NCBI RefSeq assembly: GCF_000284375.1
Contig: NC_017249.1
Coordinates: forward strand, 4,132,001 to 4,196,000
DNA: 64,000 bases
Direction: 5' to 3'
Source: Bradyrhizobium japonicum USDA 6
Lineage (GTDB): Bacteria; Pseudomonadota; Alphaproteobacteria; Rhizobiales; Xanthobacteraceae
The position numbers were made by a program, and so were the translations under genes. Of the stretch, positions 1 to 64,000 are shown in pieces (position 1 is the first letter of the stretch; each line of letters begins with the position of its first letter). The notes beneath the pieces are model-generated. The model did no database searches, was not told the DNA's origin, and was given only the letters and a program-made list of their open reading frames with translations.

Positions 1-63
1 GATGCGTCACGACAGGCTTGCGCGCGACTACCTCACATTGGTCCAACTTGTGTCAACCGGCCC

Positions 64-1044
64 TCAGAGCCCACGCAGCCGTCCCAACCACCGCGTGTAC
101 ACCTCGCCCGGGATCGTCATCGCGGCGACGCCGGCCATGACCAGCACGAGGCCGAGCGCAAGGTTTGACGGCACGGATTCGCCGAGCAGCACCACCGAGA
201 GCGCGACGCCGATCGGAATGCGCAGATAGCCTTGTGCGTTCGTGGTCAGCGTGCCGAGCCGGCCGAGGCAGACGTAGAACAGCATCAGCCCCAGCGCGCT
301 GGAGACGATGCCCATGACGATGGTGGCCACGATCGCCGTCGGCGTCGGATGCAGCGTCCAGGGCTGGTCGATGATCAGCGAGGGCGGCAGCAGCACGAGG
401 CCGCCGAACAGCAGCGAGCCGGTCGCCACCACCATCGGATCGTATTCGGAGAGCCGCAAGCCGAAAATCGTCGCGCAGGCAAAGGAGATGGTGGCGAGCA
501 GGATCGCGATCTCCGCCATGATCTCGCTGCCGAAGCCGCGCAGCGCGTCCAGCCCGACGATGGCGATGGTGCCGGCGAGGCCGAGAATTGCGCCCGCGAG
601 CTTCAGCAGCGTGGCCGGCTCATGTCGCGTGATCAGCGAGGTGATCAGGAAGGCGAAGATCGGCGTCGTCGAGGCCAGCACCACCGTGTTCGAGGCCGGG
701 ACATATTGCTGCGACCAGGTGATGACCAGGAACGGAAAGGTCGAGTTGATCAGCTGTTGGGTCGCAAACAGCTTCCAGGCCTTCACGTCGGTCGGCAGCT
801 TGACGCCGCGCATCCACAGGATCGCGGACAGGAAGGCGAACGCGATCAGCGAGCGCGCCGAGATGAAGGTGATGGGCGGGATCGTGGGAAGCGCGAGCTT
901 CGCCAGCGGATAGGTCGAGCTCCAGCAGCAGGCGAGTGCGAACAGCAGCGCGTAGTCGTGCCAGTTGCGCGCACCGGTGGCGATGATGGATGGCGACGAT
1001 GATGCGGCGGCCGCCGTGCGGCCCGACGATGTGCTCTGCGGCAC
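64..1044 (-). CDS. EamA/DMT-family inner-membrane exporter
   Basis: Predicted drug/metabolite transporter of 326 residues with about ten hydrophobic helices arranged as two EamA repeats (roughly residues 30-165 and 175-315). The first repeat has the WSSTYPLAKLAL signature near its first helix. Members export small metabolites or amino acids across the inner membrane; the substrate cannot be read from sequence. The start is GTG at 1044, preceded by an AGGA-like ribosome binding site. Length is normal for the family. The gene is followed in the same direction after a short gap by nothing in the window, and the thioesterase gene lies upstream on the same strand. Confidence 0.85.
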   Translation of the reverse strand: MPQSTSSGRTAAAASSSPSIIATGARNWHDYALLFALACCWSSTYPLAKLALPTIPPITFISARSLIAFAFLSAILWMRGVKLPTDVKAWKLFATQQLINSTFPFLVITWSQQYVPASNTVVLASTTPIFAFLITSLITRHEPATLLKLAGAILGLAGTIAIVGLDALRGFGSEIMAEIAILLATISFACATIFGLRLSEYDPMVVATGSLLFGGLVLLPPSLIIDQPWTLHPTPTAIVATIVMGIVSSALGLMLFYVCLGRLGTLTTNAQGYLRIPIGVALSVVLLGESVPSNLALGLVLVMAGVAAMTIPGEVYTRWLGRLRGL

Positions 1045-1119
1045 CTTGTTCCTGCTCCCCCGCGCCAGCGCGCTTGGCGCAAGTCTGGGCGAGGGGGCGC
1101 GAAAAGGGAAGGCGTCGAG

Positions 1120-1599
1120 CTATGCGTTTGGCTGGAGTGCCGGCTTCCGCTTCACCCGCTTGATCGTCCCGGAGAAGGTAAACAGCGGCCGCCCGGCGGA
1201 GGTCAGCTTGCCCCGCAGGAAGATCAACGAGCCGCCGGCGCGGGACACTTCGCCGACGCATTCGACCAGCTCGCCCTCGCGGGCCGCGTCGAGGAAATCG
1301 CAGGCGAAATTGGTCGTCACCGCCGGGCCATCCAGCTCGTGGGTGGCGATCGCGAACAGGCAATAGTCGGCGAACGCCATGAAGCAGCCGCCATGGACGT
1401 TTCCGGAGCCGTTGAGGTGCTTTTTCTCGACCCGGAACGCCGAGCGGACGCTGCCGTCGTCCTCGATTTTGTGCCAGAACGGGCCGATATGGCTCTCAAA
1501 ACTGTCGCGAATCCAGGTCCGCCAGCCCCTGAACTCGCCATCGGTGGCGACGTGCAGGTCCGGGCGGCGGGTGGAGGGGACTTTGGTCAATTCGTGCAA
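1120..1599 (-). CDS. PaaI-type hotdog-fold thioesterase
   Basis: 159-residue protein of the PaaI/YdiI-like hotdog thioesterase class, which hydrolyses acyl-CoA or aryl-CoA thioesters in the cytoplasm. The family core GNVHGGCFMAFADYCLFAIA is visible near residue 68, including the HGG turn and the Asp that acts in catalysis in this family. The start implied by the open frame is TTG at 1599 with only a weak GAAGG site; a slightly shorter form cannot be excluded. It lies 75 bp upstream of the EamA transporter on the same strand, so the two may be cotranscribed. The physiological substrate is unknown. Confidence 0.78.
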   Translation of the reverse strand: MHELTKVPSTRRPDLHVATDGEFRGWRTWIRDSFESHIGPFWHKIEDDGSVRSAFRVEKKHLNGSGNVHGGCFMAFADYCLFAIATHELDGPAVTTNFACDFLDAAREGELVECVGEVSRAGGSLIFLRGKLTSAGRPLFTFSGTIKRVKRKPALQPNA

Positions 1600-1784
1600 G
1601 GAAATGGGCCTTCAATTACGGGTCTTTAGTCCTTAAATCCGATCCGTCAGCGCCTTGCAATTCCCGTTCCCGCCGACCGCCTGCCCGCAAAACGTGGGAC
1701 AGCGGGAAAATGCGCCACAAAAGGCTTTTCGTAGGCCCCCGATCTTCCTAAGAACGGCAAAACGCCGCCGAAAGCCCCGAATCC

Positions 1785-3995
<2,211 letters not shown>

Positions 3996-4012
3996 GGCGT
4001 CGCCACACACTC

Positions 4013-4099
4013 CGTCATTGCGAGCGCAGCGAAGCAATCCAGAGTCTCATCGTTGAGGCAGTCTGGATTGCTTCGTCGCAAGAGTTCCTTGCAATGACA
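4013..4099. repeat. Palindromic intergenic repeat, family A (copy 1)
   Basis: An element beginning CGTCATTGCGAGCGCAGCGA and ending GCAATGAC, with inner arms GCAATCCAGA and TCTGGATTGC, so the whole unit can fold into a long hairpin. Two further copies of the same family occur at 20691-20770 and 58343-58428. It lies between the convergent ends of purL and the acyltransferase gene. Such REP-like units are common in Bradyrhizobium-type genomes. The function here is unknown; transcript end protection or termination is possible. Confidence 0.85.
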
Positions 4100-4134
4100 G
4101 ACGGAGAGCAATGACGGGTGAAGAGACCTCGGCC

Positions 4135-5322
4135 TCACAACACGTGTGACGCGCCCGGAATCTTCCGCAACATTGCCGTCAGTCCCCAGCTCAGCACCAC
4201 CGTGAGCACGAAGCCGATCGCGGCCTTGAAGATCGCAGGCCACGAATAGTCGAACAGCACATACTGGATCCACAGCGCGATCGGGTAGTGCACCAGGAAC
4301 ATGCCGTAGGCGTCCGCCTGCATGCGGTCGAGCAGGTTCGGCCCCGGCGACTTCTGGTGCAGGAAGAAGGCGAGGATCGCGAGCAGGATCGCGGCCGAGA
4401 ACAGCACGACGAACGTGCCGTAGATCGCCTGATACCAGTCCGGCAGCACGTTGGGATTCCCGAGGATTGCGCGCTTGATGTAGATCATGCACCACATCAG
4501 GCAGTAGGGGACCAGCGTGGCGATCACCCACATCCATCGGTTCTTCGGCAACTGCCCTTCGGCGCTGAGGATACCGCGATCGAAGTTGGCGGCGCCGACG
4601 CTGACGCCAATGAAGAAATAGGCGAAGTAGAGCAGGATGCGGCTCGCCTGCACCGAAAACGGTCCGAACTCGAACCATTTGTTGGCCCCGAAATGGACCA
4701 GCGCGGGCACGTAAACGACGGCGGTGACGACGGCCAGCAGCAGCCAGAACGCGGCCGGCTGGTCAAATCCGCGCAGCGAAACGCGGTTGACCGGATCGAC
4801 CAGGTGGGTTGAGACCCGGTAGAGCAGGCTCGCAGTCAGGTCGAACGCCAGCAGCACCCACACGAACCAGATCGGCCCGCTCGGCCACGGCCCGACGGTG
4901 ATCGTCTTCCACCAGAACGAAGCGAAGGTCAGCTCGGGATCGTGCCGCAGCGCGATCGCGTAATAGGCGAGCGGGATGACGGTGAAGGCCGCGATCACGA
5001 AAGGCAGTCCGAGCCGCAGCAGGCGGTCGCGCAGGAAAACCTGTGGCGCCTTGCGGGCGATGCCGGACCACGTGAACAGTCCCGACAGGAAGAAGAACAT
5101 CGCCATGAAGAAGCTGTCGGTGCAGAGCACGACGACGTCGAAGCCGATCCAGGATGCCGGGTCGGTGTGACCGAAATAGGTGTAGGGAATGACGGCGTGG
5201 TGCAGCAGCACCACCAGCGTGAGGAAGGTGCGGGTCCGATCGAGCGACAGATTGCGCGCCTTGGCTTTCGGCGCGGCGTGCGCCTCTAGGCCGATCGTCG
5301 CGGAATGTGACATCGTCATCAT
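4135..5322 (-). CDS. Acyltransferase-3 family membrane protein (OpgC-like)
   Basis: 395-residue polytopic protein of the acyltransferase_3 superfamily, which transfers acetyl, succinyl or other acyl groups to extracytoplasmic glycans. After a cytoplasmic leader of about 25 residues, the family entry motif is LDRTRTFLTLVVLLHHAV with the conserved His pair, followed by about ten transmembrane helices. The organisation resembles glucan-modifying OpgC-type proteins, but the acceptor cannot be inferred. The ATG at 5322 is the first of two closely spaced ATGs (MMTM). It is a single gene, convergent with purL and divergent from the DUF1328 gene. Confidence 0.82.
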   Translation of the reverse strand: MMTMSHSATIGLEAHAAPKAKARNLSLDRTRTFLTLVVLLHHAVIPYTYFGHTDPASWIGFDVVVLCTDSFFMAMFFFLSGLFTWSGIARKAPQVFLRDRLLRLGLPFVIAAFTVIPLAYYAIALRHDPELTFASFWWKTITVGPWPSGPIWFVWVLLAFDLTASLLYRVSTHLVDPVNRVSLRGFDQPAAFWLLLAVVTAVVYVPALVHFGANKWFEFGPFSVQASRILLYFAYFFIGVSVGAANFDRGILSAEGQLPKNRWMWVIATLVPYCLMWCMIYIKRAILGNPNVLPDWYQAIYGTFVVLFSAAILLAILAFFLHQKSPGPNLLDRMQADAYGMFLVHYPIALWIQYVLFDYSWPAIFKAAIGFVLTVVLSWGLTAMLRKIPGASHVL

Positions 5323-5422
5323 GATCGCCCCGATTGCGCTCCTGCCCTGGCCGGACTGTGCCGCCGGGAACCCGATTCAGCAAGCGCAGTTTGTGCCGCG
5401 CCTTGCCCGCGGAATGCCCTTA

Positions 5423-5447
5423 GGAACCAGTTCCGCGCAGCGAAGTT
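5423..5447 (+). promoter_or_regulatory. Possible EcfG (general stress) promoter
   Basis: GGAAC at 5423-5427 is followed after 16 nt by AGTT at 5444-5447, one mismatch from the alphaproteobacterial sigma-EcfG consensus GGAAC-N16/17-CGTT. It is placed about 60 bp upstream of the DUF1328 start codon. A sigma-70-like alternative, TTGAGG (5464-5469) and TATTTT (5486-5491) spaced by 16 nt, lies further downstream and would leave a very short leader. Confidence 0.4.
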
Positions 5448-5505
5448 AGCGTTCGCGAATGGGTTGAGGACCGCAAAACATGCGGTATTTTAGTCGGAGT
5501 TGGTT

Positions 5506-5679
5506 ATGACGATCCTGAAATGGGCGCTGATCTTTCTCTTGATCTCGATCGTGGCCGGCGTGCTCGGCTTCACCGGCCTCTCGGCCGCCTCGGCCGATGT
5601 CGCCCGCTTCCTGTTCTATATCTTCGTCGTGATCTTCCTGGTGCTGCTGATACTGGGGCTCACGATCTTCAGGGCGTAG
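5506..5679 (+). CDS. DUF1328 small membrane protein (YtjA-like)
   Basis: 57-residue, strongly hydrophobic protein with two predicted membrane helices (about residues 4-24 and 32-54) ending in LGLTIFRA. The pattern [20 protein letters not shown] followed by [12 protein letters not shown] is the DUF1328 signature. Members are inner-membrane proteins of unknown function, usually 55-60 residues long. The ATG at 5506 is the only start giving the full first helix; the ribosome binding site is a modest GGAG at 5496-5499. Possible stress control is suggested by an EcfG-like promoter upstream. Confidence 0.85.
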
Positions 5680-5693
5680 CAGGCCTCCGGCCC

Positions 5694-6796
5694 TCAATTG
5701 CCTGCGAGCGGTCTCACGTGGGTCACCAACTCCGCCAGGAACTCGTTGGGACGCTCGAATGGAATGAAATGGCTCCCGCCGTGCACCCAGACAAATTCCT
5801 TATGCGGAGCCGTGATCTGATTGAAGAATTGTTCGGCCGGCCCAGCCGGTGTGTTGTAGTCCGTATCGCCCTCGATGAAGATCACCGGAATCGGAAACGC
5901 GAGTCCCAGTGAAGCGACGTCGCGCTTGAACATGGGGCCCTCTCGTCCGCGCAGATATTTTGCGGAGAAGGCCATGCCTTTGCGCCAGTTGTACCAGTCC
6001 AGCAGCGAGAAATCCGGCATGAACGGGGCGGGATGGGACCCGCCAACTGGACGCTCTCGATGGAGGGTAGCCCCAGCGCTTTGCTCCACTTGTCCGCAAC
6101 CAGTCGATTTTGTGGATTGATCAGAGGCCGCGCGACGATTGGCGCCAATTCCGCCTGGGCCTCGCTGTTGCCAGCGGACTGCGCCAACGCTTGCAGATGC
6201 GCGATCGTGATCTCGAATTGCTTCTCGAACGTCACCCTGCCGACCACCTGTCCTGTGCCGACATAGGCGTAAAACAGATCGGGGCGCTGCTTGACGATGT
6301 GAATGCCCAGGAACGAGCCCCAGGAATGCCCGACCAGGACGATCTTGTCCTTGTGCAGATGGGTTCGCAGATATTCGGCCAGCTCGACACCGTCCTGTGT
6401 CATCCGCTCGAGCGTCATGGTTGGCGCGAGCGCGTCTCCCGCCGCGCCATAGGTCCGCCCGGCGCCGCGCTGGTCCCATTGCACGATAGTGAAATGCTTT
6501 TCCCAGGGGCGCCAGCCCGAAGAGATCGCCAAGGTGGAGCCTCCGGGCCCGCCGTGGACGAACAGGAGGACCGGGTTATCCCGGTCCTCACCGCGGATTT
6601 GAATCCATTGCCTGATTCCGCCGATGTCGACGAACCCTCCCTCCTGCACGCCCTTTGGTGAGCGGATCGCGAGGGTTTCGGCAGCAAGATGCTGGCGATA
6701 GGCGCGAAAACCCAGTCCGGCGGCGGCCACCACGATGAGGATGCCGGCCACGCCCAACAACGAGACCCCAATCAGTCTGGCGGCTTTGCGCGGCAT
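5694..6796 (-). pseudogene. Alpha/beta hydrolase (proline iminopeptidase-like), frameshifted
   Basis: Two reading frames together make one complete alpha/beta-hydrolase of about 365 residues. The N-terminal frame (start 6796) has a membrane anchor or signal (residues about 7-30), then VLLFVHGGPGGS, QWDQRGAGRT and the nucleophile elbow VLVGHSWGSFLG. Homology leaves this frame at the residues LPSIESVQLAG near 6040-6060. It continues one frame over as MPDFSLLDWYNWRKGM, then IFIEGDTDYNTP (acid) and HGGSHFIPFE (catalytic His), ending at 5694. One extra base, or two missing ones, around the GGGTCCC tract near 6040 explains the break. The upstream frame would stop with a scrambled C-terminus lacking the acid and His. 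It is either a recent pseudogene or a sequencing error. Confidence 0.8.
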
Positions 6797-6853
6797 CTCG
6801 AGCCTTGTGTCGACTGAGGGGAAGCGACCTGCGATCGCCCCGGCGCGATGAGC

Positions 6854-7213
6854 CTACCCCACTTCCTCGATCTTCACCTTGTCCGGATAGAAGGCGAGAT
6901 GGCCGGAAATCTCCGTCATCGCGGGGAAGGGCGTCTCGTAGGTCCAGATCGCGTTATCGAGCGTCTTGCCGTCGGCCTTGACGCTGTAATAGCTCGCGTC
7001 CCCTTTGTAGGGGCAATGGGTGACGCGGTCGGTGCGCTCCAGCAGCGCCATGTTGGCGTCCTCCCGCGGCACATATTGCACCGCCGGATATTTGGCCTCC
7101 TTCAAGATCAGCGCCTTGCTGGTCTCGGCGATCACGATGTCGCCGGCCGTGACGCGGACGCGCCGGGGATTTTGGGTGATGGTGATGGGGTGGTCGGGCC
7201 CTGGGAGCTTCAT
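6854..7213 (-). CDS. DUF427 domain protein
   Basis: 119-residue protein made almost entirely of one DUF427 domain, a small beta-rich fold of unknown function. Typical features are PRRVRVTAGDIVIAETSKA near residue 16, the VPREDA motif, and the THCPYKGDASYYS stretch near residue 65, where the Cys is highly conserved. The ATG at 7213 precedes MKLPGPDHPI, the usual DUF427 start. It lies just upstream of the broken hydrolase on the same strand and divergent from the BolA gene. No pathway can be assigned. Confidence 0.85.
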   Translation of the reverse strand: MKLPGPDHPITITQNPRRVRVTAGDIVIAETSKALILKEAKYPAVQYVPREDANMALLERTDRVTHCPYKGDASYYSVKADGKTLDNAIWTYETPFPAMTEISGHLAFYPDKVKIEEVG

Positions 7214-7392
7214 GATTTCACGCCTTTTCGATCAATCTGCCGCGCGCGGCACTTTGTCGTGCCTTTATCCGGATGGGATCAGGGATATAGTGCCGGAATG
7301 CGTGACGTAGAAGGCCGTTCACGCTAAGTTTGGCCCTGCCGGTCCGGGGACCCCGGCAAGCGATTCGAAGCCGAGACAGGAGCAAGACCCGA

Positions 7393-7629
7393 ATGCCCAT
7401 GGACGCCCACGATATCGAGGCGATGATCAAGGCAGCGATCCCCGATGCCGAGGTGACGATCCGTGACCTCGCCGGCGATGGCGACCACTATGCCGCGACC
7501 GTGATCTCGGAATCCTTCCGCGGCAAGTCCCGCGTCCAGCAGCACCAGATCGTCTATCGGTCCCTGCAGGGCCAGATGGGCGGCGTGCTGCATGCGCTGG
7601 CGCTGCAAACCGGGGTACCCGGGGCCTGA
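7393..7629 (+). CDS. BolA/IbaG-family protein
   Basis: 78-residue BolA-like protein. The start at 7393 (MPMDAHDIEAMI) gives the normal family length; an upstream in-frame extension is not supported. The motif DLAGDGDHYAATVISESFRG with the conserved internal His, then RVQQHQIVYRSL, marks the IbaG/YrbA branch. These proteins bind [2Fe-2S] clusters together with CGFS monothiol glutaredoxins and act in iron-sulfur delivery and iron sensing. The partner-type glutaredoxin is encoded 3.8 kb downstream on the same strand, separated by an LtrA-like gene and the oppositely oriented egt genes. It is followed after 20 nt by the LtrA-like gene. Confidence 0.9.
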   Translation: MPMDAHDIEAMIKAAIPDAEVTIRDLAGDGDHYAATVISESFRGKSRVQQHQIVYRSLQGQMGGVLHALALQTGVPGA

Positions 7630-7649
7630 TCTGATCGCGTGACGGGGGG

Positions 7650-8849
7650 ATGACGATGGCTGCGGACAATCCTCGCGGCGCGATGTTTCGCGTCATCGCT
7701 CCGAACCAGCACAGCCGCGTCACCAATGCCGAGCTGTTCTTCGACCTCGTCTTCGTCTTCGCCGTCACGCAGGTCTCGCACACGCTGCTGCACCATTTCA
7801 CCCCGCTCGGCGCGGTGCACGTCACGGTGCTGTTCCTCGCGGTGTGGTGGGTGTGGGTCTACACCGCCTGGGTCACCAACTGGCTCAATCCCGAGCTGAC
7901 CCCGGTCCGCATCCTGCTCTTCCTGATGATGCTGGGCGGCCTCGTGCTGTCGACCACGATCCCGACCGCGTTCGAGGGGCGGGGCCTGTGGTTCGCGATC
8001 GCCTACGCGACCATGCAGGTCGGACGCACCGCCTTCTGGCTGTTCGCGACACCGCGCCATCGAACGGCCGTCCGGCACAATGCGATCCGCATTCTGGTCT
8101 GGCTCTGCGGCTCCGCGATCCTCTGGATCCTCGGCGGTCTCGCCCATGACGAGGTGCGGCTGTGGTTCTGGATCGCGGCGCTCGCGATCGAATACGTCTC
8201 ACCCGCGGTACGCTTCTGGGTCCCGAAGCTCGGCTTCTCGTCGGTCGAAGCCTGGGCCGTCGAGGGCGGCCACATGGCCGAGCGCTGCTCTCTCTTCGTG
8301 ATCATCGCGCTTGGCGAAGCCGTCGTCGTCAATGGGGCCACCTTCGCCGAGCTGGAGTGGACCGCGGACAACATCCTGGCCTTCATCTCCGCGCTCACCG
8401 GCGCCATCGCGATGTGGTGGATCTATTTCCACAAGGGCGCGGAAGCCGGTTCCGAGCGCATCTCGAAATCCGCGGAATCCGGCCGGCTGGCGCGGCTCGC
8501 CTACACCTATCTGCACATGCCGATCGTCGCCGGCATCATCCTGACCGCGGTATCGGACGAACTGGTGCTGAAGCATCCGACCGGCCATTCCGACATCAGG
8601 ACCATCGTGAGCACGGTCGGTGGTCCCCTGGTGTTCCTGGTCGGCACCATCCTGTTCAAGCATGCGATCCGCGGCTTCCTCCAGCTCTCCCACGGCATCG
8701 GCATCATCCTGCTACTGGTGCTGTGGTGGTTCGCCGCCGATCTCTCGCCGCTCTGGCTGTCGGTCGCGTCGACCGTGATCATGATCGTGGTCGCGGTCTG
8801 GGAGTCGGTGTCGCTGGGATCTTCTCCGGAAGAGGCCGAGGCGCATTGA
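7650..8849 (+). CDS. Low temperature requirement protein A (LtrA)-like membrane protein
   Basis: 399-residue polytopic membrane protein with about twelve helices. The LtrA family opening block NAELFFDLVFVFAVTQVSHT starts near residue 26, followed by FLAVWWVWVYTAWVTNWLNP and a central ALGEAVVVNGATF segment. The name comes from Listeria growth in the cold; the biochemical function of the family is not established. The ATG at 7650 follows a GGGGGG tract. The 20-nt distance to the BolA gene suggests cotranscription. It ends convergently with egtD, with only 27 nt between stop codons. Confidence 0.85.
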   Translation: MTMAADNPRGAMFRVIAPNQHSRVTNAELFFDLVFVFAVTQVSHTLLHHFTPLGAVHVTVLFLAVWWVWVYTAWVTNWLNPELTPVRILLFLMMLGGLVLSTTIPTAFEGRGLWFAIAYATMQVGRTAFWLFATPRHRTAVRHNAIRILVWLCGSAILWILGGLAHDEVRLWFWIAALAIEYVSPAVRFWVPKLGFSSVEAWAVEGGHMAERCSLFVIIALGEAVVVNGATFAELEWTADNILAFISALTGAIAMWWIYFHKGAEAGSERISKSAESGRLARLAYTYLHMPIVAGIILTAVSDELVLKHPTGHSDIRTIVSTVGGPLVFLVGTILFKHAIRGFLQLSHGIGIILLLVLWWFAADLSPLWLSVASTVIMIVVAVWESVSLGSSPEEAEAH

Positions 8850-8876
8850 GCCCCGGCGCCACTTGCGCCGGAGCCT

Positions 8877-9848
8877 TTACTCCGCCGCCTCCAGCGCGTG
8901 CACCGAAAACATCTTCGCGGCGTCCGTCCAGCTTTCGCGCACCTTCCAGCCCGCGCCCTGCGCCAGCGCAGCAAAACGCTCGAGGCTGTACTTGTAGCTG
9001 TTCTCGGTGTGGATGCTCTCGCCGGGGCGGAACGAGAAGCTGGTGCCGAGCAGGCGCACGGTCTGGCTCTTCTTGCTGATGAGATGCATCTCGATCCGGT
9101 GCCGCTCGCGGTTGTAGATCGCGCGATGGGTGAAGGAGGACAGGTCGAAATTGCCGCCGAGCTCACGGTTGATGCGCACGAGCACATTGAGGTTGAAGCG
9201 GGCGGTGACGCCGGCGGCATCGTTGTAGGCGTCGTGGAGGACGCGCTCTTCCTTCTCGAGGTCGGCGCCGATGATCATCTGCGCGCCCTTGCCCAGGATC
9301 TTGCGGGCGCTCTTCAGGAAGGCCTGCGCCTCATGCGGCTCGAAATTTCCGATGGTCGAGCCGGGGAAGAAGCCGACCTTGGGCATCGATGCGACTGCCT
9401 TGGGCAACTCGAACGGCGTGGTGAAGTCGGCCGCCACCGGATAGATGCCGAGCGTCGGGAAGTCCCGCTTCAGGCCGTTTGCCTGCGCCTTCAGGAAGTC
9501 GCCTGAGATGTCGACGGGCACATAGGCCGCGAACTTGCAGTGATCGAGCAGCAGGCGGACTTTCGTGGTTGCTCCGGCGCCGAACTCGACCAGCGCCGCA
9601 TGCTGCGGGATGATCTTCGCGATCTCGCTGCCGCGCTCCTTCAGGATCGCAAGCTCGGTGCGCGTCGGGTAATATTCCGGCAGGCGCGTGATCGCCTCGA
9701 AAAGTTCAGATCCGGCCGCGTCGTAGAAATATTTCGGCGACAGCTTTTTCGGCTGCTGCGACAGGTCCTCGATGGCCTCGCGGGCGAAGGCGGTGGTCTG
9801 CTCGTCGGGGAGATGGGCTTCGGCCAAAGCGCTGGCGTGCACATTCAT
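8877..9848 (-). CDS. egtD: L-histidine N-alpha-methyltransferase EgtD
   Basis: 323-residue S-adenosylmethionine-dependent enzyme that trimethylates L-histidine to hercynine, the first step of ergothioneine synthesis. Visible features are PKKLSPKYFYDAAGSELFEA near residue 34, the SAM-binding segment LVEFGAGATTKVRLLL, and FFPGSTIGNFEPHEA, all diagnostic for EgtD. The ATG at 9848 follows a GGAG site (CAGGAGAGTATC) and gives the standard N-terminus; the longer open frame upstream belongs to another frame of egtB. It is second gene of an egtB-egtD transcription unit, 50 nt behind egtB, so it is probably under the EcfG-type promoter at 11171-11195. Confidence 0.95.
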   Translation of the reverse strand: MNVHASALAEAHLPDEQTTAFAREAIEDLSQQPKKLSPKYFYDAAGSELFEAITRLPEYYPTRTELAILKERGSEIAKIIPQHAALVEFGAGATTKVRLLLDHCKFAAYVPVDISGDFLKAQANGLKRDFPTLGIYPVAADFTTPFELPKAVASMPKVGFFPGSTIGNFEPHEAQAFLKSARKILGKGAQMIIGADLEKEERVLHDAYNDAAGVTARFNLNVLVRINRELGGNFDLSSFTHRAIYNRERHRIEMHLISKKSQTVRLLGTSFSFRPGESIHTENSYKYSLERFAALAQGAGWKVRESWTDAAKMFSVHALEAAE

Positions 9849-9898
9849 GATACTCTCCTGAACGCGCTGTCCGGCGCGTATTTGTCGTCGGATGATTT

Positions 9899-11146
9899 TT
9901 ATTCGTAGTCGGCGAGCCGCAGTCCCGTGAACTGCCAGCGATGGTGCGGATAAAAGAAGTTGCGATAGGTAATACGGCTGTGGCCCTCGGGAGTTGCAAG
10001 CGAGGAGCCGCGCAGCACCAGTTGGTTGATCATGAACTTGCCGTTGTACTCCCCGAGCGCGCCTTCGATGGCGCGGTAGCCGGGGTAGGGCGAATATGAA
10101 GAACGCGTCCACTGCCAGACGATGCCGAAGGCGTCGTTGAGCTGGCCGGCACGCGCAGCGACCTCCCATTCCATCTCGGTCGGCAGATGCTTTCCGGCCC
10201 AGCGCGCAAACGCATCGGCCTCGTAATGGCTGACGTGGCAGACCGGCGCGTCCGGATCGACCGGCTTGAGGCCGGCGAGCGTCATCATCTGCCACTGGCC
10301 GTCGATGTCGCGCCAATGGCCGGGGGCGTCCCAGCCTTCGTTGTTGACGGTGGCAAAGCCGTCCATCAGCCACAGCGTTGCGGTCCGGTAGCCACCGTCG
10401 CGCATGAAGGCGAGCCACTCGGCATTGGTGACGAGATTGCGTGAGACCCTGACCGGACCGACGAGGGCCCGATGCGCCGGCTTCTCGTTGTCGAAATGAA
10501 AACTGTCGTCGACATGCCCGACGGTGTGGATACCCTCGTTCAGCGTCAGCCAATCCTCCCCCGTGCGTGTCGAAGCCGGGAAGCGCCAGCCCGGATCGTA
10601 GGCAGGCGGGATCGGGTTCTGCGCGAAGGCATGCAGGATGTCGGTGAACATCAATTCCTGATGCTGCTGCTCGTGATTGAGCCCGACCTCGACCAGCGGC
10701 GCAACCTCGCGAAGCTTGTCCGCGCCGACCTCGCGGAAGAATTTGACGACGGCCGCGTCGACATATGCTCGATAGGCGCCGACCTGGTCGGCGCTGGGAC
10801 GGGTGATGTCGCCGCGGTGATTGCGGGAATGACGCGGGCCGGCGCTGACGTAATAGGAATTGAACAGGAAAGCGAAATCAGGGTGGAAGGGCCGGTAGCC
10901 GGGACAGTGCTCGCCGAGCAGGAATTGCTCCCAGAACCAGGTGGTATGGGCCCGATGCCATTTCGTGGGGCTCGCATCCGGCATGGATTGAATCTGCTGG
11001 TCCTCCGGCGACAGCGGCGCGGCCCGGCGCTCGGTCTCGTTGCGGACGGCGAGAAACGCCTCTTCCAGCCCCTGGGCGAGGCCGCGCGGGTCGGCCGACG
11101 ATGACGAAAGCGGCGGGGTGGCCGTAGCGGAGGCTTGTTTCGTCAC
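9899..11146 (-). CDS. egtB: Ergothioneine biosynthesis sulfoxide synthase EgtB
   Basis: About 415-residue non-haem iron enzyme joining hercynine to a thiol donor with O2 to give the sulfoxide intermediate of ergothioneine. The N-terminal DinB-like half carries KWHRAHTTWFWEQF and the iron ligand motif NHEQQHQE (HxxxHxE). The C-terminal FGE-sulfatase half contains HLPTEMEWEVAAR and IVWQWTRSSYSPYPGY. The start is set at GTG 11146: it has a GGAG site six bases upstream and lies 18 nt after the predicted transcription start. The further in-frame ATG at 11197 lies upstream of the promoter and would not be transcribed from it. egtA and egtC homologues are absent, as is usual in proteobacterial EgtB-EgtD pairs. 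Confidence 0.93.
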   Translation of the reverse strand: MTKQASATATPPLSSSSADPRGLAQGLEEAFLAVRNETERRAAPLSPEDQQIQSMPDASPTKWHRAHTTWFWEQFLLGEHCPGYRPFHPDFAFLFNSYYVSAGPRHSRNHRGDITRPSADQVGAYRAYVDAAVVKFFREVGADKLREVAPLVEVGLNHEQQHQELMFTDILHAFAQNPIPPAYDPGWRFPASTRTGEDWLTLNEGIHTVGHVDDSFHFDNEKPAHRALVGPVRVSRNLVTNAEWLAFMRDGGYRTATLWLMDGFATVNNEGWDAPGHWRDIDGQWQMMTLAGLKPVDPDAPVCHVSHYEADAFARWAGKHLPTEMEWEVAARAGQLNDAFGIVWQWTRSSYSPYPGYRAIEGALGEYNGKFMINQLVLRGSSLATPEGHSRITYRNFFYPHHRWQFTGLRLADYE

Positions 11147-11170
11147 GTTTTTCTCCAGACAGGACAAGAG

Positions 11171-11195
11171 AACGTTGTTGGCGTTGCCCGGTTCC
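11171..11195 (-). promoter_or_regulatory. EcfG-type general stress promoter of egtBD
   Basis: On the minus strand, GGAAC (complement of 11191-11195) is followed by exactly 16 nt and CGTT (complement of 11171-11174). This is an exact match to the sigma-EcfG consensus GGAAC-N16/17-CGTT controlled by the PhyR-NepR-EcfG cascade in alphaproteobacteria. The predicted transcript would begin near 11164 and reach the egtB GTG after about 18 nt. The site supports stress-induced ergothioneine synthesis. Confidence 0.75.
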
Positions 11196-11436
11196 AAAAC
11201 CGAGGTTCGTCCTAGATAAGGGCTCCGTTACGGTATGAAAGTCCTCCCCGGCGATGATATTCGTGGCATCATGCAATGGGCCGGCGTGGCCTGGACCGGC
11301 CGCCCAGGGGGTGTTCGCCGCCATTTTACTTTGGATGCACAACGGTTTGGGCTACATATATAGGCAGGTATCGGGTTAAATCGGCTGGGCCGGCCCGAGG
11401 GAATCGTTGAGGGCTCCGCCCCGGAAGGACATGGAT

Positions 11437-11763
11437 ATGAGCATCGAGGAATTCATCGCCAACGAAGTGAAGTCGAACGACGTGGTTCTGTTCATGAAGG
11501 GAACGCCGCAATTTCCGCAGTGCGGTTTCTCCGGCCAGGTCGTCCAGATCCTCGACCACATTGGCGTTGGTTATAAGGGCCTCAACGTCCTCGAATCCGC
11601 CGAACTGCGTAACGGCATCAAGGAATACTCGAACTGGCCGACCATCCCGCAGCTCTATGTGAAGGGCGAGTTCGTCGGCGGATGCGACATCGTCCGCGAG
11701 ATGTTCCAGGCCGGCGAACTGCAGCAGCTCTTCTCCGAGAAGGGCGTCGCCGTCGCGGCTTGA
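11437..11763 (+). CDS. grxD: CGFS-type monothiol glutaredoxin, Grx4 family
   Basis: 108-residue monothiol glutaredoxin that coordinates [2Fe-2S] clusters through glutathione and its active-site Cys. The core is VVLFMKGTPQFPQCGFSGQV (CGFS active site), followed by the glutathione-binding NWPTIPQLYVKGEFVGGCDI segment. The ATG at 11437 is preferred over ATG 11431 because the GGAAGGA site lies seven bases before it. It is the usual partner of BolA proteins; one is encoded at 7393. The macro-domain gene begins four bases after its stop codon, so the two are almost certainly cotranscribed. Confidence 0.95.
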   Translation: MSIEEFIANEVKSNDVVLFMKGTPQFPQCGFSGQVVQILDHIGVGYKGLNVLESAELRNGIKEYSNWPTIPQLYVKGEFVGGCDIVREMFQAGELQQLFSEKGVAVAA

Positions 11764-11767
11764 TCGG

Positions 11768-12319
11768 GTGACCCAGCTGACGCGCCGCATCGGCGGCGCC
11801 GAGCTTGAGGTTATCGTAGCTGACATCACGACACTCGGCGTTGACGCCATCGTCAACGCCGCAAATTCGTCTCTCCTGGGCGGAGGCGGCGTTGATGGCG
11901 CAATCCACGACGCTGCCGGTCCGGAGCTTCTGGCCGAGTGCCGGACGCTCGGGGGATGTCCGACCGGCGATGCCAAGATCACGAAGGGCTACCGTCTGCC
12001 CGCGCGACATGTGATCCACGCAGTCGGCCCCGTCTGGCACGGCGGCAGCCGCGGCGAGGCGGATTCGCTGCGCTCCTGTTATCGCCGCGCGCTTGAGCTC
12101 TCCCAGGCCAATAGACTGAACTCTCTAGCCTTCTCCGCGATCTCGACCGGGGTATATCGCTTTCCGGCCGATCAGGCCGCGAAGATTGCGGTCCACACGA
12201 CCATTGAGGCCCTGCCGGCAGCGCCGCTGGTCACCCACGTCATATTCTGTTGTTTCTCGGAGACAAGCGCCGCGCTCCACACGGACGTTCTGGCGCGGTA
12301 TGGCAGCCCTTGTGCCTGA
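11768..12319 (+). CDS. Macro-domain O-acetyl-ADP-ribose deacetylase (MacroD/YmdB-like)
   Basis: 183 residues, a single macro domain of the MacroD class that hydrolyses O-acetyl-ADP-ribose and removes mono-ADP-ribose from acidic residues. Visible are VDAIVNAANSSLLGGGGVDG (ADP-ribose pocket with the catalytic-loop NAAN and GGGGVDGAIH), the GDAKITKGYRLP segment, and the phosphate loop AISTGVYRFP near residue 124. Translation starts at GTG 11768, four bases after the glutaredoxin stop codon, implying translational coupling. Its place behind an iron-sulfur glutaredoxin has no obvious biochemical reason. Confidence 0.92.
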   Translation: MTQLTRRIGGAELEVIVADITTLGVDAIVNAANSSLLGGGGVDGAIHDAAGPELLAECRTLGGCPTGDAKITKGYRLPARHVIHAVGPVWHGGSRGEADSLRSCYRRALELSQANRLNSLAFSAISTGVYRFPADQAAKIAVHTTIEALPAAPLVTHVIFCCFSETSAALHTDVLARYGSPCA

Positions 12320-12365
12320 TGACGCGGTCGGTACACTCCGCTCGGCCACGTTCCGGGGAGGGAAT

Positions 12366-13652
12366 ATGAATTCACATTTCGGACTGCGTGCGTTCGTTTG
12401 CGGCGCGCTGGTGTCGCTGGGTGCGATGTCGCTCGCGCGCGCCGAAGGCACCTACGAGATCCCGGCCGGCGCGCATTTCAATCAGGAGAAGCTCGCCAAG
12501 GTCGGCGAGTTCTTCAGGAACGAGGTCGCGACCGGCAAGATCGCCGGTGCCACCGTGTTGATCAAGCAGCACGGCAAGCCGGTCTACCACGAAGCCTTCG
12601 GCGTGCAGGACGTGGTGAGCAAGGCGCCGATCACCGACAAGACCATCTTCCGCCTGTTCTCGATGAGCAAGGCGATCACCTCCGTCGTCGCGGTGCAGTT
12701 GATCGAAGACGGCAAGATCAAGCTCGACGATCCCGTCTCGAAATACATTCCGTCCTTCGCCAATGTGAAGGTCGGCGTCGAGAAGAAGGCCGACGACGGC
12801 ACCAAGTCGCTCGAGCTGGTGCCGCCGAACCGGCCGATGACGGTGCACGATCTGATGACGCACACCTCGGGCGTCACCTATGGCTTCTATGGCGACAGCC
12901 TGGTCCGCAAGGCCTATCGCGAGGCCAATATCTATGCCGGCGATTTCGACCTCGCCGAGTTCGCCGAGCGCATCGCAAAACTGCCGCTGCACAACCAGCC
13001 GGGCGCGCTGTGGCAATACGGCCATTCCACCGACATTCTGGCGCGAGTCATGGAGGTCGCAACCGGCAAGCCGTTGCTCGAGATCGAGCGGGAGAAGCTG
13101 CTCGATCCGCTCGGCATGGTCGACACCGGCTTCTTCGTCACTGCCCCCGAGAAGCAGAAGCTCCTGGCCCAGCCGGTGCCGAATGACGCCGATTTTCGCG
13201 TCGGCCGAATCAACGATCCGACGGTTGTCAAAAAAATCCAATTCGCCAGCGGCGGCATGGTGACGACCATGGCGGACTATGAACGCTTTGCGCAGATGCT
13301 GCTCAATGGCGGCAGCCTCGACGGCAAGACCATCCTCAAGCCCGAGACATTCAAGCTGATGGTGACCGATCAGATCGGCCCGACCTCGGGGGTCAGTCGC
13401 GACTATTTCTATTTCCCCGGCGACGGTTTCGGCTTCGGTCTCGGACTTGCGGTCCGCACCGATCCCGGCAACGCCAAGCCGCCGCCGCCCGGCGATCTCG
13501 GGGAATTGAAGTGGGACGGCGCCTCCGGTTGCTATTTCGTCATCGACCCCAAGCAGGACATGTTCTTCGTGCTGCTGGAGCAGACCCCGACCGAGCGCCA
13601 GCGCGTGCAGCGGACATTGAAGCAGTTGGTCTATGAAGCCATGGAGAAGTGA
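12366..13652 (+). CDS. Exported serine hydrolase, class C beta-lactamase fold (copy 1)
   Basis: 428 residues starting at ATG 12366 behind a strong GGGGAGGGA site; the upstream open frame is not needed. An N-terminal signal peptide ending near SLARA is followed by a beta-lactamase/D-Ala carboxypeptidase-like domain. The catalytic tetrad FSMSKAI (SxxK) lies near residue 100 and the YGH motif at WQYGHSTDILARV. Family members are esterases, D-aminopeptidases or beta-lactamases; the real substrate is unknown. The stop codon is separated by one base from the start of a paralogue, indicating a tandem duplication and an operon. Confidence 0.88.
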   Translation: MNSHFGLRAFVCGALVSLGAMSLARAEGTYEIPAGAHFNQEKLAKVGEFFRNEVATGKIAGATVLIKQHGKPVYHEAFGVQDVVSKAPITDKTIFRLFSMSKAITSVVAVQLIEDGKIKLDDPVSKYIPSFANVKVGVEKKADDGTKSLELVPPNRPMTVHDLMTHTSGVTYGFYGDSLVRKAYREANIYAGDFDLAEFAERIAKLPLHNQPGALWQYGHSTDILARVMEVATGKPLLEIEREKLLDPLGMVDTGFFVTAPEKQKLLAQPVPNDADFRVGRINDPTVVKKIQFASGGMVTTMADYERFAQMLLNGGSLDGKTILKPETFKLMVTDQIGPTSGVSRDYFYFPGDGFGFGLGLAVRTDPGNAKPPPPGDLGELKWDGASGCYFVIDPKQDMFFVLLEQTPTERQRVQRTLKQLVYEAMEK

Positions 13653-13653
13653 C

Positions 13654-14916
13654 ATGTTCGGGCGCCGCGCGCTGATCGCGGCGCTCGTTCTTTTGTTCGG
13701 TGCAGGTAGTACGCAAGCGGGCTCCGAGGGGCGCGCCCACACTTTCTCGCCAGAAGGCCTGGCAAAGGTTTCCGACTACATCAGGAGCGAGGTCGCAGCC
13801 GGCACCTTTCCGGGCGCGATCCTGCTGCTCCAGCAGCACGGCAAGCCGGTCTATTACGAGAATTTCGGGGTCCGCGATGCCACGACCGAGCTCTCGATGA
13901 GCGCGGACACGATCTTCCGGCTCTATTCGATGTCGAAGCCGGTCACGACGGTCATGGCGATGATGCTGGTCGAGGAGGGCAAGCTCTCGCTCGACGATCC
14001 CGTCGCAAAGTACATTCCGGCCTTTGGCGAGATGAAGGTCGGTGTCGAGACGAAGGCCGAGGACGGCAAGGTTGCGCTGGTGCTGGAGCCGCTCAGCCGC
14101 GCCGTGACGATCAAGGATTTGATGCGTCACACTGCCGGGCTGCCCTACGGTTATTATGGCGGGGGCTTGGTGAACAAGCTCTATGCCGACGCCGGTCTCT
14201 TCGACAACAAGGCTTTGACCAACGCCGAACTCGTCGCGAAGATCACCGCGCTTCCGCTCGCCGAACAGCCCGGCACGAACTGGGATTATGGCCACTCCAC
14301 GGACGTGCTCGGCCGCATCGTCGAGGTCATATCGGGGAAATCGCTGTTCGCGTTCGAGAAGGAGCGGCTGCTTGATCCGCTCGGGATGACGGACACTGCA
14401 TACTATGTCGCCGATCCTGCCAAGTGGCCGCGCATCGCCGAGCCGATACCGCAGGATCGCGCGATTAGCCCGATGACGCAGGTCCGCGATCCCCGGATAC
14501 CGCTGAGGTGGGAGTCGGGCGGCGGCGGCCTTGTCGGTACGGTCGGTGACTACGCCCGCTTCTCGCAGATGCTGCTCAACGGCGGCAGCTATGAAGGCCG
14601 GCGCTATCTCAAGCCGGAGACCATCGCGCTGATGGCGTCGGATCATATCGGCCCCGAGACGAAGATCGCGCGCGATCAGAACTACTATCCGGGCGGAAGC
14701 TCCGGCTTCGGCCTCGGTTTCGCGGTGCGCACCTCGGTGCCATCAGGGACATCGTGGCCGCTTGGCGAATATCGCTGGGACGGCGTCGGCGGCACCTTCT
14801 TCTTCATCGATCCCGAAGACGATCTGTTCGGGATCTTCATGGTGCAGACCCCGTCGCAGCGCGGCCGGATTCAGCTGGCGTTGAAGACGCTGATCTATCA
14901 GGCGATGGGACGTTAG
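13654..14916 (+). CDS. Exported serine hydrolase, class C beta-lactamase fold (copy 2)
   Basis: 420-residue paralogue of the preceding gene. The ATG at 13654 overlaps no coding sequence but is one base from the previous stop; the GGAG site sits in the end of copy 1. The signal peptide MFGRRALIAALVLLFGAG is cleaved near TQAGS. It shares with copy 1 the order SxxK (YSMSKPVTT), DDPVAKYIPAF, MRHTAGLPYGYYG, WDYGHSTDVLGRIVEV and the final FFIDPEDDLF block, so both are probably active. The pair may process peptides or esters in the periplasm. Confidence 0.88.
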   Translation: MFGRRALIAALVLLFGAGSTQAGSEGRAHTFSPEGLAKVSDYIRSEVAAGTFPGAILLLQQHGKPVYYENFGVRDATTELSMSADTIFRLYSMSKPVTTVMAMMLVEEGKLSLDDPVAKYIPAFGEMKVGVETKAEDGKVALVLEPLSRAVTIKDLMRHTAGLPYGYYGGGLVNKLYADAGLFDNKALTNAELVAKITALPLAEQPGTNWDYGHSTDVLGRIVEVISGKSLFAFEKERLLDPLGMTDTAYYVADPAKWPRIAEPIPQDRAISPMTQVRDPRIPLRWESGGGGLVGTVGDYARFSQMLLNGGSYEGRRYLKPETIALMASDHIGPETKIARDQNYYPGGSSGFGLGFAVRTSVPSGTSWPLGEYRWDGVGGTFFFIDPEDDLFGIFMVQTPSQRGRIQLALKTLIYQAMGR

Positions 14917-14928
14917 CTAGCCGCCTTC

Positions 14929-15015
14929 GTAGCCCGGATGGAGCGAAGCGCAATCCGGGAAAATCTTTCCGCGAGGCGAGGGGCCCGGATTTCGCTGCGC
15001 TTTATCCGGGCTACG
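14929..15015. repeat. Palindromic intergenic repeat, family B
   Basis: Begins GTAGCCCGGATGGAGCGAAG and ends ATCCGGGCTAC, with inner GCGCAATCCGGG and CCCGGATTTCGCTGCGC arms, forming an imperfect long hairpin. This 'GTAGCCCGGATG' type element is widespread in GC-rich proteobacterial genomes. It fills the gap between the serine hydrolase pair and the convergent aldolase gene and could act as a bidirectional transcript end. Confidence 0.8.
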
Positions 15016-15018
15016 GAC

Positions 15019-16113
15019 TTAAGCCCCGCGCACGATCTCGCGCACGTACCCGATCGTTTCCTCGACCTGGGCCGCATTGACGTCGAGATGGGTGCAGGCG
15101 CGGATACGGCCGTCCATCATCGCGAGCGTCACGCCGCGCTGGCGTAGTGCGGCGACCATCTTGTCACCGGCAATTCCGGCGCCATCAGGCTTGAAGAACA
15201 CCAGATTGGTCTCGGGCTCCTGCACCTCGACGCCTACGATCTGCGACAGCCCGCGGGCGAGCGCGCGCGCATTGGCGTGGTCGTCGGCCAGGCGATCGAC
15301 GTGATGGTCGAGTGCGTAGATGCAGGCTGCCGCGCAGACGCCGGCCTGCCGCATCGAGCCGCCGAGGCGCTGCTTCCACTGCCACACCGCATCGATGAAG
15401 GCGCGGGTGCCCGCGAGCACGCCGCCGATGGGCGCGCCCAGGCCCTTCGAGAAATCGATCCAGGCCGAATCCCACCCCGCGGTCATGTCGCGCGGGGAGA
15501 TGCCGCTTGCGACCGTGGCGTTGAGCAGGCGCGCACCATCCATGTGGGTGACGAGGCCGTGCTGCTTGGCGATCGCGACGATCTCGTCGAGCGCCGCCTT
15601 CTTCCAGATCGTGCCGCCGCCGATATTGGCGGTCTGCTCGACGCTGACGACGGTTTGCGGCGGCTGGTAGCGCGTGCGCGGATGCAGCGCCTTGCGAAAG
15701 GTCTCCGGCGTGAACTGGCCGTCGGGTCCCTTGAGCTGGGTGACCTGGAAGCCGCCGATCGCGGCATGCGCGCCGCCTTCGCGGGCGATGATATGTGCGC
15801 TCTCGTGGGCGAGGATCTCATCGCCGGGACGGCAATGCACCAGCGTCGCGGTGACGTTGCACATCGTGCCTGAGGGCATGTAGACCGCGGCTTCCTTGCC
15901 GAGCAGCGCGGCGACGCGCTCGCACAACGCGTTCACGGTCGGATCGTCGCCGACCTGTTCGTCGCCAACCTCGGCGCGCGCCATCGCCTCGCGCATCGCA
16001 GCCGTTGGCTTGGTCTGCGTGTCCGAAAGCAGATTGATGCGCACCGGCGGCGCCTTGGGATCGATCGGGGAGGGGTGTAGAGCATACGAAGGCTCCTCAA
16101 GCAGTGCGGCCAC
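15019..16113 (-). CDS. Threonine aldolase family PLP enzyme
   Basis: 364-residue pyridoxal-phosphate enzyme of the low-specificity L-threonine aldolase family (beta-eliminating lyase fold). These cleave threonine or allo-threonine and related beta-hydroxy amino acids to glycine and an aldehyde. The N-terminal LLSDTQTKPTAAMREAM opening, EVGDEQVGDDPTVNALE-like segment, GGTIWKK region and PLP-binding Lys in WIDFSKGLGAPIGG (near residue 226) are clear. The minus-strand ATG at 16113 gives about 25 residues before the conserved core, slightly longer than usual, so a later start is possible. It lies downstream of rpsD but behind its terminator. Confidence 0.88.
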   Translation of the reverse strand: MAALLEEPSYALHPSPIDPKAPPVRINLLSDTQTKPTAAMREAMARAEVGDEQVGDDPTVNALCERVAALLGKEAAVYMPSGTMCNVTATLVHCRPGDEILAHESAHIIAREGGAHAAIGGFQVTQLKGPDGQFTPETFRKALHPRTRYQPPQTVVSVEQTANIGGGTIWKKAALDEIVAIAKQHGLVTHMDGARLLNATVASGISPRDMTAGWDSAWIDFSKGLGAPIGGVLAGTRAFIDAVWQWKQRLGGSMRQAGVCAAACIYALDHHVDRLADDHANARALARGLSQIVGVEVQEPETNLVFFKPDGAGIAGDKMVAALRQRGVTLAMMDGRIRACTHLDVNAAQVEETIGYVREIVRGA

Positions 16114-16134
16114 TCAAGTGTGGCTCTTAAGCAA

Positions 16135-16160
16135 AAAGGCCCCGGCGAACCGGGGCCTTT
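16135..16160 (-). terminator. Rho-independent terminator of rpsD
   Basis: A perfect 11-bp stem, AAAGGCCCCGG and CCGGGGCCTTT, with a CGAA loop. Read on the minus strand it ends in a run of T (CCTTTTTGC) 13 nt after the rpsD stop codon, which fits an intrinsic terminator. Confidence 0.9.
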
Positions 16161-16173
16161 CGATATTCAGATC

Positions 16174-16791
16174 TTAGCGCGAATAGAATTCGACGACCAG
16201 ATGCGGCTCCATCTGCACCGGGAACGGCACGTCGGAGAGGCCGGGGATGCGCACGTACTTGGCGGTCATCTTGCCGTGGTCGACTTCGAGATAGTCGGGG
16301 GTGTCGCGCTCGGGGAGCTGGCTCGCTTCGAGCACGTGGGCGAGCTGCTTGGAGGCTTCCTTGACCTCGATCACGTCGCCGACCTTGAGCTGGTAGCTCG
16401 AGATGTTCACCTTGCGGCCGTTCACCTTGATGTGGCCGTGGTTGATGAACTGGCGCGCGGCGAAGATCGTGGAGACGAACTTGGCGCGGTAAACGACCGC
16501 GTCGAGACGACGCTCCAGGAGGCCGATCAGGTTCTCGCCGGTGTCACCCTTGAGGCGGCTCGCCTCGACATAGATGCCGTGGAACTGGCGCTCGGAAATG
16601 TTGGCGTAGTAGCCCTTCAGCTTCTGCTTGGCGCGCAGCTGCACGCCGAAGTCGGAGAGCTTGCCCTTGCGGCGCTGGCCGTGCTGGCCGGGGCCGTACT
16701 CGCGGCGGTTCACGGGGCTCTTCGGGCGGCCCCAGATGTTCTGGCCCATACGGCGATCGATCTTGTACTTCGCCTCACTGCGCTTAGTCAT
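16174..16791 (-). CDS. rpsD: 30S ribosomal protein S4
   Basis: 205 residues, the standard length. S4 nucleates 30S assembly on the 5' domain of 16S rRNA. The start [20 protein letters not shown] at 16791, the [10 protein letters not shown] segment, and the S4 RNA-binding domain [18 protein letters not shown] with [18 protein letters not shown] are typical. The longer open frame upstream is not coding; GAAGAGGA precedes the ATG as ribosome binding site. As in many alphaproteobacteria it is a single-gene unit outside the main ribosomal operon, with its own terminator and close to murI. Confidence 0.98.
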
Positions 16792-16990
16792 CGCGTCCTC
16801 TTCAGGTACATGGTTTGAGGAAACGCGCCCTCCTGTGTGACGGGCTGGGCCCGGCACCGACAGGTCCGATCCCCAAAGCTGAAGGGAGCGGACCACGGGT
16901 CGCGAAACGCTTCGCGGGCCGAAATCGGCCCGCGAGCAGGCGGCTTTTAGGTGAGTTTGGGCCGTTCTGTCAATGCGAATAGCCCCGAAA

Positions 16991-17758
16991 TCATGTCCGG
17001 ACCGCCCGGATCGGCTTCGGCCCGGCCGCAAGCAATTCGGCAGCGATTTCAGTGTTCAGGACCTGTTCCAGCCGGGTCAGCACCCGGGCAATGGGGGCGG
17101 CGTCGGTCACCCGGTGGTCCCAGCGGATCACGACCTGGATGGTCTGGTCGGGCTCGACCACCCCATAGCTGACGATGAACGGGCCCGGTGTGATGGGATG
17201 GAGCTCGCCACCGCCATAGGCGGCCACCGAGCTCACCGCGAAGCTGCCGAACCAGTTGCCGCGCTGTCGGCCGAAATTCAGCCCGACCGCCCAGCACAGC
17301 CGCCGCAGCGGCAGCGGCAGGCGGGTGGCTCGCATGACCTTGCGGAACATGGGAACGTCTTCGACCGGGGCCGTCTTGGCACGCCGGATTTCGGTGTCCA
17401 CCGCGGCCAGCGCCATGGCTTCGGGAGCCGCGATTCGCTGCGGCATCACGCATTCCTCGCCGTCTTGGATCCTGGCGATCGCGACCGACGCCACGCTATT
17501 GGGCAGCTCGTAGAGCGACGGCCAGGGCCATTTGGCGTAGACGGTGCGCAGGACCGGCTCGTCCCTGGCGACCAGGGCAAAGGCCTTGACGACCATCGCG
17601 GCCCAGCCGGCGGGCCTCATCGCCCCGGCACGCGCCTCCAGCAGAGGGCGGATATTGAGGGGGCGGGAGAGCGAGACGAATGGCACGTCCATCGACGCCC
17701 GCATGAGGTCGCAAATCAGGCGGCGCGGCAGCGAAATGGTCTTGGGCGTCCCGCGCAT
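16991..17758 (-). CDS. Stand-alone 2-oxoacid dehydrogenase E2-like acyltransferase domain protein
   Basis: 255-residue protein resembling the catalytic domain of 2-oxoacid dehydrogenase E2 enzymes (chloramphenicol acetyltransferase fold) without lipoyl or peripheral-subunit domains. The C-terminal [20 protein letters not shown] matches the E2 active-site block DHRxxDG except that the Gly is Ala. Other matches are the N-terminal [15 protein letters not shown] and the central [16 protein letters not shown] strand. Catalytic His and Asp are kept, so acyl transfer is possible, but with which carrier is not known. It lies upstream of rpsD on the same strand, separated by 199 bp that hold the rpsD promoter region. 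Confidence 0.7.
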
Positions 17759-17865
17759 GGGTCTTTCGGTTCCTGCGGACTAAAATATGTGCAGCGAGCG
17801 GGTGGCCCGCTCGCCGCGTGCTCTAGCACGAACCAACCCCGCCTGGGGCCGGTCGGTTTGCCGCA

Positions 17866-18249
17866 TCAGGGCGCCGGCGAAGCCAGCGGCTTGGTCTTGT
17901 CGACGATGTAAACTCCAAGCACTTTCATGGCCTTGTCGCCATGAGCCTTGGCGTCGTGCACGACGCCCGCCGGGATCTGGTAGGAATCGCCGGCTTTCAG
18001 GGTTTTCTCCGGCTGCCCGTCGATCAGGAGACTGAGCTCGCCTTCGAGCACGTAGCCGGTTTCGACCCCGGGATGGGTATGGCGTCCGGCCGCGCCTCCC
18101 GCCGGGACCTCCGCGATGGCGGTGATCGTGTTGTAACCGTCTGGATAGTCGACCTTCTGGAGTGGGGTCCGCTTGATGCCGGTCTGCTGGGCGAAGGCTG
18201 CAAGGGCAAGGCTGGTAAAGGCGAGAGCGAGCAAAGTCTTTTTGAGCAT
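17866..18249 (-). CDS. Exported cupin-domain protein
   Basis: 127 residues with a signal peptide (MLKKTLLALAFTSLALAAFA) followed by one cupin domain. Motif 1 is GRHTHPGVETGYVLEGELSL with two His and one Glu as metal ligands; motif 2 is AGDSYQIPAGVVHDAKAHG with the third His. Periplasmic single-domain cupins of this type have unknown ligands. The ATG at 18249 has a GGAGGAAG site. It lies 69 bp downstream of the HpcH/HpaI aldolase gene on the same strand and may share its transcript. Confidence 0.85.
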   Translation of the reverse strand: MLKKTLLALAFTSLALAAFAQQTGIKRTPLQKVDYPDGYNTITAIAEVPAGGAAGRHTHPGVETGYVLEGELSLLIDGQPEKTLKAGDSYQIPAGVVHDAKAHGDKAMKVLGVYIVDKTKPLASPAP

Positions 18250-18318
18250 GGTTCTTCCTCCCTGGAACCGCCGACCCTAGCAGCGCCGCAGTTCCCGGCA
18301 AGGCCGCGATCGGCTCGT

Positions 18319-19092
18319 TCAGCGCTTGATCCCCTCGAAAGCCGCCATGATGCCGCGCTGGAACAGCGACCAGTCGAAGCCCAGCGCGATCGCGCGATAG
18401 CCGCGATCGACCAGGGCGTTGGCCTGGTCTGCCGTGCGGGCCACGCCGCCGATCGGCACGCCGCTTTTGAGGATGCCGGCCTCGGCGCGGGCGACCAGCT
18501 CCAGCAATTCCGGATCGTCCATCTGTCCGCGCTTGTTGATGGACGTCGCGAGGTCGCCGGGGCCGATCACCGCGACGTCGATGCCTGGCGTCGCCATGAT
18601 CTCGTCGATGCGATTGACGGCCTCGACATGTTCGATGGTGATCATGCAGATCATCTCGTCGTCGGCGCCGGCCATGTAGTCCGGCATCGACTGGCCCCAG
18701 CGGAACGGCGCGTGGAACGGACCCCAGAGGCGATCGCCGCGGGGCGGATAGCGCACGCTGCGCACCGCCTTCTCGGCTTCGGCGCGATTGGTGATCATCG
18801 GGAAATTGATGCCGAAGGCGCCGATGTCCATCGGCGCTTTCGCAAGCCACGGCTCGTTCGCGCCGATCCGCACCAGGGGCGTGCATGGCGTGCCTGTGGT
18901 GGCCGCGATCATCGCATGCGCTTCGGTCAAGCCAATCGGGCCATGCTCGAGATCGACGATGATCCAGTCGAGCGAGCGCGCCATGATCTGCACGGTCTGC
19001 ACGCTCGGGATCGTCGCGATCGCGCCAAAGGCGGGGCGCCCCTCGCTCCACAATTGGCGGAGACGGTTGAGCGGCGCTACGGGGACCGACAT
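18319..19092 (-). CDS. HpcH/HpaI aldolase/citrate lyase family protein
   Basis: 257-residue class II aldolase of the HpcH/HpaI family, which cleaves 4-hydroxy-2-oxo acids to pyruvate and an aldehyde with a divalent metal. Signatures are DWIIVDLEHGPIGL near residue 42 (metal-binding Glu region) and VAVIGPGDLATSIN near residue 176. The family's usual length is about 250-270. The ATG at 19092 (MSVPVAPLNRL) is well placed. Substrate is unassigned; no catabolic pathway genes flank it. Confidence 0.88.
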   Translation of the reverse strand: MSVPVAPLNRLRQLWSEGRPAFGAIATIPSVQTVQIMARSLDWIIVDLEHGPIGLTEAHAMIAATTGTPCTPLVRIGANEPWLAKAPMDIGAFGINFPMITNRAEAEKAVRSVRYPPRGDRLWGPFHAPFRWGQSMPDYMAGADDEMICMITIEHVEAVNRIDEIMATPGIDVAVIGPGDLATSINKRGQMDDPELLELVARAEAGILKSGVPIGGVARTADQANALVDRGYRAIALGFDWSLFQRGIMAAFEGIKR

Positions 19093-19153
19093 GGGGATGA
19101 ACCTGCGAAGATGGCGACGGCGAAGCCTAGCAGCGCGCCGTCGAGGCGCAAGG

Positions 19154-19951
19154 TCAGGCCAGTGCGCGGCCGCCGAAGAACGGCGTCAGCGTGGCCGAAA
19201 GGCCATGCACGCGGTTCGAGGTGAAGATCATCTCGGCGCCGGACTGCGCGATGCCGCCGATTTGCGTGCCGAGCAGGTCCGAGACGCGGCGGGCGATGGC
19301 GGGCGCGGGATCGATCCATTCGACCGGCCAGGGCGCGAGCGTCTTCATCCGGTCGAGCAGCAGCGGATAATGGGTGCAGGCGAGCACCACAATGTCGGTG
19401 CGCGATGTCGCGTCCGCGGGATCGCCGACGAAGCAGGGGACGAGTTCGGCGAGGATGTCGCCGTCGCTGATCGGATGGCCGCTAAGCGCGGCTTCCGCCA
19501 GCGAGGCGAGCTCGGGCGAGCCGACCAATGTCACCTCGCAACCCAGCGCGAAATCGCGGATCAGTGCCTTGGTGTATTCGCGCTTCACCGTGCCCTTGGT
19601 GCCGAGCACCGAGACGCGGCGGGTCTTCGACTGCGCGCAGGCGGGCTTGATCGCCGGCACGGTGCCGACGAAGGGCAGGGAATAAGCGGCGCGCAAGTGA
19701 GATAGGACCAGGGTGGACGCCGTGTTGCAGGCGATGACGACGAGGTCAGGATCGTGCGTGCCAATCAGTTCGCCCATCAGCGGCACGACGCGGGCGATGA
19801 TCTCGTCCTCGCTGTGGTGGCCATAGGGGAAGAAGGCATCGTCGGCGACATAGACGTAATGCGCGTCCGGGCGCGCGGCCACGACCTCGCGGAGCACCGT
19901 GAGTCCGCCAAGGCCGGAATCGAACACCAGGATCGTCGGGGAATAGGTCAC
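19154..19951 (-). CDS. murI: Glutamate racemase
   Basis: 265 residues. It converts L- to D-glutamate for peptidoglycan. Both catalytic cysteines are visible, in VIACNTAST (near residue 73) and VLACTHYPLLL (near residue 185), with the N-terminal FDSGLGGLTV substrate loop. Start is GTG at 19951 with an AAGG site. Located 61 bp upstream of the HpcH/HpaI gene on the same strand. Confidence 0.96.
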   Translation of the reverse strand: MTYSPTILVFDSGLGGLTVLREVVAARPDAHYVYVADDAFFPYGHHSEDEIIARVVPLMGELIGTHDPDLVVIACNTASTLVLSHLRAAYSLPFVGTVPAIKPACAQSKTRRVSVLGTKGTVKREYTKALIRDFALGCEVTLVGSPELASLAEAALSGHPISDGDILAELVPCFVGDPADATSRTDIVVLACTHYPLLLDRMKTLAPWPVEWIDPAPAIARRVSDLLGTQIGGIAQSGAEMIFTSNRVHGLSATLTPFFGGRALA

Positions 19952-20120
19952 GTCGCTACCTTAAGGGCACCATGGTTACCATTCGGTTTTGGGGCGGTTT
20001 TGCGGCGGGGCCCGCTTGGTACCAATTTGGAACGATTCAATTTCACGGTTACCGCAAGTTCCCGCTATCAGCAGCTGCGCTGCGGACGGGGACATATCCG
20101 CAAAACTCCGGAGAGCCGAC

Positions 20121-20672
20121 ATGATCAGAAATACCAGTAACGGCTGGGGCAGCGTTTCCCGGTGGCTGCACTGGATTTTGGCGCTGGCCATCCTCGCCAT
20201 GATCGGCTTCGGCTGGTGGATGAACCACGTCCCGGCGCGTCCCGACCGCTTCTTTTACCGCTCGATCCACGCCGATATCGGCTATGTGATCCTGCTGCTG
20301 ACCGTGCTGCGCCTGGTCTGGCGCGCCGTCAACCCGACGCCCGCGATGCCGCCTGAAACCTCGCGCTGGCAGAAGATCGCGGCCCATGTCAGCCACGGCG
20401 CGCTCTATCTCGTGGTCATCCTGGTCGCGATGCTGGGCTGGGCGCATTCCGGCGCGCGTACCCCTGATTATTCCGACTTCTTCGGCCTGTTGCACGTGCC
20501 GCAATTCACCTCTCCCGACCGCGCGGCGGCGGGCGCCTATGAGGACCGCCACATCCTCTTTGCCTATGTGCTGCTCGCGCTGATCGCGATTCACGTGATC
20601 GCTGCCCTCTGGCACCACTTCATCCGCCGCGACCGCGTCGTGGCGCGGATGGTGACGGACGACGTAGGGTAG
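20121..20672 (+). CDS. Cytochrome b561-family di-haem membrane protein
   Basis: 183-residue, four-helix cytochrome b561 (CybB type), an inner-membrane electron carrier that can oxidise ubiquinol or dispose of superoxide. Haem-ligand His residues are in SRWLHWILA, RSIHADIGYVILLL, HVSHGALYLV and IAIHVIAALWHH. The ATG at 20121 with a GGAGAG site gives the normal start; the longer frame is not supported. It stands alone, divergent from murI, and is followed by a family A palindromic repeat. Confidence 0.92.
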   Translation: MIRNTSNGWGSVSRWLHWILALAILAMIGFGWWMNHVPARPDRFFYRSIHADIGYVILLLTVLRLVWRAVNPTPAMPPETSRWQKIAAHVSHGALYLVVILVAMLGWAHSGARTPDYSDFFGLLHVPQFTSPDRAAAGAYEDRHILFAYVLLALIAIHVIAALWHHFIRRDRVVARMVTDDVG

Positions 20673-20690
20673 GGGACGGTCTCTCCACCT

Positions 20691-20770
20691 CGTCATTGCG
20701 AGCGCAGCTAAGCAATCCAGAGTCTTTCCGCGGTCGCAGTCTGGATGGCATCGCTGCGCTCGCAATGACG
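20691..20770. repeat. Palindromic intergenic repeat, family A (copy 2)
   Basis: Starts CGTCATTGCGAGCGCAGCTA and ends CTCGCAATGACG, with the same AGCAATCCAGAGTC inner arm as the copies at 4013 and 58343. It separates the cytochrome b561 and GST genes, both on the plus strand, and may mark the transcript end of the former. Confidence 0.85.
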
Positions 20771-20821
20771 GGTTAGGATGCGGCGTCACGGCTGGTCCAA
20801 CTCACGGTCGCAGGAGACGCC

Positions 20822-21463
20822 ATGCTCACCGTCCATCATCTCGGCAAGTCGCAATCCGAGCGCATCGTCTGGCTCTGCGAGGAACTGGGACTTCCCTACG
20901 AACTGAAGCGCTACGCCCGCGATTCCGTCACCATGCTGGCGCCGCCGGACTACAAGGCGCTGCATCCGATCGGGAGCGCGCCCGTGATCACCGACGGCGA
21001 CCTCGTGCTCGCCGAGTCCGGCGCCATCGTCGATTACATCATGGCCAAATACGGCGATGGGCGCCTTGCGCTCCGCCCTGATCATCCTGATTTCGCCCAG
21101 TTCCTGTACTGGTTTCACTTCGCCAACGGCACGCTGCAGGCCGGCATGGGCCGGCTGATGATCCTGAACCGGCTCAAGCTCGCCGCAGACAATCCGATGC
21201 TGGCCGCGAGCAGAGGGCGTACCGACCGCGCCTTCGACCTGGTCGATGCGCGTGTTCGCGACGCCGAATATCTGGCGGGCGATACCTTCACCACTGCCGA
21301 CATCATGATGGGCTTCTCGCTCACCACGATGCGCTATTTCCAGCCCTATGATCTGTCGCGCTGCCCGAATGTGATCAAATATCTCGGCCGCGTCGGTGCC
21401 CGCCCGGCCTACCGGCGCGCGATGGAGAAGGGCGATCCGGGAATGGCGCTGCTGCTAAGCTGA
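20822..21463 (+). CDS. Glutathione S-transferase
   Basis: 213-residue soluble GST with an N-terminal thioredoxin-like domain (residues 1-80) and an all-helical C-terminal domain. The N-terminal KSQSERIVWLCEELGLPYEL carries the glutathione-site Ser in place of Tyr, as in beta/theta-like bacterial classes; the cis-Pro segment is GSAPVITDGD, then LAESGAIVDYI. The start is at ATG 20822 behind CAGGAGACGCC. Single gene; role in detoxification or redox defence is likely but the substrate is not evident. Confidence 0.9.
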   Translation: MLTVHHLGKSQSERIVWLCEELGLPYELKRYARDSVTMLAPPDYKALHPIGSAPVITDGDLVLAESGAIVDYIMAKYGDGRLALRPDHPDFAQFLYWFHFANGTLQAGMGRLMILNRLKLAADNPMLAASRGRTDRAFDLVDARVRDAEYLAGDTFTTADIMMGFSLTTMRYFQPYDLSRCPNVIKYLGRVGARPAYRRAMEKGDPGMALLLS

Positions 21464-21483
21464 GCCGCAGAACGGGCGCATGA

Positions 21484-22388
21484 TCAGTGCGCCATATGTT
21501 TGGTCGCGCGCTCGATCAAGTCGCTCAGCCTCGACACGAATTTTGCGAGGATCGGTGAGGCATTGGTTTTGTGATAGCCCACGACGAGATCGATCGTCGG
21601 CGCCTTGCCCCTGAGCGGACGGCTGACGACGGACCAGGGCAGGAAGTTTTTGACGTAGCCCGGGAGCAGCGCGAAGCCGCGGGTGGAAGCCACCATCGAC
21701 ACCGCCATGGCGATGTTGTCGGCATCATGCGCCGTCGGATCGGCAGGCCGCTTTCGCGAACATGGCTGTTGATGATCTTGAGGAGCTCGGGAGCGGTGTC
21801 GGAGACATTGACGAAGGGCGTCCCCTCCAGTTTGGCGAGGTCGATGCGGTCGAGCTTGGCGAGGCGATGGTCGCTTGGGAGCACTGCGACCAGCGCCTCC
21901 TCGATTACGGTCTTGTAGACGAGCTCCGCCGAGCTTGCCTCCCGCCGCATGAAGGCGAGGTCGAGACTCCCGCGCCTCAGGCCGTCGGCCAGCGCAGGCG
22001 AAAAATCGCTCGTCACGGTCACGTCGATGTTCGGCAGTTCGTCGCGCAGTACCCGCATAGCCTCCGGCAGCCAATCGATTTCCTGACCGGTGAGGAAGCC
22101 GAGCGCAAAACGCGACTTCTCGGGGCGGCCGGCGCGACGCGCCGCCTCGATCGCCGCATCGGCCTGCGTCAGCGCAAGGCGCGCGTGATCAAGGAAGGCT
22201 CGTCCCGCGGCCGTCAGTTCGACGCCGTGCACGCTGCGGGCAAACAGAGGTACGCCCACCTCGTATTCGAGATCGCGAATCTGGCGGCTGAGCGAGGGCT
22301 GCGCGGTGTGCAGCCGCTTCTCGGCGGCGACCGTCAGGCTGCCTTCCTCGGCCACGGCGATGAAATAGCGGAGATGGCGCAGCTCCAT
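21484..22388 (-). pseudogene. LysR-family regulator, frameshifted near the C-terminus
   Basis: The N-terminal frame from ATG 22388 encodes a normal LysR regulator: helix-turn-helix MELRHLRYFIAVAEEGSLTV to LSRQIRDLEYEVGVPLFARS, then a substrate-binding domain up to INSHVRESGLPIRR. At about 21735-21750 the homology changes frame, continuing as TAHDADNIAMAVSMVASTRG and GFALLPGYVKNFLP to the stop codon at 21484. One missing base (or two extra) accounts for it. The unshifted frame would replace the last 70 or so residues of the effector domain. The divergent SDR gene and the operator at 22394-22408 suggest it was, or still is, the local regulator. A sequencing error is a real alternative. Confidence 0.82.
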
Positions 22389-22393
22389 GAAGC

Positions 22394-22408
22394 ATACCTC
22401 CTGGGTAT
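22394..22408. promoter_or_regulatory. LysR-type operator (ATAC-N7-GTAT)
   Basis: The sequence GCATACC-TCCTG-GGTATGC at 22392-22410 is a perfect inverted repeat and contains ATAC-N7-GTAT with the T-N11-A spacing typical of LysR boxes. It is four bases upstream of the regulator start codon and about 133 bp upstream of the SDR start, the arrangement expected for a divergent regulator and target pair. Confidence 0.7.
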
Positions 22409-22542
22409 GCCCATGAGCTTACAAAGTCTTTTTCAAGGCCGCCAGCCGGCGCCAAATTACATTTCAGCAAAGGGCGCTGCACCAGCACCATACCTGATTG
22501 GCAGGGAATGGGGGTGTCGGCGCCCGGCGAAGGAGAATGACC

Positions 22543-23289
22543 ATGACCGATCTCAAGGGAAAAACTGCTCTCGTCACCGGCGCCTCGCGCGGCATCGGCC
22601 GCGCCTCGGCACTGGCGCTCGCGAAGCGCGGCGCGCAGGTGCTGGTGCATTACGGCCAGGCCGCCAATGAGGCCGAGGCCGTCGTCGCCGAAATCCGCAA
22701 GAGCGGCGGGCGGGCCGATGCGATCGGGGCCGATCTCGGCGCGCCGGATGGCCCGCATCAACTGGCGACCCGGGTGCGTGGCATCGTCGGCGATCGGCTC
22801 GACATTCTGGTTGCCAATGCCGGCATCGCCAAGTCGGCCGTGATCGAGGAAACGACGGTTGAGGATTTCGACCGGCTGTTTGCCGTCAACGTTCGCGCGC
22901 CATTCTTCCTGGTGCAGCAATTGCTGCCGATCCTGCATGAGGGCAGCAGCGCCGTACTCGTCTCTTCGCTGGCCGCCCATGCGGTGGTCGGGACGCTGCC
23001 GGCCTATGCCGCCACCAAGGGTGCGATCGACACCCTGGTGAAGCATTTTGCGGCAGCGCTCGGTGCGCGCGGCGTGCGCGTCAACGCGGTGGCACCGGGC
23101 GTGGTGGGGACCGAGATGTCGTCATTCACCAAGACCGACGCGGGGCGCGACTATACGCTCGGCATGCAGAGCTTGAAGCGGATTGCCGAGCCTGACGACA
23201 TCGCGGATGCGGTTGCCTTCCTTGCCTCTCCCGACGCGCGCTGGATCACCGGCGACACCATCCACGTCGACGGCGGCTCGAAGCTCTGA
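22543..23289 (+). CDS. Short-chain dehydrogenase/reductase (FabG-like)
   Basis: 248-residue classical SDR using NAD(P)H. It shows the nucleotide motif TGASRGIG (residues 12-19), NAGI, the catalytic Ser in LVSSLAAHAV, and the YxxxK pair in AYAATKGAIDTLVK, ending with the usual GDTIHVDGGSKL. The ATG at 22543 is chosen because AGGAG lies seven bases upstream; an ATG six bases earlier is too close to it. It is divergent from the broken LysR gene and probably its target. The oxidised substrate is unknown. Confidence 0.92.
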   Translation: MTDLKGKTALVTGASRGIGRASALALAKRGAQVLVHYGQAANEAEAVVAEIRKSGGRADAIGADLGAPDGPHQLATRVRGIVGDRLDILVANAGIAKSAVIEETTVEDFDRLFAVNVRAPFFLVQQLLPILHEGSSAVLVSSLAAHAVVGTLPAYAATKGAIDTLVKHFAAALGARGVRVNAVAPGVVGTEMSSFTKTDAGRDYTLGMQSLKRIAEPDDIADAVAFLASPDARWITGDTIHVDGGSKL

Positions 23290-23328
23290 GCCGTGGCCGG
23301 GTGGCCGAAGCGCGTTCGGCCGCCCGGT

Positions 23329-24135
23329 TCACGCGATCCGGTTCGTGGTGGCCGCCCGCTCGCTCGCCAGCTGCTTCTGCAAGCGGTCGATGTTCTGCAG
23401 CAGGCGCTGGCTGGTCAGCACCAGGAAGTAATAGCCGAACTGCGGGTCCTGAAAATAGATCTCGAGCAAACGGTCATAGGTGATCGTCAGCACCTGTCCG
23501 TCCTCGATGCATTCGATCGTTCCGGTGCGCCGGTTGTCCGGCGTGAGGAAGCCGAGCTCTCCCATGAGAGCTCCGGGCCCGATCTCGACATTGATCTCCT
23601 TGACCAGGAACTTGCCGGTGACCGTGAGGAGCATTTCCTTGGCGGGATCGCCCAGTTTGAAGAGCGTATCGCCACTGCGATATTTGCGCTCGGTCATGAA
23701 CGGCTTGAGCCACTCGATCGACATGTCACCTTCGGCCGCATGGCGCGCCTTCTTGACCAGCTTGAGCATCTGCCGCAGGCGCAGGGCGTTGATCGGAAGC
23801 AGCAGCAGATAGAGGAGGAAGGTCGAGACATTGGCCGAGAGCGCGCCGAAAACGGCGAAGAACGCACAGCCGACCATGTTGGCGACGCGCAGCGGCACCA
23901 TCGTCCGCATCAGGAGGGTGGCGACGAAGAAGCCGGCGCCGACCGCGGCGAACAGATTGGCCAGCGTGATGTTTTGGACAAAGATCTCCAGCAGGCGGTT
24001 GAAGATCGCGTCGTAGGTGACGTTGTTGGGATCGAGACCCATCTGGACCAGGATCTTTGCGATCCTGAGGTTGTCCGTCGCCGCATCCAGAATGCGGTCG
24101 AGGATCGAGGAAATGTCTGCGCTGCCGGACGGCAT
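23329..24135 (-). CDS. Membrane-bound cyclic-nucleotide-binding (Crp-like/Popeye-like) protein
   Basis: 268 residues. The N-terminal half has about three membrane helices (near 56-76, 84-100 and 103-118) after an amphipathic segment. The C-terminal half (about 140-240) is a cNMP-binding beta-roll with the phosphate-cassette-like GALMGELGFLTPDNRRTGTI. There is no DNA-binding domain, so it is not a transcription factor. The combination of a three-helix anchor and one cNMP domain recalls bacterial Popeye-domain proteins. The last residues form a short coiled-coil-like tail (LLQNIDRLQKQL). Ligand and effect are unknown. The ATG at 24135 gives MPSGSADISS; no operon partner is seen. Confidence 0.8.
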   Translation of the reverse strand: MPSGSADISSILDRILDAATDNLRIAKILVQMGLDPNNVTYDAIFNRLLEIFVQNITLANLFAAVGAGFFVATLLMRTMVPLRVANMVGCAFFAVFGALSANVSTFLLYLLLLPINALRLRQMLKLVKKARHAAEGDMSIEWLKPFMTERKYRSGDTLFKLGDPAKEMLLTVTGKFLVKEINVEIGPGALMGELGFLTPDNRRTGTIECIEDGQVLTITYDRLLEIYFQDPQFGYYFLVLTSQRLLQNIDRLQKQLASERAATTNRIA

Positions 24136-24394
24136 GTACTAACCCCGCGTAAGGCCTTCAGTCCTGGTCGGTATGCTCGACACGTATAGCCGAAATCGAA
24201 TGACGACCGCTTGAAATGAAGCCTTCGGCCGCCATGCCGCAAGAGGCAAATTTTAGCCTGATCGGGCGTTTCGGCAATTGCCCGTTGGTTGTGCGCATGG
24301 CCGTCGTGCGCCCGTGATTCGGGGCCCCAGGGGCACGGGCTTCGACGTCGTGGACCGTGACGCCCCGACGGGGCGGGGCGGAGCGCGACCAGCC

Positions 24395-25492
24395 TTACGG
24401 CTTGGCGGCGGGCTGCACGACCTGCTGCTCGACGAGGTCGAGGTGCCCCGGCAGCGAACCGGCGCGCAGCAGCATTGCGACGCTATTGGCTTCCTCCAGG
24501 GTGAAATTGCCGGAGATCTGGCCCGAGCCGCCGGTGATGGGCTCGCGGATCACGGGGGCGGAGATTACCTTGCCGTCGAGCACGATGGCGAAGGGCCTTC
24601 CGATGTTCTCCTCCGTGACGTGGGCAAAGCGCCGCGTGCCGCGGCCGTTGAAGCGGAACGAGGCGATCGGGTCTTTCGTGCCGCTGGCAAATCCCGGGCC
24701 GGCATAGCTGATGTCGTCGCCGTCGAGCGCGCTGTCCTTGGCGACCAGGTAATGGCGCTCGTCCTTGAAGCCGGGCAGGACTTCGGTGCCCGTGGGCGGC
24801 GTGCCGGATTGCGCCTGCTCCGCCGGCATCGAGAGGTCGATCAGGCGGAAGCCAACCTTGACCTTCCTGGCGAAGACCGCGGTCACGCGGGCGGGCTCCA
24901 TCATTCCCGGGATGAAAATGCGGATGCGATCCGTGCCATCCGGCAGGACGCTGGCGAGGTTGATGCCGGCATCCTTGAGGCGCTGCTCGATCATGGCGAT
25001 GGAATCTTCGACGAGATCGCGCAGCCGTGCCGCGGATGCAGCATCGGTCGGCGCGAGCCTGACCAGTCCGTCGCCGTCGTCGGTCACCGTGAGCGCATGC
25101 GATGGCAATCCCTCCGCGGCCGACGCGAGCTTGCGTGCGAGCTGTTCGCGGCCCCTGGCGTCCGCGATCTTCACTTCGACGCCGGCGTCGCGGATCGCAA
25201 GACCGGAGAAGGCGATCTTGCCCTCGCGCAGGGTCTTGTAGACATCGTCGCGCAAATCCGTGACGACGCTTTCGCGCAAGCCGTCGGTATCGACCTTGTA
25301 GACGACGCGCGAGCCGCCCAGCTTCTCCATCTTGTCGCCGACGAAGGCGGCGATCCTGGCACGCATCTTGTCGAACTGGCTGTCCTCGGCGCGCGCCGCG
25401 CGGTGCAGGACGATCGCCGAAGTCATGATCGCCGAGGTGATGGCGAGCGCGACAATCAGCCGTGTGACGCGGTCTCGCGGGGGCGTGGTCAT
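24395..25492 (-). CDS. Stand-alone SecD P1-like periplasmic protein
   Basis: 365 residues starting at ATG 25492 behind AGGAAATC. One N-terminal membrane segment (about residues 10-30) is followed by a domain similar to the SecD first periplasmic region (P1 base and head): RVVYKVDTDGLRE near residue 60, FRFNGRGTRRFAHVTEENIG, LDGKVISAPVIREPITGGSG and QISGNFTLEEANSVAMLLRA. The protein stops at LRAGSLPGHLDLVEQQVVQ, exactly where true SecD enters its second to sixth membrane helices. It therefore cannot form the SecDF channel. It may be a truncated paralogue with a chaperone-like or regulatory role. Confidence 0.8.
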   Translation of the reverse strand: MTTPPRDRVTRLIVALAITSAIMTSAIVLHRAARAEDSQFDKMRARIAAFVGDKMEKLGGSRVVYKVDTDGLRESVVTDLRDDVYKTLREGKIAFSGLAIRDAGVEVKIADARGREQLARKLASAAEGLPSHALTVTDDGDGLVRLAPTDAASAARLRDLVEDSIAMIEQRLKDAGINLASVLPDGTDRIRIFIPGMMEPARVTAVFARKVKVGFRLIDLSMPAEQAQSGTPPTGTEVLPGFKDERHYLVAKDSALDGDDISYAGPGFASGTKDPIASFRFNGRGTRRFAHVTEENIGRPFAIVLDGKVISAPVIREPITGGSGQISGNFTLEEANSVAMLLRAGSLPGHLDLVEQQVVQPAAKP

Positions 25493-25739
25493 GATTTCCT
25501 CAAGTCTTGCGGCAGGACGCTGGCAGGGGAGTCCGATGCATGTTCTTGGTCCCCGGATCGGGCGGGGAGGTTCAATGGCCACGAAGACGAGTGCTACGAC
25601 CGTAGCCGTTCGGCCATGGACGAACGCTCAATCATCCATCATTCTGTCCGCGCTCGACCGGCCATCGGCCGAGGCCTCGCCGACCAAAATGTCAAAAGAC
25701 AGGAGGCGGGGAAATGCATCTGAGGGAGGACGGAATTCC

Positions 25740-27647
25740 ATGGCGGGCATCCACGCGCTCGATCGGTTCATCGGCGACGACTATCCGGACTTCGCGACAG
25801 ACGCAGAGGTCCGGGCCTTCGAGCAGGTCCCTTACGCCGATCGCGTTGCGGCCGAGAGCACCTATGACGCCATCAGGCTCGGTGCCGCGCGTAACCCCGA
25901 CGGCGCAGCGATCCAGTTCCTGCAAAATGCCGATCCGGCCGATACCCCTGTGATGGTCACCTATCGCGATTTCGTCGCGCGCGTCACGCAGGCCGCCAAC
26001 ATGTTTCACGCGCTCGGCGTCGAGAAGGGCGACGTCGTCAGCTTCATGCTGCCGCTGGTGCCCGATGCCTTCGTGACGCTGTTCGGCGCCGAGGCCGCGG
26101 GCATCGCCAATCCCGTCAATCCGCTGCTCGAGGCGCACCAGATCGCGGAGATCCTTGAGGCCGCGAACACCAAGGTTCTGGTTGCGCTCGGGCCGATGCC
26201 GGGCACCGACATCTGGCAGAAGGTCGAGCAGATCCGCCCGCAGCTGAAACACCTCAAGGCGGTCGTGCAGGTGTTCGGCGGAGGCGATCCGGACAAGGGC
26301 ATCTTCGCCTTCAACGACCTGATCAAGCAGCAGCCGTCCGACCGGTTGATCAGCGGGCGCAAGATTCTGGGTGGCGACATCGCGGCCTATTTCCACACCG
26401 GCGGCACCACCGGCACGCCGAAGCTTGTGCGGCACACCCACGCCAATCAGATCTATCAGGCCTGGGCGCTCAATCTGCTGCTGAAGTCGAAGCCCGGCGG
26501 CAACATGCTGTTCGGCATGCCGCTATTCCATGTCGGGGGATCGCTGACGCAGGTGCTGCTGACGTTGTCCGCCGGCGGCTCATTGGTCGTGCTGTCGCCG
26601 AGCGGCTGGCGCAACCCGAATTCGGTGAAGAACATCTGGGGGCTGGTGGAGCGCTTCAAGCCCGAGGCGCTGTCGAGCGTGCCGACGGTGCTGGCGGCCA
26701 CGCTTGCGGTGCCGCCAGGCAATGCGGACATCTCCAGCCTGAAATATGCCGCCGGCGGCGGCTCGGCGATTCCCGTCGCCGTGGGCTCGGCGATCCAGGA
26801 GAAGCTGAAGCTGCCGGTGGTCGAGGTCTACGGCATGACCGAGACCTCGAGCGTGCATACGCTCGCCTATCCGTCGCGACCGATCCGGCTCGGCTCGGTC
26901 GGCCTTCCCATGCCTTACGCGCGCGTGCGCATCGTGCAGCTCGATGCTGACGGCCGCCTGATCCGCGACTGCGCAGCCGACGAGATCGGCGTCGTCATCA
27001 TGGCCGGGCCCGGCGTGTTCGGCGGCTATCTCAACGACGAGCACAACAAGGGCGCGTTCGTCGACGAGGTCTGGGTCAACTCCGGCGACCTCGGACGTCT
27101 CGATGCCGACGGCTACCTCTGGATCACCGGCCGCGCCAAGGATCTCGTGATCCGCGGCGGGCACAATATCGATCCGGCGCCGATCGAAGAGATCATGTTT
27201 CGCCATCCCGCCGTCGGCTTCGCCGCCGTGGTTGGCCAGCCCGACGCCTATGCCGGTGAGTTGCCGGTCGGCTATGTGCAGCTGAAGCCGGGCGCCAAGG
27301 TCGAGCCGGGCGAGCTGGAAGCCTGGGTGCGCGAACGCACGCCGGAGCGCGCGGCCGTTCCGGTGCAGGTCATTCCGATCGATCCGATGCCGCTGACCGG
27401 CGTCGGCAAGGTGTTCAAGCCACAGTTGCGCTGGGATGCCGCGCAGCGCGTGTTCGCCAAGGTGCTGTCGCCGCTCACTGAGCGCGGCATCGACTGCAAG
27501 GTGAAGGTCGGCGCACATGGCAGCCACGGCTCGATTGCCACTGTGACGCTCGCGGGCCTGCCGGTAGACCAGCGCGAACTCGTCGCTGGCGAGGTGCACA
27601 CGCTGCTCGATCCATTCGTGATGCGGCACGAGGTGGTGCACGCGTAG
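25740..27647 (+). CDS. Acyl-CoA synthetase (AMP-forming)
   Basis: 635-residue member of the ANL adenylating superfamily that activates a carboxylic acid via acyl-AMP to acyl-CoA. Core motifs are AYFHTGGTTGTPKLVRHTHA (P-loop-like A3), VVEVYGMTETSSVHTLAYPS (A5), WVNSGDLGRLDADGYLWITG (A7/A8) and the C-terminal TGVGKVFKPQLRW with the catalytic Lys. The start is set at ATG 25740 with a GGGAGGA site; a 5' extension in frame has no support. The C-terminal lid carries about 70 extra residues. Substrate chain length is unknown. A Tat-exported LVIVD-repeat protein follows 72 bp later. Confidence 0.9.
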   Translation: MAGIHALDRFIGDDYPDFATDAEVRAFEQVPYADRVAAESTYDAIRLGAARNPDGAAIQFLQNADPADTPVMVTYRDFVARVTQAANMFHALGVEKGDVVSFMLPLVPDAFVTLFGAEAAGIANPVNPLLEAHQIAEILEAANTKVLVALGPMPGTDIWQKVEQIRPQLKHLKAVVQVFGGGDPDKGIFAFNDLIKQQPSDRLISGRKILGGDIAAYFHTGGTTGTPKLVRHTHANQIYQAWALNLLLKSKPGGNMLFGMPLFHVGGSLTQVLLTLSAGGSLVVLSPSGWRNPNSVKNIWGLVERFKPEALSSVPTVLAATLAVPPGNADISSLKYAAGGGSAIPVAVGSAIQEKLKLPVVEVYGMTETSSVHTLAYPSRPIRLGSVGLPMPYARVRIVQLDADGRLIRDCAADEIGVVIMAGPGVFGGYLNDEHNKGAFVDEVWVNSGDLGRLDADGYLWITGRAKDLVIRGGHNIDPAPIEEIMFRHPAVGFAAVVGQPDAYAGELPVGYVQLKPGAKVEPGELEAWVRERTPERAAVPVQVIPIDPMPLTGVGKVFKPQLRWDAAQRVFAKVLSPLTERGIDCKVKVGAHGSHGSIATVTLAGLPVDQRELVAGEVHTLLDPFVMRHEVVHA

Positions 27648-27719
27648 GTAAGGGCTCGCGAGGCTTGCGCGCCTCGCCGCGAGCGCGCATCATCCTCTCA
27701 AAAAATTGGGGGGAAGCCG

Positions 27720-29045
27720 ATGCCTGAACTCTCTCGCCGCCGTCACCTTCAACAATTGTCGGCCGTGTTCGGATTCGCTGCGCTGTCCGGATTGTCACGG
27801 TCGGCATGGGCGTCAGAGCCGGACATTCCGCCGGAGGGCGTCGGCAAGGGCATCAAGCATATCTCGTACAGCGATGTCGGCGGCCGGCCCGACACCGTGC
27901 AGGTGATGTTCAACCGGCAGCACGTCTATGTCGGGCACATGTTCAGCGACGGCGTGACGATCCTCGACGCCTCCGATCCACGTGCGCTCAAGCCGGTCAA
28001 TTTCTTCACCGCGGGACAATACACCCGCACCCACCATCTCCAGGTGGCGGAAGACCTGCTGCTGCTTGCGAACGGCGCCAATATCGTCGCGATGCAGTCC
28101 TACGACAACATGCGCGGCTATTTCGAGAACACGCTGGTCGACAGCATCACCAAGGCCAAGAAATTCCGCTCCGGCCTGTCGATCCACGACATCTCGAAAC
28201 CAAGCGAGATGCGCGAGGTCGCGTTCCTCGAAATGCCGGGCTTCGGCATCAACCGGCTGTGGTGGCCCGGCGGCCGCTATGCCTATGTGTCGGCGCATTT
28301 CGACGGCTTCACCGACCACATCCTTTGCGTGGTCGATCTCAAGACCATCACCAAGCCGGAGATCGTCGCGAAATGGTGGCTGCCGGGCATGAACCGCGCG
28401 GCTGGCGAGCCGGCGACGCCCAAGGGCAAGCGCTTTGCACTGCATCACATGATCACGGCGGGCGATCGCGGCTATGCCGCCTGGCGCGACGGCGGCTTCA
28501 CCATCCACGACATCGGCGATCCCGCCAATCCGAAGCTGCTCTCGCACATCAACTGGTCGCCGCCCTTCGCCGGCGGAACGCATACGCCGCTGCCGCTGCC
28601 CAAGCGTCAGCTCGCCATCGTCGCGGATGAAGCCAATGCGGATCAATGCGCCAAGGGCCTGTTTCACACATTCGTGCTTGACGTGCGCGCGCCGCAAAAT
28701 CCGGTGCCGATCGCGACGCTGCCGACACCACGCGATCGCGACTTCTGTGCGAAGGGCACCTTCGGTCCGCATAATCTGCATGAGAACCGCCCCGGCTCCT
28801 TCCAGAGCGAGGAGACGATTTTCGCGACCTACAACAATGCCGGCGTCAGGGTGTTTGACGTCAGGGATCAGTTTGCGCCGAAGGAGATCGCGTATTGGGT
28901 GCCGCCGGTACCGAAGAAGCTGATCGATCCCCGGCCGAACGTCGCGCTCGCGGCCAAGACCTGCGATGCCTATGTGCGGCCCGACGGGCTGATGTTCGTC
29001 TCCGACTGGAACGCCGGCATGCACGTGCTGCAATATCAGGGGTAA
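27720..29045 (+). CDS. Tat-exported LVIVD-repeat (beta-propeller) protein
   Basis: 441 residues with a twin-arginine leader (ELSRRRHLQQLSAVFGFAAL) cut near AWASE. The remainder carries repeated segments of the LVIVD/YVTN type, for example HVYVGHMFSDGVTILDASDP, SGLSIHDISKPSEMREVAFL, GGFTIHDIGDPANPKLL and GVRVFDVRDQFAPKEIAYW, each ending in a strand then DVSDP-like turn. Such proteins are predicted beta-propellers on the outside of the cytoplasmic membrane; function is unknown. The many conserved His/Asp residues (HHMITAGDRG, HNLHENRPG) suggest metal or cofactor binding. Start ATG 27720 is behind GGGGGGAAGCC. Confidence 0.82.
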   Translation: MPELSRRRHLQQLSAVFGFAALSGLSRSAWASEPDIPPEGVGKGIKHISYSDVGGRPDTVQVMFNRQHVYVGHMFSDGVTILDASDPRALKPVNFFTAGQYTRTHHLQVAEDLLLLANGANIVAMQSYDNMRGYFENTLVDSITKAKKFRSGLSIHDISKPSEMREVAFLEMPGFGINRLWWPGGRYAYVSAHFDGFTDHILCVVDLKTITKPEIVAKWWLPGMNRAAGEPATPKGKRFALHHMITAGDRGYAAWRDGGFTIHDIGDPANPKLLSHINWSPPFAGGTHTPLPLPKRQLAIVADEANADQCAKGLFHTFVLDVRAPQNPVPIATLPTPRDRDFCAKGTFGPHNLHENRPGSFQSEETIFATYNNAGVRVFDVRDQFAPKEIAYWVPPVPKKLIDPRPNVALAAKTCDAYVRPDGLMFVSDWNAGMHVLQYQG

Positions 29046-29114
29046 TCGCCGCGCAACGGGAGTCGGCGACTTGTCCGCCGTGGCCACCTCTTCCGACCGG
29101 GCGACGCCTCGCCG

Positions 29115-30476
29115 CTATCCGCGGATCGCCGCATTGGCCCTTTCGGCCGCGCCCGTCATCGCATCCTTCGCCGATTTCGCACCATTGACCACTTCATTCA
29201 CGCCGATCATGAAGGCGTCGAGGATCGGTCTCGATTGCGGATGGAAAAGGATCGCCTTGGCGCGGTCGACATCGGCATTCTGCAAGTTGGTCAGTGCCGC
29301 CTCAGCGGCTCGCGGGCCGAACGCCTTCTTGAAGCCCTCGCTCGACCAGGCCGACACGCGTGTCGTCGCCAGCCCAGCTGCAGCCGTCTGCAGCGAGGTC
29401 GCCTTGCTCGTCGCCCAGAGCAGGAACAGGAAGGCGGCCCGCTTGTTTCGAGATTTGGAATTGATGCATGCCTGCCAGTGCGACATGAAGGGGACGGGTC
29501 CGCGACCGGCGAGATGCGGAAAGGTTGCAAACCCGGCCTGCTTGGCGACACGACCTTTCGCCGGATTGGAGATGTCGGTTGCGAAGTTGCTGCTGTCGAT
29601 CGCCATGGCCGTCCGCCCCTGCAGGAAGTCGTCCAGGACGTGGTACCATTCATAGCTGCCAACGCCGGCAGGCCCGGCCTGACTGAGCAGCTGTCCATAT
29701 ATCTCGACGGCCGCGATTGCCTCCGGGCTCGCGAACGCGACCCTGTTGTGCTCGACCATGGCCCCTCCGTAGGAGAACACGAAGCCCATGGCCGGTGGAG
29801 AGGAATTGCCGCCGGCCTGGGCCCGCATCGCGATCCCCGACATCGCGTTGGTCTTGACCGCCTTGGCAGTGACGAGCAGCTCGTCGAAAGTCTGGGGGAC
29901 CGGCTGGTCCCTGGCTGCCAGCGCATCCCTGTTGATGAACAGGGTCATCGCCTCTGAGGTAATCGGGACGGCGTATCGTTCGCCGTCCGACCACAGCGGG
30001 AAGGCTCGGGCCGTCTTGAGCAGGTCGCTCTCGTCATACCAGGCAGGGTCGGTCAGCGACTTCATGGAATAGTAGCCGTTCAGTGGCTCCAGCCATCCGT
30101 TCGAGATGCCCTGGCCATAGGTCGTGAACATGAAGACGTCGGGCGTGCTACTGCCGCGAGCGAGCCTGATCGGCAGCGCGCCGAGGTAGGTGGTTTCCAG
30201 CTGGAAATCGACGGTGACGTTGATGCCGGTGAGGATGGTGAACTCCGGCAACAGCGGCGCGATCGCATTCGACCACGGATGGATCGCGCCCGAAAGCGCG
30301 ATCGTCTGTCCCGCAAATTGCTTCCAGTCGATCGCGGCGTTGGCGTTAGCCGCAGCGGAATCCTCGGCAAAGCTCCAGCGCGGCAGCGCGGTCAGGCCCG
30401 CACCAGCCGCCCCCAGTCCCTTGATGAAACTGCGGCGGCTCGCCGGATGGCTCAATGAGTTTTCACCCTGTGCCAT
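29115..30476 (-). CDS. Tat-exported ABC-type substrate-binding protein (sugar-type), orphan
   Basis: 453 residues beginning at ATG 30476 after an AGGAG site. A Tat leader (SRRSFIKGLGAAGAGLTALP) precedes a family 1 extracellular solute-binding domain (ILTGINVTVDFQ, PDVFMFTTYGQGISNGWLEP, GERYAVPITSEAMTLFINRD, LQGRTAMAIDSSNFATDI). No permease or ATPase gene is adjacent. Instead, a sensor histidine kinase starts 201 bp away on the other strand. The protein may therefore be a ligand-sensing partner rather than a transport component, or may serve a permease encoded elsewhere. Confidence 0.82.
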   Translation of the reverse strand: MAQGENSLSHPASRRSFIKGLGAAGAGLTALPRWSFAEDSAAANANAAIDWKQFAGQTIALSGAIHPWSNAIAPLLPEFTILTGINVTVDFQLETTYLGALPIRLARGSSTPDVFMFTTYGQGISNGWLEPLNGYYSMKSLTDPAWYDESDLLKTARAFPLWSDGERYAVPITSEAMTLFINRDALAARDQPVPQTFDELLVTAKAVKTNAMSGIAMRAQAGGNSSPPAMGFVFSYGGAMVEHNRVAFASPEAIAAVEIYGQLLSQAGPAGVGSYEWYHVLDDFLQGRTAMAIDSSNFATDISNPAKGRVAKQAGFATFPHLAGRGPVPFMSHWQACINSKSRNKRAAFLFLLWATSKATSLQTAAAGLATTRVSAWSSEGFKKAFGPRAAEAALTNLQNADVDRAKAILFHPQSRPILDAFMIGVNEVVNGAKSAKDAMTGAAERANAAIRG

Positions 30477-30676
30477 GATGATGCTCCTTGAATCAACCAA
30501 GGGCATTCCTTCATAGCACACGCACGGGGCCGCAGCCCTGCGACATCACGGCCCCACCTCCGGCGTATCCGATGAATGTCGGGTTTCCGCCCTCCTTATC
30601 CGTGCTATTGTCCCATCATGCTCTGGCGTCGGGACCAGAACACGCGCGGTCACACGAGCATCGAAGACCACGGTCA

Positions 30677-32530
30677 ATGTCCGTTCCTGTTCGGGCCCTG
30701 CCTCTGCGATGGTTTGCTCGTCCGCTGATCCTTGCGGTCGCAGTGCTTGTGACCCTGTTTGCCGCGACCAGCTTCCTCGGCCTGCAATATTGGCAGGAGC
30801 GGCAGGCGGCTCATCACTTCATCGAGCATAGCCGCCAGGTCCTCGAAACGCTCGATCGTTTGCGGGCGATCGTCGCGGAACTGGAGACTGAAAGGCGCGG
30901 GTATCTCATGACCCTCGACCCCGCCTATCTCAAGGCCTACGGCGTCTCTGACGAAAGTGTACGGCGGGAGGCTCAGGCGCTGCAGATGTTGGTCGCGGAC
31001 GATCCGTTGCAGGGCCTTCGGGCCGGACATCTGGCGCTGACCGTTACAGCCACGCTGCGCGAGATCGACGAACTGCTGAAGACGGCCGGCACGTCCGGGC
31101 TGGCCGCGCTGGCAATGATCCGCAGCATGGACGAGGTCCGCTCGCAAATCGACCAGATGGTGGATCACGAGCGCTTTCGGCTCGCCGACCGGGAGGCGCG
31201 CGCCGAAGCATTCGAGCAACGCTGGACCTCGCTGATCGCCGGCGCCGTTGTCCTCGTCGTCGCGCTGGCCGCAGCGGCGCTGGCGCTCGCGCGGCTCGAA
31301 GCGAAACGGCGGAGAGAGGCGACCGAGGAGAACATCCAGCTCCAGAGTGATGTTGCCGCACGGGATATCAAGATCAGGCGCCTGTTCGACGCCAACATCA
31401 TCGGCATCATCATCTGGGAAGTCGAGGGGCGCATTCTCGAGGCCAACGATGCCTTCCTGCGCATCGTGGGATACGACCGGGAAGATCTCGCCGCAGGGCG
31501 CCTGCATCGGACCGACCTCACGCCGCCGGAATGGCGCGACCGCGACTTGCAGACCGTGACGGAACTGAAGCGGGTCGGGACGGCCCAGCCATTCGAGAAG
31601 GAGTATGTGCGGAAGGACGGAAGCCGCGTGCCGGTGCTGATCGGCGGGACCATGTTCGGAGAAGGTACGGATCATGGCGTCGGCTTCGTCCTTGATCTGA
31701 CGGCTCTCAAGCGGGCGGAAGCCGAAGGCCGCGAACACGAGCGGCGCTACCGTGAAGCGCTGATGGAGCTCGCGCACGCCAATCGCGTCACCACGATGGG
31801 ACAGCTGACCGCTTCGATCGCCCATGAAGTCAACCAGCCGATCGCTGCGATCGTGGCGAACGCCGAGGCCGGGCTGAATTGGCTGGGAGCGCAACCGCCG
31901 GATCTGGAGCGGGTTCGACAGACCTTCGACTGGATCACCGGTGACGGCATGCGAGCCGGCGACATCATCGGCCGGATCCGGGCGCTGATCAGGAACGCGC
32001 CCCCGCAAAAGGAAACTCTGGAGATCAACCCGGCGGTGCTTGAGGTCATCGCGCTGACGCGCAGCGAAGCGTTCAAGAACGGCGTCTCGGTGCGAACGCA
32101 ATTTGCCGAGGGCTTGCCGCCGATTCAGGCCGACCGGGTTCAACTTCAGCAAGTGGTGCTGAACCTGATCGTCAACGCGATCGAGGCGATGGCCGCGGTC
32201 AGCGAGGGGGGACGGGAGTTGCTGATCAGCACCGGTCGGGATGCATCCGACGGCGTCCACGTCACCTTGCGGGATTCCGGTCCGGGGCTGGATCCGAAGA
32301 ACGTGGAGCGGCTGTTCGAAGCCTTCTACACCACCAAGCCCACAGGCATGGGGATGGGGCTCGCCATCTGCCGCTCGATCATCGAGGCACATGGCGGGCG
32401 GATGTGGGCCGGCGCAAACGAGCCGCGGGGCGCCTTCTTCCAGTTCACGCTGCCTCTCGCCTCAGACGAGACCGCATCTCATCGGCTGGAGGCGGATGAG
32501 CCAACAGGTCAACGCTCTGCAGCGCGATGA
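30677..32530 (+). CDS. CHASE3-PAS sensor histidine kinase
   Basis: 617 residues from ATG 30677. Two membrane helices (about 15-37 and 187-208) bracket a helical periplasmic region with VAELETERRGYLMTLDPAYL, the CHASE3 hallmark. A PAS domain (RLFDANIIGIIIWEVEGRIL) follows, then HisKA TMGQLTASIAHEVNQPIAAI with the phospho-acceptor His, and HATPase_c boxes VLNLIVNAIEAM, DSGPGLDPKNVERLFEAFYT and GMGLAICRSIIEAHGG. No response regulator is adjacent. It is divergent from the orphan solute-binding gene and may sense its ligand. A longer in-frame 5' extension exists but would begin before the intergenic promoter region. Confidence 0.88.
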   Translation: MSVPVRALPLRWFARPLILAVAVLVTLFAATSFLGLQYWQERQAAHHFIEHSRQVLETLDRLRAIVAELETERRGYLMTLDPAYLKAYGVSDESVRREAQALQMLVADDPLQGLRAGHLALTVTATLREIDELLKTAGTSGLAALAMIRSMDEVRSQIDQMVDHERFRLADREARAEAFEQRWTSLIAGAVVLVVALAAAALALARLEAKRRREATEENIQLQSDVAARDIKIRRLFDANIIGIIIWEVEGRILEANDAFLRIVGYDREDLAAGRLHRTDLTPPEWRDRDLQTVTELKRVGTAQPFEKEYVRKDGSRVPVLIGGTMFGEGTDHGVGFVLDLTALKRAEAEGREHERRYREALMELAHANRVTTMGQLTASIAHEVNQPIAAIVANAEAGLNWLGAQPPDLERVRQTFDWITGDGMRAGDIIGRIRALIRNAPPQKETLEINPAVLEVIALTRSEAFKNGVSVRTQFAEGLPPIQADRVQLQQVVLNLIVNAIEAMAAVSEGGRELLISTGRDASDGVHVTLRDSGPGLDPKNVERLFEAFYTTKPTGMGMGLAICRSIIEAHGGRMWAGANEPRGAFFQFTLPLASDETASHRLEADEPTGQRSAAR

Positions 32531-32596
32531 CGGGCTCCGCGTGGCGTGGCCCTTTGGCGCGAATGTCGCCGGGGCCACGGCTGTCGCGAAGCGGCG

Positions 32597-33769
32597 CTAG
32601 CCCGCCGGCATTCGCGTCTCCACCAGGCGCGCCCAGTAGGAGGCGCCGTGGCCGAGAATGTTGTCGTTGAAGACATAGGCCGGGTGATGGCACTCGTTGC
32701 CGTCGCCCATGCCGACCAGGATCATCGCGCCGGGACGAGCTTCCAGCATGAACGAGAAGTCCTCGGCGCCCATCATCGGGATGAACTTGTCGTTGACGCG
32801 CTCGGCACCGACGATGTCGCGGGCGACGTCGGCGGCAAGGCCGGCCTCGCGCGCATGGTTCATCGTCACCGGATACATCCGCGTGTACTTGGTCTCGGCC
32901 GAGCCGCCATAGGCGCGGGCGACGCTCTCGGCGACCTCGCCGATGCGGCGCTCGACGAGATCGCGCACTTCAGGATCGAGCGTGCGGACGGTGCCGCTGA
33001 GCTCGGCGATCTCGGGGATGATGTTGAAGGCCGTGCCGGAGTGGAATTGCGTGATCGAGATGACGGCGGACTTCAGCGGATCGACGTTGCGCGCGACGAT
33101 CGACTGCAGCGCGTTGACGATCTGCGAGCCGATCAACACGCTGTCGACGGATTTGTGCGGACCGGCGCCAGCGTGGCCGCCCTTGCCGTGGACGGTGATC
33201 TGGATGTTGTCGGAGGAGGCCAGCATCGCGCCGGGCGTGGTCGCGAAATGGCCCTCGGGCAGGCCCGGCATGTTGTGCATGCCGTAGACTTCCTGGATGT
33301 TCCAGCGCGTCATCAAGCCGTCCTCGACCATCGCCTTGCCGCCGCCGCCGCCTTCTTCCGCAGGCTGGAAGATCATGATCGCGGTGCCGTCGAAATTACG
33401 CGTCTCGGCGAGATATTTGGCGGCGCCCAGCAGCATGGCGGTGTGGCCGTCATGGCCGCAGGCGTGCATCTTGCCGGGAATCTTGGAGGCGTACGCGACG
33501 CCCGACGTCTCCATGATCGGCAGCGCGTCCATGTCGGCACGGAGGCCAATGGTCTTGCCGGAGGCCGACTTGCGGCCGCGGATCACGCCGACGACGCCGG
33601 TCCGGCCGATGCCCGTCACCACCTCGTCGCAGCCGAATTCGCGCAAGCGATCGGCGACGATGCCGGCGGTGCGATGGACCTCGTAGAGCAGCTCCGGGTT
33701 CTCATGGAAGTCATGGCGCCAGGCGGCCATTTCGTCGGAGAGGGCGGCAACGCGGTTGACGATGGGCAT
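32597..33769 (-). CDS. M20-family amidohydrolase (hippurate hydrolase-like)
   Basis: 390-residue zinc peptidase-fold amidohydrolase. Clear motifs are WRHDFHENPELLYEVHRTAG near the N-terminus, GLRADMDALPI, HACGHDGHTAMLLGAAKYL (metal His) and FQPAEEGGGGG (catalytic Glu pair). Members hydrolyse N-acyl amino acids such as hippurate or N-acetyl-amino acids in the cytoplasm. The ATG at 33769 gives the family start. It is the sole gene between the PAS kinase and a palindromic repeat; purB lies upstream on the same strand, 118 bp away. Confidence 0.9.
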   Translation of the reverse strand: MPIVNRVAALSDEMAAWRHDFHENPELLYEVHRTAGIVADRLREFGCDEVVTGIGRTGVVGVIRGRKSASGKTIGLRADMDALPIMETSGVAYASKIPGKMHACGHDGHTAMLLGAAKYLAETRNFDGTAIMIFQPAEEGGGGGKAMVEDGLMTRWNIQEVYGMHNMPGLPEGHFATTPGAMLASSDNIQITVHGKGGHAGAGPHKSVDSVLIGSQIVNALQSIVARNVDPLKSAVISITQFHSGTAFNIIPEIAELSGTVRTLDPEVRDLVERRIGEVAESVARAYGGSAETKYTRMYPVTMNHAREAGLAADVARDIVGAERVNDKFIPMMGAEDFSFMLEARPGAMILVGMGDGNECHHPAYVFNDNILGHGASYWARLVETRMPAG

Positions 33770-33793
33770 GAGGGGATCCGTTTCTTGTTTGTC

Positions 33794-33868
33794 GGGTGGG
33801 TCAGCGTAGCGTAACCCACCGCCGTGTCACGGGGAATGGTGGGTTATGCCTTCGGCCAACCACCCTAC
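33794..33868. repeat. Palindromic intergenic repeat, family C (GGGTGGGT type)
   Basis: Contains GGGTGGGTCAGCG and GCGTAACCCACC, then GGTGGGTTATGCC and GGCCAACCACCCTAC, so several nested arms pair with each other. It lies between purB and the amidohydrolase gene. Nothing else is visible in this gap. Confidence 0.75.
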
Positions 33869-33887
33869 AGTTTCTGCGGACGCGCGC

Positions 33888-35195
<1,308 letters not shown>

Positions 35196-35403
35196 CAGAC
35201 TGCTCCAGGAAGGTGGGCGGGCGACCCAAGGGGGCGGCGACCGACCAAAATGCTTTTTACGCCGTGATTTAGCAGAGCGGACAGGGCGAAACAAACGATC
35301 TGGACCCCGGGCGAGGGGGATCGGCCAGCTATCCACCGCCCCCGGAACTAGCCCAGGCTGACGAGGCGCCGCCCACAAAAATTAACTGTCAATCACGGAT
35401 CAT

Positions 35404-35445
35404 TGACTGACAGATATTGAAATCTGTCAGCGAGACGTGTATATC
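35404..35445 (+). promoter_or_regulatory. Sigma-70-like promoter overlapped by a palindromic operator
   Basis: A perfect inverted repeat, CTGACAGAT-ATTGAA-ATCTGTCAG, spans 35407-35430. Inside it lies TTGAAA (35417-35422), which is 17 nt from TATATC (35440-35445), a good -35/-10 pair. A repressor dimer on the palindrome would cover the -35 element. The palindrome arms resemble TetR-family operators, and a TetR-family gene begins 320 bp downstream. This is the main content of the otherwise gene-free stretch 35196-35571; a second, shorter repeat GTCAAT/ATTGAC lies just before it. Confidence 0.6.
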
Positions 35446-35571
35446 CGTTCCCGGACGCTCCGATTGGGCGTCCCGCGGTGACCCGCCCGGGGAGCCCGAG
35501 GTCCGAAACACTTGCGGATCGTGGGACGTAATTCAGCGGTGGGGACCGTGGACGAATGGAGACTTAAGACA

Positions 35572-35673
35572 ATGACGACCGAAATCATCAACTTCACCGG
35601 GACGATTGGGCATTGGCTCAATTTACTGGTCGCGCGCCAGATCGCGGCGCAGGCTGCAAAACTGCCTCATTAA
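35572..35673 (+). CDS. Possible 33-residue leader peptide upstream of the TetR gene
   Basis: An ATG at 35572 opens a 33-residue frame (MTTEIINFTGTIGHWLNLLV and so on, ending AAKLPH). It is preceded by a GGAG about ten bases upstream. It lies on the predicted transcript from 35452 and ends 91 bp before the TetR gene. In the gap after it, TTCCGAA (35684-35690) and TTCGGAA (35708-35714) form a small hairpin. It could be a real small protein, a leader, or chance. No homologue is recognised. Confidence 0.4.
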   Translation: MTTEIINFTGTIGHWLNLLVARQIAAQAAKLPH

Positions 35674-35764
35674 GGCGAGAGCTTTCCGAAACGACCGGCA
35701 CGGGCGCTTCGGAAGCAGCTCCATCGCCGGGTAACTGAGCCCTCAACGGGAACATGGTGCTGGC

Positions 35765-36352
35765 ATGAATGAAGCCGTGATCTTGACGCCGGAGCGGATA
35801 CTCGAAGTCACCGAGGACGTTCTGCGGCGCTACGGACTCGCCAAAGCCACCGTGGTTGACGTTGCCCGTGCGCTCGATGTGAGCCACGGCAGCGTCTATC
35901 GCCATTTCCCGAGCAAGGCCTCGCTGCGCGAGGCCGTTGCCAAACGCTGGCTGGATCGCATCGACGCCCCGTTGCTGGCGATCGCCGAGGAGCAGGGGCC
36001 GGCGCCGGCGCGACTCGACCGCTGGCTGCGCACGCTGTTCGCCGCCAAGCGCTCGCGCGTGCTCGACGATCCCGAGATGTTCGACACCTATCTGACGCTG
36101 GCGCGCGAGGCTTGCGCCGCCGTCAAGTGCCACAAGGACACCATGATCGACCAGATCGCGTCGATCCTGACCGACGGCGTGAAGCAGGGCGTGTTCGAGG
36201 TGGGCGACGTCAAGGCCACCGCCCGCGCCATCTTCGATGCCACCGTCCGCTTTCACCATCCAGCCCATGCCGACGAGTGGAAGGACGCCGATCTGCCCGC
36301 CCGTGTCGATGCGACCCTGGCGCTGGTGCTGCGCGGGTTGAAGGCGGCCTAG
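35765..36352 (+). CDS. TetR-family transcriptional regulator
   Basis: 195 residues. The N-terminal helix-turn-helix is ILEVTEDVLRRYGLAKATVV and DVARALDVSHGSVYRHFPSK (residues about 12-50), the standard TetR pattern. The remaining helical domain would bind an unknown ligand; its DATVRFHHPAHADEW segment is typical of the AcrR/YcfQ-like group. The palindrome over the upstream promoter makes autoregulation likely. No obvious efflux or enzyme target is adjacent. Confidence 0.9.
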   Translation: MNEAVILTPERILEVTEDVLRRYGLAKATVVDVARALDVSHGSVYRHFPSKASLREAVAKRWLDRIDAPLLAIAEEQGPAPARLDRWLRTLFAAKRSRVLDDPEMFDTYLTLAREACAAVKCHKDTMIDQIASILTDGVKQGVFEVGDVKATARAIFDATVRFHHPAHADEWKDADLPARVDATLALVLRGLKAA

Positions 36353-36388
36353 GCCGACACGCTCCCGCCAAAGCGCGTAACCGCTGAT

Positions 36389-36679
36389 TCAGCCTTTCGC
36401 CTTGTGCAGCAGGGCCTCCTCGCGAAGAGGAGGCGAGCGGGTCGATTGCCTTCCGTTGGAGGAGGGGACAACTGGCGGGCTCTCCGGATATGTGTTCACC
36501 GCGATTTCGACAGCGTCCTTTGACCGCTTCCGAATGCGGTAGAATGTAAGCTCCTGATCGAGTGCGGGGCAGCGGAAGTGGACGACGGCCGTATCTGGCA
36601 AGCGGCAGAGTTCGTCGATGAGCTCGCCCACGGTGAGTAGCGGAGGATCGACGACCGTTCGGTGCGTGGCCTTACTCAT
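36389..36679 (-). CDS. Hypothetical protein, 96 residues
   Basis: Not recognised. 96 residues from ATG 36679, which has a GGAG site (GAAGGAGTTGCGCC). The protein is hydrophilic, with an N-terminal part DPPLLTVGELIDELCRLPDT predicted to be helical and a Ser/Pro/Arg-rich C-terminal tail (SNGRQSTRSPPLR). There is no signal peptide or membrane segment. An EcfG-like promoter with correct leader length lies immediately upstream, so it is probably a stress-induced small protein. Confidence 0.65.
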   Translation of the reverse strand: MSKATHRTVVDPPLLTVGELIDELCRLPDTAVVHFRCPALDQELTFYRIRKRSKDAVEIAVNTYPESPPVVPSSNGRQSTRSPPLREEALLHKAKG

Positions 36680-36704
36680 GGCGCAACTCCTTCACTCTGC
36701 TGCT

Positions 36705-36730
36705 AACCAAAACGCGACGGTGTCGGTTCC
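36705..36730 (-). promoter_or_regulatory. Probable EcfG (general stress) promoter of the 96-residue protein gene
   Basis: On the minus strand GGAAC (complement of 36726-36730) is followed after 17 nt by GGTT (complement of 36705-36708), one mismatch from GGAAC-N16/17-CGTT. The predicted transcript starts near 36698, about 19 nt before the ATG at 36679, with the ribosome binding site in between. Confidence 0.55.
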
Positions 36731-36775
36731 ATTCCGCTCACCTCACGCGCTGGATAAAGGCGCGAACTGCGCGCG

Positions 36776-37807
36776 CTAGAGCGCGGATCCCGACCGCATG
36801 CCGCGCGACCGTATTATGCCGAACGGGTCTTCGCGCCCGGCCAGTTTCCGATATGTCTTGAGGTCGTCAAGCGTCGGACCTTCCCCGCGTCTGGCATTCC
36901 CATTCGTTCCAACCGGAATCGACGTGCCGAGGCCGGCATAGAGATAGCTGTCGCCGAACGCCTTCTTGAGCGCGGCAAAAGTCGGCTCACCGGTGCAATG
37001 TCCCGGTGCTACGGCGTCGACCTTGAACCTGTCCTTCAGAGCGGTAACGACTTTCGCGATCGCATCGTCAGGCGCGACGACCAGATGAAATCCGCCGGCG
37101 ATGAGATGAATCCTGGGATTGATACCGGTCGCCGCTTCGACAATGCGCTCGATCCCGGGGTGCGAACAACCGACCAGAAGGACTACGCCTTCTGCGGTGT
37201 TGACGGCCAAAGACAGCTCCTTGAGCTCTCTTGTCCCGGGCGCGTCGGAGATCAGCGAAATCAGCGTGATGCCAGGAGCAATCTCGGTCGTTTGATCGAT
37301 CAGTTCGAAGTTTGCGTTGGCCCATGCCGAGCCGAACTTCATCACCGCTGGGGGCTTGCCTCCGTAGTACCGCATCTCCGGCGGCAGGGCTTCGTCTTTC
37401 CGGTAGAATCCGGAAGGCAGCGAAGAGCCGTAGATGCCAAATCCTTCCCTGGGCGCGTAGATCTTGACGGTCGGATTGACGCTCAGGACGTAGGACAAAC
37501 CCGCCATATGATCGGAGTGGCGGTGCGAAAGAACGACAAAGTCGAGGTTCGAAAGGTCGACACCCCTGGCCTTCACGTTTGCGGCGAAGATCTCGGGGTC
37601 GTTACCCGTGTCGAACAAGATGCGTTTTCCCGCGACTTCGACAAGAGCGGAAAAACCCCAGTCCTTCGTCATCGCATCATTTGTGCCGAAGGCGTCATAA
37701 AGAATGGTGATCTGGTCTTTCGCCTCGGCTGCTGCGCTTTCGGTGGTTCCGGTCGCGACAACGCTGAAGGCGATCAGTACGGCAAGAAGACTGTCCCTGA
37801 TGTTCAT
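36776..37807 (-). CDS. Exported metallo-beta-lactamase-fold hydrolase
   Basis: 343 residues from ATG 37807. A signal peptide (LLAVLIAFSVVATGTTESAA) is followed by an MBL domain with HRHSDHMAG (HxHxDH motif, here S for x), the GCSHPG loop, and GGFHLV. The arrangement resembles the Tflp/7,8-dihydropterin-6-methyl-4-(ribofuranosyl)-aminobenzene-phosphate synthase-like MBL branch (DWGFSALVEVAGKRILFDTG). The substrate is not known. The minus-strand neighbours are the 96-residue protein downstream and the two-component pair upstream; no shared operon is evident. Confidence 0.85.
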   Translation of the reverse strand: MNIRDSLLAVLIAFSVVATGTTESAAAEAKDQITILYDAFGTNDAMTKDWGFSALVEVAGKRILFDTGNDPEIFAANVKARGVDLSNLDFVVLSHRHSDHMAGLSYVLSVNPTVKIYAPREGFGIYGSSLPSGFYRKDEALPPEMRYYGGKPPAVMKFGSAWANANFELIDQTTEIAPGITLISLISDAPGTRELKELSLAVNTAEGVVLLVGCSHPGIERIVEAATGINPRIHLIAGGFHLVVAPDDAIAKVVTALKDRFKVDAVAPGHCTGEPTFAALKKAFGDSYLYAGLGTSIPVGTNGNARRGEGPTLDDLKTYRKLAGREDPFGIIRSRGMRSGSAL

Positions 37808-37950
37808 GGAAGCGTCTCCTGTTGTCGTGCAAAGCATACAACGGGGGAACGAGGGCGGCTTCGAAGACGATCGAGCCTAGCACAATCTGAGAGCGACTGG
37901 AGACCTTCGTTGGAGCGGCCGGAACCAGATAGGCGTCCAGTCGCCGAGCT

Positions 37951-38601
37951 CTAGATCCGCGTCAGCCCGCAGCTCGCGGCCAGCCGCACGAGCTGCGCGT
38001 CGGTGCGCGCGCCGGTCTTGGTCTTTATCAGATAGTGATAGTTCTGCACCGTCTTGACGCTGAGATTAAGATGCGCGGCAATCTGCTCGGTCGTCGCGCC
38101 GCCGGCGAATTGGCGCAGGATCTCGATCTCGCGCTCACCCAGTTGGTCCAGCGCCGAGCCCGCCGACAGGCTGTCCTCGGCCAGGATATGCGCGATGTCG
38201 TCGCTCATGGCACGCTCGCCGCGCGCAACGCTGCGGATCGCCGTGACGACCGCGGAGGGCTCGCTGCTCTTGGTGACGAAGCCGCTGGCGCCGGCGCTGA
38301 AGGCGGCTTTCACCAGCACGGCTTCGTTGTGCATGGTGAAGACGAGGATGCGCGCCCGCGGGCTGCGCGCGCGGATGTTGCGGATCGCCTCCAGCCCGCT
38401 CGCGCCGGGCATCGAGATGTCCAGCAAGACGACATCAGGGTCGTGCGCCTTGAAGGCGCCGTAGGCGTCGGCCGCGTTGTCGGCTTCCGCCACGACATGG
38501 AGATCGCCCTGGCTCTCCAGCACGCGGCGGTAGCCTTGCCGCACGATCGGATGATCGTCGACCAGCAGCACGGAGATGCCTGTTGCGGCGACATCGCTCA
38601 T
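37951..38601 (-). CDS. NarL/LuxR-type response regulator
   Basis: 216 residues: receiver domain (LLVDDHPIVRQGYRRVLES, phospho-acceptor Asp in VVLLDISMPG, Thr/Lys in FTMHNEA and GFVTKSSEPS) followed by a LuxR helix-turn-helix (GEREIEILRQFAGGATTEQI and LNLSVKTVQNYHYLIKTKTG). It lies seven bases downstream of the cognate kinase gene on the same strand, so the two form a two-component operon. Confidence 0.93.
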   Translation of the reverse strand: MSDVAATGISVLLVDDHPIVRQGYRRVLESQGDLHVVAEADNAADAYGAFKAHDPDVVLLDISMPGASGLEAIRNIRARSPRARILVFTMHNEAVLVKAAFSAGASGFVTKSSEPSAVVTAIRSVARGERAMSDDIAHILAEDSLSAGSALDQLGEREIEILRQFAGGATTEQIAAHLNLSVKTVQNYHYLIKTKTGARTDAQLVRLAASCGLTRI

Positions 38602-38608
38602 GTCGGCC

Positions 38609-39979
38609 TCACGCCGCGAGCGGGATGGTGGCGGCGACGCTTAGGCCTCCTCGCGCAGGCAGGATCGAGAGCGATCCGCCGGCCGCCGCGACCCGCTCGC
38701 GGATGCCGGTGAGGCCGAAGCCGGCCGACTGCGCCACGCGTGTCGCATCGCCGCCGCCGTCGTCCTCGACACGGATCAGCAGCGCGTCGTCGTCACCGGC
38801 GCGCCGCTCGATGCGCAGGGAGATTTCGCGCGCCGAGCTGTGGCGCAGTGCGTTGGTCAGGCATTCCTGCGCCACGCGATAGGCGGTGGTGGCGGCCGGG
38901 CCGCTGATGTCGGTGAGGTCGCCCTTGAGATCGAGCCGGATGGTCGGCTCCGCTGCGCTTTGCGAGCGCCAGCTGTCCACCAAATTGACCAGGCTGGCCT
39001 CGAGCCCAAGCTCCTCGGGCAGGGGATTGCGCAGGCGTTTGAGCGCATCGCGCAGCGAGGCCATCAGATGATGGGTGGCCTGCGAGATCATGCGCGCGTC
39101 CTGCGCGATTCCGTTATCCTTGCTCTGCTTCGCGCTTGCCGTCTCGATCGTGTTGGCAAAGGCGAGGATGGCGGAGAGATTTTGGCCGAACTCGTCGTGC
39201 AGCTCGCGGGCGAGCGCGCGGCGTTCGTCGTCGCGGATCTCGATCAGCCGCCTTGTCAGCGCCGCGCGCTGTTCGGTTGCTTCCTCCAGCCGGCCGCCGA
39301 GCTCGCCGACGGCGCTGCCGATCATCGCCAGCTCCATGGAGCGGAAGCGCGGCAGTTTCGTGCGATACTGGCCCCGCGCCATGCGCTGGAGCGCGGTGAC
39401 GATGGTGCGCGCCGGCGCCAGCGCGTGTGCGATGGCGAGCGACGCCAAGAGCGCGATCGCCGCCGCCATCAGAAGCGCGACATCGACCACGTTGAGGAGA
39501 TACTCCCAGGCAAGCGAGATGGCCGCCGCGGCATCCGGTGTCGCGACGACCGTTCCGGCGGCTGCTGCGCGGGGACTGACGGGCCTTATCACTTCGGCGT
39601 GGCTGCCGAGGAAGATGGGTACGATCGCGGTGAACCAGCGCGGCGGCGTCTTGCCCAGCCCCACACTCTGGCCGCAGAGCGGCCTTTCGAATGCAATGGC
39701 GGGCTGGAACTCGACGCAGACGCCGGGCGAGATCAGCTTCATCGTCTCCAGGGTGCGCCACTCCGGAACCGGCAAAAGCTGCTCGCGCGTTCTGCTGCTG
39801 CGCAACAAGAACTCGTGCCAGTACAGCGCCTGAAGCGCCTGCGCGACCCGCTGCGCCGAGGCCGCGGTCGCCCGGTCGACGCTGCGATAGGCGTCGAACG
39901 TGGCCCAGACGGTCGCAGCGCCAAGGCAGAGCGCGACGATCAGCAGCAGACGGGCGACAAGCTGAAGCACGAGGCGCAT
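38609..39979 (-). CDS. Sensor histidine kinase, HisKA_3 (NarX/UhpB) type
   Basis: 456 residues from ATG 39979. An N-terminal membrane helix (VARLLLIVALCLGAATVW), a periplasmic domain of about 120 residues with several Pro-rich loops, and a second helix pair near VALLMAAAIALLASLAIAH lead to a HAMP region. The HisKA_3 motif is RRALARELHDEFGQNLSAIL with the phosphorylated His, and the ATPase has VAQECLTNALRHSSA and the GFGLTGIRERVAAAGG loop. It partners the response regulator encoded just downstream. The periplasmic ligand is unknown. It is divergent from the channel/kinase cluster at 40194, 214 bp away. Confidence 0.9.
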   Translation of the reverse strand: MRLVLQLVARLLLIVALCLGAATVWATFDAYRSVDRATAASAQRVAQALQALYWHEFLLRSSRTREQLLPVPEWRTLETMKLISPGVCVEFQPAIAFERPLCGQSVGLGKTPPRWFTAIVPIFLGSHAEVIRPVSPRAAAAGTVVATPDAAAAISLAWEYLLNVVDVALLMAAAIALLASLAIAHALAPARTIVTALQRMARGQYRTKLPRFRSMELAMIGSAVGELGGRLEEATEQRAALTRRLIEIRDDERRALARELHDEFGQNLSAILAFANTIETASAKQSKDNGIAQDARMISQATHHLMASLRDALKRLRNPLPEELGLEASLVNLVDSWRSQSAAEPTIRLDLKGDLTDISGPAATTAYRVAQECLTNALRHSSAREISLRIERRAGDDDALLIRVEDDGGGDATRVAQSAGFGLTGIRERVAAAGGSLSILPARGGLSVAATIPLAA

Positions 39980-40193
39980 GCGATCACCCTCAACGTTTGG
40001 TAAGGTCAGCCTAACAACGCCGCCGCGCCTTGCCAATTGCGGGGTTTGGGCCGGATTGCAGCTCGGGCAAATTTCCCAAGCCGGATTGGGCATGGCTCTT
40101 TGGACCGCGCGCGGCGGCTTTGATCTAATCGGGGTGGAATCGTTGCAGGCCAGTCCCTGCAAGCCAATCCCTGCAAGCCAGGAGCGGTGCAGC

Positions 40194-40964
40194 ATGAGTT
40201 CGATGACGATTGGACCGATCGCGGGGTCTGCTGCCGACCCATCCGAGCGCAGCGCGCTGCTGTTCTGGATGATCTTCACCGGGCTGTCGATCTTCGCCGT
40301 CGTGCTGCTGTGGCGCTTCGGCCTGATCCGTCTGATGCTGACCTCGGACCGCACCTACATTTCCAGCGTGATCGCGCTGCTCTATGTCGTCACCTGCGGT
40401 CACTGCTTCCTGCGGACACGGGCGATCGCCCGTGAAGGCGCGGCGGCGCGGCGCTGCCGGGCGGTGCTCGCGGCGCCCGGGGGCAGCAAGGCGCTCGACG
40501 GCAGCGCGGCCGCGCTGCCACGCGGGCTGGTGCGGGACCACATCGAGAGCCTCGTGACGAAAGCGTCCGCGCAGGACTACCGGGCGGTCGACCAGACGCT
40601 GCTGCTGCGAACGCTGGCCGACCGGCTGCGCGGCTCCAACGGGTTCGGTGCCTTCGTCTCGGACACGCTGATGAAGCTCGGCCTGCTCGGCACCATCATC
40701 GGCTTCATCATCATGCTGGCGCCGATCGCGGGGCTGGATGCCGCCGACAAGGTCGCGATGCGCTCCTCGATGGGGCTGATGAGCGACGGCATGGCGGTCG
40801 CGATGTACACCACGCTGGCGGGCCTCGTCGGCTCGATCCTGGTCCGCATCCAGTATTACATGCTGGATGCCGCGACCCAGCGGGTGTTCTCGGATGCTGT
40901 GGTGCTGACCGAGACCTATGTAACGCCGGTGCTGGAACGCAAAGGCGCTGGAACCGCGTCATGA
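40194..40964 (+). CDS. MotA/TolQ/ExbB-type proton channel subunit
   Basis: 256 residues. Four membrane helices are visible (about residues 21-46, 52-72, 160-178 and 198-218). The third, KLGLLGTIIGFIIMLAPIAG, and the fourth, DGMAVAMYTTLAGLVGSILV, are the MotA/ExbB channel signature; the Gly-Thr pair and Ser/Thr residues would line an ion path. The cytoplasmic loop between helices 2 and 3 is about 85 residues. The ATG at 40194 has a GGAGCGGTGC site; two copies of TCCCTGCAAGCCA lie just upstream (40154-40181). The next gene starts inside its stop codon, so a tight complex is likely. Not a canonical TolQ, ExbB or MotA by neighbourhood. Confidence 0.8.
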   Translation: MSSMTIGPIAGSAADPSERSALLFWMIFTGLSIFAVVLLWRFGLIRLMLTSDRTYISSVIALLYVVTCGHCFLRTRAIAREGAAARRCRAVLAAPGGSKALDGSAAALPRGLVRDHIESLVTKASAQDYRAVDQTLLLRTLADRLRGSNGFGAFVSDTLMKLGLLGTIIGFIIMLAPIAGLDAADKVAMRSSMGLMSDGMAVAMYTTLAGLVGSILVRIQYYMLDAATQRVFSDAVVLTETYVTPVLERKGAGTAS

Positions 40965-41647
40965 TGGATGACTTTGGTCTCTATCCGCGCGAGGAGCCGT
41001 TCGATCCGCTGGGCGTGATGCTGTTCAAGGCGCTCCAGGTGATCGCCTTCCTGTTCTTCCTCGCGCTCCTCGCGGTGTCGCCCGATGCCAAGGACGGCAA
41101 GATCGACTCCAAGGCCGAGTTCATGATCACGCTGGACTGGCCGGACAGCCATCCAGACGATCTCGACCTGTTCGTGCAGGATCCCGCAGGCAACATCGCC
41201 TGGTATCGCCACCGCGAAGCCGGCTTCCTCACGCTCGATCGCGACGACCGGGGCGGGGCCAACGATTTCATCATGGTCAACGGCAAGAAGATCGCCTCGC
41301 CGATCCGCGAGGAGATCGTCACGGTGCGCGGCATCCTCGCCGGTGAATACACCGTCAACGTCTCGCATTTCGTGGCGACGACCGGCGAACCGGTCCAGGC
41401 CAATGTGAAGGTGCAGAAGCTCAATCCGACCGCGCAGGTGGTCTTCGACAACAAGTTCACGCTCGATCACACCGGTGACGAGAAGACCGCGGTGCGGTTC
41501 CGGCTCGATGCGGAGGGAAAGGTCGTCAATGTGGACCAGCGGCCGAAATCGCTGCTGGAGACGTTCCGCAGCAGTTGGCGCAACGGCGCCGATCTCGACC
41601 CGCGGACGGGGGTGAGCAGGAACGCTGTGAGGGTGCGCCGTGACTAG
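40961..41647 (+). CDS. Single-pass membrane protein with DUF2135-like periplasmic domain, putative channel partner
   Basis: 228 residues. An 18-residue cytoplasmic start (MMDDFGLYPREEPFDPLG) precedes one membrane helix (residues about 19-40), then a periplasmic domain with WPDSHPDDLDLFVQDPAGNI, similar to the DUF2135 domain of YfaP-like proteins, and a beta-rich remainder (GILAGEYTVNVSHFVATTGE). The topology matches ExbD/MotB, which are single-pass partners of ExbB/MotA, but the periplasmic domain is not the OmpA-like or ExbD fold. It overlaps the previous gene by four bases and the next gene by eight bases, so the three are translated together. Confidence 0.6.
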   Translation: MMDDFGLYPREEPFDPLGVMLFKALQVIAFLFFLALLAVSPDAKDGKIDSKAEFMITLDWPDSHPDDLDLFVQDPAGNIAWYRHREAGFLTLDRDDRGGANDFIMVNGKKIASPIREEIVTVRGILAGEYTVNVSHFVATTGEPVQANVKVQKLNPTAQVVFDNKFTLDHTGDEKTAVRFRLDAEGKVVNVDQRPKSLLETFRSSWRNGADLDPRTGVSRNAVRVRRD

Positions 41648-42245
41648 CCCGCAGACGGTCATCCTCACGCTGTCGGTCGCCTACGCCGTTATCGGCGCGC
41701 TGCTGCTGGTTGTGCTGGTCTATGCGCGGCTGCACTGGTCGTTGAAGGCCGTCGCGGTGGTCGTGACCAGCGCCTTCTATGTCGTCAGCTTCACCGAGAT
41801 GCGCGGGCTGCTGGGCTGGGCCAGTTCCGACCGGCTGCCGGCGACCTTCAAGCTGCTGAAGGCCCGCATCGTCGAGCCGCATTCGCTGGAGGGCGATCCC
41901 GGCTCGATCTATCTCTGGGTCGAGCAGCTCGACGAAGACAATCGGCCGAGCGGCATCCCGCGCGCCTTTCGTGTGCCCTACAATGACAGGCTGGCCGACA
42001 AGACCCATGCGGCGGAGAACGAGATCGCGCTGGGACATCCGCAAGGCGGCCGCGCCGCCGATTTCGGCGGCGGCGATGGCAGCCTGATCGACATGGTCCG
42101 GGAATACGTGACGCCCAAGACCATTCTGGAGACCACCGGCGGCGATTCCTCGACCGGCGAATTCCTGGCACCACCCGCCGGCGCGGAAGGCGCGGTGTTC
42201 ACCCCGATTCCGCCGCCCCGGATGCCGCCGAAGGACGAGCAATAG
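41640..42245 (+). CDS. Hypothetical two-helix membrane protein of the channel cluster
   Basis: 201 residues from GTG 41640, which overlaps the end of the preceding gene. Two hydrophobic stretches near the start (residues about 8-27 and 35-52) are followed by a mainly extracytoplasmic or cytoplasmic soluble part with LKARIVEPHSLEGDPGSIYL, Gly-rich segments and a Pro-rich C-terminus. No family is recognised by eye. Gene overlap and order place it as the third component of the channel module. Its end is followed by a gap with a perfect hairpin and then the phosphoesterase gene. Confidence 0.6.
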   Translation: MTSPQTVILTLSVAYAVIGALLLVVLVYARLHWSLKAVAVVVTSAFYVVSFTEMRGLLGWASSDRLPATFKLLKARIVEPHSLEGDPGSIYLWVEQLDEDNRPSGIPRAFRVPYNDRLADKTHAAENEIALGHPQGGRAADFGGGDGSLIDMVREYVTPKTILETTGGDSSTGEFLAPPAGAEGAVFTPIPPPRMPPKDEQ

Positions 42246-42320
42246 GCTCTTCACTATCGCCGCAGGGCCCCGCTGGAAAACGCACCCGCACTGGCGCATC
42301 TTCTTGACGTCCCTCAATTT

Positions 42321-42345
42321 GGCCTTATCGGCTTCCGATAAGGCC
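42321..42345. promoter_or_regulatory. Perfect hairpin between the membrane genes and the phosphoesterase gene
   Basis: GGCCTTATCGG-CTT-CCGATAAGGCC: an exact 11-bp inverted repeat with a 3-nt loop, followed by only TTT and then a GGAGGGT ribosome binding site before the GTG start at 42363. The short T tract makes it a weak terminator candidate. It could be an internal terminator/attenuator or a structure controlling translation of the phosphoesterase and kinase genes. Confidence 0.7.
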
Positions 42346-42362
42346 TTTGGGGTGGAGGGTGC

Positions 42363-43103
42363 GTGCTTCTCGCTGTCTTCTCGGATATCCACGGCAACCG
42401 GCAGGCGTTCGAGGCCTGCCTGAAGGTTGCCCGCGCGAAGGGCGCGGAGCGGTTCGTCCTGCTCGGCGATTTCGTCGGCTATGGCGCCGATCCAGAATGG
42501 GTCGTGGATACCGTGATGGGTCTGGTCCGGGAGGGTGCCATCGCCGTCCGCGGCAATCATGACGAGGCGGTCAACACCACGACCGAAGCCATGAATGCGG
42601 AGGCGCAGATCGCGATCGAATGGACGCGCGGACGGCTCGACGTCGCGCAGCGGCGGTTCCTCGCCGAGCTGCCGATGCTGGTGGATGAGAAGGAGCGCCT
42701 TTACGTCCACTCGGAGGCCTCGAGCCCACAGCGCTGGCACTATGTCCGCTCGACGGCGGATGCCGCCAAGAGCCTGATATCGACGCCCGCCCATGTCACC
42801 TTCTGCGGCCACATCCATCGCCCGGCGCTCTATTCGATGTCGGTGACGGCGAAGATGACGAGCCTCGTGCCCAAGACCGACGTTTCCGTGCCGCTGCTGC
42901 GCGGGCGGCAATGGCTGGCCGTGCTGGGTTCGGTGGGCCAGCCTCGCGACGGCGATCCATCCGCAGCCTTCGTGCTGTTCGACACCGTGTCGTGTCAGAT
43001 CACCTATTGCCGCGCGCCCTATGACATTGCGAGCGCAGCGAACAAGATTCGCGAGAACGGCCTGCCGCCCTGGCTCGCCGACCGGCTGTCGCAGGGACGC
43101 TAG
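42363..43103 (+). CDS. Calcineurin-like metallophosphoesterase
   Basis: 246 residues from GTG 42363. The dinuclear metal centre residues are complete: FSDIHGN (D8, H10), LLGDFVGYG (D36), VRGNHDEAV (N65, H66), YVHSEAS (H116) and CGHIHRPALY (H150, H152). The family includes YfcE-type phosphodiesterases and protein Ser/Thr phosphatases of the PrpE-like class. The location six nt before a Ser/Thr kinase gene suggests it removes phosphate from the same protein targets. This is inference; activity on nucleotides is also possible. Confidence 0.88.
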   Translation: MLLAVFSDIHGNRQAFEACLKVARAKGAERFVLLGDFVGYGADPEWVVDTVMGLVREGAIAVRGNHDEAVNTTTEAMNAEAQIAIEWTRGRLDVAQRRFLAELPMLVDEKERLYVHSEASSPQRWHYVRSTADAAKSLISTPAHVTFCGHIHRPALYSMSVTAKMTSLVPKTDVSVPLLRGRQWLAVLGSVGQPRDGDPSAAFVLFDTVSCQITYCRAPYDIASAANKIRENGLPPWLADRLSQGR

Positions 43104-43109
43104 AGGCCG

Positions 43110-44543
43110 ATGCCGCAACCCCTGGTCAAATCAGGCGCCGAGATCGACGGCTACACCATCGGCGACTGCGTCCATGCCGGCGGCATGGCGACGCTATGGA
43201 CCGTCACCCATCCCGGCATCGACGTGCCGCTGCTGATGAAGATTCCGCGGGTGTCGGAGGGCGAGGACCCCGCCGCGATCGTCTCGTTCGAGATGGAGAT
43301 GATGATCCTGCCGCGGTTCGCCGGGCCGCACGTGCCCTCGTGTTTCGGCACCGGCGACTTCGCGCACCAGGCCTACGCCGTGATCGAACGCATTCCCGGG
43401 ACCACGCTCTACAAGCGGCTGCCCGACCTGCCGCTCCCATATGAGGAGGCGCGGCAGCTCGTCGCGAAGATCGCCGCCGCACTGGCCGATCTGCACCGGC
43501 AGAACGTGATCCATCACGACATCAAGCCGAGCAGCATCATGTTCCGCGATAGCGGCGAGGCGGTCCTGATCGACTACGGCCTGTCGCACCACAACCATCT
43601 GCCGGACCTGTTGCAGGAAGAATTCCGCCTGCCATACGGCACCGCGCCCTACATGGCGCCCGAGCGGCTGTTGGGGGTACGCGACGATCCGCGCAGCGAT
43701 CTGTTTTCGCTAGGCGTGCTGCTCTATTTCTTCACCACCGGCGAGCGTCCCTTCGGCGAGGGCGAGACGCTGCGCGCGATGCGTCGCAGGCTGTGGCGCG
43801 ATCCGCATCCGCCGCGCGAATTGCGCGCGGACTATCCGCCCTGGCTTCAGGAGGTGGTATTGCGGTGTCTCGAGATCGAGCCGGTGTGGCGCTATCCGAC
43901 CGCGTCCCAGCTCGCCTTCGATCTCGCTCATCCGGAGCAGGTGAAGCTCACCGCGCGTTCGGAACGGCTGAAGCGCGACCCGTTAAGCGTGGCCTGGCGG
44001 CGGCGCTTCAACCTGGGCGTCATGGCGCCGCGCGCGAAATCGGACGTCGCCGCACAAATCGCCTCCAGCCCGATCCTCGCGGTCGCGCTCGATACGGTGG
44101 AAGGCGCGGGCGAGCTGAACGAGGCACTGCGCGTGACGACCGAGCGCATTCTCGCGACGCTGCCGTCGGCGCGGCTTGCCTGCGTCAACGTTCTCAAGCT
44201 CAACCGCATCGCGATCGACCGGACGCTCGACGAGCAGGGCTCCAACAAGCATATCGACCGGCTGGTCGCGCTCCGGCATTGGGCGACGCCGCTCAAGCTG
44301 GATGAGAGCCGGCTGTCGGTTCACGTGCTGGAGGCCGTCGACCCCGCCGCGGCGCTGTTGGAATTCGCCGAGGCCAATCAGGTCGACCACGTCATCATCG
44401 GCGCGCGGCAGAGCTCGTTCCGCCGCACGCTGCTCGGCAGCGTCTCGGCCAAGGTGGCCTCGGAGGCGGCCTGCACCGTCACTGTGGTACGGCCGCCGCG
44501 GATGGCTGCGGCGAAACCAGGCGCCGGCGTCGTGTGGGGCTAG
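43110..44543 (+). CDS. Ser/Thr protein kinase fused to a universal stress protein domain
   Basis: 477 residues. Kinase domain (about 15-275): AGGMATLW loop, K44 in LLMKIPR, catalytic loop HHDIKPSS (D137, K139), DYG instead of DFG (D155), and APE at 183-185. The usual HRD Arg is His and the catalytic-loop Asn is Ser, so activity may be reduced. A linker and a USP domain (about 320-462) follow, with VIIGARQSSFRRTLLGSVSA matching the ATP-binding USP loop. No membrane segment is present. It lies six nt behind the phosphoesterase and 850 bp behind the membrane module. A kinase/USP fusion could link nucleotide or stress sensing to phosphorylation of the channel. Which protein it phosphorylates is unknown. 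Confidence 0.88.
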   Translation: MPQPLVKSGAEIDGYTIGDCVHAGGMATLWTVTHPGIDVPLLMKIPRVSEGEDPAAIVSFEMEMMILPRFAGPHVPSCFGTGDFAHQAYAVIERIPGTTLYKRLPDLPLPYEEARQLVAKIAAALADLHRQNVIHHDIKPSSIMFRDSGEAVLIDYGLSHHNHLPDLLQEEFRLPYGTAPYMAPERLLGVRDDPRSDLFSLGVLLYFFTTGERPFGEGETLRAMRRRLWRDPHPPRELRADYPPWLQEVVLRCLEIEPVWRYPTASQLAFDLAHPEQVKLTARSERLKRDPLSVAWRRRFNLGVMAPRAKSDVAAQIASSPILAVALDTVEGAGELNEALRVTTERILATLPSARLACVNVLKLNRIAIDRTLDEQGSNKHIDRLVALRHWATPLKLDESRLSVHVLEAVDPAAALLEFAEANQVDHVIIGARQSSFRRTLLGSVSAKVASEAACTVTVVRPPRMAAAKPGAGVVWG

Positions 44544-44549
44544 GAAAGA

Positions 44550-44741
44550 TCACGCCGCGTGGGCGGCGTGGACGGAGCGCTTGCGGCGGATCGGCCAGCA
44601 GAATTGCGGGCCGGGCTCGCCGTGATCCGCGCCGCCGCCGAAATACTGGATGATCTCGCGGCAGGGCTCGCAATTGAAGAGGTTACGCGACGCGGATGCC
44701 TTGGTCATTTCCTTCAGGCAGTTCGGGCAGTGCGGCTTCAT
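44550..44741 (-). CDS. Small zinc-ribbon-like protein, 63 residues
   Basis: The frame starts MKPHCPNCLKEMTKASASRN and contains CPNC and CEPC pairs 19 residues apart, a four-Cys zinc ribbon arrangement, then a short tail with the low-complexity HAAHAA end. The start context is weak (no clear ribosome binding site), and the gene is convergent with the kinase gene, with only six bases between stop codons. Function unknown. Confidence 0.6.
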   Translation of the reverse strand: MKPHCPNCLKEMTKASASRNLFNCEPCREIIQYFGGGADHGEPGPQFCWPIRRKRSVHAAHAA

Positions 44742-44947
44742 CAGGCGTGGTCCAGAAAAGAATTCAATGCCGGCGCGGTGACCGGAGCGGGTGATCCGGG
44801 TCCGCCATCTCGGGCCCGGTGTCGTCGCGCCTCTCGCCTTCGGTGCGTTCGAGCCGACCGAAGAAATAGTCGAGGTCAGGATGCGGGCGCCGCGGGATGC
44901 GGCACCTGCGCTTCGCTTGACGCTTCACGAGCGCGATCTGCATGGGC

Positions 44948-45088
44948 TCAGGCCCGGTACCAGTCGCGGCGGACGATGCGGGCCGAACGTGCCGGGACCT
45001 TCACCGGTCCGGCCGACGGGCCAAACACAACAAACGCACTGAAACCAAGCCACAACGCCACGCCAGTCCAAACCAGGGTCGTCGTCAT
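44948..45088 (-). CDS. Small single-pass membrane protein, 46 residues
   Basis: Starts at ATG 45088 behind a GGGAGCACATC ribosome binding site. One hydrophobic helix (TTTLVWTGVALWLGFSAFVV, residues about 2-21) is followed by a basic tail RIVRRDWYRA on the cytoplasmic side. Not recognised as a known family; the strong start site makes it more likely to be real than chance. The preceding in-frame residues are not used. Confidence 0.55.
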   Translation of the reverse strand: MTTTLVWTGVALWLGFSAFVVFGPSAGPVKVPARSARIVRRDWYRA

Positions 45089-45243
45089 GATGTGCTCCCG
45101 CGAAAACAGGCAAGAATCACTAGCGGTGATTTGCACGAATCAGGGAAGTCCGGAGGAGTACGGATCAAGGTTGCAATTTTAGGCATTGCGCGCCGCAACA
45201 CCCGCAAGATCCGCAGCCTTTCAGCGAATGTCTTGCTTGCGCT

Positions 45244-45945
45244 TCAGATCGCTTCGCCGCGTGCGCTTGCGGCGGCGTTGCGGATCGCGGCGATGTTTGT
45301 CTTGTACGCTTCCTGCGTGCCGCCCTTGAACACGGAGGTGCCGGCGACGAAGGCGTTGGCGCCCGCCGCGGCCAGGGGACCCGCGACATCGGGACCGACG
45401 CCGCCATCGACCTCGATGTCGATCGGACGGCCCGCCGTCATCGCGCGGATGTCGCGGATCTTGCCGATCGCGGAGGGGATGAAGGCCTGGCCGCCGAAGC
45501 CGGGATTGACCGACATCACCAGCACGAGGTCGACGAGGTCGATGACGTATTCGAGCACGCTGATCGGCGTGCCCGGGTTCAGCGAGACGCCGGCTTTCTT
45601 GCCGAGCGCGCGGATCGCCTGGAGCGAGCGGTGCAGATGGGGACCTGCTTCCGCATGCACGGTGATGTGGTCGCAGCCGGCTTTTGCGAAGGCCTCCAGA
45701 TAGGGGTCGCAGGGCGAGATCATCAGATGCGCGTCGAAGATCTTCTTGGTGTGCGGGCGCATCGCCTTGATGACGTCGGGGCCGTAGGAGATGTTGGGAA
45801 CGAAATGACCGTCCATCACGTCGAGATGGATCCAGTCGGCGCCGGCCGCGTCCACCGCGCGCACCTCTTCGCCGAGCTTGGAGAAGTCCGAGGCCAGGAT
45901 CGAGGGCGCGATGGCCAGGGGGCGGGGAGTGAAGGCTTGGGTCAT
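45244..45945 (-). CDS. rpe: Ribulose-phosphate 3-epimerase
   Basis: 233-residue TIM-barrel enzyme interconverting D-ribulose 5-phosphate and D-xylulose 5-phosphate in the pentose phosphate and Calvin pathways. Markers: [35 protein letters not shown] (metal-binding His and Asp), HLMI, the catalytic [12 protein letters not shown] loop and the phosphate-site VDGGVGPD. Start ATG 45945. Single gene; the surrounding genes are unrelated. Confidence 0.96.
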
Positions 45946-46197
45946 GGCGCGGTGTCCCGTGGCGGCCGTGAAAGATGATGCTCGCCTAACATGGGCCTCT
46001 CAGCCGGGCAATGCAGGGGTGGCTTGCTTCCTGTGGGCGGAAATTTCTGCCGCGACCGGCATGAATTGCCGGTGTTCCCGAGCCGCGCCCGGCGTCGCGA
46101 AGCCGGATTTCATTGAGCTTTTTGCGCTGGCACGACGCTTGCTGACATCACCGGCAGAACATTGGCTGCGGCGTGCCGCATCGGTCGGAGTTGTGCA

Positions 46198-46989
46198 ATG
46201 TTGTTTGCCCTTGGTGCCGTATCGAGCGCGCTCGACGCAATCCAGTCGCTGACGAACTCGAAATCGTCCTCGTCGACCCAGAAGACGGGGTCTTCGCAGA
46301 ACGCGCCGATCAATCCGTTCGCGATCGACAGCGGCAGCAGCACGACCAGCGGCGCGACCTCGCCGGTCAACGCGGGCAAAACTCCGCAGATCGCGCCTGA
46401 GACGATGAATGCGCTGTTCGCCGCGCAGAGCCAGTCGTCCAGCAGCACCGGCAGCACGGCCAGCTCGACCTCGTCGAGCTCGGCGTCTTCGACCCCGACG
46501 AGCCGCGACGCCGCGCTGAAGGACTTGTTCTCGCAGATCGACGGGGACGGCGACGGCAAAATCACCAAGTCCGAATTCGAGAACGCGCTGGGGGCCGGCG
46601 GCACCAACCTCGCGCAGGCCGATGATGTGTTCTCGAAGATGGATACGAATTCCGACGGCAGCGTCAGCCTGGATGAGATGTCGAAGGCGCTGAAGAGCGG
46701 CCATCACGGCCAGCATGCCCACGGTGCCGGCGGCTCCGGCGACGGATCGGATTCCTCCGCGAAGCCGAGCGGCGGATCGACCTCGACCACGACGACCGCC
46801 GCCGATGGCTCGACCACCACCACCGTCACCTATGCCGACGGCTTCAAGATGTCGACGACGGTCCCTGGCGCCTCCAGCTCCTCTCGCAATTCGGCCTACG
46901 ATCTGTTCGCGCAGTTGATGCAGCGGCAAGGCGGGCAGGGCCAAGGCGCCTCAGCGACGGCCGGTTCGTCGATGTCGATGAGCGTCTGA
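46198..46989 (+). CDS. EF-hand calcium-binding protein with Ser-rich linker
   Basis: 263 residues from ATG 46198. The first residues MLFALGAVSSALDAIQSL are moderately hydrophobic but lack a clear signal-peptide cleavage site. A Ser/Thr-rich, low-complexity stretch (about 22-104) follows, then two canonical EF-hand loops: 115-126 (DGDGDGKITKSE) and 149-160 (DTNSDGSVSLDE), and another Ser/Thr/Gly-rich region. It is likely an acidic, calcium-responsive protein with disordered flanks. Some Bradyrhizobium strains carry similar EF-hand proteins; the role is unknown. Confidence 0.8.
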   Translation: MLFALGAVSSALDAIQSLTNSKSSSSTQKTGSSQNAPINPFAIDSGSSTTSGATSPVNAGKTPQIAPETMNALFAAQSQSSSSTGSTASSTSSSSASSTPTSRDAALKDLFSQIDGDGDGKITKSEFENALGAGGTNLAQADDVFSKMDTNSDGSVSLDEMSKALKSGHHGQHAHGAGGSGDGSDSSAKPSGGSTSTTTTAADGSTTTTVTYADGFKMSTTVPGASSSSRNSAYDLFAQLMQRQGGQGQGASATAGSSMSMSV

Positions 46990-47120
46990 CGCCCACTCGC
47001 TGTCATGCCCCGGCTTGCCGCCTTCGCTAAAGCTTCGGCGGCCGAGCACCCTAGCGGCCCCGGCGTAGCCTTGGCGGAGCCGGGACCGACGCGCGATATG
47101 TGGTGAGAGGCGCGTGCCCC

Positions 47121-48146
47121 TTACGCGCCGAAGCGGTCCTTCCACGCCGGTAATGCTCCCGCAAACGGCAGCGCCGTCGCGCTGTACACGCCGCGCGCGA
47201 TCGCGCGCGCGACCACGTTGGCGGCGACCGTGCCGAGCTCGGTGAGGCCGACCAGCGGCTCGATCGGCTTCTCGCAGGTCGCGGCCGCAAACAGCACGTC
47301 GCCGTCGGTCGGTGCATGCACCGGATAGATGGCGCGGGCAAATCCGGTGTGCGCGATCATCGCAAGGCGCTTGGCCTGGGCCTTGGTCAGCGTGGCGTCG
47401 GTGACGACGAGGCCGATCGTGGTGTTCTCGCGCGCGCTCGCGGCGGGGCCGCCCTTGATGCGCATCGCCAGCATGTCAGGCGTAAATTTGGGCGGCAGGC
47501 CGCGCCCGCCGAACTCGCCGTTCTCCTCGAACGGCGCCGCCCAGAACCACGGTCCGTCGCCGACGGTCGCGCTGCCGACTGCGTTGACGACCATGATGGC
47601 GGCGACCTTGATGCCGTTGGCGAGGACCGCCGAGGCCGAGCCGAGCCCGCCCTTGAAGGTCGCGGTGGTGGCCCCGAGGCCGGCGCCGACGCTGCCCAGC
47701 GCGAAGTCGTGGCCTGCGGCCACGGCTGCGGCGTAACCGAGATCGCGATAGGGGGCGAAGCGCCCCCAGGCCTTGTCGCCGCCGTTGAGCAGGTCGAACA
47801 TGATCGCACCCGGCACCAGCGGGATCACCGCGCCGCGGATATTGAGACCGCGGCCGTGTTCCGCGAGCCAGGCTTGCACGCCGCCGCCGGCCTCGATCCC
47901 GAAGGCGGAGCCGCCGGACAGCGCGATCGCATCGACCCGTTCTTGTGTGCTGGCAAGATCGAGCAACGCATCCTCGCGCGTGCCGGGGCCGCCGCCGCGG
48001 ACGTCGATCGCTGCGACCGCCGGGGCGTCGAAGATGATCGCTGTCGTGCCCGAGGCGACTTTCGCATCCTCGGCGTGGCCGACGCGGACGCCGGCGATAT
48101 CGGTAAGCAGATTTTTCAAGGCCGGCACTCCATGCGCTTCAGGCAT
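47121..48146 (-). CDS. P1-family (DmpA-like) aminopeptidase
   Basis: 341-residue N-terminal-nucleophile peptidase. The conserved blocks are VRVGHAEDAKVASGTTAIIF, DVRGGGPGTREDALLD, ALSGGSAFGIEAGGG, and ARENTTIGLVVTDATLTK; autocleavage occurs in this family before the Thr/Ser after the Asn of ENTT. The enzyme releases D- or L-N-terminal residues and beta-peptides. Start ATG 48146. It lies 27 nt downstream of the hybrid kinase end on the same strand, so cotranscription is possible. No substrate can be named. Confidence 0.9.
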   Translation of the reverse strand: MPEAHGVPALKNLLTDIAGVRVGHAEDAKVASGTTAIIFDAPAVAAIDVRGGGPGTREDALLDLASTQERVDAIALSGGSAFGIEAGGGVQAWLAEHGRGLNIRGAVIPLVPGAIMFDLLNGGDKAWGRFAPYRDLGYAAAVAAGHDFALGSVGAGLGATTATFKGGLGSASAVLANGIKVAAIMVVNAVGSATVGDGPWFWAAPFEENGEFGGRGLPPKFTPDMLAMRIKGGPAASARENTTIGLVVTDATLTKAQAKRLAMIAHTGFARAIYPVHAPTDGDVLFAAATCEKPIEPLVGLTELGTVAANVVARAIARGVYSATALPFAGALPAWKDRFGA

Positions 48147-48173
48147 CAGCGATAGCGCACCGATGCGGCGCGC

Positions 48174-50954
48174 TCAACTCGCCAGCGCGGTCCTGAGCAT
48201 CTTGGCGAGCTCGGATTTGCGGTAGGGCTTGGCCAGCAGCAGCACGCCGGAATCGAGCCGGCCGTGATGGACGATGGCGTTCTCGGTGTAGCCCGAGGTG
48301 AACAGCGTCTTCAGGTCGGGACGCCGCCGCGCCGCCTCGTCCGCGAGCTGGCGGCCGTTCATATGGCCGGGCATGATGATGTCGGTGAAGAGCAGGTCGA
48401 TGCCCTTGTCGGCATCGATGATGGTGAGGGCTTCGGCCGCGTTGGCGGCTTCGAGCGCGGCATAGCCGAGGCTCTTGATCTGGGTCACGACATATTGGCG
48501 CACCAGCGCGTCGTCCTCGACGATCAGGATCTTCTCGTCGCCGCCGGCGATGGGCACGTTCTGGAGCGACTCGTACTCGGTCTCCTGCACGCCGCTCGAG
48601 CGCGGCAGGTAGATCTTCACGCTCGTGCCGTGGCCTTCCTCGCTGTAGATCTTGATGTGGCCGCCGGACTGCTTGACGAAGCCGAACACCATGCTGAGCC
48701 CGAGCCCGGTGCCCTTGCCGACCTCCTTTGTCGTGAAGAACGGGTCGAACACCCGCTCCATCAGGTCCGGTGGAATGCCGGTGCCGGTATCGCTGACCGC
48801 GATCATCACATAGCTGCCGGCGACGACGTCGGGATTCATGCTCGCATAGCCGTCGTCGAGGAAGATGTTGCGGGTCTCCAGCACCAGCGTGCCGCCGTCC
48901 GGCATGGCGTCGCGCGCGTTCAGCGCGAGATTGAGGATCGCGGTCGAAAGCTGGCCCGGGTCGACCAGCGTCGGCCAGGCATCCTCGGTGAGCTGCGGCA
49001 TGATGGTGATCTGCTCGCCGAGGGTCGGGTGCAGCAGCTTGGCGGCCTCGAGCGCCAGCGCATTGACGTCGATCTCGCGCGGCTGGAGCGGCTGCTTGCG
49101 GGCAAAGGCGAGCAGGTGCTTGGTCAGTTGCGCGCCACGCTCGGCGGCGTCGTCGATCAGCTTGGTGATGGCGGCGAGCTCGGGGCGGTCGGCCACCGCG
49201 TCCGCGAGGATGCCGATCGTGCCGGTGATGACGGTCAGCACATTGTTGAAATCGTGGGCGACGCCGCCGGTCAGCTGGCCGATGGAGTCCATTTTCTGGA
49301 CCTGCCTGAGCTGGGCTTCCGCGGCCTGCTTCTCGGTGAGGTCGCGGCCGATGAAGAAATGGCGCTTCACCGGTTCCGACCAGGTGCCCATCCAGTTCAG
49401 CGTCACCTCGTGACCGTCGTAGTGGTAGTAGCGCGCCTCGAAGCTGCGCTTGACCGCGCCACGCCGCGCCGCGCGCATCTCGCTTCGGGTGTTGTCGAGG
49501 TCATCGGGGTGAATGAACTCGATGGCGCTGTGCCCGATCATGTCCTCCGGCTTGTACCCGAGGATGTCCCTCACGCTCGGGCTGATCTGGATGAAGTTGC
49601 CGTAACCGTCCGTCACGAGGATCAGGTCCTGCGAGGTCTCGAAGATGCGCTGGCGCTCCTCGATCTCGCGGTTGAGGGCGGATTCCGCCCGCTTCCGCTC
49701 GGTGATGTCGCGGGCGACCTTGGAGGCGCCGATGATCTTGCCGTCGGTCGATCGCAGCGGGACCTGGCTCAGCAGGACGTCGATCGGCTGGCCGCTCTTG
49801 TGCAGCCGCACGGTCTCGTGCTGGTCGATGACCTCGCCGTTGCGGGTGCGGGCCAGCATTTCGGCGACTTCCTCGCGCTGCCCCTCGGGCATGATGATAT
49901 CGACCTGTCGGCCGATCGCTTCGCTCGCGGAGTAGCCGAAGACGCGCTCGGCCGCCTTGTTCCAGGACGTGATGGTGCCGTCGAGCGACTTCGTGATGAT
50001 GGCGTCGTTGGAGGACTCGACGACGGCGCTGAACAGCCGCTCGCGCTCGGCATAATAGTTCCGCTCCGAGCTCGACTGCCGCTGCAGCGCGCCGACCATG
50101 CCTGCCGTGTTCGCCTGGAGGCGCACGTTCTCGATGAGCAGCACCGCGAGCACGAAACTCGACGCACCGAGGCCATAGAGCCGGCCGGCATAGAAGCCCA
50201 GATCGAAGCGCGCGACGTTGACGATCGCCGACAGCGCGATGTCGAACAGCCAGGCGCACATCGTGACCATGAGCCAGATGTCGATCACCGTGTGCGGCTT
50301 GCGAAACCACAGCGTGACCAGCGCGGCGAAGCTCAGGGACCACACGAACGACACCACGCCGATCATGGTGGGGGTGTAGTGGCCGTCCTTGAGCAGGACC
50401 GGCAGCAGGCCGTGCTGCGCGGTCACCAGCCAGGCGAACACGGTCAGCGCGACGAACACGCCGGCGACGGAGAGTGCGATCGCGGGAGCCGTCGCGCCCG
50501 CAATCCTGTTGCCGCCGTTGCCGTCCTTGAGCCAGGCGTAGGCCAGCACGAACAGCGGGAAACCGGCGTGCCAGATCATGTACAGCCAGACGGTGGTCTG
50601 CGAGCCTGCACCGAACAATCCGGCCGGGGCGAACAGCCCGGGGAAGGTGAGGGCGTGGGTCACCGCGGCGCCCGCCGTGAACAGGTAGCCGGTCGACAGC
50701 AGCAGCAGCGCGCGGCTGCGCAGCACGGCGAACTGCGACAGCAGCAAAACGGCGGTGATGATGTCGATGACCGCGAGCGCCGACTGGTAGCTCGCCACGA
50801 AGGCCGGCACCTGTACGAGCGGCACGCCCGCAAACGGTACGGCCAGTGCGAACAGAATCGCGGAGATGCCGACGATCGCCAACGCAGCCCTGCGATCGCT
50901 TCGCGTAGCCGGCAAGGTCGACAGGAATGTGCTTCGGTCGTTAGGCGCTAGCAC
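48174..50954 (-). CDS. Hybrid histidine kinase with MASE4-like membrane sensor, two PAS domains and C-terminal receiver
   Basis: About 926 residues. A multi-helix membrane domain (roughly 20-280) of the MASE4 type precedes PAS domains (ESSNDAIITKSLDGTITSW and ISPSVRDILGYKPEDMIGH), HisKA (GQLTGGVAHDFNNVLTVITG), HATPase_c (VFDPFFTTKEVGKGTGLGLS) and a receiver with IVEDDALVRQYV and a phosphorylated Asp in LLFTDIIMPGHM. The start is set at GTG 50954 with a GAGAG site; an in-frame ATG at 51026, with its own GGAG nine bases upstream, would give 24 more residues and is an equally acceptable choice. It is divergent from the single-domain response regulator at 51222, a likely phosphorelay partner. Confidence 0.9.
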   Translation of the reverse strand: MLAPNDRSTFLSTLPATRSDRRAALAIVGISAILFALAVPFAGVPLVQVPAFVASYQSALAVIDIITAVLLLSQFAVLRSRALLLLSTGYLFTAGAAVTHALTFPGLFAPAGLFGAGSQTTVWLYMIWHAGFPLFVLAYAWLKDGNGGNRIAGATAPAIALSVAGVFVALTVFAWLVTAQHGLLPVLLKDGHYTPTMIGVVSFVWSLSFAALVTLWFRKPHTVIDIWLMVTMCAWLFDIALSAIVNVARFDLGFYAGRLYGLGASSFVLAVLLIENVRLQANTAGMVGALQRQSSSERNYYAERERLFSAVVESSNDAIITKSLDGTITSWNKAAERVFGYSASEAIGRQVDIIMPEGQREEVAEMLARTRNGEVIDQHETVRLHKSGQPIDVLLSQVPLRSTDGKIIGASKVARDITERKRAESALNREIEERQRIFETSQDLILVTDGYGNFIQISPSVRDILGYKPEDMIGHSAIEFIHPDDLDNTRSEMRAARRGAVKRSFEARYYHYDGHEVTLNWMGTWSEPVKRHFFIGRDLTEKQAAEAQLRQVQKMDSIGQLTGGVAHDFNNVLTVITGTIGILADAVADRPELAAITKLIDDAAERGAQLTKHLLAFARKQPLQPREIDVNALALEAAKLLHPTLGEQITIMPQLTEDAWPTLVDPGQLSTAILNLALNARDAMPDGGTLVLETRNIFLDDGYASMNPDVVAGSYVMIAVSDTGTGIPPDLMERVFDPFFTTKEVGKGTGLGLSMVFGFVKQSGGHIKIYSEEGHGTSVKIYLPRSSGVQETEYESLQNVPIAGGDEKILIVEDDALVRQYVVTQIKSLGYAALEAANAAEALTIIDADKGIDLLFTDIIMPGHMNGRQLADEAARRRPDLKTLFTSGYTENAIVHHGRLDSGVLLLAKPYRKSELAKMLRTALAS

Positions 50955-51221
50955 GTCGATCTCTCGTAAGCCGGCATGATGACCTCCTACGTCAATCTCT
51001 TCCGGCCGGGAAGCCGCTACCCGCATGGTAGCCCGCTCCGGGCGCGCATCCTGACAGAAAGCGCATGCGACTCAACCGAAGGTTACAGCTTACTTAACTT
51101 GGGGTGGGACTTGGAACGGGTAACTGGTAAGAGGTGCTTTACCGGAACGGACTCATACTGCCTTGCCGGGTACTTGCGGTGAATTGAACCAAATAATGAT
51201 ACGTATCCGGGAGTTGTTCCC

Positions 51222-51608
51222 ATGCGCCGTGTCCTCGTTGTCGACGACCAGAAGGAGGTCCGCGCCATGGTCGCGATCGTGCTTCGGGTCAATCGTTTTG
51301 ACGTCGTCGAGGCCGAGAGCGGCGCAGCTGGCCTGAAAGCCTTCGGCGAGGGCGCTTTCGATGCCGCGATCATCGATATTTTCCTGGCCGACACCAGCGG
51401 CGTCGACGTCATGGTGGCCATTCGCGAGCGAGTTCCCGGGTTTCCGATCGTCGCGGTCTCCGGCATGACCGCACTGGACTTCATGGGCGAGGCGCCTGGT
51501 CTGGCCGACGTGGTATGCCTGCAAAAGCCATTTCGGCCGAACGATCTCCTGCAAGCGCTCCACAAGGCCCAGGCTGCGGCGGGCGGCGAGCTCTCCGCAG
51601 CCGTGTGA
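51222..51608 (+). CDS. Single-domain response regulator
   Basis: 128 residues made of one receiver domain (RRVLVVDDQKEVRAMVAIVL, Asp in AAIIDIFLAD, Lys in CLQKPFRPNDLL) without an output domain. It is divergent from the hybrid kinase, 267 bp away if the GTG start at 50954 is used, so it may receive phosphate from it, as in CheY- or DivK-like phosphorelays. A terminator for the opposite livK gene follows its end. Start ATG 51222. Confidence 0.92.
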   Translation: MRRVLVVDDQKEVRAMVAIVLRVNRFDVVEAESGAAGLKAFGEGAFDAAIIDIFLADTSGVDVMVAIRERVPGFPIVAVSGMTALDFMGEAPGLADVVCLQKPFRPNDLLQALHKAQAAAGGELSAAV

Positions 51609-51624
51609 CCGCACGGCGAAAGAA

Positions 51625-51648
51625 AACGCCCCGGCGAGCCGGGGCGTT
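51625..51648 (-). terminator. Rho-independent terminator of livK
   Basis: AACGCCCCGG and CCGGGGCGTT form a 10-bp stem with a CGAG loop. Read on the minus strand it ends in TTTTCTTTC, 35 nt after the livK stop codon. Confidence 0.85.
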
Positions 51649-51682
51649 GGATTGATCTGGCTAAAAGGTCAGGCATCCTGTC

Positions 51683-52801
51683 TCAGGTGCCGCTGCCCTT
51701 GATCTCGGCGTAGCCGCCCTTGGCATCCCATTTGTAGACGACGTAGTCGAGCTGCTTGATGTCGCCCTTGGCGTCATACTCGATCGGCCCGATCACGGTG
51801 TCCCACTTGCCGGCCTTCATCGCCTCCATGACCTTCTTGGCGTCGGTGGTGCCGGCCTTCTTGGCCGCCTGCGACCAGACCTGCATCGCCGCATAGGTGT
51901 AGAGCGTATAGCCTTCGGGGTCGATGTTCTTGGCCTTGAAGGCGTCGACGATCTTCTTCGCGGTCGGCTTGTTGCGCGGATCGGGGCCGAAGGTGAACAG
52001 CGTGCCTTCGCCGGCGGGGCCGGTGATAGAGGCGTACTCCTTGTCGGCGAGCGCGTCGCCGGCCATCAGGATCGTCTTGAGGCCCTGGTCGCGCATCTGG
52101 CGCAGGATGAGGCCGCTCTCCTGGTGATAGCCGCCGACATAGACGAGGTCGATGTTGTCGCGCTTCAGGCGCGAGACGATCGCGTTGAAGTCCTTGTCGC
52201 CCTTGTTATAGGACTCGTACATCTTCTCGGTGACGCCGGCCTTGTTGAGCGCCTTCTTGGTCTCGTCGGCAAGACCCTTGCCGTAGGTGGTCTTGTCGTT
52301 GAGGATCGCGATGTTCTTGCCCTTGAAGTTCTTGGCGATGTATTGCGCCGCGATCAGGCCCTGCTGATCGTCGCGGCCGCAGACGCGCGCCACGTTCCAG
52401 AGCTTGCGCTCGGTGAAGAGAGGGTTGGTCGAGGCCGGGGTGATCTGGAGCACGTTGCCGTCGGCATAGGCCTCGGAGGCGGGGATCGACGACGACGAGC
52501 AATAGTGCCCGGCCACGAACGGGATTTTCGCGCCGGCGATCTTCTCGGCGATCGAGCGCGCCTGCTTCGGGTCGCAAGCGTCGTCCTCGACGGATAGCGC
52601 GAGCTTCTTGCCGTTAACGCCGCCGGCGGCGTTGATGTCAGCCACGGCCATCTCGGCGCCGTTCTTCATCTGGCGGCCGAAGGCGGACTCTCCGCCGGTC
52701 ATCGGGCCTGCGACTGCGATGGTGACATCCTGCGCGAGTGCTGCGCTCGATAGCGCGATCGACGCGCCGAATGCCAGACCGATGAGCTTCAGTGATTTCA
52801 T
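51683..52801 (-). CDS. livK: Branched-chain amino acid ABC transporter substrate-binding protein
   Basis: 372 residues. A Sec signal peptide (LIGLAFGASIALSSAALA) precedes a periplasmic-binding type 1 fold: VTIAVAGPMTGGESAFGRQM, INAAGGVNGKKLALSVEDDA, VAGHYCSSSSIPAS and VYVGGYHQESGLILRQM. It delivers Leu/Ile/Val or related amino acids to the LivHMGF complex. It lies 161 bp downstream of livF on the same strand, with its own terminator. Start ATG 52801. Confidence 0.93.
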   Translation of the reverse strand: MKSLKLIGLAFGASIALSSAALAQDVTIAVAGPMTGGESAFGRQMKNGAEMAVADINAAGGVNGKKLALSVEDDACDPKQARSIAEKIAGAKIPFVAGHYCSSSSIPASEAYADGNVLQITPASTNPLFTERKLWNVARVCGRDDQQGLIAAQYIAKNFKGKNIAILNDKTTYGKGLADETKKALNKAGVTEKMYESYNKGDKDFNAIVSRLKRDNIDLVYVGGYHQESGLILRQMRDQGLKTILMAGDALADKEYASITGPAGEGTLFTFGPDPRNKPTAKKIVDAFKAKNIDPEGYTLYTYAAMQVWSQAAKKAGTTDAKKVMEAMKAGKWDTVIGPIEYDAKGDIKQLDYVVYKWDAKGGYAEIKGSGT

Positions 52802-52962
52802 GAGATACCTCGCGGGTGGTCGCCTGTGGAAGTTGCCGGGTACGCCCGGTCTAAACCGGCGCCATTCTTGAATGAATCTCGGGAGAAGTCACCGGCAAAA
52901 TACGGGCATTGGCGGAGATATCTCGCCACATTCGGCCGCACGGGCTCCGCCGTCGGGCGACC

Positions 52963-53703
52963 TCAGCCGTGCCGGCCGCCTTCCAGGTAGGCGGCGCGAA
53001 TCTCGGGGCGCTGCAACAACTCGGCGCCGGTGCCGGCCAGCGTGATCAGGCCGTTGACCATGACGTAACCGCGATGGGCGAGCTTCAGCGCATGGTTGGC
53101 GTTCTGCTCGACGATCAGGACCGTCAGGCCGTCCTGGCGGTTCAGGGTGCGGATCGCATCGAAAATCTGGCGCGCGATCAGCGGCGCCAGCCCGAGCGAG
53201 GGCTCGTCGAGCAGAAGCAGGCGGGGGCGGCTCATCAGGGCGCGGCCGATTGCCAGCATCTGCTGCTCGCCGCCGGACAGCGTTCCACCGCGCTGGGCGT
53301 AGCGCTCCTTCAGCCGTGGGAACAGCGTGAACACGCGTTGCAGCGTGGCCTCGCGTTCGGCGTCGGTGCATCCGGTGGCATCCGCCCCCATCTGGAGGTT
53401 TTCCGCCACGCTCATGCGCGGGAAGATGCGGCGGCCTTCCGGCGATTGCGCGATGCGCAAATGGGCGATCTCATGGGTGGGAACGTCGGTGATGTCGCGG
53501 CCTTCGTACAGGATCTGGCCGGCGCGGGCGCGCGGCTTGCCGAAGATCGTCATCATCAGCGTCGACTTGCCGGCGCCGTTGGCGCCGATCAGCGCGACGA
53601 TCTCGCCGGCGCTGATCTCGACATCGACGCCCTTCAGCGCCTCGATCTTGCCGTAGGCGGCGCGCAGGCCCCGGATCGACAGCAGGGGAGCGGACGACGT
53701 CAC
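52963..53703 (-). CDS. livF: Branched-chain amino acid ABC transporter ATP-binding protein LivF
   Basis: 246 residues from GTG 53703. Walker A GANGAGKST, signature LSGGEQQMLAIGRAL, Walker B LLLLDEPSLGLAP and switch His in VLIVEQNANHALKLAHRGYV are all present. It is LivF rather than LivG because of the shorter length and the GKPRARAGQILYEGRDIT segment. It overlaps the livG stop codon by four bases, indicating translational coupling. Confidence 0.94.
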   Translation of the reverse strand: MTSSAPLLSIRGLRAAYGKIEALKGVDVEISAGEIVALIGANGAGKSTLMMTIFGKPRARAGQILYEGRDITDVPTHEIAHLRIAQSPEGRRIFPRMSVAENLQMGADATGCTDAEREATLQRVFTLFPRLKERYAQRGGTLSGGEQQMLAIGRALMSRPRLLLLDEPSLGLAPLIARQIFDAIRTLNRQDGLTVLIVEQNANHALKLAHRGYVMVNGLITLAGTGAELLQRPEIRAAYLEGGRHG

Positions 53704-54529
53704 GACCCGCTCTCCATCACCGCCACGGCCTCTTCCTCGTCGGTGCCGAGATAGGCGGCGATCACCTTGGGATCGTCGCGGATCTCGCGCGGAGAGCCTT
53801 CCGCGATCTTGACGCCATGGTCCATCACGACGATGTGGTCGGAGATCTCCATCACCACCGACATGTCGTGCTCGATCAGCAGGATCGAGGTGCCGAGCTC
53901 GTCGCGGATCGAGAGCAGGAGCTCGCTCAAGGCCGCGCTCTCGCGCGCGTTGAGACCCGCGGCGGGCTCGTCCAGGCACAAAAGCGCGGGCTCGGTGCAC
54001 ATCGCGCGCGCAATCTCGAGCCTGCGCTGGTCGCCATAGGCGAAATTGCCGGCGGCATCGTCGGCGCGGTCGAGCAGATTGACCCGCCTCAGCCAGTCGG
54101 TGGCGAGGTCGATCGCGCGCTTTTCGGCGTCGCGGTAGCCGGGCGCGCCGATGAGGCCGAGCAAGGTGAAGCCGGAGGCGCGCATCAACGCGTTGTGCTG
54201 CGCCACCATCAGGTTTTCCAGCGCGGTCATGCCGGGAAACAGGCGGATGTTCTGGAAGGTGCGCGCCACCTTGGCCTGCTTGGCGATGCGGAAATCGTTC
54301 AGCCGCTCCAGCGCAATCACCTTGCCGTCGTCATGGGTGAGGCGAATGGCGCCGCCGCTCGGCTTGTAGAAGCCGGTGATGCAGTTGAACACGGTGGTCT
54401 TGCCGGCGCCGTTCGGTCCGATCAGCGCGGTGATCTTCTTCCGCTCGGCCGCAAACGACAGGTCCTGCACGGCGACGATGCCACCGAAGCGCATGGTCAG
54501 CCGGTCGACACCGAGAATTTTGTCGCCGC

Positions 54530-54533
<4 letters not shown>
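53700..54533 (-). CDS. livG: Branched-chain amino acid ABC transporter ATP-binding protein LivG
   Basis: 277 residues from ATG 54533. Walker A GPNGAGKTT, signature YGDQRRLEIARAM, Walker B LLCLDEPAAGLNARES, and the LivG-specific RTFQNIRLFPGMTALENLMV segment. Overlaps livM by four bases upstream and livF by four bases downstream. Confidence 0.94.
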
Positions 54534-55849
<1,316 letters not shown>

Positions 55850-55859
55850 GCGGCGACCG

Positions 55860-56777
55860 TCAGACTTTTTCGACTTCGGGACGGCCGAGCAGGCCGGTCG
55901 GCATGAAGATCAGCACGACGATCAGGATCGAGAACGCCGCGACGTCCTTGTACTCGACCGAGAAATAGGCCGACCAGAACGTCTCGATCAGGCCGATCGC
56001 GAGACCGCCCAGCATGGCGCCAGGCAGCGAGCCGATGCCGCCGAGCACGGCCGCGGTGAACGCCTTGATGCCGGCGACGAAGCCCATGAAGAAATCCACC
56101 AGGCCGTAATAGAGCAGGTACATCAGGCCCGCGACCGCGGCGAGTGCCGCCCCGATCACGAAGGTCATGGAGATGGTGCGGTCGACGTTGACGCCGAGCA
56201 GCGCCGCCATGGTCTGGTCCTGCTCGCAGGCGCGCATGTCGCGGCCGAGCCGGGTGCGCGACACCAGCCAGGTGAAGATCCCAAGCAGCACGATGGTGGT
56301 GAGAACCACCATGATCTGGATGTTGGAGAGCTGGATCACAAAACCGTCCGCGCTTTCGTGCAGCGTATAGCCGCCGGTGATGAAGGGCGGGATCGGCTTG
56401 ACGCGGGCGCCCTGCGCGACCTGCGAGTAATTGGTCAGCACGAAGGACATGCCGATCGCCGACAGCATCGGGGCGAGGCGGAAGGAGTGACGCAGGGGCC
56501 GGTAGGCGATGCGCTCGATGGTCCAGCCGTAGAGCGCGGTGATCGCCATCGACACCAGCAGCACCACCAGCAGGATCACCGGAATCGCAGTCAGGCCGAG
56601 CGAGACCAGGATCAGGAAGGTGATCAGGGCGATGAAGCCGCCGATCATGAAGACATCGCCATGGGCGAAATTGATCATGCCGACGATGCCGTAGACCATC
56701 GTATAGCCGATGGCGATCAGGCCGTAGATCGAGCCCAGAACGAGACCGTTGATGAGCTGCTGGGCGAAATAATCCAT
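55860..56777 (-). CDS. livH: Branched-chain amino acid ABC transporter permease LivH
   Basis: 305 residues, about eight membrane helices. Start MDYFAQQLINGLVLGSIYGL at ATG 56777. The RACEQDQTMAALLGVNVDRT loop is the LivH coupling motif. First gene of the livHMGF operon; the 293-bp gap upstream to the Q-rich peptide gene holds its promoter region, in which I do not see a clear consensus. Confidence 0.95.
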   Translation of the reverse strand: MDYFAQQLINGLVLGSIYGLIAIGYTMVYGIVGMINFAHGDVFMIGGFIALITFLILVSLGLTAIPVILLVVLLVSMAITALYGWTIERIAYRPLRHSFRLAPMLSAIGMSFVLTNYSQVAQGARVKPIPPFITGGYTLHESADGFVIQLSNIQIMVVLTTIVLLGIFTWLVSRTRLGRDMRACEQDQTMAALLGVNVDRTISMTFVIGAALAAVAGLMYLLYYGLVDFFMGFVAGIKAFTAAVLGGIGSLPGAMLGGLAIGLIETFWSAYFSVEYKDVAAFSILIVVLIFMPTGLLGRPEVEKV

Positions 56778-57070
56778 GGGCTGCCGTTACCAAACCTGAC
56801 GCGGCTCAAAGGGAGCTCTTCGAGAGAGTGTGTGATTGAGTTTCTTCTCGGGCCCCGGCAGCCCCTAAGCATTCTTCTCGTTTTGTAACAGGAGGGAACT
56901 GGCGGCTGCAACTGGCCATGCCTTGGCACAAAGGCTTGTACAGAGGTCATTTCGCTACAGATGTCATCTTCTTTGGTTCCGCAGGTGCGAGGAACCGGGT
57001 TCCGCAGAGCAACCAAATCGGATGCCGGCCGTTGCCTCCGTTCTGACGTCCAACAAGGGAGCTTTCCCCA

Positions 57071-57256
57071 ATGACGAAGCAGCAGAACCAGAATCCGGGC
57101 CAGCAGACTCAGAACCCCGGCCAGCAGCGCCCAGGTCAACAGCCAGGTCAGCAGCAGGGCGGCGGCCAGAAACCCGGACAGCAGCAGCAGGATCCGCAGC
57201 GCCAGGGCGAGAAACCCGGCCAGCAACAGGGCGGCCAGCACGGTCAGGACAAGTAG
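57071..57256 (+). CDS. Gln/Gly/Pro-rich low-complexity peptide, 61 residues
   Basis: A 61-residue frame with imperfect repeats of NPGQQ, PGQQQGG and KPGQQ units, no hydrophobic segment and almost no charged residues except a few Lys/Arg/Asp/Glu. The ATG at 57071 has a GGGAG site at normal distance, and a strong terminator follows 23 bases after the stop codon. The combination supports a real, highly expressed small gene of unknown function, probably disordered. A chance frame in repetitive DNA is the alternative. Confidence 0.6.
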   Translation: MTKQQNQNPGQQTQNPGQQRPGQQPGQQQGGGQKPGQQQQDPQRQGEKPGQQQGGQHGQDK

Positions 57257-57278
57257 TTTCGGAGCCAGGAGTGAAGAG

Positions 57279-57304
57279 GGCCCCGCCGGGAGGCGGGGCC
57301 TTTT
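57279..57304 (+). terminator. Rho-independent terminator after the Q-rich peptide gene
   Basis: GGCCCCGCC-GGGA-GGCGGGGCC, a perfect 9-bp stem, followed by TTTT on the plus strand. Confidence 0.9.
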
Positions 57305-57436
57305 CGTTGGGCGCGCCGCCCAGCGGGCCAGTTAAGGTAAACAAAGGGTTTAAATTGCCGCCATGGTCCGATGCGAGTTAGCTCCCCGGCAAAGCCTTCC
57401 CATGGAAGGCGCGCGGCGAGCGAAGCGGGAAGCGGC

Positions 57437-57973
57437 ATGTTCAGGAATTGGCGGATCGGTTCGGTCAACGGCGCCCTGCTGGCGGCCTATTTCATCCCGG
57501 CCTGGACGCTGGTGGCCTTCAACATCATGGTGGCACCGGTGCACGGCCTCTACGAGCGGCCGAGTGTCGCGGTGGCGCTGTTCCTCAGCGACCATCTTCA
57601 GATGGCGGGGATGAGCACGGTGCGTGCCGCCTGGCTGCTGGCGCTGGGCCGGCTGACGGTGGTGGCGTTCTTTGCCATCTATCTCGCGCTTCTTTGCATT
57701 CCCCGCGTCCGCAAGAACGGCGGCAGCGACGAGGCGCTCGGCATTGCGCTTGCGATTGGCAGCCTCATCTCGTTTACGAGCATGTTGATGGCCTCGAAGG
57801 TCGGCGAGATGGCCGCACTCCGGCTGCATGCCACCGAGCTCCTGCTGCTGCTCGGCGCTGCCATCGTGGTGGTGATCGAACGGCCCGCGCCGGCGCCCAA
57901 GATCGTTCAGAAAACCGTCGAGACCGCCGCGCCGCTAGCTCTTGAGCAGGCCGAGCTCCTGCACAATCGCTGA
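57437..57973 (+). CDS. Hypothetical four-helix membrane protein
   Basis: 178 residues from ATG 57437 (MFRNWRIGSVNGALLAAYFI). Four hydrophobic helices near residues 10-30, 65-86, 102-120 and 133-150 with a polar C-terminal tail (APAPKIVQKTVETAAP). No family recognised. Its last 39 bases overlap the end of the convergent pcaC gene, an unusual arrangement; the overlap is on opposite strands. A longer start in frame at 57371 is possible but lacks a ribosome site. Confidence 0.6.
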   Translation: MFRNWRIGSVNGALLAAYFIPAWTLVAFNIMVAPVHGLYERPSVAVALFLSDHLQMAGMSTVRAAWLLALGRLTVVAFFAIYLALLCIPRVRKNGGSDEALGIALAIGSLISFTSMLMASKVGEMAALRLHATELLLLLGAAIVVVIERPAPAPKIVQKTVETAAPLALEQAELLHNR

Positions 57974-58327
57974 GGCTTCCTTGACGGCGTGGTTCGCCGC
58001 CGGCACGCCGCAATAGATTGCCTGCTGAAGCAGGATTTCCTTGATGTCGTCGGGGGTGAAGCCGCCCTCGGCGAGCGCCGCGCGCACATGCAGGCGGAAT
58101 TCGTCCCATTGCCCCAATGCGACCATGGTGCCGATCACGAGCACGCGCCGCGTGCGCTCGTCGAAATGCGGTCGCGTCCAGATCTCGCCCCAGGCATAGC
58201 GCGTGATCATGTCCTGGAAGTCGGTGTTGAAGGCATTGCGGTTCGCGATCGACTTGTCGACCCAGGCATTGCCCAGCACTTTTCGGCGCACATTCATGCC
58301 GGCATCGCGGCGCTTCTGGTCGTCCAT
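57935..58327 (-). CDS. pcaC: 4-carboxymuconolactone decarboxylase
   Basis: 130 residues from ATG 58327 behind a strong GGAGGAAAT site; an upstream in-frame ATG at 58348 is less well placed. The CMD-fold core HFDERTRRVLVIGTMVALGQ and LLQQAIYCGVPAANHAV with the conserved Cys-x-x-x-x-His match PcaC. It converts 4-carboxymuconolactone to 3-oxoadipate enol-lactone in the protocatechuate pathway. Third gene of the pcaB-pcaD-pcaC unit; a family A repeat (58343-58428) sits between it and pcaD. Confidence 0.92.
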   Translation of the reverse strand: MDDQKRRDAGMNVRRKVLGNAWVDKSIANRNAFNTDFQDMITRYAWGEIWTRPHFDERTRRVLVIGTMVALGQWDEFRLHVRAALAEGGFTPDDIKEILLQQAIYCGVPAANHAVKEASAIVQELGLLKS

Positions 58328-58342
58328 TTGTATTTCCTCCTT

Positions 58343-58428
58343 CGTCATTGCGAGCGCAGCGAAGCAATCCAGAATCTTTCAGCGGAGGCAGTCTGGATTG
58401 CTTCGTCGCTACGCTCCTCGCAATGACG
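58343..58428. repeat. Palindromic intergenic repeat, family A (copy 3), inside the pca operon
   Basis: Starts CGTCATTGCGAGCGCAGCGA and ends TCGCAATGACG. Inner arms GCAATCCAGA and TCTGGATTGC are identical to those at 4013. It lies in the gap between pcaD and pcaC, so it does not separate independent transcription units. Confidence 0.88.
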
Positions 58429-58435
58429 GCCGTGG

Positions 58436-59218
58436 TTAACGCTGGGTCAAAAAGCCGACCACCGCGTCGGTGAACGCGTGCGGCTGCTCGACATTGGAAA
58501 TGTGGGCGGCGTCGATGATGGTCATGCTGGCGCCGGGAATGTTGGAGCGGATCAATTCACCCGCCGAGATCGGCGTAGCCATGTCGTGGCGGCCGGCGAT
58601 CACCAGCGTCGGGCTCTTGATCTTGGCGAGCATCTCGCGCTGGTCGAGCGTCGACAGCGCCTCGCAGCAGGCGAGATAGCCCTCGACGGGGGAGGCGAGC
58701 AGCATCGACTTCATCTTCGCCGTGATCTGCGGCTCGCGCTCGCGGAAATCCTGGGTCAGCCAGCCCGCGATCACGGCATCGGCCACCGCGGCGATGCCGC
58801 CCTTCTTCACCACGTCGATGCGCTCCAGCCATTTGGTCGGCTCGGCGTAGTAGCAGGAGGTGTTGGCGAGGATGAGCTTGCCGAAGCGCTCCGGCGCATT
58901 GGCCCCTAACCACTGCCCGACCATGCCGCCCATCGACAGGCCGCACCAATGCACCTTCTCGATGTTGAGGTCGTCGAGGATCGCCAGCACGTCGCGGCCG
59001 AAGCGCTCCATCGTGTAGGGGCCGGGCGGAACGTTCGACTTGCCGTGGCCGCGGCGGTCGTAGCGGATGACGCGGAACACCTGCGTCAACGCCTTCATCT
59101 GCGGCTCCCACATCTGAAGCGTGCAGCCGAGCGAATTGGACAACATCAGCGTCGGCCCGCCGTCGCGGCCCTCGACGGAGACGTTGATCAGGCAACCGTC
59201 GGCATCGATCATGGGCAT
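58436..59218 (-). CDS. pcaD: 3-oxoadipate enol-lactonase
   Basis: 260 residues from ATG 59218. Alpha/beta hydrolase converting 3-oxoadipate enol-lactone to 3-oxoadipate. Features: LSNSLGCTLQMWEPQMKALT, the YDRRGHGKSNVPPG oxyanion region, nucleophile elbow CGLSMGGMVGQ, the acid in GRHDMATP and the His in DAAHISNVEQPHAF. The frame extends further upstream through a repeat (59238-59287), which is not part of the protein. Second gene of the pca unit. Confidence 0.92.
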   Translation of the reverse strand: MPMIDADGCLINVSVEGRDGGPTLMLSNSLGCTLQMWEPQMKALTQVFRVIRYDRRGHGKSNVPPGPYTMERFGRDVLAILDDLNIEKVHWCGLSMGGMVGQWLGANAPERFGKLILANTSCYYAEPTKWLERIDVVKKGGIAAVADAVIAGWLTQDFREREPQITAKMKSMLLASPVEGYLACCEALSTLDQREMLAKIKSPTLVIAGRHDMATPISAGELIRSNIPGASMTIIDAAHISNVEQPHAFTDAVVGFLTQR

Positions 59219-59237
59219 GCTGGGCGTCTCCGTTCTG

Positions 59238-59287
59238 GAGCATGATCCGGAAAAGTGTGGAGCGGCTTTCCGAAAGAGATCATGCTC
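59238..59287. repeat. Palindromic intergenic repeat, family D, inside the pca operon
   Basis: Begins GAGCATGATCCGGAAAAGTG and ends GATCATGCTC, with inner GGAAA and TTTCC arms. It occupies nearly all of the pcaB-pcaD gap (59219-59293). This is a different family from copies at 58343. Confidence 0.85.
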
Positions 59288-59293
59288 AAACAA

Positions 59294-60649
59294 TCAATCC
59301 CGCTCGAGGCTGTCGAGCAGCCGGTCGATCAGGGCTTGGGAAGCCCCTTGATAGGCCATCGGCTCGAACAATGCCGCAATTTTTTCCGGCGAAAGATGCG
59401 CCGTGACCTGCGAATCGGCCGCGAGAACCTCGCGCAGATGCTTCTTCTCGGCAACCGCGCGCTTGCTCGCGGCCTCGATCAGATGATGCGCATCGCTCTT
59501 GCCGATCTTGTCGGCCAGCGCAAACGTAACGGCTTCCGCCATGATGAGGCCGTGGGTCATATCGAGATTGCTGCGCATGCGCGCGGCATCGACGTCGAGA
59601 CCCTCGGCGATGTCGAGGATGGCGGCGAGCGCGCCCGAGGCGACCAGCATCAATTGTGGCAGCGTCGGCCATTCCGCGTGCCAGGGGCCGGCGCTGCGCT
59701 CGTGGTCCTGCACCTGGGCCGCAAAAATCGTCGCGGCGAGCTGCGGCGCCATGGTCGCACATCCCAGCGCGCTCGCGGCCGCGACCGGGTTGCGTTTGTG
59801 CGGCATGGTCGAGGAGCCGCCGCGGCCTTCGCCGGCGGGCTCGAACGCTTCGCCAACATCGGTCTGCATCATCAGCGAGACGTCGCGCGCGATCTTGCCG
59901 CAGCTTCCGGCGAGAATCGCAAGGCATGATGCGGCTTCGGCGATCCGGTCGCGATGGGTGTGCCAGGGCGCCTCCGGCAGCGGCAGGTTGAGCTCCTGCG
60001 CCAATCGCTCTGCAACGACGAGCCCCTTGTCGCCGAGAGCCGCGAGCGTGCCGGCCGCGCCGCCGAATTGCAGCGCGAGGCCCTCGCGGGAGAGCCGCCG
60101 CAGGCGGCAGCGGGCGCGGGCAAGGCTTGATGCGTATTCCGCGGCCTTCAGCCCGAACGGCATCGGCAACGCGTGCTGGAGCCAGGTCCGCGCCACCATG
60201 GCGGTGTTGCGATGGCTCCGCGCCAGGGCGGCAAAGCCCTTGATGGCGCGGCTGAGATCGGCATCGAGTGCATCGATGCCGGCGCGAAGCGTGAGCATGG
60301 TCGCGGTGTCGATGACATCCTGGCTCGTTGCGCCCCAATGGACATAGCGCGCGGCCTCCGCATCGGCCTTGCCGACGTTGGCCGTGAGCGCCTTGACCAG
60401 GGGAATCGCGAGATTGCCGGATCGCGTCGCGGCCTCGCCGAGAGCGGCCATGTCAAAGCTATCAGCCTTGCACGCGGCTTCGATCGGGCCCACCGCGGAT
60501 GCGGGAATCACATCCGTGGCGGCCTCGGCGCGTGCCAGGGCTGCCTCAAAATCGAGCATGTTCTGGAGGGTCGACCGGTCGTCGCAGACCACGCGCATGG
60601 ATGGGCTCGACAGCATCGGCGCGAGCAGGGGGGAGAGGGCTGTGCTCAT
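59294..60649 (-). CDS. pcaB: 3-carboxy-cis,cis-muconate cycloisomerase
   Basis: 451-residue fumarase/aspartase-superfamily enzyme converting 3-carboxy-cis,cis-muconate to 4-carboxymuconolactone. Visible: MSTALSPLLAPMLSSPSMRV start, ARYVHWGATSQDVIDTATML, ARTWLQHALPMPFGLKAAEY and the loop GSSTMPHKRNPVAAASALGC with the catalytic Ser. First gene of the pcaBDC unit; pcaGH, pcaIJ and the regulator pcaQ are not in the window, so the pathway is completed elsewhere. Confidence 0.95.
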   Translation of the reverse strand: MSTALSPLLAPMLSSPSMRVVCDDRSTLQNMLDFEAALARAEAATDVIPASAVGPIEAACKADSFDMAALGEAATRSGNLAIPLVKALTANVGKADAEAARYVHWGATSQDVIDTATMLTLRAGIDALDADLSRAIKGFAALARSHRNTAMVARTWLQHALPMPFGLKAAEYASSLARARCRLRRLSREGLALQFGGAAGTLAALGDKGLVVAERLAQELNLPLPEAPWHTHRDRIAEAASCLAILAGSCGKIARDVSLMMQTDVGEAFEPAGEGRGGSSTMPHKRNPVAAASALGCATMAPQLAATIFAAQVQDHERSAGPWHAEWPTLPQLMLVASGALAAILDIAEGLDVDAARMRSNLDMTHGLIMAEAVTFALADKIGKSDAHHLIEAASKRAVAEKKHLREVLAADSQVTAHLSPEKIAALFEPMAYQGASQALIDRLLDSLERD

Positions 60650-60819
60650 GTTGCGCGGGACCTAATCACCATGCCCCGGCTCTGCCAATCCCAAACCATC
60701 AGCGCAAAGCTTTTTGCAGTTGCGAATATGCATTGCACGTGGCCGGGGGCTGCCCTTTCCTTTGCGGCCTCCGTGCGTTACTTGAGCAGCATTATAGCGA
60801 AGCAACCGGGAGGTACCCC

Positions 60820-61266
60820 ATGGCCATGACGATGAACGGCGAAGTCCAGCTTGCGGCGCCGCGCGAGGCCGTGTGGGAGAAGCTCAACAATCCCGAGGTG
60901 CTGAAGGCCTGCATCCCCGGCTGCGAGGAGCTGGAGAAGACCGACGACGGCGGCTTTCGCGCGACGGCGAAAATGAAGGTCGGGCCGGTGTCCGCGCGCT
61001 TCAAGGGCAAGGTCACGCTCTCCGATCTCGACCCGCCGAACGGCTACAAGATCTCCGGCGAAGGCGAGGGCGGGGTGGCCGGCTTCGCCAAGGGCGGCGC
61101 CGCGGTCAAGCTCGCGGAGAAGGACGGCGGTACGCTGCTCTCCTACGAGGTCGAGGCGCAGATCGGCGGCAAGTTGGCGCAGCTCGGCCAGCGCCTCATC
61201 AACGGCACCGCCAAGAAACTGGCCGACGAATTTTTCGCGAACTTCGCCAAGGCGGTACAGGGCTGA
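60820..61266 (+). CDS. coxG: CoxG-like carbon monoxide dehydrogenase subunit G family protein
   Basis: 148 residues of the SRPBCC/CoxG fold (START-like pocket). The MTMNGEVQLAAPREAVWEKL start, VLKACIPGCEELEKTD, MKVGPVSARFKGKVTL and the GGKLAQLGQRLINGTAKKLA helix are typical. CoxG proteins help anchor CO dehydrogenase or related enzymes to the membrane or aid its maturation. Start ATG 60820 with a GGGAGG site. First gene of the cox cluster reading right. Confidence 0.9.
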   Translation: MAMTMNGEVQLAAPREAVWEKLNNPEVLKACIPGCEELEKTDDGGFRATAKMKVGPVSARFKGKVTLSDLDPPNGYKISGEGEGGVAGFAKGGAAVKLAEKDGGTLLSYEVEAQIGGKLAQLGQRLINGTAKKLADEFFANFAKAVQG

Positions 61267-61401
61267 AGGCTATCGCCTTTCGGCATGGCGCCTTGCGTCC
61301 GGGGCGATGTTGCCCCCGGGCATAATGGCCCATATGATGGGTTGGAATAATTATAAGAACCGCTTCGACGGGACCCGTCGGGGCGCTGATAGAGAGTGCT
61401 T

Positions 61402-61887
61402 ATGGCAAAAATCTCCCTCATCGTGAACGGCAATCCTGTCACGGCCAACGTCGATCCCCGCACCCTTCTGGTGCAGTTCCTGCGCGAGAATCTGCGCCTG
61501 ACCGGCACCCATGTCGGCTGCGACACCTCGCAGTGCGGCGCCTGTGTCGTGCATCTCGACGGCAAGGCCGTGAAGTCCTGCACCACGCTGGCCGTGATGG
61601 CCGACGGTCACGAGGTCAAGACGATCGAGGGACTGGCCGCCGACGGCGCTCCGCTGCATCCGATGCAGGAGGCTTTCCGCGAGCACCATGGCCTGCAGTG
61701 CGGCTTCTGCACGCCGGGCATGATCATGACGGCGATCGACATCGTCCATCGCAAGGGCCACGAGCTCGACGACCATACGATCCGGGAAGAACTTGAGGGC
61801 AATCTCTGCCGTTGCACCGGCTACCAGAACATTGTCGCTTCGATCTCCGCCGGCGCCAAGGCGATGGCGAAATCCGATCTCGCCTAA
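61402..61887 (+). CDS. coxS: CoxS-type (2Fe-2S) small subunit of a xanthine-oxidase-family dehydrogenase
   Basis: 161 residues with two [2Fe-2S] domains: plant-ferredoxin-like [18 protein letters not shown] with a later Cys in KSCTT, and the all-helical domain [20 protein letters not shown] with [12 protein letters not shown]. It transfers electrons from the molybdenum centre to FAD. Start ATG 61402. An AT-rich segment at 61335-61355 lies upstream, possibly the promoter. In normal gene order coxL follows here, but only 32 bp separate it from coxM. Confidence 0.93.
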
Positions 61888-61919
61888 CCGCGCGCGCATT
61901 CTGCGATCAGGACATTCAG

Positions 61920-62726
61920 ATGTACGAATTCAAATACCATCGCCCTGGGACCGTTCGCCAGGCGGCCAACCTCCTGGTGAAGAACGAAGACGCCAAGGTG
62001 ATCGCCGGCGGCCACACGCTGATTCCCGTCATGAAGCAGCGTCTCGCGAGCCCGCCGCATCTGGTCGACCTCTCCCATATCGAGGGGCTCAACACGATCG
62101 AGATGAAGGGCCGCGCGCTCGTGATCGGCGCCACTGCCAGGCATGCCGAGGTCGCAAGCTCCGCGATCGTCGGTGAGGCGATCCCGGCGCTGGCCAATCT
62201 TGCCAGCCAGATTGGGGATCCCGCAGTGCGCCACAAGGGCACGATCGGCGGCTCGCTCGCCAACAACGATCCGACCGCGGACTATCCGGCCGCGGTGCTC
62301 GCGCTCGGCGCCACCATCGTCACCAACAAGCGCCGCCTCAAGGCGGAAGAGTATTTCCAGGGCCTGTTCACGACGGCGCTCGAAGCCGACGAGATCATCA
62401 CCAAGGTGATGTTCCCGCTGCCGAAGAAGGCGGCCTACATCAAGTTCCGCAACCAGGCCTCGCGCTATGCGCTGGTCGGCGTGTTCGTGGCGCGGCGTCC
62501 TTCGGACGTGCGCGTCGCCGTCACCGGCGCCGGCTCCGAAGGCGTGTTCCGCGTCACCGCGTTCGAGGAAGCCCTGAAGAAGCGCTTCGCCGCGAAGGCG
62601 CTTGACGGCATCGAGGTGCCGGCGGAAGGGCTCAACAGCGACATCCACGGCAGCGCCGAATACCGTGCGCATCTCATCGGGGTGCTGACGCGGCGCGCCC
62701 TCGACGCCGCCAACGCCAAGGAGTGA
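61920..62726 (+). CDS. coxM: CoxM-type FAD-binding medium subunit
   Basis: 268 residues. FAD-binding motifs KVIAGGHTLIPVMKQRLASP (AGGHS-like) and KGTIGGSLANNDPTADYPAA (TIGGS) of the CO dehydrogenase/xanthine dehydrogenase flavoprotein family are present. It oxidises FADH2 with electrons leaving to the respiratory chain. ATG 61920 has an AGGA site at a distance of about nine bases. The molybdenum subunit coxL is absent between this gene and coxS. The coxD-like ATPase gene follows 62 nt later. Confidence 0.92.
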   Translation: MYEFKYHRPGTVRQAANLLVKNEDAKVIAGGHTLIPVMKQRLASPPHLVDLSHIEGLNTIEMKGRALVIGATARHAEVASSAIVGEAIPALANLASQIGDPAVRHKGTIGGSLANNDPTADYPAAVLALGATIVTNKRRLKAEEYFQGLFTTALEADEIITKVMFPLPKKAAYIKFRNQASRYALVGVFVARRPSDVRVAVTGAGSEGVFRVTAFEEALKKRFAAKALDGIEVPAEGLNSDIHGSAEYRAHLIGVLTRRALDAANAKE

Positions 62727-62788
62727 GTGAACCTCACGCCTCGGCCCAAACTTGTCCCCGGTGAGGGCGTAGCGAGACTGGCTTTTTC

Positions 62789-63697
62789 ATGACTCTCACG
62801 GCCCTGCCGGCATCGGTCGATGCGATGCTCGAACTTTTGACTTCGCGCGGTTATCTCGCGGAGCGATCGCTGGCGACGGTGACCTATCTGTCGCTGCGCA
62901 TGGGCCGGCCGCTGTTCCTGGAGGGCGAGGCCGGCGTCGGCAAGACCGAGATCGCCAAGGTGCTGTCGGCGGCGCTGGGGCGGAAGCTGATCCGCCTGCA
63001 GTGCTACGAGGGCCTCGACGTCTCCTCCGCCGTCTACGAGTGGAACAGCGCCGCGCAGATGATCGCGATCCGAATGGCGGAAGCCGCCGGCGACACCGAC
63101 CGCGATCAGCTCTCGTCCGATATCTTCGCCGACCGCTACATGATCAAGCGGCCGCTGCTCCAGGCGCTGGAGCCCGACGTCGCGGGACCGCCGGTGCTGC
63201 TGATCGACGAGCTCGACCGCGCCGACGAGGCGTTCGAGGCGTACCTGCTCGAAATCCTCAGCGACTTCCAGGTGACCATTCCCGAATTCGGCACCGTGAA
63301 GGCGCCGCATCCGCCGATCGTCATCATCACCTCCAACCGCACGCGCGAGATCCACGACGCGCTGAAGCGGCGCTGTCTCTATCACTGGGTCGACTATCCC
63401 GAAGCCGAGCGGGAGCTCGCGATCGTCAAGACGCGCGTGCCCGGCATCTCCGCCAAGCTGTCGCAGCAGGTCGTGCGTTTCGTCCAGGCGCTGCGCAACC
63501 AGGATTTCTACAAGTCGCCTGGCGTCGCCGAGACCATCGACTGGGCCACCGCGCTGTCGGAGCTCGACGCCCGCTCGCTGACCCCGCAAGTGGTCGGCGA
63601 CACGCTGGGGGCGCTGCTCAAGTATCAGGACGACATCACCCGGATGCAGGGCGATACCTTGCAGAAGGTGTTGAAGGAAGCGACGAGCGAGAATTGA
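62789..63697 (+). CDS. coxD: MoxR-family AAA+ ATPase (CoxD-like)
   Basis: 302 residues. Walker A LEGEAGVGKTE (residues 45-54), Walker B LLIDELDRADE, sensor/Arg finger IITSNRTREIHDALKRRC. MoxR-like CoxD proteins help mature the molybdenum-copper centre of CO dehydrogenase or activate partner VWA proteins. The ATG at 62789 has no strong ribosome site. It pairs with the CoxE-like gene at 63838, after a palindromic repeat. Confidence 0.88.
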   Translation: MTLTALPASVDAMLELLTSRGYLAERSLATVTYLSLRMGRPLFLEGEAGVGKTEIAKVLSAALGRKLIRLQCYEGLDVSSAVYEWNSAAQMIAIRMAEAAGDTDRDQLSSDIFADRYMIKRPLLQALEPDVAGPPVLLIDELDRADEAFEAYLLEILSDFQVTIPEFGTVKAPHPPIVIITSNRTREIHDALKRRCLYHWVDYPEAERELAIVKTRVPGISAKLSQQVVRFVQALRNQDFYKSPGVAETIDWATALSELDARSLTPQVVGDTLGALLKYQDDITRMQGDTLQKVLKEATSEN

Positions 63698-63717
63698 TCT
63701 CGCGTCACTAGTACTCC

Positions 63718-63818
63718 CGTCATTCCGGGGCGACGCGCAGCGTCGAGCCCGGAATCCATAACCACGATCGGGAGTATGGATTCCGGGCTCGCGCCAAGTG
63801 GCGCGCCCCGGAATGACG
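63718..63818. repeat. Palindromic intergenic repeat, family E
   Basis: Starts CGTCATTCCGGGGCGACGCG and ends GCGCCCCGGAATGACG; inner arms GGAATCCATA and TATGGATTCC pair as well. The repeat lies between the AAA ATPase and CoxE-like genes, inside a presumed operon. Confidence 0.85.
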
Positions 63819-63837
63819 AGGGGATGGATACGAGACC

Positions 63838-64000
63838 ATGGCCATCAACCACCTGGCGCCCGAGCAAACCGAGCAGTTCGCCGACAACATCGTCGGTTTC
63901 GCCCGCGCGTTGCGTGCAGCCAGCATGCCGGTCGGGCCGGGCGCCGTCATCGATGCCATGAGCGCGCTCCAGGTGATCGACATCGGCAACCGCGCCGACG
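63838..64000 (+). CDS. coxE: CoxE-like VWA-domain protein, 5' part only
   Basis: An open frame from ATG 63838 runs to the end of the window. The first 54 residues (MAINHLAPEQTEQFADNIVG, then FARALRAASMPVGPGAVIDA) match the N-terminal segment of CoxE-type von Willebrand factor A proteins that act with MoxR-type ATPases. The rest of the gene is outside the window. Confidence 0.75.
   Translation, partial: MAINHLAPEQTEQFADNIVGFARALRAASMPVGPGAVIDAMSALQVIDIGNRAD

Follow-up and report, generated by a model that had tools for sequence, protein, structure and literature searches.

Flagella, nutrient uptake, and maintenance of the envelope are all driven by motors of the MotA/ExbB class, which also belong to one phage-defence system. 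The 5:2 ion-driven motors, among them ExbBD, TolQR, and AglRQS, are also described as "generic ion transporters" (PMC12505986, PMC9389320). We analysed a 64,000-nucleotide stretch of Bradyrhizobium japonicum USDA 6 (the window), in which three overlapping genes, A, B, and C, resemble such motors (Table 1). The A subunit has a MotA_ExbB domain, the gene for B adjoins that for A, the genes overlap in an operon, and most B members carry a membrane aspartate at the same place. They differ from these motors in the head of B, which resembles DUF2135/TerD and not ExbD/TolR, in having a third gene that accompanies A and B, and, in the window's own clade, in lacking the aspartate. A literature search found no description of A-B-C. 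Judging from the sequences and gene neighbourhoods, we think it probable (roughly 60%) that A-B-C is a self-contained inner-membrane 5:2 machine of the MotA/ExbB class, controlled by the divergent histidine kinase and response regulator (HK-RR) and not by the downstream phosphoesterase and kinase (D-E).

Table 1. Features of the locus, numbered from the first nucleotide of the window.
Feature	Position	Strand	Domain match or remark
RR, LuxR/NarL-type response regulator, 216 aa	37951..38601	-	Response_reg 3.5e-30, GerE 2e-12
HK, sensor histidine kinase oriented divergently to A-B-C, 456 aa	38609..39979	-	HisKA_3 5.8e-12, HATPase_c 1.1e-9
Divergent intergenic region, probable control region	39980..40193		contains conserved blocks shared by related loci
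A, MotA/TolQ/ExbB-type channel subunit, 256 aa	40194..40964	+	Pfam MotA_ExbB 1.1e-8
B, one membrane helix (16-39) and predicted DUF2135-like, TerD-fold periplasmic domain, 228 aa	40961..41647	+
C, two membrane-length helices (4-28, 33-57) and small domain, 201 aa	41640..42245	+	weak model
Hairpin, 11-bp stem, between A-B-C and D-E	42321..42345	+	possible terminator
D, calcineurin-like phosphoesterase, GTG start	42363..43103	+	Metallophos_2 4.5e-19
E, Ser/Thr kinase-universal stress protein fusion, 477 aa	43110..44543	+	Pkinase 1.4e-26, Usp 3.8e-14

A-B-C and D-E are separate units

The original prediction placed five ORFs at 40194..44543 and a hairpin between C and D, and all were recovered: A and B overlap by 4 bases, B and C by 8, D and E are 6 bases apart, and the stem of the hairpin is perfect. 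It also took the five genes for one module, and by their distribution they form two. A-B-C is complete in 62 of the 68 host loci analysed, and D adjoins E in all 34 E loci read (8/8 in the order, 26/26 in the family). Across 150 genomes of the order (cut-offs of E <= 0.001 for B and E <= 1e-60 for E), B occurs in 15 and E in 19, with 11 carrying B only, 15 carrying E only, and four carrying both, these being the four genomes of the window's genus. The check set beforehand was whether the kinase/phosphatase pair occurs mostly without the channel genes; 15 of the 19 E genomes lack B. Among 149 family genomes (B at E <= 1e-10), B is present in 24, E in 44, and both in 13; they are immediate neighbours in six of these 13, all six from the window's genus, and in one of the 13 adjacency is undecidable because B lies 140 bases from a contig end on the C side. 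Two further genomes of the genus have B without E at the survey cut-off, and a third has them 2.6 Mb apart.

The idea that kinase E and phosphatase D set the state of the stator, with all five genes as one device, draws on the close linkage of the genes in related loci, where the five are together in 71 of 80 (78 of the 80 labelled Bradyrhizobium) and no more than 130 bases separate C from the start of D in 57 of 72. Yet the gap between C and D is 0.8-2.1 kb in 15 of those 72, a gene that reads as TetR sits in the gap at nine of 16 wide-gap loci, and in none of the 52 loci for which the flanks are longer, a set that includes two from the same genus, does D or E lie near A-B-C. Given also that outside the window's genus B and E never share a genome of the order set, and that they are adjacent in just six of the 13 family genomes with both, we regard this control scheme as very unlikely; D-E is a separate pair that is merely a neighbour of A-B-C in one genus. 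The catalytic loop of E has serine in place of the usual asparagine, and among 26 motif-recognised orthologs (38 scanned) this residue is asparagine in 16 and serine in 10.

The 68-nt stretch around the hairpin has a folding energy of -31.8 kcal/mol (z -4.3), and none of 200 shuffles folds as well. We consider it a candidate terminator only, because it is followed by just TTT, was not reported by a terminator scan, and is poorly kept in relatives: 19 of 76 testable related loci have a perfect stem of at least 7 bp within 170 bases 3' of C, some of them elsewhere placed.

A divergent two-component system accompanies A-B-C

Each of the 16 clear HK orthologs (>=375 bits) in the 149 family genomes adjoins B; it is encoded on the other strand and leaves enough space for A in the gap. 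This makes HK-RR a better partner of A-B-C than D-E. In the window's clade, longer flanks are available for 12 loci, and six of these have both RR and HK beside A-B-C. Among 52 loci, an adjacent HK of this type is limited to this clade; outside it, one locus (L259) carries a lower-scoring HK-RR pair (149 and 161 bits) 3.4 kb downstream of C. The intergenic region between HK and A contains conserved blocks, as seen when the window was aligned with the long-enough regions among 89 extracted upstream regions. No sigma-70-like site was found in it, and it is probably a control region.

Subunits A and C

The MotA_ExbB match of A (35.4 bits) exceeds the Pfam cut-off of 22.9. When 19 A proteins are combined into a profile, MotA/PomA structures are among its matches (best E 1.8e-5), with the best agreement across the last two helices, and the topology, read by eye, is two helices, a loop, and two helices, a layout shared with MotA/PomA. 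The motifs GL(L/I)GT and YTTL are conserved, also in the window's clade. C, announced as a two-helix membrane protein, indeed has two helices of membrane length in its predicted model, which is weak (pLDDT 66.7), and it has no Pfam match up to E 1. A lipoprotein gene lies 3' of C in one further branch.

Subunit B has a DUF2135-like head of predicted TerD fold and, in the window's clade, an altered ion site

B has no Pfam match up to E 1, and a single database search returned at least 7,985 relatives (E <= 1e-5), with no Pfam domain among the 120 matches listed. Its profile matches that of four DUF2135 proteins (hhalign probability 83, E 9e-6; two reversed decoys score 0.1 and about 0.5). The DUF2135 model (PF09906) itself does not match window B at E <= 1; one distant B reaches 14.8 bits against a cut-off of 22, and five other relatives have no match. 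The description of B as DUF2135-like is therefore right in kind at the level of profiles, although window B falls below the Pfam model. B resembles YfaP/DUF2135 proteins in this periplasmic domain, and it differs from them in being membrane-anchored, in its ExbD-like helix, and in being tied to A and C.

The periplasmic domain of B is also predicted to adopt the TerD fold (PF02342), and acidic residues are conserved in B. Unlike TerD, B is membrane-anchored, and its match to the TerD sequence profile is not significant (hhalign probability 0.2, reversed decoy 0.1). Calcium binding is reported for TerD of Klebsiella (PMC8123226), and the acidic residues of B could form a metal site.

The model of B contains one helix of membrane length, in agreement with its description as single-pass. 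At this helix, 42 of 66 host rows and all 78 viral rows show the ion-binding aspartate expected of a 5:2 motor. The remaining 24 host rows, which are the window's clade, have valine. Window B has D15, V19, and K23 at the helix start. V19, K23, and Q26 are fixed in 24/24 clade rows, D15, one turn before V19, is likewise retained in 24/24, and D15-V19-K23 is present in 80/80 further related loci, so the loss of the aspartate is being kept and is not decaying. The 22 of these 24 rows that can be placed form a single clade in the A+C tree (support 1.0).

Since the canonical aspartate is lost (Val19 in its place, Lys23 one turn further along), the unit of the window's lineage may be coupled in another way or act as a sensor. 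In the second case, loss of the aspartate would have uncoupled A-B-C, leaving a sensor or scaffold that now feeds HK-RR and is no motor. The fixed residues, the single clade formed by the Val19 rows, and the restriction of the adjacent HK to the same clade all point this way. Against it, A of the clade retains both of its conserved motifs, D15 could take over from the lost aspartate, and the weaker L259 pair lies outside the clade; we regard this possibility as rather unlikely.

Comparison with known systems

Together, A and B appear to resemble the subunit pair of a MotA/ExbB-type stator, and as anticipated they fit none of the three systems compared. ExbBD/TolQR is rejected because B lacks the ExbD/TolR domain (PF02472) and is not one of the three places in the genome where it occurs. 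That A-B-C is an ordinary variant of this system for nutrient uptake, as the placement of A within the ExbBD/TolQR Pfam family would allow, is highly improbable: besides the missing domain in B, C is nearly always present, and, apart from A-B-C itself, the lipoprotein gene, and the HK-RR pair, no gene family was seen to hold a fixed place across 50 loci with partly named neighbours, among which a TonB-type partner could be present. MotAB is rejected by the absence of an OmpA-like domain in B, which also sets it apart from PomAB, even though some phage B helices read YxDF, a pattern known from MotB. Judged by A and B, Zorya is rejected as well: A scores 16.8 bits against a model cut-off of 500 for NF033917, and B has no PADLOC match. 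The last helices of A weakly match ZorA models (best 1.2e-6), which at 383-1063 positions are longer than A.

A-B-C in rhizobiophages

Relatives of B occur in 16 named rhizobiophages. Six that were read in detail carry all of A-B-C, and two more have B and C. The phage operons are compact, with an A of 113-148 aa in the six, and lie near genes for replication and nucleotide metabolism. The B tree carries at least four host/virus changes. This traffic would suit a phage-exclusion or envelope-guard device passed between hosts and phages, but B matches none of the PADLOC models and the neighbourhood of the phage copies says little about exclusion, and we think such a role unlikely.

A possible mechanism and its significance

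In the motor reading that we prefer, A would form the ion-channel ring and B the axle, whose helix in most members opens with a PFxD-type ion-binding motif and which would carry the DUF2135-like, TerD-fold domain into the periplasm, while C, with its two helices, would be their regular companion. The passage of ions through A would be expected to turn or shift B, and the periplasmic head of B may thereby act on, or report on, the cell envelope, where the lipoprotein of the other branch is a possible partner. The unit is probably under divergent HK-RR control.

More tentatively, and with somewhat less than even odds, these genes may represent a class of rotary, ion-powered machine that has not been described before, distinguished by its own third subunit and a TerD-fold periplasmic head and traded several times between bacteria and their viruses. 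Rhizobiophages would then carry a stripped-down version, and Bradyrhizobium would have rewired the ion site (Val for Asp, Lys for Asn) and placed the unit under a dedicated HK-RR. A widespread, phage-carried relative with an uncharacterised third part and job would open a new branch of this motor class. The natural loss of the aspartate in one clade, set against its presence in all other rows read (42 host, 78 viral), offers a way to test a long-standing question, namely whether a unit of this kind still functions when the residue is missing.

Two neighbouring units at the window locus

The five reading frames at 40194–44543 are present as the original prediction described them. Pfam searches identified D as a calcineurin-like phosphoesterase, and B (one membrane helix with a DUF2135-like periplasmic domain) and C (a two-helix membrane protein) had no Pfam match up to E 1. 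A and B overlap by 4 bases and B and C by 8 bases; the C–D gap of 117 bases contains an 11-bp hairpin. The catalytic-loop Asn position of kinase E is Ser in the window; of the 26 orthologs recognised among 38 scanned, 16 carry Asn there and 10 carry Ser.

Features of the window locus and of related loci (window coordinates unless a locus, L, is named)
Feature	Position	Description	Context
RR	37951–38601	response regulator	upstream of A-B-C, divergent
HK	38609–39979	sensor histidine kinase	upstream of A-B-C, divergent
A	40194–40964	MotA_ExbB above cut-off (Pfam)	
E	43110–44543	protein kinase fused to universal stress protein (Pfam)	
Gene after C	L238–L240, L242, L243, L245, L246, L257–L259	DUF3108-like, mostly with lipobox	one host branch
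Rhizobiophage A-B-C or B-C operons	L282 6441–7945; L283 4441–5948; L284–L289	six A-B-C, two B-C	

The proposal that the five genes form one module did not hold when the suggested co-occurrence check was run across genomes, as B and E are mostly apart outside Bradyrhizobium. In an even draw of 150 order genomes with completeness ≥90 (cut-offs E ≤ 0.001 for B and E ≤ 1e-60 for gene E), B occurred in 15, gene E in 19, and both in four, which were the four Bradyrhizobium genomes of the sample; 11 had B without E and 15 had E without B. The family sample of 149 genomes (B cut-off E ≤ 1e-10) had B in 24, gene E in 44, E without B in 31, and both in 13, seven inside the genus and six outside. The two genes were adjacent in only six of these 13, all Bradyrhizobium; adjacency could not be judged in one (G153), where B lies near a contig end. 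Within the genus, two members have B but lack E, and in a third the two are 2.6 Mb apart. D adjoins E in 8/8 order loci and 26/26 family loci read, these being best-scoring or chosen places.

Among 80 loci close to that of the window, 78 of which carry a Bradyrhizobium label, all five genes are found in 71 and B to E in one; several of the remaining eight are cut by contig ends, and in two loci (L168 and L169) the 6 kb read downstream of B lack E. The C–D gap measures 0.8–2.1 kb in 15 of 72 window-like loci, and a gene that looks TetR-like by eye lies inside it in nine of 16 wide-gap loci. The window's own TetR-like counterpart is at 35765–36352, and this difference in placement is a local rearrangement. 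Given the separate distribution of B and E, the D-E pairing, and the variable C–D gap, A-B-C and D-E are therefore two units that came to be neighbours.

The NarL-type two-component system (37951–39979) is the most faithful neighbour of A-B-C in the window's clade. HK orthologs of at least 375 bits occur in 16 of 149 family genomes (next matches, 230 bits), and in every one of these 16, B shares the contig of HK but lies on the other strand, leaving space for A between the two; eight B-carrying family genomes lack such an ortholog. A divergent HK is found in 74 of 80 window-like loci, three of the six misses having no upstream room, and the HK–A intergenic region has conserved blocks. In 12 window-clade loci with longer flanks, HK and RR adjoin A-B-C in six and D or E in none. 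HK-RR is a better candidate partner of A-B-C than D-E.

The A-B-C trio in bacterial hosts

Profile searches found A, B, and C in 62 of 68 host loci, which were picked by their B and include close relatives, so that they are not independent. The whole trios are always on one strand, 61 ordered A-B-C and one A-C-B. The other loci comprise A only (L186) and A with B (L045), both at contig ends, a cut B with C (L062), B only (L063), and an identical place recorded twice (L034 and L209) with a weak A and without C. Of 289 class genomes, 36 carry B (E ≤ 1e-8), as do 13 of 299 drawn from the phylum (E ≤ 1e-5); three of these 13 belong to a single family (f212) that is not part of the class. At least 7,985 B relatives were scored in a protein database. 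Names among the 120 listed include Alpha- and Gammaproteobacteria, Rhodospirillaceae, and Thiotrichales; a Pfam domain is absent from all 120. Seven Azospirillum plasmids carry two copies of B each; on the one read, ABSP7_p1 of Azospirillum brasilense Sp7, both places are trios (L278 and L279), diverged and about 25 kb apart. A record labelled 'Frankia sp. RB7' (L140, JAUEPE010000008.1) encodes a B 93% identical to that of the window and is probably mislabelled or contaminated.

At 10 of 132 loci, C is followed by a gene whose product is ~230–265 aa long. A lipobox-like Cys was seen by eye in nine of the ten, and one of five tested proteins passed the DUF3108_like cut-off (1.4e-6). One locus (L242) has three successive copies; a profile search found no such gene in the window.

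The three ExbD proteins of the window's genome begin their helix with VTPFIDVMLV, VTPFIDVILV, and VTPMVDVMLV, and many distant B proteins have DPFTDLLFN at the equivalent place. The predicted ion-site column holds Asp in 42 and Val in 24 of the 66 host B rows having it; in all 24 Val rows position 23 is Lys and position 15 is Asp, and D15-V19-K23 is found in 80/80 window-like loci. Val-type loci form a single clade (support 1.0) in a tree of A and C from 62 loci, in which 22 of the 24 are present. With one supported clade and a fixed residue trio, the Asp-to-Val change looks like one old event, retained ever since. Positions distinguishing this clade include no new charged membrane residue in A. 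The window's genome has an additional MotA_ExbB gene (L236, G000:C1:2590499-2590783; weak match, 8.4e-10), and none of the three ExbD genes found in the genome lies beside it.

The trio in phages and viral contigs

Searching 50,697 phage records with the window's B gave 27 matches at E ≤ 1e-5 (25 Rhizobium, two Sinorhizobium), and a phage B used as query matched 24 records (E ≤ 1e-3), counted as 16 phage names, eight of which were read. Six (P10VF, RL38J1, RHph_Y68, I1_18, N3_19, and N3_13) have A-B-C in that order with overlaps or gaps of ≤36 bases, and host profiles matched all three genes (A, 5.5e-14 to 3.4e-10; B, 1e-51 to 1e-43; C, 2.1e-5 to 5.4e-6; E-values scaled to 100 sequences). In phages 16-3 and NV1.1.1, B and C are present and a different gene occupies A's position. 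The genes of these A-B-C and B-C operons are annotated merely as hypothetical or numbered proteins. RL38JI and RL2RES are termed virulent (PMC7067960).

In IMG/VR, 334 stretches matched, 289 of them encoding relatives. The whole trio is present in 81 of 82 viral stretches (80 kept from IMG/VR and two from a phage-based scan); in the sole incomplete one (L339), B begins 5 bases from the end. On 14 large contigs, 87 of the 141 neighbouring genes listed were scanned; they contain terminase, virion, and head-maturation-protease families alongside cellular ones, and some of the records are therefore probably host DNA. The ion-site Asp is present in 78/78 viral and phage B proteins (L290 duplicates P10VF), a set from which 12 near-duplicate loci were removed. 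A tree of B built from 140 sequences and 181 columns requires at least four host/virus changes, some of which may be due to mislabelled contigs.

Predicted role of A-B-C

The most likely reading of A-B-C is a machine of the 5:2 type that has a third subunit and a periplasmic head of its own. Our best guess is that it acts at the envelope, judging from the head of B, from the lipoprotein gene next to the trio in another branch, and from the window's sensor kinase. That phages carry copies suggests a role for the trio during infection as well.
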